Source of the DNA: Parcubacteria group bacterium M6-OD1-3
GTDB lineage: Bacteria > Patescibacteriota > Minisyncoccia > Moranbacterales > UBA9337
Reading direction: 5' to 3'
Length of the DNA: 32,564 bases
NCBI GenBank assembly: GCA_003056165.1
Contig: LSNR01000016.1
Coordinates: 1 to 32,564 of the forward strand
Shown here: piece after piece, positions 1 through 32,564 of the stretch
Layout of the letters: each line of letters begins with the position of its first letter
Numbering within the stretch: position 1 is the first letter of the stretch
The notes under the pieces: generated by a model
What the model was told of the DNA's origin: nothing
What the model saw: the letters and a program-made list of their open reading frames with translations, nothing else
Database searches by the model: none
Made by a program: the position numbers and the translations under genes

Positions 1-268
1 CATAAATCGTATTTGGAATATCCACCAGCTTGACATCAGCAAAAGCTTTTTTGCCAAAATCAGTCGCGACCTGTAATGCCGTGGGAAGCGTGACATCGTT
101 TATCAGTTCTAAACCGATTTTTGGCAAGGAAATGCTCTCATGAACTTCTTCCATAAGAGAATATCCCGCTCTCAAGGTTGGCGTATCAACTGGAAAAATG
201 ATCTTTACATCATTTTTTTTGGCAACCTTTTTACATCCCGTTCCTAGCGCAATTGGAATCCCTGCCAT
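1..268 (-). CDS. pyrF: orotidine 5'-phosphate decarboxylase, N-terminal part (cut by window edge)
   Basis: Only the first 89 codons are present; the gene runs off the left edge. The reading frame contains KIIFPVDTPTL, a first-strand Asp of a TIM barrel, then KIGLEL, then ADVKLVDIPNTI. The last matches the DxKxxD catalytic signature of OMP decarboxylases, the enzyme of the last step of UMP synthesis. In known members the Lys and both Asp residues form the active-site network. The start is fixed by a GGAGG six bases upstream of the ATG. The N-terminus before the first Asp is slightly longer than usual. The adjacent upstream gene also has a strong Shine-Dalgarno, so the two may be co-transcribed. 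The assignment rests on this motif because the C-terminal phosphate-binding loop is outside the window. Confidence 0.8.
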   Translation of the reverse strand, partial: MAGIPIALGTGCKKVAKKNDVKIIFPVDTPTLRAGYSLMEEVHESISLPKIGLELINDVTLPTALQVATDFGKKAFADVKLVDIPNTIY

Positions 269-309
269 CTTTCTACCTCCATAATTTTATTTTTGAGAGT
301 TTGCCAATA

Positions 310-600
310 TTAATTGTTGGCATTCCAAAAGCGAACAGCGCCAGACATGTGATAATTGCTCATCAAAATGCTGACATTTCTTGCTAATAACGGAAAGCCA
401 CAGCATTTGAATATTGTTGGCAGAAAAGATAAACACCCTTTTCTATCAACATCTGCTATCCACTCCCAAATATTGCTTCCAGGGATTACAGGATCAGCTT
501 TCAATTTTTTGTTAAAAACATCTAATTCCCACTGCATCCCATTGCTCATCCTATTTTCTCTACCTACCCGCACAAACCCAATTCCACTTTCTCCGCTCAT
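310..600 (-). CDS. hypothetical protein, 96 aa
   Basis: I do not recognise this protein. The start at 600 is chosen because GGAGG lies five bases upstream of that ATG; an in-frame ATG four codons earlier overlaps the Shine-Dalgarno itself. The product is rich in Gly, Trp and Asn, has a central segment with two adjacent cysteines (FKCCGF), and shows no signal peptide or clear membrane helix. It lies 41 bases upstream of the pyrF fragment on the same strand. A possible promoter is at 653-682 and a 33-bp palindrome lies further upstream. The clear ribosome site supports it being real although the composition is unremarkable. Confidence 0.6.
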   Translation of the reverse strand: MSGESGIGFVRVGRENRMSNGMQWELDVFNKKLKADPVIPGSNIWEWIADVDRKGCLSFLPTIFKCCGFPLLARNVSILMSNYHMSGAVRFWNANN

Positions 601-652
601 GACACCCTCCAAATAGTAAATTGAATAATTGACAAATAACTACATTATCTCT

Positions 653-682
653 AGCCTAGCAAGTTTTTATAGTAAAAGTCAA
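653..682 (-). promoter_or_regulatory. possible sigma70 promoter of the 96-aa gene
   Basis: On the minus strand TTGACT (682-677) is followed after 18 bases by TAGGCT (658-653), which is preceded by TGC, an extended -10 element. It points to the gene starting at 600 and gives a leader of about 45 bases. The -10 match is only partial. Confidence 0.4.
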
Positions 683-695
683 GCAATCAACCAAC

Positions 696-728
696 AAGCT
701 AGTAACGTACCATATACGTTACTAGCTT
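696..728. repeat. 33-bp palindrome with GTAACGTA half-sites
   Basis: Two perfect 14-base arms (AAGCTAGTAACGTA and its reverse complement) surround a CCATA centre. The inner GTAACGTA/TACGTTAC half-sites are the same as in the 22-bp palindromes at 10734, 13203 and 14594, but the centre is one base shorter and the outer arms differ. It lies between hypD and the promoter of the 96-aa gene. No T-tract follows on the minus strand, so an operator or DNA-level element is more likely than a terminator. Confidence 0.7.
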
Positions 729-788
729 ATATATATTATTCTATTTCAATATTCAAGTGGTGGTAAGTCTAATCGCTAATATTTAGAA

Positions 789-1808
789 TTATCTTCTAGT
801 CATTGCGTTGCAAGCGCCCTCAACGGAAACCATACATGGGCCGATTGGGTTTTCTGGGGTACAAGATTTATTAAACATCGGGCATTGTTGGGGAGTTTTA
901 AGACCGCGAATAATTTCTCCGCAAGCACAACCCGCAGGTTCTTTTGATTTGGAAAAATCTATTTTATCTAAAATATTTTTATATACTATTTTTGCATCTT
1001 GCTTAATGTATTTCTTTTTTAATTCCAACCCCGAATTAGGAATAATTCCAAAGCCTCTCCAATCACCATTACCTATTTCAAAAACATCAAAAATCATCTG
1101 GCGCGCTTTTGGATTTCCTCTTTTTTGTACAACTCTACTATATTGATTTTCAACATCTGTCCGTCCATCCATAATTTGTTTAAGCAATAAATAAATTCCT
1201 TCTAAAACATCTTGTGCTTCAAAGCCAGTAATCACTTGCGCTACCTTCATCGATTTATACGGTTCTGTGCCAACAATAGCACTGACATGTCCGGGGTCAA
1301 TAAAACCATCAATTTTAATTTCCCCCATCTCCAATAACGCTTCCATCGCTGGCAAAAAAAGTTTATGCGTTGAAAAAATATTTAACCCTTTTTTCACCGC
1401 ATAAGCGGTCATTGGTGTTGTCGTATCAAAACCTATTCCAAAAAAAACTAACTTAGGAATTTTTTTTTGCAATTTTAAAGCATCTTCAGTAGAATAAACA
1501 TCAAAAACTTTCGCTCCTTTTTCGCGAGCTTCATCAAGACTACCGAAAACTCCCCGTACACGCAAAACATCACCATAGGTTGCTACTGGCACACCCGCTA
1601 ATGCTAAATTGATAATCGCATCAATATCTTTTTGTGCCGTTACACAAACAGGGCAACCTGGTCCCGTAATTAAATTTATATTTTTTGGCAAAAGTTCTCT
1701 AATCCCATAGCGACTAATTGCTTGCGTATGCGTTCCACAAACTTCCATCAAATTCACATCCCGCCCAATCCCCTCTGCCACTTTTTTAATTTTTTTTAAA
1801 ATCTGCAT
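789..1808 (-). CDS. hypD: hydrogenase maturation protein HypD
   Basis: HypD works with HypC to assemble the Fe(CN)2CO group of [NiFe]-hydrogenases in the cytoplasm. The 339-aa product has the family landmarks in order: MEVCGTHT with Cys24, GPGCPVCVT with Cys52 and Cys55, and a C-terminal Cys-rich segment (GCACGEIIRG, QQCPMF, KSC, GPCMVS, GAC) expected to bind the 4Fe-4S cluster. The length is near the usual 350-370 residues and no key residue appears missing. There is no Shine-Dalgarno. hypC lies about 1.1 kb upstream on the same strand, separated by an unrelated hypothetical gene with its own promoter and terminator. No hydrogenase subunit is in the window. Confidence 0.95.
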   Translation of the reverse strand: MQILKKIKKVAEGIGRDVNLMEVCGTHTQAISRYGIRELLPKNINLITGPGCPVCVTAQKDIDAIINLALAGVPVATYGDVLRVRGVFGSLDEAREKGAKVFDVYSTEDALKLQKKIPKLVFFGIGFDTTTPMTAYAVKKGLNIFSTHKLFLPAMEALLEMGEIKIDGFIDPGHVSAIVGTEPYKSMKVAQVITGFEAQDVLEGIYLLLKQIMDGRTDVENQYSRVVQKRGNPKARQMIFDVFEIGNGDWRGFGIIPNSGLELKKKYIKQDAKIVYKNILDKIDFSKSKEPAGCACGEIIRGLKTPQQCPMFNKSCTPENPIGPCMVSVEGACNAMTRR

Positions 1809-1925
1809 TTATTTTATTAGTTCATTCTCCACAATTTAACTACAGAAAATGCTATAAATATATATTTTAATAACTATGATTTAAGAGTGCAATCACAAAT
1901 TTTGTAAGTTTTATTTTTATTATAC

Positions 1926-1976
1926 AAAAAAAGTCCCCTAAATTCAAGTGACAAATCGTCAAAGAATTTAAGGGAC
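1926..1976 (-). terminator. rho-independent terminator after the 220-aa gene
   Basis: On the minus strand a 13-bp stem with one mismatch (GTCCCTTAAATTC against GAATTTAGGGGAC) encloses a second small stem TGAC/GTCA and is followed by a run of seven T. It lies 30 bases beyond the stop codon of the gene at 2006-2668 and ahead of hypD, which suggests that hypD is transcribed separately. Confidence 0.8.
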
Positions 1977-2005
1977 AAAAGATTAAAGAATCAAAGTGTC
2001 AAACA

Positions 2006-2668
2006 CTAAGATTCTAAGGAACTGTGGGAAAACACCTGATCACCAGCATGCCAATCATACGGATCGTCAACGGAATCAGCATACACATACCAGCCGTCAT
2101 CGTACCAATCGCAATAGACCGCACGAAGCACGCCAACCGTATTGCGAATATAAAAAATACTCGCATAGCCATTTGCAATCAATGTTCCACCCTTTTCGCC
2201 GTTACCCTGATTTTTCATCAGGGAAAACATTTCGGCAAGAGTGACTTCTATTTTTCCTTCACCACCAAGCTCAGCAATGATACGATCATCAACTGAATTT
2301 TTAACTAACTTGTGATATTGCAGAGAAGTTTTATCGATCGGCTCCTCTATTTTATCGAGAAATTCTTCTTGAAATCTATCACCCAAATCCCAGATTTTAG
2401 CCAGAGCACCATCGCTCGTATCAATCACGAAGCGATCTCTAGCAACAAATTTTTCAGTTGTTGCGGAAATGTTGACGATGCCGGTAAATTTAAGAATTGA
2501 TGATTTTTGTGGCATTTTACCAAAAACATCCGCAATTGCTGAAACAATTACTTCCTTTTTTGCACCATTCCATGCCTTTATAATCTCAGGGTCAACATCC
2601 CGAGGAAAATGCATTTGAATTTTTTGGGTTAATTCCAGTTCTGTATTACTCAATGTCTTGTCGCTCAT
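2006..2668 (-). CDS. hypothetical protein, 220 aa, CPR-type family
   Basis: No function can be assigned. The C-terminal half (LAEMFSLMKNQ, GEKGGTLIANGYASIFYI, GVLRAVYCDWYDDGWYVYA, GDQVFSHSS) resembles from memory a hypothetical family that recurs in Parcubacteria genomes; I have not checked this. The protein is probably soluble: acidic, Trp/Tyr-rich at the C-terminus, no signal peptide or membrane helix. GGAGG sits six bases before the ATG, unlike the neighbouring hyp genes. It has its own promoter module at 2832-2897, a long 5' leader containing a hairpin, and its own terminator. It therefore behaves as a self-contained cassette placed between hypC and hypD. Confidence 0.75.
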   Translation of the reverse strand: MSDKTLSNTELELTQKIQMHFPRDVDPEIIKAWNGAKKEVIVSAIADVFGKMPQKSSILKFTGIVNISATTEKFVARDRFVIDTSDGALAKIWDLGDRFQEEFLDKIEEPIDKTSLQYHKLVKNSVDDRIIAELGGEGKIEVTLAEMFSLMKNQGNGEKGGTLIANGYASIFYIRNTVGVLRAVYCDWYDDGWYVYADSVDDPYDWHAGDQVFSHSSLES

Positions 2669-2723
2669 GGCAACCCTCCATTTTTTGAATACTTATTTCA
2701 CTGTCAACTAATCGCCTATCGAC

Positions 2724-2799
2724 TTCGTTGCAGTAGAGAAAATTTATTTTACATACATAAATTTATTATAAATGTATAGATTCTTTCTACTGCAACGAA
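2724..2799 (-). promoter_or_regulatory. long hairpin in the 5' leader of the 220-aa gene
   Basis: A perfect 14-base inverted repeat (TTCGTTGCAGTAGA, TCTACTGCAACGAA) encloses about 48 AT-rich bases, within which ATACAT/ATGTAT can also pair. It falls wholly inside the leader of roughly 155 bases predicted from the promoter at 2832. It is not followed by a T-tract, so it is more likely a regulatory or stability element, or an inserted inverted repeat, than a terminator. Confidence 0.55.
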
Positions 2800-2831
2800 T
2801 AATTATTGTTCATAAAGAACTGCAACCTAAT

Positions 2832-2897
2832 AGTATTGCATATTTTAACAGTTTTGTCAAATATTTTTGGCATAATTCTATCTCAAATCTTAATTAA
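2832..2897 (-). promoter_or_regulatory. promoter with conserved 28-bp upstream element
   Basis: On the minus strand the 28-base block at 2897-2870 is followed by 9 bases, TTGACA (2860-2855), a 17-base spacer, and AATACT (2837-2832) preceded by TGC, an extended -10. The same 28-base block, identical base for base, lies exactly 9 bases before TTGACA at the DEAD-box helicase promoter (14841-14906). The conserved spacing to -35 suggests an activator or UP-element site rather than chance. Confidence 0.7.
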
Positions 2898-2933
2898 AAA
2901 ATTAATCATTTAATATACATAAGTTGACTAATC

Positions 2934-3134
2934 TTAGCCAACTAATTTATCAATTTCATTTTTTGATTTTTTGCTCATTTTCTCAACTGCAAAACCAGCG
3001 TGCACAATGACAAACTCATTTTCCTTAATATCTGGAACTAATGAAATATTTATTTCTTTTTTTACACCATCAAAATCAACAATCGCTTGTTGTCCTTTAA
3101 TAGAAATAACTTTTCCTGGAAATGCTAAACACAT
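2934..3134 (-). CDS. hypC: hydrogenase maturation chaperone HypC/HybG
   Basis: HypC is a small OB-fold chaperone that carries the iron centre with HypD and passes it to the hydrogenase large subunit. The 66-aa product starts MCLAFPGKV, and the invariant Cys2 is exposed after removal of Met1. It continues with a strand-rich core (AIVDFDGVKKEINISL, VPDI) and the family motif HAGFAVEKM. The length is normal to slightly short. It sits 29 bases downstream of the 292-aa gene and may be the last gene of a run that starts with manC. There is no Shine-Dalgarno. Presence with hypD implies a [NiFe]-hydrogenase elsewhere in the genome. Confidence 0.93.
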   Translation of the reverse strand: MCLAFPGKVISIKGQQAIVDFDGVKKEINISLVPDIKENEFVIVHAGFAVEKMSKKSKNEIDKLVG

Positions 3135-3163
3135 AATTTTATCTTTTAAAGAATCAAGATAAC

Positions 3164-4042
3164 TTACAGACCGCGACTTACAGACCGGTCCTGTAAGTCG
3201 TAAGTTCTATTAATTAATTTTATTACATTTTCTTTTTCTAATATTTCTTCTTCTGTACGACCAATTTTTTTTATTTTTAATTTATTCATTGCGTCCAATG
3301 CTTCTTCTCTTGTTTTAAACTGACCTTCTTGACCTTTTTCTAGTTCGCTAAAAAATTTAAAAAATGGTAATTTTTCTCCGCCAGTAGGATAGCGTTTATG
3401 CATAATTCCATTGCTTTCAAAATCAATAAAACATTTTTCAAATTTTTCTAAGTAGCCATTTTCAGAGCTTAATTCCATTTTCAATTTTTTCTTGTCTTGA
3501 CAAAGCTCATCAATGTAATAAGTTGCCACGCCAGAACCATTTTCTCTATCTGCATATATTTGAATAATTTTACGAGTCACAGAATTTTCACTGAAAATCT
3601 TTTTTGCCACTTTTTCATTATTAAAATTTTCTATAATCCAAATAATTCTATTTAAAACATTTAAAATTGAATTTCCTAAAACATCCTGCAAACTATTCTT
3701 TTTTGACAATTCTATGCCTTTCTTCCTAATAAGATTACTAATATTCTCAATCAATTGTGGAACTTTAACACCTGCATACTCTTTTATTTTGCCGATGTTT
3801 AAGTTTAATAAATCTCCAACATCTCCTAATTGAACTCCTTGACTTTCTGCATCATCAATTTTATCTAATATATTTTTAAAATACTCTTTTTCAATAAAAT
3901 CCAATAAAACCATAAAATTTTCCTTACTTTCTCCGCGCAAATCATTTAATTTTTCTCTGCGAATAGTATCCGCCAATTCTAATTCAGAAACTTCATCAAT
4001 CTCTTCATCTGATATGAGTTTTTCAAAATTTTGCTCATTCAT
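3164..4042 (-). CDS. hypothetical protein, 292 aa
   Basis: I do not recognise this protein. It is charged, Glu/Lys/Asn-rich and mostly helical, with no signal peptide or membrane segment. The start at 4042 (MNEQNFEKL) follows the manC stop by ten bases; the frame stays open upstream to 4078, overlapping manC, but no ribosome site favours that. The C-terminal dozen residues (DLQDRSVSRGL) are encoded inside a palindrome at 3174-3200 that looks inserted, so the native C-terminus may have been replaced. Its position between manC and hypC suggests co-transcription but no shared function. Confidence 0.7.
   Translation of the reverse strand: MNEQNFEKLISDEEIDEVSELELADTIRREKLNDLRGESKENFMVLLDFIEKEYFKNILDKIDDAESQGVQLGDVGDLLNLNIGKIKEYAGVKVPQLIENISNLIRKKGIELSKKNSLQDVLGNSILNVLNRIIWIIENFNNEKVAKKIFSENSVTRKIIQIYADRENGSGVATYYIDELCQDKKKLKMELSSENGYLEKFEKCFIDFESNGIMHKRYPTGGEKLPFFKFFSELEKGQEGQFKTREEALDAMNKLKIKKIGRTEEEILEKENVIKLINRTYDLQDRSVSRGL
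3174..3200. repeat. palindrome in the 3' end of the 292-aa gene
   Basis: Perfect 10-base arms (CGACTTACAG, CTGTAAGTCG) flank ACCGGTC. A further 6-base pair AACTTA/TAAGTT lies outside at 3161-3166 and 3201-3206, and ACTTACAGACC is repeated directly at 3162 and 3176. The element overlaps the final codons and the stop codon of the gene. It resembles a REP-like insertion, and no T-tract makes it a terminator. Confidence 0.65.
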
Positions 4043-4052
4043 ATTTTTAATC

Positions 4053-5441
4053 TTACTTTTCATCAAATAGAACCACATCGTCGCTTCCTAAATAATTTCC
4101 TGTTTGCACTTCAATAATTTCCAAATTCATCTTACCTGGATTTCCGATTTGGTGCTTTATAGATTGTGGAATAAAAATACTCTGATTAGCACTTAAAAAT
4201 TTTATTTCATCACCGTAAACGACTTCTGCTGTTCCTTTTATTACAATCCAATGTTCCACTCGATTATAATGCAATTGTAAATTTAATTTTTTACCAGGAT
4301 AAATAGTTAGTTTTCTCACTTTATGCCGATTACCATCGATTAGAACCTCATATCTTCCCCACGGACGATGGACAATCACATTATGATTTATTTCTTTATA
4401 ATTATTTTTTTTCAGATACTTCACGACTTCTTTCACTCGCTCCGTCTCACCTCTTTTTTGGATTAAAATACTGTCATTATTTTCCACTATCACCAAATCT
4501 TTAACGCCCATTGTGGCAATCAACTTATTAGTTGTGCTATGAATAAAAACATTCTCCGAATCCATTTTTATATGTTTGGGGTTTCTATCTTTTTTTTGTA
4601 ACAAAACTTCTGCCAAACTATCGAAGGAACCTATATCACTCCAACCAAAATCGCCTTCAAAAACAATTACTTTTTTTGATTTTTCCGCTAAGGCATAGTC
4701 AATGGAAATAGATGGTAATTTTGCAAAATTTTGCAAAAGCGTAGTAAAATCTTTTTGTAAATATTTGAAAATTTTTGGCGCATATTTTTTAATTTCATCT
4801 GTAAAAGTTTGATGGTTAAAAATATACATTCCAGCATTCCAAACATATTCACCAGACTTTAAATATTTTTCTGCCGTTTTTTTATCGGGTTTTTCTTTAA
4901 ATTCAAAAACTTTACAATAACTATTTTCCAGTTTTTGCTTTTCATTTTTTACTTTCTGCTTTCTGATATATCCATATCCCGTCTCTGGTCCAGTCGGCGT
5001 AATTCCAATCGTTCCAACATTATCACCGGTTTTTGCCAAAGCATTCTTGACAATTTTTAAATATTCTCGTTGCTTACCGATATGATGATCTGCTGGCAAA
5101 AAAATTACCTGCTCTGTTGGTTTAATTTTTATCTTATCAACCAAATATTTCATTGACAAAGCAATAGCCGGAGCAGTGTTTCGTTTATTTGGTTCCGACA
5201 AAAATCTCGTTTCGGAAAATTCCGGATAGATTTCCCTAATTTGATTGGCAACATTATAATAATCATCTCTATTGGCGACAAAAAAAATATTTTTCTTGGG
5301 CATTATCTTGGCAACTCTTAAAAAAGTTTCCTGCAAAAGAGATTTATCGCTATACAAACGCAAAAACTGCTTCGGATAATTTTTCCGACTCAACGGCCAC
5401 AATCTTGTTCCCGACCCTCCACACAAAATTACACTATACAT
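4053..5441 (-). CDS. manC: mannose-1-phosphate guanylyltransferase / mannose-6-phosphate isomerase (bifunctional, type II)
   Basis: The enzyme makes GDP-mannose from mannose-1-phosphate and GTP, and the family's C-terminal cupin half can isomerise fructose-6-phosphate. The 462-aa protein opens with LCGGSGTRLWPLSR, the nucleotidyltransferase pyrophosphorylase signature. FLPADHHI (metal-binding Asp) and FKEKPD follow near residues 110-180. The cupin half from about residue 345 contains HRPWGRYEVL, PGKKLNLQLH, VEHWIVIKGTAEV and the conserved tail EIIEVQTGNYLGSDD. Length and order match the family. Two GT4 glycosyltransferases in the window could use its product. It is transcribed with the same strand as the murA-mreB run 62 bases upstream. 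Confidence 0.93.
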   Translation of the reverse strand: MYSVILCGGSGTRLWPLSRKNYPKQFLRLYSDKSLLQETFLRVAKIMPKKNIFFVANRDDYYNVANQIREIYPEFSETRFLSEPNKRNTAPAIALSMKYLVDKIKIKPTEQVIFLPADHHIGKQREYLKIVKNALAKTGDNVGTIGITPTGPETGYGYIRKQKVKNEKQKLENSYCKVFEFKEKPDKKTAEKYLKSGEYVWNAGMYIFNHQTFTDEIKKYAPKIFKYLQKDFTTLLQNFAKLPSISIDYALAEKSKKVIVFEGDFGWSDIGSFDSLAEVLLQKKDRNPKHIKMDSENVFIHSTTNKLIATMGVKDLVIVENNDSILIQKRGETERVKEVVKYLKKNNYKEINHNVIVHRPWGRYEVLIDGNRHKVRKLTIYPGKKLNLQLHYNRVEHWIVIKGTAEVVYGDEIKFLSANQSIFIPQSIKHQIGNPGKMNLEIIEVQTGNYLGSDDVVLFDEK

Positions 5442-5503
5442 AAAAGATTATTAACAACAATTAACCTAACGATTAAATCGCTATTTATCATTATCTATTA
5501 AAA

Positions 5504-6670
5504 TTATTTTTTAATTACTACCGAAATACTTTTCGCGCAACCTTCCCACGAAAATCTCTCTATATTCTTATATCCTGTTCTTATTATATCATTTCGTAAT
5601 TTTTTGTCACTAATTATTCTACAAATAATTTTGGCAATCTCCCGAGGATTATTCGGATTAACTAGCATTGGTTTCATATATTGCCCGATAATTTCCGGAA
5701 TTGCCGATTTATTGGAAGCAACTACGGGAATTCCCATACTCTGAGCTTCCAAAATTGGTAAACCAAAGCCTTCGTAAAATGTTGGGAATAAAAATATTTT
5801 TGATTTCTTGAGAATTATTTGTTTTTTATCTCCGCCAATATATCCGGTTAAAAATATATCATTTTTGTATTTGCTACTTTCTATTTGACTGATAATACTT
5901 CCATATCCATAACCAAAACTACCGACCAAAATTAATTTATGCGGAATGCTATGTTTTCGCTTTAAAATTTCAAAGGCCTTGATGATGCCAAAAATATTTT
6001 TTCGTTCTTCAATTCTGCCGATGAAAAGCATATATTTATGATTATCAATAATAGATTGCAGATCCTCCGAAACATTTATTTTTGATGGTACATTTTTTAT
6101 TATATCGCCAACTCCTTCGTAGATAACTCTTATTTTTTTCTTTGGAACATTATATAATTTCATTAAATCACTTTTTGTATTTTCGGAAACAGAAATTATA
6201 TCCGTCGCCCAACGACAAGATTTTCTAATGCTCCAGCTCATATAAAATTTTTCCCACTGAGAATAAGCTTTTGGTAAAAATTCATATTCCAACCCATGGA
6301 TAGTAACTATTGTTTTTGCTTTTCCTTTTTTTTTCTTTAGCCAACGAATAATTTTCACCAAAAAATGATTAGGATTGATGATGGGAATTGTGTGCGCAGG
6401 AATAAAAAGAACATCCACCGGATGCACCAACATTTCCAAGGATAAACCAAATTGTGTCCACAATCTCGGCCAACGAATAATTTTTATTCTCCAATTTTTG
6501 GGAATTTTAAAATCACAAGACTTACAAAACATCTTATTAGGTCGTAAATACAAAATAACTTCCGCCTTGTTTAATTTTCCTCGCAGATGCTTAATAACTT
6601 GATAACTGTATTCCTCAATCCCAGTTCTATTTTTCAAAAAAGCACGTGAGGCGTCTATACCTATTTTCAT
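5504..6670 (-). CDS. GT4-family glycosyltransferase
   Basis: This is a GT-B fold, retaining glycosyltransferase of 388 aa, probably acting on the cytoplasmic side in surface polysaccharide assembly. The N-terminal half has KIGIDASRAFLKNRTGIEEYS, typical of mannosyltransferase-like GT4 proteins. The C-terminal half has FIGRIEERKNI, the donor-site strand, and FPTFYEGFGLPILEAQSMGIPVVAS, the E-x7-E nucleotide-sugar motif. It starts two bases after the mreB stop, so the two are translationally linked. The protein at 30656-31807 is a paralogue with the same opening and same E-x7-E layout. Donor and acceptor cannot be read from sequence; GDP-mannose is plausible given manC next door. Confidence 0.88.
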   Translation of the reverse strand: MKIGIDASRAFLKNRTGIEEYSYQVIKHLRGKLNKAEVILYLRPNKMFCKSCDFKIPKNWRIKIIRWPRLWTQFGLSLEMLVHPVDVLFIPAHTIPIINPNHFLVKIIRWLKKKKGKAKTIVTIHGLEYEFLPKAYSQWEKFYMSWSIRKSCRWATDIISVSENTKSDLMKLYNVPKKKIRVIYEGVGDIIKNVPSKINVSEDLQSIIDNHKYMLFIGRIEERKNIFGIIKAFEILKRKHSIPHKLILVGSFGYGYGSIISQIESSKYKNDIFLTGYIGGDKKQIILKKSKIFLFPTFYEGFGLPILEAQSMGIPVVASNKSAIPEIIGQYMKPMLVNPNNPREIAKIICRIISDKKLRNDIIRTGYKNIERFSWEGCAKSISVVIKK

Positions 6671-6672
6671 AA

Positions 6673-7680
6673 TTATTTAGAATTCGCTAACGTTTTCTTA
6701 TATATATCCAAATTATCCAACGCTTTTCCAGTTCCTTTAACAACACAGAAAAGCGGGTCATCTGCCACATAGCACGGAACATCAATAGTTTTAGCTATTA
6801 GTTTATCCAAATGTTTCAGTAATGCTCCACCACCGGACAAAATCATACCCTTATCCATAATATCTGCCGCTAATTCCGGCGGAGTTTCTTGCAAAACTTT
6901 CTTGATTGCATTAATAACATCTCTCAACTCATCTTGCAAGGCTTCCGTCACTTCATTGGAAGAAATTTTAATTACCTTCGGAAGACGCCCGGACAAATCC
7001 CGACCTTTGACATCCATATATTCTTCTTTTACTTGAGCAATAGCTGAACCAATTTTAATTTTAATTTTTTCCGCTGTTGTATCACCAATTGCCAACCCAT
7101 GCTTTCTTTTAATATAATTGACAATTGCATAATCAAATTTATTACCACCAACTCTAGCACTATGAGCTGAAACTATCCCCCCTAAAGAAATAACTGCTAC
7201 TTCAGAAGTTCCTCCACCAATATCGATAATCATACTACCTTGTGGATTTTGAATTGGAATTTCCGCCCCAATTGCTGCCAAGATTGGTTCTTTTACTACA
7301 AAAGCTGCTTTAGCCCCAGCTTTAACAGCTGCATCAATTACCGCTCGTTTTTCTGTAGAAGTAATCCCCGCTGGAACTGATATCATAACTTCTGGACGCA
7401 CCAAACGAATTCTGCTACTAACCTTACCAATAAAATATTTAAGCATTGCCTCCGTCACACGATAGTCAGCAATCACTCCATCTTTCAACGGCTTAGTAGC
7501 AACAATCGTATCTGGTGTTCTGCCAAGCATTTCCTTAGCTTCGTTACCAACCGCCAAAACTTTATTGTCCAACAAAGACACCGCCACCACCGACGGTTCA
7601 TTAATAACAACCCCTTTGCCGGGAATAAAAACCAGCGTATTCGCTGTCCCCAAATCAATTCCAATTTTCTTTAACAACAT
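6673..7680 (-). CDS. mreB: rod shape-determining actin homologue MreB
   Basis: MreB polymerises under the membrane and positions elongation-phase wall synthesis. The 335-aa protein has the actin-family ATP site in order: GIDLGTANTLVF (phosphate 1) near residue 7, MIIDIGGGTSEVAVISLGG (phosphate 2) near 150, and the adenosine motif MILSGGGALLKHLD near 280. The length matches bacterial MreB. It lies 32 bases after murA and two bases before the glycosyltransferase, a compact envelope operon. The usual mreC and mreD partners are not next to it. Confidence 0.96.
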   Translation of the reverse strand: MLLKKIGIDLGTANTLVFIPGKGVVINEPSVVAVSLLDNKVLAVGNEAKEMLGRTPDTIVATKPLKDGVIADYRVTEAMLKYFIGKVSSRIRLVRPEVMISVPAGITSTEKRAVIDAAVKAGAKAAFVVKEPILAAIGAEIPIQNPQGSMIIDIGGGTSEVAVISLGGIVSAHSARVGGNKFDYAIVNYIKRKHGLAIGDTTAEKIKIKIGSAIAQVKEEYMDVKGRDLSGRLPKVIKISSNEVTEALQDELRDVINAIKKVLQETPPELAADIMDKGMILSGGGALLKHLDKLIAKTIDVPCYVADDPLFCVVKGTGKALDNLDIYKKTLANSK

Positions 7681-7712
7681 ATTTTTAAAATTATAACACC
7701 ATTTCCAATATT

Positions 7713-9023
7713 TTAACAGTTATCCTCTTTTAATTCTATATCTGCACCAATAGATCGGAGTCGTTCTTCAAGATTTTCGTAACCGCGATTAATTGAATAA
7801 ACATCGCGCAAAATTGATTTTCCTGAAGCACCTAACATTGCCACTAAAATTATCGCTGCTGGACGAAGGGCCGGTGGTGATATTATTTTGGAATTTTTTA
7901 ATTTCGTCGGACCGACAATCTCCACTCTGTGCGGATCTACTAAATTTATTTTAGCCCCCAATTTATTTAATTCGGCAAAATAAACAGCTCTATTTTCATA
8001 AACCCAATCGTGAATGAGGGTTTTTCCTTTCGCCATTACTGCAATCGGCACAAAAAATGGAAGGTTGTCCATATTAATTCCGGGAAAAGGTAAGGCATGA
8101 ATTTTATCTTCCAACGCTTTTAGTTTTGACGGGTATATTTCCATATCAACCAATTTGGTTTTTCCATTTCGCGAAGTATACCTCCGAACAATTTCATATT
8201 TTTGACCCATCTTCTCCAACTTTAAGAGTTCCAATTCCAAAAATTCAATTGGGCATTTTTTAATTTTCAATCTGCTCTTAGTCACAATTGCCAATGAAAT
8301 AAAAAACATCGCCTCAATCGGGTCTTCACTGATTTCATAAGTGATATTTTTTTCGATATTTTCCACTCCGCGAACTTCCAATGTTGTGGTTCCTATTCCC
8401 TTTATTTTAACACCTAACTTTTCCAAGAAAAAACACAGGTCTTGCACCATATAGTTTGCAGTCGCCATTTTGATTACGGTTTTTTTGGAAACTTGTGAGG
8501 CAACCATTAGAGCTGTTTCAGTTACTGTATCTCCGGATTCGTAAAGAACAACTTCATTTGCCGGCTTAATATTTCTCGTGTCTATTTCAAATCCATCGTT
8601 TTTAGTTTTTATTTTTATACCAAATTTCTCAATGGCAAACAAATGCGGACGCACAGTTCGCTCTCCAAGTTTGCAACCACCAGCTTGCGGAATAAAATAT
8701 TTTTTCAGTCTTCCTGACAAAGCACCAATTAGCAAAATAACACTTCGCGTTTTTTGCGAGGCTTCTTTATTTATCTTCTTAAGATTTATTTTTTTCGGAG
8801 AAGCAATAATCAGTGTCTTACCGCTCCTTTCAATAGTTGCTCCAATACTTTCTAAAATTTCCACCCAACGATTCACCTCTTCAATCTGCGGGACATTTTT
8901 TAAAGTTGTTGTACCCTTGTTTATCATCGTCGCAGCCAAAAGCGCCACCGTAGCATTTTTAGAGCCATTAACTGAAATCTCCCCTTTCAATTTTTTTCCA
9001 CCTCGTATTTCAAAATATTGCAT
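7713..9023 (-). CDS. murA: UDP-N-acetylglucosamine 1-carboxyvinyltransferase MurA
   Basis: MurA transfers enolpyruvate from PEP to UDP-GlcNAc, the first committed step of peptidoglycan synthesis. The 436-aa product has the inside-out barrel repeats, NGSKNA with the conserved Lys22, and the catalytic loop QAGGCKLG with Cys117; the Cys implies a normal fosfomycin-type active site. The C-terminal GYENLEERL is the standard family ending. An insertion around residues 265-300 (YEIVRRYTSRNGKTKLVDME) makes it slightly longer than average. It heads the murA-mreB-glycosyltransferase run behind a promoter at 9058-9086. There is no clear Shine-Dalgarno. Confidence 0.95.
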   Translation of the reverse strand: MQYFEIRGGKKLKGEISVNGSKNATVALLAATMINKGTTTLKNVPQIEEVNRWVEILESIGATIERSGKTLIIASPKKINLKKINKEASQKTRSVILLIGALSGRLKKYFIPQAGGCKLGERTVRPHLFAIEKFGIKIKTKNDGFEIDTRNIKPANEVVLYESGDTVTETALMVASQVSKKTVIKMATANYMVQDLCFFLEKLGVKIKGIGTTTLEVRGVENIEKNITYEISEDPIEAMFFISLAIVTKSRLKIKKCPIEFLELELLKLEKMGQKYEIVRRYTSRNGKTKLVDMEIYPSKLKALEDKIHALPFPGINMDNLPFFVPIAVMAKGKTLIHDWVYENRAVYFAELNKLGAKINLVDPHRVEIVGPTKLKNSKIISPPALRPAAIILVAMLGASGKSILRDVYSINRGYENLEERLRSIGADIELKEDNC

Positions 9024-9057
9024 AATAAATTTTAAATTATCTTATTTCTCCATTACC

Positions 9058-9086
9058 AGTTTACTTCATTTAATCATCTTTTTCAA
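9058..9086 (-). promoter_or_regulatory. promoter of the murA-mreB run
   Basis: On the minus strand TTGAAA (9086-9081), a 17-base spacer, and TAAACT (9063-9058) lie 35 bases upstream of the murA start. It is back to back with the plus-strand promoter at 9091, with only four bases between the two -35 boxes, so polymerases at the two would compete. Confidence 0.6.
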
Positions 9087-9090
9087 GGTA

Positions 9091-9119
9091 TTGACAAAAT
9101 TGCTAAAATGTGCTAGTAT
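9091..9119 (+). promoter_or_regulatory. promoter of the 3D-domain gene
   Basis: A perfect TTGACA (9091-9096), a 17-base spacer and TAGTAT (9114-9119) preceded by TGC form an extended -10 promoter. It is the best sigma70 match in the window and gives a leader of about 120 bases. Confidence 0.75.
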
Positions 9120-9125
9120 CTTAGG

Positions 9126-9244
9126 TTAACTGATAATAGTATATTTATCAATTGACCACCTATTTTAGTAATAAAATAGGCGTAAGTCCACTAATATGGC
9201 TATTCAAAATGCGTTTTTGAATATTAATAATTGAAAAATATTAA
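9126..9244 (+). promoter_or_regulatory. structured 5' leader of the 3D-domain gene
   Basis: Two good hairpins lie in the predicted leader: CCTATTTTA/TAAAATAGG with a GTAA tetraloop, and ATTCAAAA/TTTTGAAT with loop TGCGT. Between them CCAC and TGG bases could form further pairing. I could not match it to a known riboswitch class. Regulation of a wall-active protein by a leader would not be surprising, but the function is unknown. Confidence 0.4.
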
Positions 9245-9796
9245 ATGCGTAAATTTAGTATGACAATAATATTGTTTGTAATTATATTAATTCCAAACAT
9301 AGTTTCAGCTAATCAATTTGTCGCTACTAAAACAAACATAGACACATTTGAAGTAAAAGAAAATATAATTTATATAAACAATAACCCTATTGCCTGTAAA
9401 ATAGATCCGGAAACAATTCAGTTTATCAATATTTATACGGAAGAAAGGGATTACTTGTTAACGAAACGATGGAGAGAAAAACAATCTTATCGTTGGAGCA
9501 AATTGTCTCCGAAAAAATTCACTATCAACGCTTCTGCCTATACGGCGTCCGCTGATGAATGTGGAAAAAGCGATGGAATTACCGCCAGTGGATTAAAGGT
9601 AAAAGAAAAAAGAACATTGGCTTGTCCATCCGTTTATCCTTTTGGAGCAAAAATTAAAATTGAAGGCTACGGAATTTATACTTGTGAAGATAGAGGTGGT
9701 GCCATTAAAGGAAACAAATTTGATATTTATATGAAAACCAAAACGGAAGCATTTGCTTTCGGAAGACGACACTTAACCGCCGAGATTATTTTATAA
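9245..9796 (+). CDS. secreted 3D-domain (double-psi beta-barrel) protein
   Basis: The 183-aa product has a signal peptide (positive start, hydrophobic residues 6-20, cleavage probably after VSA at residues 20-22). A spacer of about 75 residues follows, then a C-terminal 3D domain: ASAYTASADECGKSDGITASG, KRTLACPSVYPFGAKIKIEG, GIYTCEDRGGAIKGNKFDIY and FGRRHLTAEI. The Asp residues in SDG, EDRGG and FDIY correspond to the three conserved Asp of the domain, found in MltA-like and Rpf/YabE-like wall hydrolases. It probably cuts peptidoglycan glycan strands outside the membrane. Four Cys may form disulfides. It is divergent from murA and followed by a terminator. Confidence 0.88.
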   Translation: MRKFSMTIILFVIILIPNIVSANQFVATKTNIDTFEVKENIIYINNNPIACKIDPETIQFINIYTEERDYLLTKRWREKQSYRWSKLSPKKFTINASAYTASADECGKSDGITASGLKVKEKRTLACPSVYPFGAKIKIEGYGIYTCEDRGGAIKGNKFDIYMKTKTEAFAFGRRHLTAEIIL

Positions 9797-9828
9797 CTCG
9801 ACGCAATAATATCAAATCCTAAATTTCC

Positions 9829-9862
9829 CAAAACCCCGACTAAAAATCGGGGTTTTGTTTTT
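9829..9862 (+). terminator. terminator after the 3D-domain gene
   Basis: The 11-bp stem CAAAACCCCGA/TCGGGGTTTTG with loop CTAAAAA is followed by a T-run. It is AT-flanked on both sides and may also stop transcription coming from the tRNA-Leu side on the minus strand. Confidence 0.85.
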
Positions 9863-9960
9863 GTATATTTTTAAGTTTGTCTTTGTGCCCGGGGCGGGAC
9901 TTCTCCTTACTCCGATGCGGAGCCTGGGCATTCGCGCCTGCTCATGCCCTTCAAGTCCCG
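9863..9960 (-). pseudogene. tRNA-Leu 3' fragment with 66-bp structured insertion
   Basis: The 40 bases at 9863-9902 repeat the 41 bases at 10003-10043, which are the 3' flank and last part of the intact tRNA-Leu, with one base length difference. In this copy the tRNA sequence stops after 16 bases. It is replaced by a unit whose ends form the inverted repeat CGGGACTT (9895-9902) and AAGTCCCG (9953-9960). Inside are two hairpins, CTCCG/CGGAG (9910-9922) and GGGCAT/ATGCCC (9926-9949). The right arm overlaps tRNA T-arm sequence. The GC content is far above the surroundings. From memory this unit looks like a dispersed Parcubacteria repeat; I cannot confirm it here. Confidence 0.7.
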
Positions 9961-10027
9961 TTACAATAACTTGAAGTTTTCTTTTTTTATTAAAATATTA
10001 ATGTATATTTTTTAAGTTTGTCTTTGT

Positions 10028-10110
10028 GCCCGGGGCGGGACTTGAACCCGCACGAATTTAACTTCACAGGATTTTAAGTCCTGCGTGTCTACCAATTCCA
10101 CCACCCGGGC
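10028..10110 (-). tRNA. tRNA-Leu (anticodon UAA)
   Basis: This is a complete 83-nt cloverleaf with acceptor stem GCCCGGG/CCCGGGC, a D-arm with TTGGTAG, anticodon stem CAGGA/TCCTG around CTTAAAA, and a long class II variable arm. The T-arm is GCGGG-TTCAAGT-CCCGC. Discriminator A is followed by CAA, so the CCA end is not encoded. It is flanked on both sides by damaged tRNA-Leu pieces. Confidence 0.95.
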
Positions 10111-10161
10111 AATCTATATAATATTGTAGGTACTTTATATGCTCAAGTGATAATTATGGTA

Positions 10162-10225
10162 CGCAGGACTTAAATCCTGGAACAAAGCTTAATCGCTTCA
10201 TTCCTACCAATTTCACCACCCGGGC
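10162..10225 (-). pseudogene. tRNA-Leu 5' fragment with hairpin and inverted anticodon arm
   Basis: On the minus strand the first 22 bases match tRNA-Leu up to the end of the D-loop, with one G to A change. Next comes a 24-base hairpin (GAATGAAGC/GCTTTGTTC, two G-T pairs, loop GATTAA), then CAGGATTTAAGTCCTGCG. That last piece is the reverse complement of the anticodon arm, with one T missing. The variable arm, T-arm and 3' acceptor are absent. It cannot be a working tRNA but would fold as a string of stems. Confidence 0.7.
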
Positions 10226-10250
10226 ATATGTATATTTTAATGTACTTTGA

Positions 10251-10320
10251 GGTCGCGCCCAGAATTGAACCGGGGTACACGGTTTTGCAGACCGTTGCGT
10301 AACCACTCCGCCACGCGACC
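10251..10320 (-). tRNA. tRNA-Cys (anticodon GCA)
   Basis: This is a complete 70-nt cloverleaf with acceptor GGTCGCG/CGCGACC, D-stem GCG/CGC, anticodon stem ACGGT/ACCGT around CTGCAAA, and T-arm CCCGG-TTCAATT-CTGGG. Discriminator T is as expected for cysteine tRNAs. No CCA is encoded. It is the only intact Cys tRNA in the window, and a disrupted 5' copy lies 30 bases upstream. Confidence 0.95.
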
Positions 10321-10349
10321 AAATAAACTAACTAAATTTTCAATAAGTT

Positions 10350-10419
10350 GGTTTTGCCTCCCTGCGGGAGATCACCCGAAGGGTGACAGACCTCTGCCTA
10401 ACCGCTCGGCCACGCGACC
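10350..10419 (-). pseudogene. tRNA-Cys 5' half with double-hairpin insertion in the anticodon loop
   Basis: The minus strand reads as a tRNA-Cys up to GGTCTG. A 29-base insertion follows (10386-10358) made of two hairpins, TCACCC/GGGTGA and CTCCC/GGGAG, and then the tRNA resumes with GCAAAACC before diverging. The T-arm and 3' acceptor are missing. The insertion falls in the anticodon loop between U33 and C35. The D-stem differs from the intact gene by a paired change (GCG/CGC to GCC/GGC), so this copy comes from a separate functional Cys tRNA and not from a recent local duplication. Confidence 0.75.
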
Positions 10420-10541
10420 ATTATTTTATTTGCATTCCAATAAAATAATACTATCAAAACAAACTGCAAAATGCAAATCATAAATCGTCACCTTTCCTTA
10501 TTATGACAAAATTATATATAGACACCCCCTATTTCAAAAAC

Positions 10542-10709
10542 TTATTTCTTTCGCCAATCTTTAATTAAAATACCTCCTCGCACTCTCTCTATACTAAGTT
10601 TTTGATGTTCACGCCAACCCAAATCATCAAGAAACTCTTTAGGTAAAATTATATACCTACTTCCCCGACCAGTCTTAGTCAATTTTCTTATTTCTTTTTC
10701 GTTTTTCAT
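10542..10709 (-). CDS. SpoVT/AbrB-type DNA-binding protein, 55 aa
   Basis: The product reads KLTKTGRGSRYIILPKEFL, then DLGWREHQKLSIER and GGILIKDW. This is the looped-hinge strand-turn layout of AbrB/MazE domains with the conserved GW-x4-QKL step, which is common in small CPR regulators. The length is that of one domain and nothing else. There is no Shine-Dalgarno. The gene starts 25 bases after a 22-bp palindrome that overlaps the predicted transcription start, so autorepression is a reasonable inference. No toxin partner gene is adjacent. A second, broken copy with nearly the same first ten residues lies at 14501-14557 beside another copy of the palindrome. Confidence 0.8.
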   Translation of the reverse strand: MKNEKEIRKLTKTGRGSRYIILPKEFLDDLGWREHQKLSIERVRGGILIKDWRKK

Positions 10710-10724
10710 ATTTTTCTAATTTTT

Positions 10725-10830
10725 TAAACTTTAGTAACGTACCATGGTACGTTACCATTATTATACACCACCTCTGCCAAATTTAAAAACAACCTTTCTA
10801 AAAAGGTTGTTTTTAAATTAGCTCCCTCTA
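10725..10830 (-). repeat. repeat copy A: operator-like palindrome, promoter and hairpin
   Basis: This is one of three copies of a unit of about 105 bp (others at 13194 and 14573). It contains a 22-bp perfect palindrome of GTAACGTAC half-sites around CATG (10734-10755). It also has TATAAT on the minus strand (10765-10760), a weak -35 TTTAAA 16 bases further up, and a 16-bp perfect stem with loop CTAA (10782-10817) that can terminate in either direction. On the minus strand the promoter fires across the palindrome into the AbrB gene. Confidence 0.75.
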
Positions 10831-10914
10831 TTAAATAGAATTAAAACTATTGATTGGAAAAATGTTACTAAATCATTAAAGGAAATCAGATTTATATTAG
10901 CTTATAAAAATAGA
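10831..10914. other. intergenic AT-rich stretch with no gene called
   Basis: No complete gene is visible between repeat copy A and the terminator at 10915. The plus strand has a short open stretch that translates in a protein-like way (IDWKNVTKSLKEIRFILAY) but it has no start codon or ribosome site, and it may be a gene remnant. Confidence 0.35.
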
Positions 10915-10949
10915 AAACCCACCGAAGTAGATTTTCTACTGGTGGGTTT
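10915..10949 (-). terminator. terminator of the 124-aa gene
   Basis: On the minus strand AAACCCACC/GGTGGGTTT encloses a second stem AGTAGA/TCTACT and is followed by TTCTATTTTT. It lies about 28 bases past the stop codon of the gene at 10978. Confidence 0.8.
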
Positions 10950-10977
10950 AATTATGTTCGTTCAGCTGAGCCATGAA

Positions 10978-11352
10978 CTACGCCTCATTAGATGGCGGTG
11001 TGTACCGACAAGAGTAGTATTCCACGGAAAATGATGGCCTTAACCTCTCGATTTCCCTAATTGCTTGTGCTTCATCATAAAATTTTCCAGCTCTTTGTTT
11101 CAACACAATATCAGCCACTTCTCCATCCTTAGCAAGATTTCTTGCTTCTTCGGTAAGCTCAACAATTACCTCAGCGGTCGGATCAATGTATTTTTCAATT
11201 GCACCATCTTCCTGTTTCTCATAAACAGTAATAATGGCATCCGACAGCTCAATGGCAATTCCAAAATCGAGAATTGGTAAAATATAACTCATAAAGAATT
11301 TCTCAATTTTACTATTCTCTTTAGAACTTCCACCTTTCAAAATAACCTTCAT
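10978..11352 (-). CDS. hypothetical protein, 124 aa
   Basis: I do not recognise this protein. The start at 11352 is set by GGAGG seven bases upstream; the frame is open for 14 more codons with no ribosome site. The product is acidic with predicted strands and helices (EVIVELTEEARNLAKDGEVADIV), an ending CRYTPPSNEA, and no signal peptide or membrane helix. It has its own terminator and a tRNA-Asn copy upstream. The GGAGG-type start sets it apart from the zinc-ribbon genes nearby and is shared with the genes at 310 and 2006. Confidence 0.65.
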   Translation of the reverse strand: MKVILKGGSSKENSKIEKFFMSYILPILDFGIAIELSDAIITVYEKQEDGAIEKYIDPTAEVIVELTEEARNLAKDGEVADIVLKQRAGKFYDEAQAIREIERLRPSFSVEYYSCRYTPPSNEA

Positions 11353-11497
11353 TGTATTTCCTCCGTATGTTTTTTGGTAATCTATATAACTCAAAATGAG
11401 TATTTGTAAAAAAGCAATAACACTTAAGTATACCGAAAAATCAACATTTTGTCAATCAGTTCGAATATGCCGAAATTTCCGATTTAGGGTAAAAGAA

Positions 11498-11521
11498 AAA
11501 ATCCCCATTTAAGGGGATTTT
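11498..11521 (-). terminator. terminator of tRNA-Asn copy 1
   Basis: A perfect 9-bp stem AAAATCCCC/GGGGATTTT with loop TTAAAT on the minus strand is followed by TTCTTTT. It starts seven bases after the tRNA 3' end. Confidence 0.85.
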
Positions 11522-11527
11522 TAGTTG

Positions 11528-11612
11528 CTCCGCGAGTAGGATTCGAACCTGCGACCAATTGATTAACAGTCAACTGCTCTACCTCCGCCAGCTGGCGGAG
11601 AGCTATCGCGGA
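11528..11612 (-). tRNA. tRNA-Asn (GUU) copy 1, with palindrome in the D-loop
   Basis: The 85-nt sequence has the acceptor TCCGCGA/TCGCGGA, anticodon arm GTTGA-CTGTTAA-TCAAT and T-loop of the intact gene at 16361. In the D-loop the three bases AGT are replaced by the 16-base palindrome TCCGCCAGCTGGCGGA (11584-11599). The T-stem carries one C-A mismatch (GCAGG/CCTAC) where the intact copy has GTAGG. The rest could still fold as a cloverleaf with an extra stem growing from the D-loop. Whether it is aminoacylated is unknown. It keeps the upstream TATAAAACAT and its own terminator, so it is probably transcribed. Confidence 0.75.
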
Positions 11613-11633
11613 ATGTTTTATAATGTTAACTAA

Positions 11634-11648
11634 CTAGGACGGTCCTAG
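11634..11648. repeat. CTAGGACGGTCCTAG palindrome, copy 1
   Basis: Seven-base perfect arms flank one central base. It lies 22 bases upstream of tRNA-Asn copy 1. Two tandem copies of the same 15-mer lie downstream of the intact tRNA-Asn at 16267 and 16299. The flank ATAAACGA is also shared. Confidence 0.7.
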
Positions 11649-11713
11649 AATTTATTCAATAAACGACCAGATAAGTATTGAGAATTTCTAAATAAAATCC
11701 TTATTATTTTCAT

Positions 11714-11956
11714 TTATGGTATCAATTTAGCAAGCCATTTTTTAAATTTTCCGCTAAAACTGTCTGCTGTATAAATCCAATTTTTACGATCTTCTACATT
11801 GACTATTTTTTTGCAATTCGGACATTTTCTGGTTGACTGAAAAGGTTCGGAACTGAAATCAGGCGAATCATTAAAAGTGTTGAAACTTAAAATATTTGTA
11901 CTTTCAAATTTGTTCTTGCAAGTTGGGCAAGTTATAGTTATACTTTTTATCATCAT
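11714..11956 (-). CDS. small zinc-ribbon protein, 80 aa
   Basis: Two CxxC knuckles (CPTCKNKF and CPNCKKIV) about 35 residues apart form a probable zinc ribbon, followed by a short basic tail with aromatic residues (KKWLAKLIP). There is no membrane helix. A start codon pair ATG-ATG follows AAAGGA at a slightly long spacing. It is the last gene of a four-gene minus-strand run, four bases after the previous stop. The role is unknown; the shared ribbon suggests related partners for the four proteins. Confidence 0.7.
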   Translation of the reverse strand: MMIKSITITCPTCKNKFESTNILSFNTFNDSPDFSSEPFQSTRKCPNCKKIVNVEDRKNWIYTADSFSGKFKKWLAKLIP

Positions 11957-11960
11957 AAAT

Positions 11961-12251
11961 TTAAATTCCTTTATTATGGAGACATTTTTTATAGCTATAA
12001 TCGTAATTTTGTTCCCAGTCTTCAGACTCTCTTATGGCGTCTTTACTGCATTGCTTCTTAATTTGAATTGGCCTTAGCTCATACCAATGAAACAGAAATG
12101 ATAGAATAATAATTATAAACAAGATGACTAAAACTTTTTTACTTTTTAAACTTTCTGTTTTTCTCTTTTCATCTTTCAAAGTTTTGTTCCCACAAAACTC
12201 ACAAAATTTACTATCGTCGTCTATTTCTTTTTTACATTTTTTACAAATCAT
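11961..12251 (-). CDS. zinc-ribbon membrane protein, 96 aa
   Basis: An N-terminal zinc ribbon (MICKKCKKEI, FCEFCGNK; four Cys in CxxC pairs) is followed by a charged linker and one transmembrane helix (residues about 39-54, VLVILFIIIILSFLF). A C-terminal domain of about 40 residues holds two more Cys. The ribbon should face the cytoplasm. It lies in the same run as the DUF805 protein upstream. Function is unknown. Confidence 0.7.
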   Translation of the reverse strand: MICKKCKKEIDDDSKFCEFCGNKTLKDEKRKTESLKSKKVLVILFIIIILSFLFHWYELRPIQIKKQCSKDAIRESEDWEQNYDYSYKKCLHNKGI

Positions 12252-12276
12252 AATTTTATTTTTACAAAATAAATTT

Positions 12277-12795
12277 TTAAATAAATAATGGTGCTAATAA
12301 AAATAATATAGACAATATCAAAAAAATAATCAGCACGAAAAACATTATTATTTTCATCTTTTTAGTAGTTTGAAGAATATCGCCATATTTATTTATGTGG
12401 TCATCTCCTTTTTTGAAAAGCAAATATAATCCAACCACATAAGAGAGAAGTGATAAATCGCTTATAAGTCCTAAAATATGAATAGGAATAGCATAGTAAC
12501 CAGAAAAACCCATATCACGTAACCTTTTTGCCGTTATTGGGATAAACACAAACAACGCAAAGTTGAATATTGTAAGCACAGCCTCCATTCCAAAAATCTC
12601 TTTCATAATTCCAAAAGGAATTGAAAAAATAACTGAAAATAATATTATATAAAAAAAATAGCGAAGTCTCCCTATTCTTCCGCTAAAAATAAAATCAAAT
12701 AGTCTTTTCGTTATTTTATTTTTATTTATTGACTGACATTTAAAACACAGGTTGTTAGTGCCTTCAGTTTTTTCCCCGCATTTTTTGCAATACAT
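12277..12795 (-). CDS. zinc ribbon plus DUF805 membrane protein, 172 aa
   Basis: Residues 1-25 form a zinc ribbon (MYCKKCGEK, LCFKCQ). From residue 35 the DUF805 pattern follows: FSGRIGRLRYFFYIILF, then AKRLRDMGFSGYYAI, then KKGDDHINKYGD. Four hydrophobic segments are visible, the last near the C-terminus. DUF805 proteins are inner-membrane proteins of unknown function, often fused to a zinc ribbon as here. It lies 12 bases downstream of the 63-aa ribbon protein and has no Shine-Dalgarno. Confidence 0.85.
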   Translation of the reverse strand: MYCKKCGEKTEGTNNLCFKCQSINKNKITKRLFDFIFSGRIGRLRYFFYIILFSVIFSIPFGIMKEIFGMEAVLTIFNFALFVFIPITAKRLRDMGFSGYYAIPIHILGLISDLSLLSYVVGLYLLFKKGDDHINKYGDILQTTKKMKIIMFFVLIIFLILSILFLLAPLFI

Positions 12796-12806
12796 ATTTT
12801 TTATAT

Positions 12807-12998
12807 TTAATTATTAACAAGCTTAGATTGACATTTTGGACATTCATAATCTTTCAGTGACTCAATTGGGTTTCCATCATCATCAATATTTATTATTCTA
12901 TTTTCAAGGTAGAATTCACCTCGTTCTCCACACTTTTCACATTCATATTTAAGAACTTTACTAGTATTAAGCTTACTAATATTAGCTGGTTTAATCAT
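12807..12998 (-). CDS. zinc-ribbon protein, 63 aa
   Basis: It has two CxxC pairs (YECEKCGERGEF and YECPKCQSK) separated by about 30 residues including IDDDGNPIE, a single rubredoxin-like zinc ribbon. It is the first gene of the four-gene run. Its ATG lies 11 bases downstream of a hairpin and T-run (13010-13028), with no ribosome site between. A transcript from the promoter in repeat copy B would have to read through that structure. Confidence 0.7.
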   Translation of the reverse strand: MIKPANISKLNTSKVLKYECEKCGERGEFYLENRIINIDDDGNPIESLKDYECPKCQSKLVNN

Positions 12999-13009
12999 AA
13001 AACAAAAAA

Positions 13010-13193
13010 CGACTTAATTATTAAGTCGCCGAGAAGTTTTTACTTAAAAAACAACTCAGCGGATATTACATTCAAAAAAGCATCAAAATGCTCCAATCAC
13101 GTGTGCCGAATCGCCCACTGAAAATTACGGCTAAAGCTAATTCATGAATTACTTTGGTATATGTTTAAATGTGATACCACTCAAACAATAGCA
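13010..13193 (-). promoter_or_regulatory. hairpin-rich leader of the zinc-ribbon operon
   Basis: Reading the minus strand from promoter copy B towards the operon, there is first AGCAT/ATGCT with loop TTTG and a following run of six T (13092-13074). Next comes a long stem CGCTGAG/CTCGGCG with an inner GTTTTT/AAAAAC stem (13061-13027). Last is CGACTTAAT/ATTAAGTCG followed by TTTTTT (13028-13004). Two of the three look like terminators and the last ends just before the first gene. The arrangement looks like attenuation. A nine-codon ORF (MLLFEWYHI) starts at 13194 without a ribosome site. Confidence 0.5.
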
Positions 13194-13298
13194 TAAACTT
13201 TAGTAACGTACCATGGTACGTTACCATTATTATACACCACCTCTGCCAAATTAAAAACAACCTTTCTGGAAAGGTGGTTTTTAAATTAGCTCCCTCTA
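13194..13298 (-). repeat. repeat copy B: operator-like palindrome, promoter and hairpin
   Basis: This copy is nearly identical to copy A: the 22-bp GTAACGTAC palindrome at 13203-13224, minus-strand TATAAT just upstream of it, and a stem close to 13 bp at 13250-13283. Here no AbrB gene follows; the promoter points into the leader and zinc-ribbon operon. The ends TAAACTTTAG and GCTCCCTCTA match copy A exactly, which marks the likely unit boundaries. Confidence 0.75.
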
Positions 13299-13370
13299 AA
13301 AGTATCTCATTTGCTATGTAAAGAAAAGTAAAGTATAGTATAATTACTATAAATATTAATTTAACTACTT

Positions 13371-13748
13371 ATGAAAGAAAAACTAATTTTATCAATTACA
13401 ATTTTATTAGCAAGTGTTATCTTAGGAGGTTTTTATTATACAACGCAAATAAACAAACAAAAATCTATTGAAAAACAGCAACAAATAAAAATTGAGATTG
13501 CAAAACAAGTACTGGAGAAAGAAGAGCGGGGAATAAAGAAAGAGGAAGATGAAAAAAGAAAAAGAGAAGTACTGTATAATTTTTGTATTAAAGATGCAGA
13601 GAATAATTATTGGAATTACATGGAACTAAATGGTACTGGGAAAAGAGATAATAAAAAAGGAATTAATGCATATCAGTATATTTGGGACATAGCAGACAAA
13701 AGAAAGCAACAGGAGATTGAAAATTGTTTTAATCAATATAAAAAATAA
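13371..13748 (+). CDS. membrane-anchored coiled-coil protein, 125 aa
   Basis: One N-terminal membrane helix (residues 5-25) is followed by a highly charged helix of about 45 residues (KQQQIKIEIAKQVLEKEER and onwards) and a C-terminal part with two Cys and aromatic residues (NYWNYMEL, YQYIWDIADKRKQ). I do not recognise it. TATAAT at 13339-13344 gives a leader of about 20 bases; there is no Shine-Dalgarno. It is the first of three tightly spaced plus-strand genes lying between repeat copies B and C. Confidence 0.65.
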   Translation: MKEKLILSITILLASVILGGFYYTTQINKQKSIEKQQQIKIEIAKQVLEKEERGIKKEEDEKRKREVLYNFCIKDAENNYWNYMELNGTGKRDNKKGINAYQYIWDIADKRKQQEIENCFNQYKK

Positions 13749-13752
13749 TTTT

Positions 13753-13929
13753 ATGCCTAAAGAATTCTACACTGCCCAAGAATTAGCTGACAAATTGCGA
13801 GTAAACATAATGACAATTTACCGCTATATTAAGGCTGGTAAATTGAAGGCTTATAAAATAAGCAAGGAATTTAGAATTGATAAAAAAGAGTTTGATAATT
13901 TTTTAAATAAAGTAAAAACAAAAAAATGA
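13753..13929 (+). CDS. MerR/excisionase-type helix-turn-helix protein, 58 aa
   Basis: The product reads FYTAQELADKLRVNIMTIYR, then YIKAGKLKAYKISKEFRIDK and EFDNFL. This is the winged-helix pattern of HTH_17/excisionase domains: helix, turn, recognition helix, then a wing with KxxKEFRI. It probably binds DNA, as a recombination directionality factor or a small regulator. The start at 13753 is chosen because the domain begins there; the open frame upstream overlaps the previous gene. It follows the previous stop by four bases and overlaps the next start by four (ATGA). Nearby recombinase debris at 14441 fits a mobile-element origin. Confidence 0.8.
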   Translation: MPKEFYTAQELADKLRVNIMTIYRYIKAGKLKAYKISKEFRIDKKEFDNFLNKVKTKK

Positions 13930-14453
13930 AGCAGCATTCAAAGTTAATAATTACCATTTTAGTAGTTGTGATTGCTATCGAGTCTTGGCTTTTATATGGA
14001 GTCCTTGGTCCAGTTGAAGATAACGTAATTCCTCTTAACAACTTTATGTATACAGATTTATCGGGATCTAAATTTTCTGACAGCTTAGTTACGGTAACTG
14101 GGAGTTGGTTTTCTGAAACTAGATTATATAATCCTGTGCAATCAAGTTCAATTGAGTGCTGGAAAGATAAGGGAGCATGTTTTGAGGCAAATGGATCTGT
14201 AAAGGATGGCTATTTAAATACAAGTATGAATACATATGAAATTATAGCTTGGAACAAAAAAGAAATCATAGCATCATCTAGCGCACTTTGTACTAAGAGC
14301 ACATTATCTATTGACCGTGTGCAAAAATCTGTAACGCTTACCAGAAAAACAACAAACAGTGAGGGGATGTGCGGATCTATTTCAAAAGAGCCCATACTTC
14401 TTTACTTGATTGATGGACTTGATGCTTACCAAAAAAATAAATCAAGGCAATAA
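13926..14453 (+). CDS. exported or membrane-anchored hypothetical protein, 175 aa
   Basis: An N-terminal hydrophobic segment (residues 7-27, LIITILVVVIAIESWLLYGV) acts as a signal anchor or signal peptide. It is followed by about 145 extracytoplasmic residues rich in Ser, Thr and Asn with four Cys (IECW, GACF, ALCTK, GMCGS) that could form two disulfides. The strand-like pattern suggests a small beta domain. I do not recognise a family. The ATGA overlap with the helix-turn-helix gene shows translational coupling. Its last codons overlap the serine-recombinase remnant in another frame. Confidence 0.65.
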   Translation: MKQHSKLIITILVVVIAIESWLLYGVLGPVEDNVIPLNNFMYTDLSGSKFSDSLVTVTGSWFSETRLYNPVQSSSIECWKDKGACFEANGSVKDGYLNTSMNTYEIIAWNKKEIIASSSALCTKSTLSIDRVQKSVTLTRKTTNSEGMCGSISKEPILLYLIDGLDAYQKNKSRQ

Positions 14454-14485
14454 TTCTCGCACGAGTTTCTACAGAAGATCAATAA
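14441..14485 (+). pseudogene. serine recombinase N-terminal remnant
   Basis: The plus strand at 14444-14482 encodes KAIILARVSTEDQ followed by a stop. This is the start of a resolvase/invertase family serine recombinase, with the catalytic Ser in RVST. The codon where ATG would be expected is ATC, and the frame ends after 14 codons at a junction with an inverted AbrB fragment. It is only a stub, but the motif is specific. Confidence 0.6.
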
Positions 14486-14500
14486 AAAGCTGGTAATTCC

Positions 14501-14557
14501 TTACCTATTCCCTCTTCCGACTTTAGCTAATTTTCTTATTTCTTTTTCGTTTTTCAT
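14501..14557 (-). pseudogene. truncated AbrB-type regulator
   Basis: The start reads MKNEKEIRKLAKVGRGNR and then a stop, against MKNEKEIRKLTKTGRGSR in the intact gene at 10709. DNA identity continues through the start codon into repeat copy C. Beyond the stop the sequence no longer encodes the AbrB fold; it abuts the serine recombinase stub on the opposite strand. It is a broken paralogue, transferred or duplicated together with its promoter repeat. Confidence 0.7.
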
Positions 14558-14572
14558 ATTTTTCTCATTTTT

Positions 14573-14680
14573 TAAACTTTAGTAACGTACCAAGTAACGT
14601 ACCATGGTACGTTACCATTATTATACACCACCTCTGCCAAATTAAAAACCACCTCTCTAGAAAGGTGGTTTTTAAATTTG
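14573..14680 (-). repeat. repeat copy C: operator-like palindrome, promoter and hairpin
   Basis: The third copy has the 22-bp palindrome at 14594-14615 plus one extra half-site AGTAACGTACC at 14581, the same TATAAT on the minus strand, and an 11-bp stem AAAAACCACCT/AGGTGGTTTTT at 14644-14673. Here the hairpin also serves as the terminator of tRNA-Asn copy 2, which begins at 14682. In copies A and B the same position reads GCTCCCTCTA instead of the tRNA end GCTCCGCGAG. Confidence 0.75.
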
Positions 14681-14681
14681 G

Positions 14682-14774
14682 CTCCGCGAGTAGGATTCGA
14701 ACCTGCGACCAATTCGACTAACAGTCAACTGCTCCCTGCCTGCCGGCAGGCAGGTACCACTGAGCTATCGCGGA
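14682..14774 (-). tRNA. tRNA-Asn (GUU) copy 2, with 20-bp palindrome in the D-arm; probably non-functional
   Basis: The acceptor and T-loop match the intact gene at 16361, but CCTGCCTGCCGGCAGGCAGG (14754-14735 on the minus strand), a perfect 20-bp palindrome, is inserted cleanly between GGTA of the D-loop and GAGC of the D-stem. The anticodon arm is also altered by one extra base and one substitution, so GACT/AGTC can pair around a three-base GTT loop instead of the normal seven. The T-stem has the same C-A mismatch as copy 1. Together these suggest a pseudo-tRNA, though the GTT anticodon is kept. Confidence 0.7.
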
Positions 14775-14840
14775 ATGTTTTATAATGTTGGATTATTATA
14801 TTTCCAAAGAAATATTTTTTGGAAAAAATTGTTAATTTAT

Positions 14841-14906
14841 TTAATTAAGATTTGAGATAGAATTATGCTACATTAGGTTGACAAAATAGTCAAATTGTGA
14901 TATGCT
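14841..14906 (+). promoter_or_regulatory. DEAD-box helicase promoter with conserved 28-bp upstream element
   Basis: The 28-base block at 14841-14868 is identical to 2897-2870 on the other strand. After nine bases TTGACA (14878-14883), a 17-base spacer and TATGCT (14901-14906) follow. The predicted leader is about 60 bases. The identical block and identical distance to -35 point to common regulation with the 220-aa gene. Confidence 0.7.
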
Positions 14907-14973
14907 TAATTTTTATGTTAATATTATCAAGTATCTATGCATAAAACAATTAATTATTTTATGTAAGATATAA

Positions 14974-16182
14974 ATGTATAACAAAACAAGTACGCGTCAG
15001 TCGCGTAATAAAAATAACTGGAGAAAACGAGGTCATAACAGCCCACGAGGCAAAGGCAGAAAGTTTTCTGGTGAAAAAATAGATATCAATCGCTTTATTA
15101 ATAAGGCAGAGATCAAAGAAAAAACTGCAGTCTTTACACCTAGGTATACCTTTGGCGATCTAGAAATTCAAGATATACTAAAGCAATCCATTGTAAAGCG
15201 TGGATTCACTGCGCCTACTCCCATTCAAGACGAATCTATTCCTTTTATTTTGGAAGGACGAGATGTTATTGGTTTAGCTAATACTGGAACCGGAAAAACA
15301 GCCGCTTTCTTAATACCAATGATAAATAAAATATTAAAAAATCCTCAAGAAAAATTACTTATCGTTGTTCCGACAAGAGAATTAGCGATCCAAATACAAG
15401 AAGAATTCCTTGCACTTTGTAAAAAAATAAATATCTTTTCTGTTGTTATCGTTGGTGGTGTTAATATTAAAGGTCAAATTAGACAGCTAAATTCTCGTCA
15501 CAATGTAATAATAGGAACACCAGGAAGATTGAAAGATTTAATAAGTCAAAAAAAGATCAATTTATCTCAAGTTAAAAATGTAGTTCTGGATGAAGCTGAT
15601 CGGATGCTGGACATGGGATTTATTAACGATGTAAAAGAAATACTTTCAAAGGTAAACAAAAATAGACAAACAATGTTATTTTCTGCTACATTTTCACCGG
15701 AGATTAAAAAATTATCTAATCAGTTTTTAAACAATCCTCAGCAAATATCTATCAAATCCAGAGAAACATCATCTCAAATTGATCAAGATATTATTCGGAT
15801 AAATACACATACGGATAAAGTTGACACTCTTCATAATCTTCTTATACAAACTGATTTTGAAAAAGTACTCATCTTTACCCGTACAAAATACGGCGCAGAT
15901 AAACTTTCTAAAAAACTATTTCAAAAAGGATTTAAATCAGAAGCTATTCATGGAAACAAGAGTCACAATAAGAGACAAAGAGCGCTTAAAATGTTCAAAG
16001 AAAAATTGATAGATATTCTTATTGCTACTGATGTTGCTTCCAGAGGATTAGATATTCCAAATGTTAGTCATGTTATAAATTACGACATTCCAGCCACTTA
16101 TGATGACTATATTCATCGAATCGGCAGGACTGGACGAGCCAACCAACGAGGAACCGCTCTAACTTTTGTCAGCACAAAATAA
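14974..16182 (+). CDS. DEAD-box RNA helicase, RhlE/CshA-like
   Basis: This is an ATP-dependent RNA helicase used in rRNA maturation, RNA decay and cold adaptation. The 402-aa protein has a basic, Arg/Gly-rich N-terminal tail (residues 1-40). Then come the Q motif (GFTAPTPIQDESI), motif I ANTGTGKTAA, Ia VVPTREL, Ib GTPGR, II LDEADRMLDMGF, III LFSATF, IV VLIFTRT, V ATDVASRGLDIPN and VI HRIGRTGR. The core is complete and ends soon after motif VI, so there is no long C-terminal extension. The unusual N-terminal tail probably gives the nonspecific RNA binding. It stands alone on the plus strand. Confidence 0.95.
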   Translation: MYNKTSTRQSRNKNNWRKRGHNSPRGKGRKFSGEKIDINRFINKAEIKEKTAVFTPRYTFGDLEIQDILKQSIVKRGFTAPTPIQDESIPFILEGRDVIGLANTGTGKTAAFLIPMINKILKNPQEKLLIVVPTRELAIQIQEEFLALCKKINIFSVVIVGGVNIKGQIRQLNSRHNVIIGTPGRLKDLISQKKINLSQVKNVVLDEADRMLDMGFINDVKEILSKVNKNRQTMLFSATFSPEIKKLSNQFLNNPQQISIKSRETSSQIDQDIIRINTHTDKVDTLHNLLIQTDFEKVLIFTRTKYGADKLSKKLFQKGFKSEAIHGNKSHNKRQRALKMFKEKLIDILIATDVASRGLDIPNVSHVINYDIPATYDDYIHRIGRTGRANQRGTALTFVSTK

Positions 16183-16259
16183 ATGCCATCACTCTATCAT
16201 TTGACCGAGGACGGTATCATATATTTTATTTCAATCCTGTCCTAGATGAACTACTAAGC

Positions 16260-16323
16260 AACTATACTAGGACGGTCCTAGCTATTTTTAAAACTATACT
16301 AGGACGGTCCTAGATATTTTTAA
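16260..16323. repeat. two tandem 32-bp units each with CTAGGACGGTCCTAG
   Basis: Units 16260-16291 and 16292-16323 differ by about two bases and each centres on the 15-bp palindrome (16267-16281 and 16299-16313). A further half CCTGTCCTAG lies at 16236. The same palindrome occurs at 11634. All copies are near tRNA-Asn genes. Confidence 0.75.
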
Positions 16324-16330
16324 TAAACGA

Positions 16331-16354
16331 AAAAACAGCCTCTGGGCTGTTTTT
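16331..16354 (-). terminator. terminator of the intact tRNA-Asn
   Basis: AAAAACAGCC/GGCTGTTTTT with a four-base loop makes a 10-bp stem flanked by T-runs on either strand. It starts seven bases after the tRNA 3' end and can also stop the DEAD-box helicase transcript from the other side. Confidence 0.85.
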
Positions 16355-16360
16355 AATTTG

Positions 16361-16432
16361 CTCCGCGAGTAGGATTCGAACCTACGACCAATTGATTAAC
16401 AGTCAACTGCTCTACCACTGAGCTATCGCGGA
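16361..16432 (-). tRNA. tRNA-Asn (anticodon GUU), intact copy
   Basis: A standard 72-nt cloverleaf: acceptor TCCGCGA/TCGCGGA, D-arm GCTC-AGTGGTA-GAGC, anticodon arm GTTGA-CTGTTAA-TCAAT, T-arm GTAGG-TTCGAAT-CCTAC, discriminator G, no encoded CCA. All stems pair, unlike the palindrome-bearing copies at 11528 and 14682. It lies directly after the GIY-YIG gene, whose stop codon is in the shared TATAAAACAT leader. Confidence 0.96.
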
Positions 16433-16437
16433 ATGTT

Positions 16438-16683
16438 TTATAGTATTAAATTCTTCAGGTACTCTTTACCACACCCAATCTTTAAATATTTCTCTCTTTT
16501 TCTGGCTAAATTTCTTTCGCCAATAAATTCAGAGTACACTAATTTCCATGGTCTGTATCCCTTGGTAGATTTTGTTTGACCAAAATTATGACTTTTAATG
16601 CGTTTACTTACATTACTAGATAGTCCAACATATAATCTATTATCAACCATGCTCTGAATAACATAAATGTAATAATTATTCAT
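16438..16683 (-). CDS. GIY-YIG nuclease domain protein, 81 aa
   Basis: This is a single-domain GIY-YIG endonuclease of the small UvrC-like type. YYIYVIQS and LYVGLS form the GIY and YIG strands, the R in VSKRIKSHN is the catalytic Arg position, and ARKREKYLK holds the usual Glu. It ends GKEYLKNLIL. Upstream of its ATG, after only 11 bases, is a tRNA-Asn 5' half. Downstream its stop codon lies inside the leader of an intact tRNA-Asn. The nuclease is therefore bracketed by a direct repeat of the tRNA 5' part, as expected if it inserted in tRNA-Asn and restored an intact copy. The target is unknown. Confidence 0.88.
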   Translation of the reverse strand: MNNYYIYVIQSMVDNRLYVGLSSNVSKRIKSHNFGQTKSTKGYRPWKLVYSEFIGERNLARKREKYLKIGCGKEYLKNLIL

Positions 16684-16694
16684 AGTGTGAATGA

Positions 16695-16743
16695 CAACTG
16701 CTCCCTGCCTGCCGGCAGGCAGGTACCACTGAGCTATCGCGGA
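16695..16743 (-). pseudogene. tRNA-Asn 5' half with 20-bp palindrome
   Basis: TCCGCGA through GAGCAGTTG matches tRNA-Asn up to the anticodon stem. It carries the same CCTGCCTGCCGGCAGGCAGG palindrome (16723-16704) at exactly the same place as copy 2. The sequence then leaves tRNA homology and enters the GIY-YIG gene. Confidence 0.85.
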
Positions 16744-16906
16744 ATGTTTTTTCGATTTAATTTAATCTACTTCAATTTAATTTTCAAATTACTTTTCGTT
16801 AATTTACAACAAATCTAATTATACCCAAATTAAAAAAATAATCAAGTTTTTTAAAACCTTTCATTTTTCAAATCAAAACTAAACTGGGAAATTTTTTGAT
16901 GGGTAC

Positions 16907-18382
16907 CTAGTAATCTCTCAGCTTTCCTAAACCTTTTTGGTTTCTAATTTTTTCCAAAGCTTTTGCTTCTATTTGCCTGATTCGTTCTCTAGTTACACCA
17001 AATTCCTGTCCGACTTCTTCCAATGTATGCGTTACGCCATCACCTAATCCAAAACGAATTCTCAAAATCCTTTGCTCACGTGGACTTAATTCTTGCAAAA
17101 TTTCACCGACATGATTTTTCAATAAAGTCCTGGATGCTGTTTGATCTGGCATAATAGTTTCTGTATCCTCAATAAAATCTCCTAAAACACTATCGTCATC
17201 ACTATCGCCAATTGTCGTTTCCAACGAAACGGTTTCCTGGGAAATTTTTTGGATATGTCGAACTTTTTCAACGGGAATATCCATCTCAGCGGATATTTCC
17301 TCAGCCAAAGGTTCTCGCCCTAATTCCTGAACCAACTGACGAATTACTTGGATATATTTATTTATAGTCTCAACCATATGCACCGGAATACGAATTGTTC
17401 TAGATTGATCCGCTAAAGCTCTCGTGATAGCTTGACGAATCCACCAGGTTGCATAGGTGGAAAATTTATATCCTTTATGATAATCAAATTTTTCAACAGC
17501 CCGAAAAAGACCAATATTTCCTTCTTGGATAAGATCTAATAATGAAAGATTATTGGATCGTCCAACATATTTTTTAGCAATACTAACAACTAAACGCAAA
17601 TTTGCTTCCGTCAATTTTTGTTTCGCAACTGGATCACCTTTCTCAATCAATTTTGCCAACCTGACCTCTTCTTCAGCTTTAATAAGCGGAACTTTTCCGA
17701 TCTCCCGCAAATACATCTGGATTGAATCATTATAATTCGGTTCTGAATCACGAATTAAAGCCTTTTTAGCTCTTGTATTAGCCTTAGCATTAGTCTTAGT
17801 TTTTGCTTTTGCTTTTTTCTTATCATATTCATCGGCTATTTTTTCCGTTTCGTTTTTAATAATCTCTCCAGAGCTCATCACTCGCACACCACTATTTTCC
17901 AGCTTCTCATACAAACCTTCCAACTCTTCAAGATTTTTTTCTATATCCGGAATGGCATGAATAATTTCATCTTCGGTAATAAAACCTCGTTGTTTACTTC
18001 GTTCCGCCAACTCATTAACAATATCCATTATCTCATCCTTTTTAGTTTTCCGTTTTTTAACTGGGGTTTTCTGCTTTTTAACAGCCCTATTTTTTTTAGG
18101 AGACTTCTTTCTTACTGCTTGTTTTTTATTTACCAATTTTTTCTTTGTCCCAGTTTTCCTTGCAGTTTTTTTAACAGCTTTTCTTCTTACTGTTTTTTTT
18201 CTCGGCTTTTTTGTCGCCGTTCTTTTCCTAGCAATCTTTTTCTTTGCTGGGGATTTTCTCGCTGTTCGTTTTGCAACAGTTTTTTTCTTCGCCGGAGCTC
18301 TTCTTGTAACTTTCTTTTTCACAGGATTTTTCTTTCTTGAAACAGTTTTCTTTTTATTATTTTTTTTCTTAGCTTTAGTCAT
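16907..18382 (-). CDS. rpoD: primary RNA polymerase sigma factor with histone-like N-terminal tail
   Basis: The 491-aa sigma70 has regions 1.2 ([15 protein letters not shown]), 2 ([41 protein letters not shown]), 3 ([13 protein letters not shown]) and 4 ([39 protein letters not shown]), all canonical. A region 1.1-like segment ([18 protein letters not shown]) lies near residue 115. Before it, residues 1-110 are almost all Lys, Arg, Ala, Thr and Pro in KK-A/T-P repeats resembling histone H1 tails, and a second short Lys/Ala stretch lies near 195-205. The tail probably contacts DNA or RNA without specificity. The gene follows dnaG on the same strand, the classic macromolecular-synthesis pairing. 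Confidence 0.96.
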
Positions 18383-18492
18383 TATAAAATAAATTTAAAT
18401 TTAAAATACAAACAAAATGGCAATTTTTTAAAAATACAATCACCACTTTTCTGATTTATAGCTTACACTACTTTTAATACAAAGACAATACA

Positions 18493-20280
18493 TTAAAAAT
18501 GTTGTCCGGAAATTTTCATTAATTCTTGTGCTAACTTTTCAACTTCTTTTTTATCACCTTTTTTTTCAGCTTCTTTAATCTGTTCAATAATTTTCTTAGT
18601 AGCCTCTCTTTTATTTTCCCGCTTCAATTCAATAAAATATTGTTCTAGTTCAAGTCGCTTATCATCAATAGTAGCATCTTTTTCTTTTTCTAAATTATCA
18701 AAACACTGTTCTCTTAAAAATTTCTTTTGATTTTCATCTTCCAATATTTCCAACAATCTTTCAAAATTAAAATTCATTTCAATTCCTTTATTCAAAATAA
18801 CATCAACTATTTTTTGATTGGAAAAATATTTTTTAATTTCATCCTGTTTTTTTTCCGCAACTTCTTTCCAAAGCTCACTATTTGCCAAAACTAGCCCCAT
18901 AATTTCCAGTTGAATATTTTTTAATCGGTCTTGTCCAAAAACTTCATTTTTTAACACTCCATTTTCAACAGACTTATTTGGTGTTTCTTGAAAATTATTT
19001 TTATTAAGGTTATTGAAAGTGTCAAAAAGTATTTCCTCAGAGACATCCAATCTATCAGCCAGTTCTTTAATCCAATATTCTTTTTCAATTTTATTGGAAA
19101 AACTATTTATCAAACCACTCAATTCCCCGATAATTTTTTTCTTATCTACTATATTATTTTTACTTCGTTTCAATAATTCTTGTTGCAAAAAATATTCCAT
19201 TGCTGGTAAAGCCTCTTGAACTGCAGACAAAAAAGTTTCTGGATTTTCTTTAACTGCGTCTGCAGCATCTTTTCCCTCCGTAATTTTTACCACAGAAACA
19301 TTCATTTCATTTTCAAACGCCAACTCACTACTTTTTTTAGACGCTTTCTGCCCGGCTTCATCCATATCAAAAAACATTTTTATATTGTCAGTATATCTTC
19401 CAATAAGCTTCAATTGTTCTGTGGTCAAAGCAGTACCAGAAACCGCCACTGTATTTTTTATACCCGCTTGATATGAAGCTATCACATCCATATTTCCTTC
19501 GACTAAAAGTACTTCATCTTTTTCTTTAATTTCCAATTTAGCTTTATCTATTCCATAAAGAACATTTCCCTTATGATAAATTTCCGTCTCTGGCGTATTA
19601 ACATATTTTGCCTGTGTTTCATCTCCCCCTGGGGCAACTCTAGCAGAATAACCCATAACTCTTCCCTGCACGTCACAAATTGGGAAAATAATTCTATCGC
19701 GAAAACGGTCATAATGTTTTGTTCTGCCGTCCTTTTCGATAATAAGTCCCGTTTTTAAAATATCTTTGACATCATAACCTCGCTCTTTTAAAAAATCCAA
19801 AATATTTCTCCACCCGTCAGGTGCATATCCTAGTCGAAATTCTCGTATCGTCTCTTCATTTAAGCCTCTTTCTTGCAAATACTTCAGTATCTTTTTTTTA
19901 CCGGAGCCCTCCCATAATTGTTTCTCGTAAAACTTTGTTGCCAATTCCAAAATTTCCCTAAGTTTGTTACCATCTACACTGCTTTTTTCTCCTTGGTATT
20001 TCGGTAAAGTTACGCCAGTTCTTTCCGCCAAATTTTCCAGAACCTCTCGAAATTCAAGCCCCTCTATCTCCATCAAAAAAGCAAAGGCATCTCCGCCTTT
20101 TCCACAACCGAAACAATGCCAGAATTGCTTCTCTTCACTGACCGTAAAAGAAGGAGTTTTTTCGTTATGAAAAGGACAGCGAGCTTTCCAACTGGAACCG
20201 GCTTTTTGCAACTGAACATACTCCCCAATCAAGTCAACGATATTTAATCTTGTCTTAATCTCATCTGTTTCTAAACTCAT
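18493..20280 (-). CDS. dnaG: DNA primase
   Basis: DnaG makes RNA primers at the replication fork. The 595-aa protein has the N-terminal zinc-binding domain (CPFHNEKTPSF with Cys35 and His38, HCFGCGKGGD with Cys56 and Cys59). The RNA polymerase core includes the TOPRIM motif LLVEGNMDVIA near residue 260 and MFFDMDEAGQKAS. A C-terminal helical domain for helicase binding, rich in Lys and Glu, follows. All family landmarks are present. It starts two bases after the stop of the 626-aa protein, so the two are transcribed together. rpoD follows about 110 bases later. Confidence 0.96.
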   Translation of the reverse strand: MSLETDEIKTRLNIVDLIGEYVQLQKAGSSWKARCPFHNEKTPSFTVSEEKQFWHCFGCGKGGDAFAFLMEIEGLEFREVLENLAERTGVTLPKYQGEKSSVDGNKLREILELATKFYEKQLWEGSGKKKILKYLQERGLNEETIREFRLGYAPDGWRNILDFLKERGYDVKDILKTGLIIEKDGRTKHYDRFRDRIIFPICDVQGRVMGYSARVAPGGDETQAKYVNTPETEIYHKGNVLYGIDKAKLEIKEKDEVLLVEGNMDVIASYQAGIKNTVAVSGTALTTEQLKLIGRYTDNIKMFFDMDEAGQKASKKSSELAFENEMNVSVVKITEGKDAADAVKENPETFLSAVQEALPAMEYFLQQELLKRSKNNIVDKKKIIGELSGLINSFSNKIEKEYWIKELADRLDVSEEILFDTFNNLNKNNFQETPNKSVENGVLKNEVFGQDRLKNIQLEIMGLVLANSELWKEVAEKKQDEIKKYFSNQKIVDVILNKGIEMNFNFERLLEILEDENQKKFLREQCFDNLEKEKDATIDDKRLELEQYFIELKRENKREATKKIIEQIKEAEKKGDKKEVEKLAQELMKISGQHF

Positions 20281-20281
20281 T

Positions 20282-22162
20282 TTAATTATTTGAAATACGG
20301 ACTGTTATTCTATTAATATATTTTGGAATTTTATTTGCAAAAAATGGTGGCGAAATTTCCGCTTCTATTTTCTGGATTTCCGGATGCCTGCTGATAAACG
20401 CGTCAATTTGACGCTGACCTTTACCAGCCAATTCTTGCTTTGTTTTATCAGCGTCAATCTTTGCTCGCAATAAAACATTCAAATTTAAATACACTTGCAA
20501 TGTCTTATCTTCAAAATTAACTTCAGGCTTATCATATTTTTTCTCAACAGAAACTACTTCTGTTGAATATTCTTGCGGAGCAATATTTTTATCTATATAA
20601 TCATTTATTTTTTTATCTAAATCTTCAACTGAAAAATATAATCCGTACGCTTTAATTTTTATTTGATATTCAAAATTATCCGTCACTGCCCCTTCCTCTG
20701 GAAAAACAGCTGAATCTGAAATCTTAAATTCTATCGCTCCAGTCAATAATACGTTATTTTTTCCAATCTCCTCTTTCATTTTTTCTCTAATCTGTTCTTT
20801 CAATTTCTGCTCCGTTTCTTTTTTGGCTTTTTCAATATCAGACTTTGCCACCGTTCTTAACTCGCCACCATCTGCTCCTCCGCCTTTCATAGGTTGATTT
20901 AATTTAGCGGAAAATTTATCATATTTTGGGCTACCTTTAAATCCCGGAATTGTAAAAGTCGCTGATTCTATATTATATTCTTCTCCTGCTTGATCTGCTA
21001 TCACTCCCACTTCAATTTCTCCTGGTTTTTTCTTTCCGTTTTCAACTGTCATTCCTGGAACAGTAATAGTTTTTATTAATCTGAAAAGTTTATTATCATC
21101 AGTCAAAAATCTGGTTGTAGCAACTAGAACTTGTCCAGTCTCACTAAAATTATTATAAATAATTATCTTTCCTCTGGCTTTTTGATTGGAGGATGTTTTA
21201 TCACCAGTCGCCTTGAATGTTAAGGATAAAGTTTCTTCTTTCTCTATTAAGCCAGAAACTAAATTTATAGTATCATCATCTTTATTTTCATTATCAACAG
21301 GCATATTTTCTTCAGCCCGAACTGTCAAATTAACATTTTTTTGAATTTCGGTAGGAACAATTGTAATTGTCGCTTTAGGGAAAAGAAAATAAACAGCAAT
21401 TCCTGCCAGCAAAACGACTATGGAAAATCCAAATAACCATAATATTTTTCCAGTTTTTTCAGCAACAGGAGTATCTCCTTTTTTATCTTTTTTAATTATT
21501 TCATCTTCTCGAGGATCCACAAATAAATCTCTGAAATCCGCCTCTTTCTCGTTTCTTAGTTTCAATGCATCATTTAAAGCATTCTCACCAACTCTTTTTT
21601 CAGTTTTAATAGTCTCTGCATTATTATTATTATTATTATCAATACCATAGTTACTTCTCTGAGTATTTCTTTCTTTTTTGGTTTTTTTATTTATAATTCT
21701 AGTAGTTTGACTATTTTGATTATTGTCAGCTACTCGTTTAACAACCCCGCTAACCGAAGCAAACTTTCCACTTCCCAGGTTTTTCAATCTATTATGTTTG
21801 CCGGAAATTTCTTCCACTATTCCTTCATTTTGTTTTATAACTTGTGCGTTTTTTTCAACAAAAGGAACTGTTACTTTGTCAACCGCCATTTGCTCTTCAG
21901 TCTTGATACCTTCTATAGATTTCCTCACCACAAATCCTATCTTTTTAGCCATAGCAAGACCTTGTTCATCTTGCGTAACTATCATAACTTTCTTGCTCAA
22001 ATTATCCATTTCATTCTTAATCAATCTCAAACTGACAGAACTTTGCAAAATCAAAGCTCTTTGTGCAACAACCAAAATATTTCGCTTTGCCGGCGTTTTT
22101 CTGAGTTTGCCGATTACAGAATTTACTTCTTCATCAGCAGTGATATAAAAAGTCTGAGGCAT
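20282..22162 (-). CDS. large membrane-anchored protein with baseplate-J-like region, 626 aa
   Basis: Residues 1-100 form a soluble domain (ITADEEVNSVIGKL, RNILVVAQRALILQS, VMIVTQDEQGLAMAKKIGF) of a type seen before membrane proteins in several CPR genomes. Residues 100-235 are low-complexity, Asn/Lys-rich and probably disordered (an NNNNNN run near 178). One membrane helix spans about 243-265. The C-terminal 360 residues look extracytoplasmic: strand-rich repeats, and a segment (KARGKIIIYNNFSETGQVLV, TRFLTDDNKLFRL) resembling the baseplate J / gp47 core. Function is unknown; a surface scaffold is one possibility. The C-terminal stop is two bases before dnaG. Confidence 0.7.
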   Translation of the reverse strand: MPQTFYITADEEVNSVIGKLRKTPAKRNILVVAQRALILQSSVSLRLIKNEMDNLSKKVMIVTQDEQGLAMAKKIGFVVRKSIEGIKTEEQMAVDKVTVPFVEKNAQVIKQNEGIVEEISGKHNRLKNLGSGKFASVSGVVKRVADNNQNSQTTRIINKKTKKERNTQRSNYGIDNNNNNNAETIKTEKRVGENALNDALKLRNEKEADFRDLFVDPREDEIIKKDKKGDTPVAEKTGKILWLFGFSIVVLLAGIAVYFLFPKATITIVPTEIQKNVNLTVRAEENMPVDNENKDDDTINLVSGLIEKEETLSLTFKATGDKTSSNQKARGKIIIYNNFSETGQVLVATTRFLTDDNKLFRLIKTITVPGMTVENGKKKPGEIEVGVIADQAGEEYNIESATFTIPGFKGSPKYDKFSAKLNQPMKGGGADGGELRTVAKSDIEKAKKETEQKLKEQIREKMKEEIGKNNVLLTGAIEFKISDSAVFPEEGAVTDNFEYQIKIKAYGLYFSVEDLDKKINDYIDKNIAPQEYSTEVVSVEKKYDKPEVNFEDKTLQVYLNLNVLLRAKIDADKTKQELAGKGQRQIDAFISRHPEIQKIEAEISPPFFANKIPKYINRITVRISNN

Positions 22163-22302
22163 AATGTATTTTTCTATGTTAAACTTTCTAAAAAATCTTT
22201 TAATTTATTTTTTTATTTTCCGATTCAACGTCCTAGACAGATTCTACCACAACAACTACTCCATTACAATAATTCTTAAAAAATAGACGCCCATCTTTTG
22301 TC

Positions 22303-23013
22303 TTATTTCATTGCCCAACCAAAGACTTCCTGTACAGCATTAAATATCAAGTCAAATATAGATTCTGACTTTTCTCCAGTATAAGCACTAAAATATTTAG
22401 TGGAAGTTTTATTACCCCACCGATCATTTGATTTAATTTTATAAATATATATTGTGGCAAAGTCCATATTTTTCAACAAGACACTATGCTCAAATCCATA
22501 TCCATTTTCTGTAGATGTTTTAGCATTACTACCATCATTCTTAGAATAAACAACATCAGAAATAGCCTCCTTATTAGTTCTCCAAGTTATTAAAAATCTC
22601 GGTTCACCATCTTCTTGAGAAGAAACAATTTCACTTTTTACATCATAAACTTCTAATGGCAAATCCTTTTTTCCTTCATTCGCCAAAATTATACCACCAC
22701 CAAATTTTACTTGTTTAATTTTATAATTTTTACTACTGCTAATACTATCTGAATTGTCAACTTTGTCCGAGTTGCTTAATGAATCCGTTTTATCAGAATT
22801 ATTTACTAAACCTTGAGAAGTTTCTCGCGTTATTTTATTTTTCTCTACTGGCAGAACATTTGCATTTTTTTTATTTTTTAAATATTGCCAAGCAAATAAA
22901 GTTAGTCCAGTAAGCAATATTAACAACGCCAAATACAAAAATAACCGCATAAAAACACGCTTTTTTTTCGGCTTTTCCTCATCTTTATTATTATTTTTGT
23001 ATTTCTCCAGCAT
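22303..23013 (-). CDS. membrane-anchored FN3-like protein, 236 aa
   Basis: A basic cytoplasmic start (KKKRVFMRLF) and one membrane helix (residues about 25-45) are followed by a Ser/Asp/Asn-rich linker (65-95). Next is a beta domain with ITWRTNKEAISDVVYSK, HSVLLKNMDFATIYIYKIKS and a Trp-Gly turn, the pattern of a fibronectin type III domain. A short amphipathic C-terminus ends in WAMK. It is probably a surface-exposed anchored protein. It lies upstream of the 626-aa protein on the same strand, 140 bases away. The family is not identified. Confidence 0.65.
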   Translation of the reverse strand: MLEKYKNNNKDEEKPKKKRVFMRLFLYLALLILLTGLTLFAWQYLKNKKNANVLPVEKNKITRETSQGLVNNSDKTDSLSNSDKVDNSDSISSSKNYKIKQVKFGGGIILANEGKKDLPLEVYDVKSEIVSSQEDGEPRFLITWRTNKEAISDVVYSKNDGSNAKTSTENGYGFEHSVLLKNMDFATIYIYKIKSNDRWGNKTSTKYFSAYTGEKSESIFDLIFNAVQEVFGWAMK

Positions 23014-23179
23014 TGAACTAAAGCTTAATCATAAAACAATTGTCATTATCATACAATTTGGAAAATAAAATCCTGCATAAATTATAACCTTTTTTCCGAA
23101 AAACAACAAATTATTTTTTCCACAATTTTTAGATTGCTTCCTTTATTTTATTAAGTTTCAAACCCTACTAAATTCCTTT

Positions 23180-23782
23180 CTAGAGTCTAGAGTTTTCCCT
23201 ATTTCTTCTAATAATTTTTACCATAAAAGCTAATATTATTAAAATTGTAACCACCGACAACGCAATTATGGCAAAATCGCTATTCAATGCATACACTTCA
23301 TAAATTCCGCCTGAATAAAAATAGACATATGCCAATTTTTGCACTCGTTTCCAATTTCGTCCCATCATAATCATTGACAATTTATTTGAAGTGATTAAAA
23401 GAATAAGTCCAGTGAGGTTACCAATATGTGCAAATACAATATAATTCTCAAGTGACCAATATTTTGCTGTGAACATTGATAAAATATAGGTTGAATATGG
23501 AGTAATTATATCACCAACCATAAAGCCAACAACAATTGAAGCAGACAAAACACCAAAGCCTTTACGCAATAGCACTAACTTGCGTAATATTTTCCATTTC
23601 ACGAAAACATCAGCTAATGGACGAATAATCATAACGAGAAATACGGATATAAAAGATATTTGATATAAAATATTATATGCATTCATACTCATATCACCAA
23701 AAGCAACTAGCAATGGCAGATAAGCAAGTATAATCAATGAAATTCCCAATAATATATTCTGAAAAATATTTATTTTTTTCAT
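23180..23782 (-). CDS. ferric-reductase-like transmembrane protein, 200 aa
   Basis: Six hydrophobic segments and the local layout (LRKGFGVLSAS, AHIGNLTGLILLITSN, GRNWKRVQKLAYVYFYSGG) match ferric reductase-like transmembrane domains such as MsrQ/YedZ. The heme-ligand His of those proteins are not found where expected: LHRL is VQKL, and the first and second helices have no His. One His remains in AHIGN. It may therefore bind no heme or a single one, or use another cofactor. It lies 15 bases after apbE on the same strand. ApbE flavinylates extracytoplasmic proteins and often sits beside such membrane domains, so an electron-transfer role is plausible. Confidence 0.72.
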   Translation of the reverse strand: MKKINIFQNILLGISLIILAYLPLLVAFGDMSMNAYNILYQISFISVFLVMIIRPLADVFVKWKILRKLVLLRKGFGVLSASIVVGFMVGDIITPYSTYILSMFTAKYWSLENYIVFAHIGNLTGLILLITSNKLSMIMMGRNWKRVQKLAYVYFYSGGIYEVYALNSDFAIIALSVVTILIILAFMVKIIRRNRENSRL

Positions 23783-23797
23783 ATTTTTATTTTATTA

Positions 23798-24697
23798 TTA
23801 TTTTTTCAAACTATCTGACATAAGTATAACATTATTTTTACAAATAATCACAAAATCAATATTGTGTGCTTTAAAAAATTCCACTGCCCTTTCTGATCCT
23901 TCAGCCACAGCCAGTGTGGCATAGGCATCTGCCATAACACCATTTTTATGGATAACACTTGCTGAAATAATATCTGTTTGTGCACTATCTTTTATTTTTG
24001 AATTTAAAATGTGATGCTTTTTTTGATTTTTAATATTCCATTTTCTTCGATAAATTCCACTCGTACATAAAGCTTTATCTTGCAAAGAAAAATTGATACT
24101 TTGTTTCTCATCATAAGGATTAATAATATCAATAGAAAATAATTGACCTTTCTCATCCCTTCCCTGCACATACATATCGCCACCAATGTTAATAATTACT
24201 CCATGTTCAGTTTTAATTTCTTCAACAATTCTTTGAACCACATAACCCTTTAAAAAACCACCGAAATCCAATTCTTGCGTGTCTTGTAATGTAATTTTGT
24301 TTTGTGAAACAATAATATCATCCATACTTATATTATATTGCTCATTTTTCAACTCAACATTAATATCTTTCTCTTTTGATATTTCTTCAAATGACTTATT
24401 ATAACCAATTCGTGCTACCTGAACTAGTGGATTAAATTTTGCGTTTGTTTTTTTGTAAAGATTATAAGCAATATTATAGACATCTAAAAACTCATCTGAC
24501 ATTTTGCTTAATATTTTCCTGTTAATTTTTGACAACTCACTTTGCTCATCAAAACGCGAAAATCTTTTTTCATATTCTTGGGCAACTTGCAGTGCTTGCG
24601 TGAAATAGCTATCTGCAATTTCAACGGAATTAGCAATAAAAATCATATCAAAATCACAACCCATAACTTTTGTGTGATAGTTGTATTCTGATAACAT
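23798..24697 (-). CDS. apbE: FAD:protein FMN transferase ApbE
   Basis: ApbE attaches FMN covalently to Thr or Ser of partner flavoproteins. The 299-aa product has family motifs TKVMGCDFDM, RFSRFDEQSELSKIN, FNPLVQVARIG, LDFGGFLKGYVVQRI, IINIGGDMYVQG, LCTSGIYRRKW, HHILNSK and the metal-binding GVMADAYATLAVAEG. Order and length fit. There is no lipoprotein or export signal, so it is predicted to act in the cytoplasm or to be anchored by its partner. No FMN-accepting protein is in the window. The TATAAT just ahead of the start (CTAGTATAATCTATATG) suggests a near-leaderless transcript. The next gene is the ferric-reductase-like protein. Confidence 0.9.
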   Translation of the reverse strand: MLSEYNYHTKVMGCDFDMIFIANSVEIADSYFTQALQVAQEYEKRFSRFDEQSELSKINRKILSKMSDEFLDVYNIAYNLYKKTNAKFNPLVQVARIGYNKSFEEISKEKDINVELKNEQYNISMDDIIVSQNKITLQDTQELDFGGFLKGYVVQRIVEEIKTEHGVIINIGGDMYVQGRDEKGQLFSIDIINPYDEKQSINFSLQDKALCTSGIYRRKWNIKNQKKHHILNSKIKDSAQTDIISASVIHKNGVMADAYATLAVAEGSERAVEFFKAHNIDFVIICKNNVILMSDSLKK

Positions 24698-24743
24698 ATA
24701 GATTATACTAGAGATAAATTACCTTTATATTATACTCATTTTT

Positions 24744-25154
24744 ATGCAAAAATACATTATATCTGTTCTTCTTAGTTTTTCTGGAGTTATTTTTACTATT
24801 ATGGCTGGTATAAATATTGCCTACCGCACAAATGTTATTCCTAAAATAGAAAGAGATTTTCAAGAAGAAAATCAAACATTAGAACAAACTATTACTAATT
24901 TTGATGACACTATAGCTAAATTAAATGGAGAAATTGAAATTGCTCGACAACAACAACAATTTGCAGAAGCAAGGCTAAAAGAAAAATTGGCAGAAGAAGA
25001 ACGCATTGCTCTCGAAAAAGCACAAGCTCTTGAGCGCGCCAGAATTGCTGCTAATATCAAAGCCGCTAAAGATGCTGAAGCCGCTAAAACCGCCCGCCTA
25101 GCTGCCGCAAAAAAAGCAACATCCAAATCCACCAAAAAATCCAAAGCTTCTTGA
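24744..25154 (+). CDS. membrane-anchored coiled-coil protein with basic tail, 136 aa
   Basis: One N-terminal membrane helix (residues 4-27) is followed by a long coiled coil (residues about 33-105, Glu/Gln/Ala heptads such as EENQTLEQTITNFDDTIAKL). The last 20 residues are Lys/Ala/Ser-rich (TSKSTKKSKAS). I do not recognise a family; the shape resembles small Parcubacteria membrane proteins. It is divergent from apbE with the two starts 46 bases apart, and near-leaderless, TATACT lying ten bases before the ATG. Confidence 0.65.
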   Translation: MQKYIISVLLSFSGVIFTIMAGINIAYRTNVIPKIERDFQEENQTLEQTITNFDDTIAKLNGEIEIARQQQQFAEARLKEKLAEEERIALEKAQALERARIAANIKAAKDAEAAKTARLAAAKKATSKSTKKSKAS

Positions 25155-25341
25155 ATCCTTATTCTCTTCTTTTTTAAATTTCTATTCAAAAAAAGTTCGG
25201 ATTTTGTCAAAGGGTGTACTGTCATCAGTTTCGGACGAAATATGCGTGAAGCTTTGCTCTGCAGAAAGCACACTGACACACAAAGAAACAAACCTTTCCA
25301 AAAATCCTATTACATTCAGAACATCCAGTAATTCAATCGAT

Positions 25342-25382
25342 GCGTTTCCGCTCGCCTCCGCTATGGTGGCGAACCAAAGCAG
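25342..25382. repeat. dispersed GC-rich hairpin repeat, copy 1
   Basis: It shares GCGTTTCCGCTCGCCTCC and GGTGGC with the copy at 27485 and is more GC-rich than its surroundings. CGCCTCC/GGTGGCG with one mismatch forms a hairpin with loop GCTAT, and outer bases extend the pairing imperfectly. It sits in the 248-base gap after the coiled-coil gene. The rest of that gap (25155-25341) has further short inverted repeats, for example GCTTT/AAAGC near 25250, and no convincing gene. Confidence 0.55.
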
Positions 25383-25402
25383 AAATTTTTTTAATACATT
25401 TT

Positions 25403-26212
25403 TTATTTTTTAACCCAATTTGAAATTGCTTCAGCTGTTTTTTCAGCATACTTACCCATCAAAATTCCTGGGTGCGTAGCTCCTTTTATTTCCACAAAAT
25501 CAGCATCATAATAGTTTGCCATTTTTCTATCCGATTCTATCGAAATACCAAAAGGAACAGATTTCCCCAATTCACCGCCAATAATAAGCAAAGGTATATT
25601 TATTAAATTTTTCGGAATAGAAATGCCTTTCTTTCTGTCGCGACGAGCTTTCCCTGATTCAATTCCTAATTTCATTCTCATTTTCATTGCATCCATCATT
25701 CCTATATCGGGCATCATCTTCATAGCTCTCAACGGATTAAGTGGCAATCCGGCATCAGTAACATTATAAGTCAAAGGAATATTCTCAATTACTTCACTAT
25801 CACCAGCTCCCTGAACCTCAACGGAAGGACTAGGATCTATTGAAATAATCGATTTTATACTAGAACCAACTTTTTTTGCATACATTAAAACCAACAATCC
25901 TGCCATACTGTGTCCAATCACAACAGGATTTTTCAGCTCTAACTCTCTGACAACTAATTCAATATCATAAACATAATCCTCCATTCCAACAATAGATAAA
26001 TTCACTCTAGCACTTGGCTTATGTCCTCTTAAGGAAAAAATAACACATTCAAAACCTTTACCGGTTAAATACTTAACAATTTTATTCCACATAAAAGCCC
26101 CGCCAAAAGAGCCGTGCACAAATAATAGCGGTTCTTTAAATTTCTTTTCTTTAGGAGAAAATCTCTCTACAAATATTTTGTTTTTTCCTAATACATAAGT
26201 TTGTTTTTTCAT
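25403..26212 (-). CDS. alpha/beta hydrolase, 269 aa
   Basis: This is a serine hydrolase of the alpha/beta fold with unknown substrate. It has the oxyanion loop LLFVHGSFGGAFMW, FSLRGHKPS, the nucleophile elbow VVIGHSMAGLLVL (Ser in GHSMAG), a cap region rich in Met (residues 160-190), a probable acid in LLIIGGELGKS, and the catalytic His in GATHPGILMG. Length and order fit esterase/lipase types. The acid residue is Glu, not the usual Asp, if the alignment by eye is right. It lies 32 bases downstream of an MFS transporter on the same strand; both lack a Shine-Dalgarno. Confidence 0.85.
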   Translation of the reverse strand: MKKQTYVLGKNKIFVERFSPKEKKFKEPLLFVHGSFGGAFMWNKIVKYLTGKGFECVIFSLRGHKPSARVNLSIVGMEDYVYDIELVVRELELKNPVVIGHSMAGLLVLMYAKKVGSSIKSIISIDPSPSVEVQGAGDSEVIENIPLTYNVTDAGLPLNPLRAMKMMPDIGMMDAMKMRMKLGIESGKARRDRKKGISIPKNLINIPLLIIGGELGKSVPFGISIESDRKMANYYDADFVEIKGATHPGILMGKYAEKTAEAISNWVKK

Positions 26213-26244
26213 ATTTTTTTATTAAAAATTTTTATTAGTGATAT

Positions 26245-27450
26245 TTATTTAACACCTGAAATAGTGGTATTAATTTTTTTGTGTTTATTGTTTATATATA
26301 AATACAAAGGAAATAAAATCACAAAAAAGATTATCCCTAAATACAAAAATCCGTATTGATATGATAGATGCTCTATTGTGAATCCAACACCAAAGCTTGC
26401 TATTGCGGCAACAACTTGATTAATTTGTGAATGGGTTGATAATAGTGTGGCTTTGAATTTACTTGTCTTGATGATATCAAGTAGATAGCTATTATCAACT
26501 TTATTCAAACCCCATTGAAATGCGTTTATAACAATAAAAGCAACGGCCACAATCCACCAGGTTGAGATAAATCCTAAAACAAATATGAGAAACGTATAAA
26601 TAATAAGTTGAAATTTATAGAAAGAAAATAAAGAAGTTGTCTCCTTAATTTTTCCAGTATACGCGAGTATAAGTGAGGCAAGCATTCTTCCTACACCAAA
26701 AAGTACTCCAAACCAAATTACAGGTATTTCTAGAAATAATTGATATGGTGCACGAAAAACACTAACACTAAATACTGCACCACTAATAATTCCTGAAAAT
26801 AAAGCAAATATAAAAAAGTTTAAGCGGTGTCCTTCACTTATAATTTGTCTAAAGTTAGTACGTCCGATTTCTTCTATTTCTTCTTGTTTTACAGGAGGCG
26901 TCACTAAGGCAATCGCAGCTAATATCCCAATAATATCAATTGCAAGAGCAATCAGAAATGGGGTTTTGAAACTGATACTGACTAAAAAAGGTATGAGTAC
27001 CATAAATATAATTGGGATTGCAAATCCTATCGAACTAATCTTTCCCATCACCTTCGCATAATCGTTTTCTCTTTTGAGCCCTCGTAGAGTTTCGTGCATA
27101 AAAGCACTGCCTGTTCCGCTATGAAACGCATGCGCCATGCTCATGAGTACTCCACCAAAAATTAGAAAAACAATGTTATTTGCCACAAGAAAAAGAAGTG
27201 TTGATGTCAACATAAACGCTCTAGACATTATGAGTGCTGTTTTGTGACCAATCTTGTCAGATACATATCCGCTCGGGATTTCAAAAAGAAATCCTGCCAA
27301 ATTTCCTACGAGCAAAATAATACCAATACCTTCTGGTGTTACATTTGGAATCGTTAAATAATATGCCCCCAGAATCGCGACGAAAACACGCTTGTTAGAA
27401 ATTAAAAACAGTGTATATTTCCAAATATTTGAGTGCAAGTTTTTCTTCAT
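26245..27450 (-). CDS. MFS transporter, 12 transmembrane segments, 401 aa
   Basis: It has twelve hydrophobic segments with the major facilitator signature between helices 2 and 3 (GYVSDKIGHKTALIMSR). A cytoplasmic loop around residues 190-210 (PPVKQEEIEEIGRTNF) divides the two six-helix halves. This fits a drug or metabolite exporter of the MFS family; the substrate cannot be inferred. It is followed by the alpha/beta hydrolase on the same strand, so the two may work on the same compound. Confidence 0.88.
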   Translation of the reverse strand: MKKNLHSNIWKYTLFLISNKRVFVAILGAYYLTIPNVTPEGIGIILLVGNLAGFLFEIPSGYVSDKIGHKTALIMSRAFMLTSTLLFLVANNIVFLIFGGVLMSMAHAFHSGTGSAFMHETLRGLKRENDYAKVMGKISSIGFAIPIIFMVLIPFLVSISFKTPFLIALAIDIIGILAAIALVTPPVKQEEIEEIGRTNFRQIISEGHRLNFFIFALFSGIISGAVFSVSVFRAPYQLFLEIPVIWFGVLFGVGRMLASLILAYTGKIKETTSLFSFYKFQLIIYTFLIFVLGFISTWWIVAVAFIVINAFQWGLNKVDNSYLLDIIKTSKFKATLLSTHSQINQVVAAIASFGVGFTIEHLSYQYGFLYLGIIFFVILFPLYLYINNKHKKINTTISGVK

Positions 27451-27484
27451 AATTATTTCAAAAGTTTATCACTACGCACTCCCA

Positions 27485-27530
27485 GCGTTTCCGCTCGCCT
27501 CCATTTCGCTACGGTGGCAAGCAAAAGAGG
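27485..27530. repeat. dispersed GC-rich hairpin repeat, copy 2
   Basis: It shares GCGTTTCCGCTCGCCTCC with copy 1 and differs in the loop (ATTTCGCTAC). GCTCGCCTCC and GGTGGCAAGC pair with two mismatches. It lies upstream of the MFS gene. Confidence 0.55.
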
Positions 27531-27601
27531 AAAAATCCCTTCCTTTAGACTCATTCTTTTTTACCCTTTTACTTTTCGGCGGACAGGCTATTCTATAAAT
27601 T

Positions 27602-28777
27602 TTATTTAATGTCCTTGGCTACTTCTACATCTCGTATTTTATACAACTTTCTCATTGCAATTGTGTTCATAATTTTATTTGCAGAATAACCTATTAAAGC
27701 AAGTACGACAAAATATCCAACTCCAAAAAGAGTAAACTGCGGTATTTTTTTAGAAAATAGACCAATTAAGGTCGCACCAACACCCATGGATGTGATAATA
27801 GTAAGGTTCTTAACTGATGAATTGGTACTTTTTGCTTGAATTGACGAGAATAAATTTAGTGCGGAGTCAACATAATTCTTTGTCATTTTCCAAATATCTT
27901 TAACATAAGATAATGTATCCGACAAAGTCTCATGCTTAAACTGAAGTACGTCCAGAAATTTTTCCATAGCAGGAGCCTTTTTTAAAACAGATTCCCTTGT
28001 AGAAATATATGCTCCCATTTGATTCATACGCGCTTCAATCAAATTTATGGTTTTTGCATAACTTTCAATTTTTGCATTAAGTGCACCAACCTCACTTCCT
28101 TTTATTTCTCCCCTTTCCTTAACCTCTGCTATCCTTTCCCATATAATTCGATGCAGGTTTAGATAGCGATGAAGCTGACCCTTAAATTCTCTCATGAATA
28201 TCTGCTCTTGAATGAACTTTTCAATATCGATGATTTGTTCAGAAATATTATTTATGATGTATAACTTATCTCCTCGATATATCTCGAAAGTTTCCTCTTT
28301 TATCTCAAAATGTTTTTCTTGTTGAAACTCATCAAGCAATTTTTGTATGTTATCTTCTTGAGAATTTTTCAGTACGAGAAAATATGGGTAAATAGTTTTT
28401 ATATTAGCAAGCTCTTTTGGAATTGGTGCGCCAAGCGAGAAAATATAACTAATAGCAGGTGATAGTTTTTTCTCATAATAATGAGTCAGTGCCTCTATGT
28501 CTTTTTTGATTTCTTTTTCATTTCCTTTACTCAATAGGATAAGCCCGTCTTCAAATATTTTTACTTCTATATTCGTTGAGCTTGTGATTTTAACATATTC
28601 TAAATCGCCGACATTAAATTCAACTTCATTTATCAACAAATTGTCATGCAGTGCAACTAACTTTTTCTTTTTCAAAGCTAAGGGAGAATCAGCTTCCTTT
28701 AAAAAATCATATATTTCTGACAAATGCAGAGTTGTTCTTTGAAACCAACCCCCTACGAATATTTTTTCTATTTGCAT
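27602..28777 (-). CDS. membrane protein with two C-terminal helices, 391 aa
   Basis: A mixed alpha/beta region of about 190 residues (VEFNVGDLEYVKITS, LYIINNISEQIIDIEKFIQ) is followed by a long helical part with coiled-coil character (200-315). Two membrane helices sit near the C-terminus (about 327-345 and 350-368). The architecture is like RMD1/YagE or CorA-type proteins, but I see no diagnostic motif. It starts 13 bases after a broken XRE-type regulator with which it was probably co-transcribed. Confidence 0.6.
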   Translation of the reverse strand: MQIEKIFVGGWFQRTTLHLSEIYDFLKEADSPLALKKKKLVALHDNLLINEVEFNVGDLEYVKITSSTNIEVKIFEDGLILLSKGNEKEIKKDIEALTHYYEKKLSPAISYIFSLGAPIPKELANIKTIYPYFLVLKNSQEDNIQKLLDEFQQEKHFEIKEETFEIYRGDKLYIINNISEQIIDIEKFIQEQIFMREFKGQLHRYLNLHRIIWERIAEVKERGEIKGSEVGALNAKIESYAKTINLIEARMNQMGAYISTRESVLKKAPAMEKFLDVLQFKHETLSDTLSYVKDIWKMTKNYVDSALNLFSSIQAKSTNSSVKNLTIITSMGVGATLIGLFSKKIPQFTLFGVGYFVVLALIGYSANKIMNTIAMRKLYKIRDVEVAKDIK

Positions 28778-28790
28778 ATTTATTATTGTT

Positions 28791-28950
28791 TCAACTTATT
28801 AAATTATCAACGGAAACATCCAACGCTTTGGCAATTTTTCGTAAAGTTTCAAGTGTAGACTTTTGTCTTCCTGATTCTAAATTACTGATATAGACTCACT
28901 TATTAAATATCCTCTTACGACATTTTCTTCGCTTTGCGAATCTTTTTCAT
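28791..28950 (-). pseudogene. broken XRE-family (Cro/C1) helix-turn-helix regulator
   Basis: A strong ribosome site AAGGAGAG lies ten bases before an ATG that encodes MKKIRKAKKMS, followed by TAA where Gln is expected, then more stops. After a frameshift near residue 18 the second half reads YISNLESGRQKSTLETLRKI and AKALDVSVDNLIS, the canonical recognition helix and C-terminal part of an XRE domain. Both halves are fairly intact, so the damage is recent or the gene was lost under weak selection. The gene at 27602 is directly downstream. Confidence 0.8.
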
Positions 28951-29003
28951 ATTTTTATTTCTCTCCTTATTTATAATAGCAAGAAATTGTTTTATCGTAA
29001 ATA

Positions 29004-29035
29004 AAAAAACTACAGAGATAACTCTGTAGTTTTTT
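29004..29035 (-). terminator. terminator of tRNA-Ser
   Basis: AAAAACTACAGAG/CTCTGTAGTTTTT with loop ATAA makes a 13-bp stem flanked by T-runs on both strands, immediately downstream of tRNA-Ser. Confidence 0.88.
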
Positions 29036-29038
29036 GTT

Positions 29039-29128
<90 letters not shown>

Positions 29129-29151
29129 ATTTATTATATTTTAAACCCATT

Positions 29152-29235
29152 AACACCTTAGCAGTGTTGATTGAGAGTTGGCGAGCAATCTATTTCAACC
29201 ACTCCTCACTTGCTCATTCGCAAGCAAGCATCTCC
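29152..29235 (-). pseudogene. tRNA-Ser 5' half with two hairpin insertions
   Basis: On the minus strand GGAGA (acceptor) is followed by a hairpin CTTGCT/AGCAAG, then GGAGTGGTTGAAA (D-arm). Then comes a second hairpin GATTG/CAATC, and then TGCTAAGGTGTT from the anticodon arm, where AACAC/GTGTT can pair around the GCT anticodon. The variable arm, T-arm and 3' acceptor are missing. The insertions fall before and after the D-arm. It lies 23 bases upstream of the intact tRNA-Ser. Confidence 0.75.
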
Positions 29236-29279
29236 ATATTAATTATATTGTAAAATTCTCTATAAGTTTAACTTATATC

Positions 29280-29332
29280 CTGCTAAGGTTTACTTAGCAG
29301 TGTTGATTGAGAGTTGGCGAGCAATCTATTTC
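29280..29332 (-). repeat. second copy of the tRNA-Ser-derived hairpin unit with inverted anticodon arm
   Basis: The 39 bases at 29294-29332 are identical to 29158-29196. Next to them the anticodon arm piece CTGCTAAG (29300-29293) is followed after five bases by its reverse complement CTTAGCAG (29287-29280), so an 8-bp hairpin forms. No acceptor sequence is attached. This is an independent duplication of the same rearranged unit. Confidence 0.7.
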
Positions 29333-29570
29333 CCATCCAAGACGGATCAACTTCTGACTGACAATATAATATTCCTATTCACTCATCCATATAACAATTT
29401 AAAGAATACCAAAAAAATTATATTAAATCAAGCGAAATAAGTTAACAGCGAGGTTTCCGTTAATTGATGGACAGACAACCTCCTTAGTGTGTTGCTTAAA
29501 ACGATAATTTTATTTATAATATAAGTAAGTTAACCAATTAAATATAATTTATTTTAAAATTTATAAAAAT
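29333..29570. other. intergenic region with weak hairpin, no gene
   Basis: I see no gene. A GAGGTT/AACCTC stem with an inner TCC/GGA (29451-29482) is the only notable structure. It is upstream of the DUF389 gene and might be part of its leader. Confidence 0.35.
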
Positions 29571-30290
29571 ATGGTTTTAGTATTATTTAACAATCTCACA
29601 GAAAGTGATAAAACAAGAGCTATTGATCGATTAATTTCAGAGAGCACTCCGCGACAAGAATTTTTCTTAATGATTTTATTGTCAATTCTAATGGCGACAT
29701 TTGGTGTATTAATTGATAACTCTGCAGTAATTATCGGAAGTATGCTCATAGCCCCAATGCTTTACCCAATTTTGAGCGTTTCTTTAGGAGTAGTTATGAG
29801 TAACGGAAAATTGATTTCCCGCTCCTTTTACACACTTTTAAAATCAACCACTATAAGTATTATCGGAGCCATATTAATAACCTGGTTTTTTGGCTCAAAT
29901 ATTGAGCTAGGGAAAGAATTTTTATCCCGAACGGAACCAACAATCATTTATGGTACTATCGCTTTTATTTCTGGACTAGCGGCTTCCTTCGCTTTAGTAA
30001 AGCCCGACCTTAGTGAAACTTTGCCCGGAATTGCCATTTCTGTCTCCCTTATTCCGCCATTGGCTGCTACTGGAATTGGTATCGCCAGACTAGATTGGCC
30101 TGTTGCTAGTGGAGCTTTTATAATGTTTCTTCTTAATACCGCCGGAATTATTTTCGCCAGTATGATAGTATTTTCCATGATGAATCTCTATATAAAAAGA
30201 ACTATTGTAAAAAGAATAATTACTCGAGAAAAAAAAGAAATGGAGCGCGACATCGCTAAAGCAAAAAAATTATTACGATTAGACAAATAG
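29571..30290 (+). CDS. DUF389 membrane protein, 239 aa
   Basis: After a cytoplasmic start (LTESDKTRAIDRLISES) come about five hydrophobic segments with the DUF389 signature FGVLIDNSAVIIGSMLIAPM near residues 45-64. Gly/Ala-rich helices (FISGLAASFALVKPDLSETL, ISVSLIPPLAATGIG) follow, and a basic C-terminus. The family is an integral membrane protein of unknown function. There is no Shine-Dalgarno. The gene is alone on the plus strand and no partner is seen. Confidence 0.88.
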   Translation: MVLVLFNNLTESDKTRAIDRLISESTPRQEFFLMILLSILMATFGVLIDNSAVIIGSMLIAPMLYPILSVSLGVVMSNGKLISRSFYTLLKSTTISIIGAILITWFFGSNIELGKEFLSRTEPTIIYGTIAFISGLAASFALVKPDLSETLPGIAISVSLIPPLAATGIGIARLDWPVASGAFIMFLLNTAGIIFASMIVFSMMNLYIKRTIVKRIITREKKEMERDIAKAKKLLRLDK

Positions 30291-30310
30291 AAATAAACTA
30301 TCCTGACAAT

Positions 30311-30439
30311 CTAATCACTATAATTTAAAAAAGAAAACAGCGCTGATCCAAAATTGAACCTACGCTGCTTAGCTTGTACGATATTTGCTATAAAAAATAT
30401 CCCCATCACTGCCAAAAAAACTGTCATTGCCTTTTTCAT
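30311..30439 (-). CDS. probable secreted peptide, 42 aa
   Basis: A GGAG Shine-Dalgarno lies eight bases before an ATG encoding MKKAMTVFLAVMGIFFIANIV and then QA-KQRRFNFG. This is a standard Sec signal peptide: two Lys, a hydrophobic core of about 17, and a VQA cleavage site after residue 23. The predicted mature peptide is 19 residues, KQRRFNFGSALFSFLNYSD, basic at the start and aromatic after. There is no Cys, so it is not a lipoprotein. No export or immunity gene is adjacent. The strong ribosome site and signal peptide make it more than chance. It is too short to assign. Confidence 0.65.
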   Translation of the reverse strand: MKKAMTVFLAVMGIFFIANIVQAKQRRFNFGSALFSFLNYSD

Positions 30440-30655
30440 GATTCTTCTCCTGTTTTTTTGATGAAAAAATTCCATCTTTTTGTAGTTAATTATTATAGTT
30501 TGTTAGACTAAATAATTATACTACGGAAGGTGTCTTTTTTTCTAGATTAAGATTGGGAGTAGAATGTAAGACCCGGATTAACAATCGCCTGTAACACTTC
30601 CATAATTACGCTATGGAGGTATTGCAACTAGAATCCAAATTCGTCCGACTTTTCA
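30440..30655. other. intergenic region with a hairpin, no gene
   Basis: A 9-bp hairpin with one G-T pair (ACTTCCATA/TATGGAGGT, loop ATTACGC, 30596-30620) lies between the small peptide and the glycosyltransferase. Minus-strand TATAAT boxes at about 30490 and 30520 are possible promoters of the peptide gene. Confidence 0.4.
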
Positions 30656-31807
30656 TCATAATTCATTTATCAATTTCAAAAACATTTTAGCAGATTTGGA
30701 CCAAGAGAATTTTTGAGCTTGACGAAGTTTATTATATGAAAATTCTTCATGTAATTTTTTATTCAAAAGAAACTCCTTGCAAGCAATTGCAATCTCATCC
30801 GGTCTATCGGCATCAATTAAAATTCCACCCTTTCCAACTACTTCCGGCAAGGACGAATTATTCGAAGCAACAACATCAACACCGCATTTCATCGCCTCCA
30901 AGGGCGGAATTCCAAACCCTTCAAAAAATGATGGATATACAAAAAGTGTAGCCAAATTGTAAACATAAACTTTATCCTTGTCGGCGATAAAATTTAATAA
31001 TATAATATCTTTTTTAAATTTTGATTTCTGAATAGACTCTTTAATTCTTTTCGATTTCCAACCGTCCGAGCCGGCAATAACCAACTTATACTTATCTAAA
31101 ACTTTGTTTTTTTCTCCTCGTATTTTCTCATAAGCCTCAACTAACCCCTCGATATTTTTTCTCGGCTCAAATGTTCCTAAAAATAAAATAAAATTAAATG
31201 GTAATTCGTACTTTTCTTTAATTTCCAAAAGTTTCGGATTGTTCCTATCCACCGTTTTGAAATTATTAGAAATTCCATTATAAATTACTTCAATTTTTGT
31301 CGGTGATATCTGATAATTTTTTACAATATCATCTTTAGTCGATTGAGAAACAGCAATTATTTTATCAGCTCGTTTTGCCAATTTTGGTGCATTGATAAAA
31401 ATATGCCACAGCCTCCTTTTCCATGAAAAGGTTTCCGGAAAATATTCAAAGGACAAATCATGGATTGTCAAAATTAGTTTAGCCTTCTTAGAATTGGCAA
31501 TGAAATTTATATTCGGCATAAAAATAATATCCACGCCACCGAGCATCAAATCAATTTTCGGCCATTGCAAATACCACAGAAACAAGTTCAAAAGTTTATT
31601 CGGAAAACGGAATATTTTTATTTTCACATTGGAATATTTTTTTGTCCAAGACAAATCAATCTTTGGCTTTTTCCAGGAATTTAAAAACAGGATATACTTA
31701 TTTCGTTTATCCTCTTGAAATATTTTTTTCAACAAATTTATAGTATATTCTTCTACCCCGGTCCTCCTGCCCTCGGATAGACAACGAATGTCTATGCCTA
31801 TTTTCAT
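30656..31807 (-). CDS. GT4-family glycosyltransferase, paralogue
   Basis: This 383-aa GT-B enzyme has KIGIDIRCLSEGRRTGVEEYT at the N-terminus, the donor-domain strand LFLGTFEPRKNIEGLVEAYE, and YPSFFEGFGIPPLEAMKCGVDVVAS with the E-x7-E motif. The layout is the same as the glycosyltransferase at 5504-6670, so they are paralogues of one mannosyltransferase-like group. It lies 101 bases downstream of a Wzz-like gene on the same strand, which places it in a surface polysaccharide cluster continuing beyond the window. Acceptor and donor are unknown. Confidence 0.88.
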   Translation of the reverse strand: MKIGIDIRCLSEGRRTGVEEYTINLLKKIFQEDKRNKYILFLNSWKKPKIDLSWTKKYSNVKIKIFRFPNKLLNLFLWYLQWPKIDLMLGGVDIIFMPNINFIANSKKAKLILTIHDLSFEYFPETFSWKRRLWHIFINAPKLAKRADKIIAVSQSTKDDIVKNYQISPTKIEVIYNGISNNFKTVDRNNPKLLEIKEKYELPFNFILFLGTFEPRKNIEGLVEAYEKIRGEKNKVLDKYKLVIAGSDGWKSKRIKESIQKSKFKKDIILLNFIADKDKVYVYNLATLFVYPSFFEGFGIPPLEAMKCGVDVVASNNSSLPEVVGKGGILIDADRPDEIAIACKEFLLNKKLHEEFSYNKLRQAQKFSWSKSAKMFLKLINEL

Positions 31808-31908
31808 AATTTCTTTAAGAATCTTGAATTATTTCTATCATCAACCTTTATCTTTCTTAAAATCCAAAAATAAAGTTCCTACCTATTGATAAACAAAAAA
31901 CCTCACCA

Positions 31909-32502
31909 TTAGACTTTATCATCAAAATAATGTTTAATAAAGACTATCCAAAAACCGATAAACACTCCCCCTAATAATAAAATTGAAATTAATTTTCCAA
32001 GAGAGAATTTATATTCTGATATTACTGGTTGACTCACTAAAACTTTAAACCAATTCGGGTCTTGCTGATATTTGTTAAGCTCCACAGTTTTTTTATCTAA
32101 AATTTTTGCAATAGCTTTGACCGTTTTTTTTGCATAACTGATTTTTTTCACCAAAAAAGTGACGTTTATCATTTGTGACGACAATCTTCTTGCTTTTAAT
32201 TTTTCAAAAGAATCCAATCCAGCATTATTAATTATATCCGCTTTAATTCTATCTGATTCAAGCCAGCGAACTACCGTATCAGCAAAACGTTCATCAGCTT
32301 GCAAACGATAAAATTCATCATAACGATAATCGTTAGTATTTTTTTGGTAGCCGATTCGTGTGATATTCAAATCAACACTCACTTTGTATTTCGTCGGCAA
32401 CAATAATTGTACTAACATTCCAAAAACTATCACACCGACAACGACGCTTGCAAATAACTTCCATTTTCTTCTAAATATTTTGATATATTCTTTTAGCTCC
32501 AT
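31909..32502 (-). CDS. Wzz-like polysaccharide chain-length/co-polymerase protein, 197 aa
   Basis: The start at 32502 (MELKEYIKIFRRKWKLFAS) is chosen because the cytoplasmic segment and first membrane helix of the Wzz domain begin here; the frame is open for 15 codons upstream without a ribosome site. A first helix near residues 16-36 precedes a periplasmic-type domain, and a second helix at about 171-190 (SILLLGGVFIGFWIVFIKHY) ends the protein. There is no tyrosine kinase domain. It probably sets the chain length or helps export of a polysaccharide made with the glycosyltransferase downstream. Confidence 0.82.
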   Translation of the reverse strand: MELKEYIKIFRRKWKLFASVVVGVIVFGMLVQLLLPTKYKVSVDLNITRIGYQKNTNDYRYDEFYRLQADERFADTVVRWLESDRIKADIINNAGLDSFEKLKARRLSSQMINVTFLVKKISYAKKTVKAIAKILDKKTVELNKYQQDPNWFKVLVSQPVISEYKFSLGKLISILLLGGVFIGFWIVFIKHYFDDKV

Positions 32503-32564
32503 AATATTGATTAATTTCAAAATTAATTCATAAATTTTAAAACACAAACAGTGTGTACGTAGTC

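Follow-up and report, generated by a model that had tools for sequence, protein, structure and literature searches.

A gene for a GIY-YIG nuclease, together with a GC-rich palindrome cognate to it, probably makes up a tiny mobile element that invades tRNA genes. The architecture recurs over phyla and tRNA isotypes, nucleases and hairpins are paired, and empty sites, filled sites, and hairpin-only relics all occur in the genomes compared. The locus described first lies in a 32,564-nt stretch of DNA, analyzed at its full length and called the window here. The window is contig 21 of a source genome of 818 kb in 26 contigs, which has six GIY-YIG matches. Judged by the nuclease gene, named Patescibacteria are among the close relatives of this small genome.

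A nuclease gene between two copies of tRNA-Asn

The features of this locus are all on the minus strand. Read in that direction, their order is tRNA-Asn positions 1 to 20, the palindrome CCTGCCTGCCGGCAGGCAGG, tRNA positions 21 to 29, 11 bases, the GIY-YIG open reading frame (ORF), 5 bases, and an intact tRNA-Asn. A sequence-only reading of the region had placed a tRNA-Asn 5' half 11 bases before an 81-aa nuclease, and our coordinates agree with it to the base. By alignment, positions 1 to 20 of the broken copy lie at 16743-16724 and positions 21 to 29 at 16695-16703. The 20-bp perfect palindrome (16723-16704), which the same reading had located within the upstream half, sits between tRNA positions 20 and 21 at the end of the D-loop, and no tRNA base was lost or gained at its insertion. 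Zero matches to the palindrome are expected in shuffled sequence, and the split alignment of the broken copy scored 29, versus at most 12 for shuffled tRNA.

The gene for the 81-aa nuclease (16438-16683; ORF and Pfam PF01541) stops at 16438, inside the 7-bp leader (16439-16433) of the intact tRNA-Asn(GTT) on its 3' side (16361-16432; ARAGORN, Rfam 76.9 bits), as had been noted from the letters. It had also been claimed that the 5' part of the tRNA forms a direct repeat around the gene, and this repeat is exact: the two 5' parts are identical over 27 bp up to the palindrome (7 bp of leader and 20 bp of tRNA) and over 9 bp beyond it. Repeat comparison puts the left copy of the duplicated target, the 7-bp leader plus positions 1 to 20, at 16724-16750; the leader of the intact tRNA together with its positions 1 to 20 repeats it. 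Upstream of the broken copy there is a promoter-like site (16818-16845, TTGATT-16-TATAAT, 10/12), a weak match of which a similar number occurs in shuffles; none was found in the 5 bp that separate the GIY-YIG stop from the intact tRNA-Asn, a weak test. A terminator-like hairpin (16331-16354) lies 3' of the intact tRNA-Asn. An Rfam scan of the window found no families other than tRNA and left the broken copy beside the GIY-YIG gene unmatched. The arrangement in the window is far beyond chance, and the same structure is found in dozens of unrelated genomes.

The window protein is a bare GIY-YIG domain (PF01541, E = 1.5e-15; 57.7 bits against a cutoff of 22.6). With TIGR01453, the model for group I intron endonucleases, it scored 18 bits, below the cutoff of 56. 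The catalytic residues Y7, Y18, G20, R28, H32, and E64, and likewise K68, are invariant in 16 relatives with 33 to 64% identity, and because the catalytic residues are invariant over this range, the nuclease is probably active. Homologues outside chromosomes are weak (at most about 38% identity) and were met in 13 phage records, 3 plasmid records, and one viral contig. Carriage by phage or plasmid was rejected for this reason.

Further broken tRNAs in the window and in its genome

The sequence-only reading had suggested that this nuclease could be the enzyme behind the other tRNA rearrangements of the window, and the tie is supported by the same or similar hairpins in the loops of extra tRNA-Asn and tRNA-Cys copies, also on the minus strand. 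A second tRNA-Asn copy (14682-14774) has CCTGCCTGCCGGCAGGCAGG again (14754-14735), at the identical place in its D-loop, with no nuclease gene and is a hairpin-only relic, while the D-loop of a third (11530-11612) is split by a different palindrome, CTCCGCCAGCTGGCGGAG (11600-11583). The relic of a tRNA-Cys 5' part (10350-10419) has a double hairpin (10386-10357) in its anticodon loop and is followed immediately on its 3' side by an intact tRNA-Cys (10320-10249). A broken tRNA-Leu copy (10150-10226; minus strand), which has no clear palindrome and is probably a further relic, likewise has an intact tRNA-Leu (10110-10026) 3' of it. Elsewhere in the genome, a second GIY-YIG gene lies between tRNA-Gln(CTG) and tRNA-Gln(TTG), with its stop codon inside tRNA-Gln(TTG); upstream of it is a third tRNA-Gln copy, the T-arm of which is interrupted by hairpins. 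The third exact copy of CCTGCCTGCCGGCAGGCAGG in the genome is in a tRNA-Thr fragment that adjoins an intact tRNA-Thr.

The window holds several additional repeats. A 35-nt exact direct repeat containing the tRNA-Leu 3' end (9868-9902 and 10009-10043) represents a further tRNA-Leu 3' fragment downstream of the intact tRNA-Leu. Palindromes of the CTAGGACGGTCCTAG type are repeated near the tRNA-Asn copies (16267-16281, 16299-16313, and 11627-11658), two of them terminator-like. An 86-nt repeat containing the palindrome GTAACGTACCATGGTACGTTAC is present in three copies (10733-10818, 13202-13287, and 14593-14678), two of which adjoin an AbrB-like gene (10542-10709) or its remnant; this repeat is probably the operator of the AbrB-like gene.

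The arrangement within the order and in other phyla

From 57 related genomes of the window's order, we assembled 95 PF01541 loci. The GIY-YIG gene ends at the start of a same-strand tRNA in 26 of the 95, and 4 more have a tRNA just upstream of the gene. Among control ORFs from 400 kb of sequence, 3 of 1,061 ended at a tRNA start (-45 to +30 of the start). Direct repeats bracket 27/94 GIY-YIG genes versus 5/411 control ORFs, and the upstream repeat at these loci is a piece of the same tRNA that is split by one or two GC-rich hairpins. The tRNAs concerned include those for Asn, Gln, Pro, Tyr, Leu, Ser, Glu, and Met. A mirror form is seen at three loci (L073, L080, and L193), where an intact tRNA is followed by the GIY-YIG gene and then by a hairpin and the tRNA 3' part.

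Two GIY-YIG clades, together about one-third of the genes in the order, are essentially without a tRNA link. In one of the two, a clade of ~94-aa proteins, the gene often lies between inverted TGTCATCCTGAA...TTCAGGATC palindromes; inverted flanks of this kind or of the TGTCATTCCCGC..GCGGGAATCC kind were seen at L005, L016, L021, L022, L025, L059, L093, and other loci. The TGTCATCCTGAA...TTCAGGATC flanks resemble the Neisseria NTS type, and the clade appears to comprise relatives of the Ssn/NTS systems. The ends of other non-tRNA GIY-YIG genes (L014, L033, L035, L048, L052, L058, L062, and L085) are formed by a 14- to 25-nt inverted repeat (e.g., CCCGGTAGTGAAATTTCAAA / TTTGAAATTCTACTACCGGG), often directly before the start codon of the next gene. 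At L032 (1399-2660), a GIY-YIG gene lies in a 16S rRNA gene near its 5' end, with inverted repeats CCACACCATTCAGC / GCTGAATGGTGTGG at the ends. The gene at L031 (about 1501 to 1701) is within a direct duplication of ~100 bp of a protein-gene 3' end, and the target principle is therefore not confined to RNA genes.

A further 81 loci were retrieved solely for the similarity of their proteins to the five closest ones, so that tRNAs played no part in their choice; the collection scan was built on the closer alignment set (A2), the wider alignment (A1) being too diverse. These loci span Bacteroidota, Patescibacteria, Omnitrophota, Scalindua, and Nitrospirae. A same-strand tRNA was present within 60 bp, the gene preceding the tRNA, in 63 of 81, compared with 3/1,061 in the control (Fisher p = 5e-83, a value that overstates independence because the 81 loci are related to one another and that compares slightly different intervals, the control being narrower and on the stop side). 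Upstream of the gene there is a broken copy of the same tRNA in 52 of the 54 testable loci. The check proposed with the sequence-only reading, whether homologues also adjoin tRNA or rRNA genes with duplicated ends, is answered strongly in its favor by these two counts and by the gene in 16S rRNA. The broken copy contains an insert of the CCTGCC..GGCAGG kind, usually in the D-loop, in 40 of 51 loci, and the window palindrome is present over at least 19 of its 20 bases in 18 of the 51 inserts. The ORF often stops 10 or 23 bases into the tRNA, at the TAG of positions 8 to 10 or at that of the D-loop. The arrangement occurs in isolate genomes, including Leptobacterium flavescens KCTC 22160, Polaribacter sp. 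BAL334, and Maribacter sp. 4G9, as well as in many metagenome-assembled genomes, and this recurrence led us to reject chance or an assembly artifact. In all, the arrangement spans at least five bacterial phyla and tRNAs of many kinds.

Hairpins pair with nuclease lineages

The exact 20-mer palindrome was found in 53 of 131 genomes of the window's order and its reversed control in none. When one copy was sampled per genome (30 genomes), about half interrupted a tRNA copy. The T-loop (GGTTC^GA), the D-loop, and the anticodon loop were the main sites, and an intact copy of that tRNA usually lay alongside; several of the other sampled palindromes appear, by eye, in the tip of another hairpin. Of the 11 genomes in which the window protein has its strongest homologues, 10 contain the palindrome (Fisher p = 5e-4), which in several of them lies 15 to 70 bp 5' of the GIY-YIG gene. 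Many genomes carry the palindrome without a close homologue of the nuclease. Different hairpins occupy the D-, anticodon, or T-loops in other lineages, and the more alike two nucleases are, the more alike are their hairpins (r = 0.40; across different isotypes, r = 0.25; 0/2,000 permutations each). Junctions adjoin unpaired positions of the tRNA cloverleaf at 19/20 and 43/47 loci versus ~0.53 expected, a placement that could reflect selection instead of targeting. These comparisons support the view, which exceeds the earlier reading, that the palindrome belongs to the system and pairs with the nuclease lineage.

REP palindromes in other bacteria are moved by RAYTs, and tyrosine transposases of the IS200/REP type (Y1_Tnp, RAYT) might likewise move the palindromes described here, the GIY-YIG gene being a passenger at tRNA hot spots. 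Such a mover would be at hand, since Y1_Tnp genes are found in 33 of 57 relatives, with three in the window's genome. However, none of 30 Y1_Tnp loci had a tRNA within 300 bp, none had the window palindrome within 150 bp, and the hairpins pair with GIY-YIG lineages instead. Given no link to tRNAs or to the palindrome in 30 loci, we rejected a Y1 transposase as the mover and consider it very improbable.

The same pairing bears on a free-standing homing endonuclease of the phage SegB type, which would cut tRNA genes lacking it, with recombination then copying the gene and its flank; the duplication would be a by-product and the palindrome a repeat that came to lie in the disabled copy by accident. 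Both the linkage of the gene to tRNAs and the duplications are consistent with this explanation, and SegB, a GIY-YIG enzyme among phage tRNA genes, is a precedent (PMC13096335). Yet the palindrome keeps a constant place by the nuclease across phyla and tracks the nuclease lineage, which argues that it is not incidental. Moreover, the adjacent intact tRNA bears the same D-arm sequence, so that the element would itself be cut, a point against simple self-protection. We consider homing of this type unlikely.

Empty, filled, and hairpin-only sites

Comparison of sister genomes bears on insertion itself. In genome G062, an element lies before tRNA-Leu(CAA), and five genomes of the same genus (G061, G042, G060, G012, and G054) have an uninterrupted tRNA and no element. 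Set against G061, the insertion in G062 is clean and has duplicated 43 bp of target, 28 bp of which are host leader. The palindrome follows tRNA position 15, nine more tRNA bases come next, and then the gene, the last codons of which are formed by the duplicated host leader. At an orthologous tRNA-Ser(CGA) locus in another genus, G102 is empty and G052 is full, while G046, G097, G101, and G099 keep a hairpin-broken copy with no nuclease gene; in G095, a different GIY-YIG lineage has a T-loop hairpin in the same tRNA. This series suggests a life cycle of insertion, then gene loss, then a hairpin scar, which would explain the extra tRNA copies in the window. The window had been read as a homing-type insertion with its target restored downstream, and the empty sites in sister genomes, the target duplication, and the intact downstream tRNA all speak for insertion of that kind. 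At the window locus and at those filled sites that were read, the insert carries the GIY-YIG ORF alone and no integrase gene. Duplications often end at the tRNA 5' end and do not include host leader, so that duplicated stretches differ in length and origin.

The intact tRNA is not always the native one. Sisters G043 and G079 carry the native tRNA-Leu(TAG), which in G022 is found again as the broken left copy; the intact tRNA to its right differs from it in acceptor stem and T-arm. Since the intact tRNA is thus unlike the native one, G022 is not a case of simple duplication, and its element may have brought its own tRNA. Left and right copies have also diverged at L183 and L186. Such loci are what would be expected of a natural cleave-and-rescue element, in which a replacement tRNA carried by the element makes up for the resident one that its nuclease destroys. 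On the other hand, the intact tRNA-Leu of G062 is native, with 99% identity to that of sister G061, and left and right copies are identical at most loci, and we regard cleave-and-rescue as quite unlikely. At L292 (G078:C59), a different palindrome, CCCGCCTCGCG...CGAGGCGGG, interrupts a native tRNA-Leu, and a foreign-type tRNA-Leu lacking the acceptor 5' strand comes after it; no intact tRNA-Leu(TAG) was found there.

The distribution of sites also bears on whether the nuclease is a domesticated host gene, cotranscribed with tRNAs and serving tRNA quality control, competence, or defence. Its strict same-strand position beside tRNAs and its invariant catalytic residues would fit such a role, but its presence is patchy, with empty sites within the same genus, and it is associated with many different tRNAs and frequently lost, leaving only hairpin scars. 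A host function of this sort is very improbable.

A proposed mode of insertion

In the mobile-element reading that we prefer, the palindrome would lodge in a loop of one tRNA copy, with the nuclease gene next to it in the orientation of the tRNA, and a second, complete copy of this tRNA would remain on the far side, so that the host would keep its tRNA. The nuclease would recognize both its own palindrome and tRNA-gene loops, probably while the DNA is single stranded and folded, and would start insertion by nicking at the palindrome or loop; repair of the break would copy the flanking target, and the survivors would be only those insertions that leave a working tRNA. We propose that the nuclease gene would be transcribed from the tRNA promoter, as is suggested by its same-strand placement and, weakly, by the lack of a promoter-like site between gene and tRNA.

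Whether this amounts to a previously unrecognized class of mobile element is a more tentative matter, to which we give somewhat less than even confidence. Such a class would consist of an ~80-aa structure-guided GIY-YIG nuclease and a palindrome, entering tRNA loops as folded single-stranded DNA. Each lineage would have its own hairpin and preferred loop, the tRNA would often supply the stop codon and probably the promoter, and palindromes in tRNA copies would be nonautonomous scars. The GIY-YIG hairpin element is apparently widespread and undescribed in the literature, our incomplete coverage of which turned up no published description of the arrangement, and there is a real chance that it merits a class of its own. 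It would account for the broken, hairpin-interrupted tRNA copies in tRNA clusters of Patescibacteria and Bacteroidota and would assign a function to many genes annotated merely as GIY-YIG nuclease family protein. It would mean that a parasite can inhabit indispensable genes without splicing, by leaving a working copy, and would unite GIY-YIG homing enzymes, REP-like palindromes, and tRNA genes as insertion sites, which are usually kept apart. The hairpin-nuclease pairs, with their differing loop preferences, also offer a ready set for tests of structure-specific DNA recognition.

Comparison with known systems

None of Ssn/NTS, SegB, REP/RAYT, and integrase elements combines all the features described above. 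At the level of the protein, there is a likeness to UPF0213 and SLX1-like GIY-YIG domains, in that 1zg2 and 1ywl (UPF0213) and SLX1 are the nearest solved structures to the window protein. SLX1 is a structure-specific nuclease that acts with a partner protein, and we know of no link between UPF0213 members and tRNA genes.

The Ssn family of Neisseria comprises site-specific GIY-YIG nucleases of single-stranded DNA that are associated with NTS repeats. As in Ssn/NTS, we find a small GIY-YIG protein with a cognate repeated palindrome beside its gene, and differing members with differing sequences. The element described here differs in that the palindrome is within a tRNA loop, the gene lies between two tRNA copies, and empty sites show insertion. 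With REP/RAYT it shares dispersed, nonautonomous palindromes and a partner enzyme gene flanked by them, but the partner is a GIY-YIG protein instead of a Y1 tyrosine transposase, tRNA loops are the preferred sites, and in 30 Y1 loci no Y1 transposase was flanked by the palindromes.

Integrase-bearing islands and viruses at tRNA genes similarly insert into a tRNA gene and restore a complete tRNA. A complete tRNA is kept here as well, but there is no integrase, the element is ~300 bp, it is usually the 5' part that is duplicated, and the broken copy contains a hairpin. Insertion sequences in CPR rRNA genes that carry GIY-YIG or LAGLIDADG genes have been described as sparse and apparently outside homing (PMC11270868). 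They resemble our element in having a nuclease gene within an RNA gene and in occurring in hosts of the same kind, and L032 is such a case; the differences are the tRNA targets, which are unmentioned in that work (PMC11270868), the tandem intact copy, and the fact that the element is not an intron.

In common with free-standing homing endonucleases, alleles without the gene have an uninterrupted target, as in the sisters of G062 and G022. SegB of T-even phages, a GIY-YIG enzyme among tRNA genes, is thought to cut tRNA-containing sequence and to drive segmental amplification via tRNA-segB microhomology (PMC13096335). The element shares with it a GIY-YIG nuclease beside tRNA genes and a tie to tRNA gene duplication (PMC13096335). 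It differs from SegB in residing in bacterial chromosomes, in encoding an 81-aa catalytic domain only, and in having a cognate hairpin, many isotypes as targets, and a tRNA that is restored at insertion.
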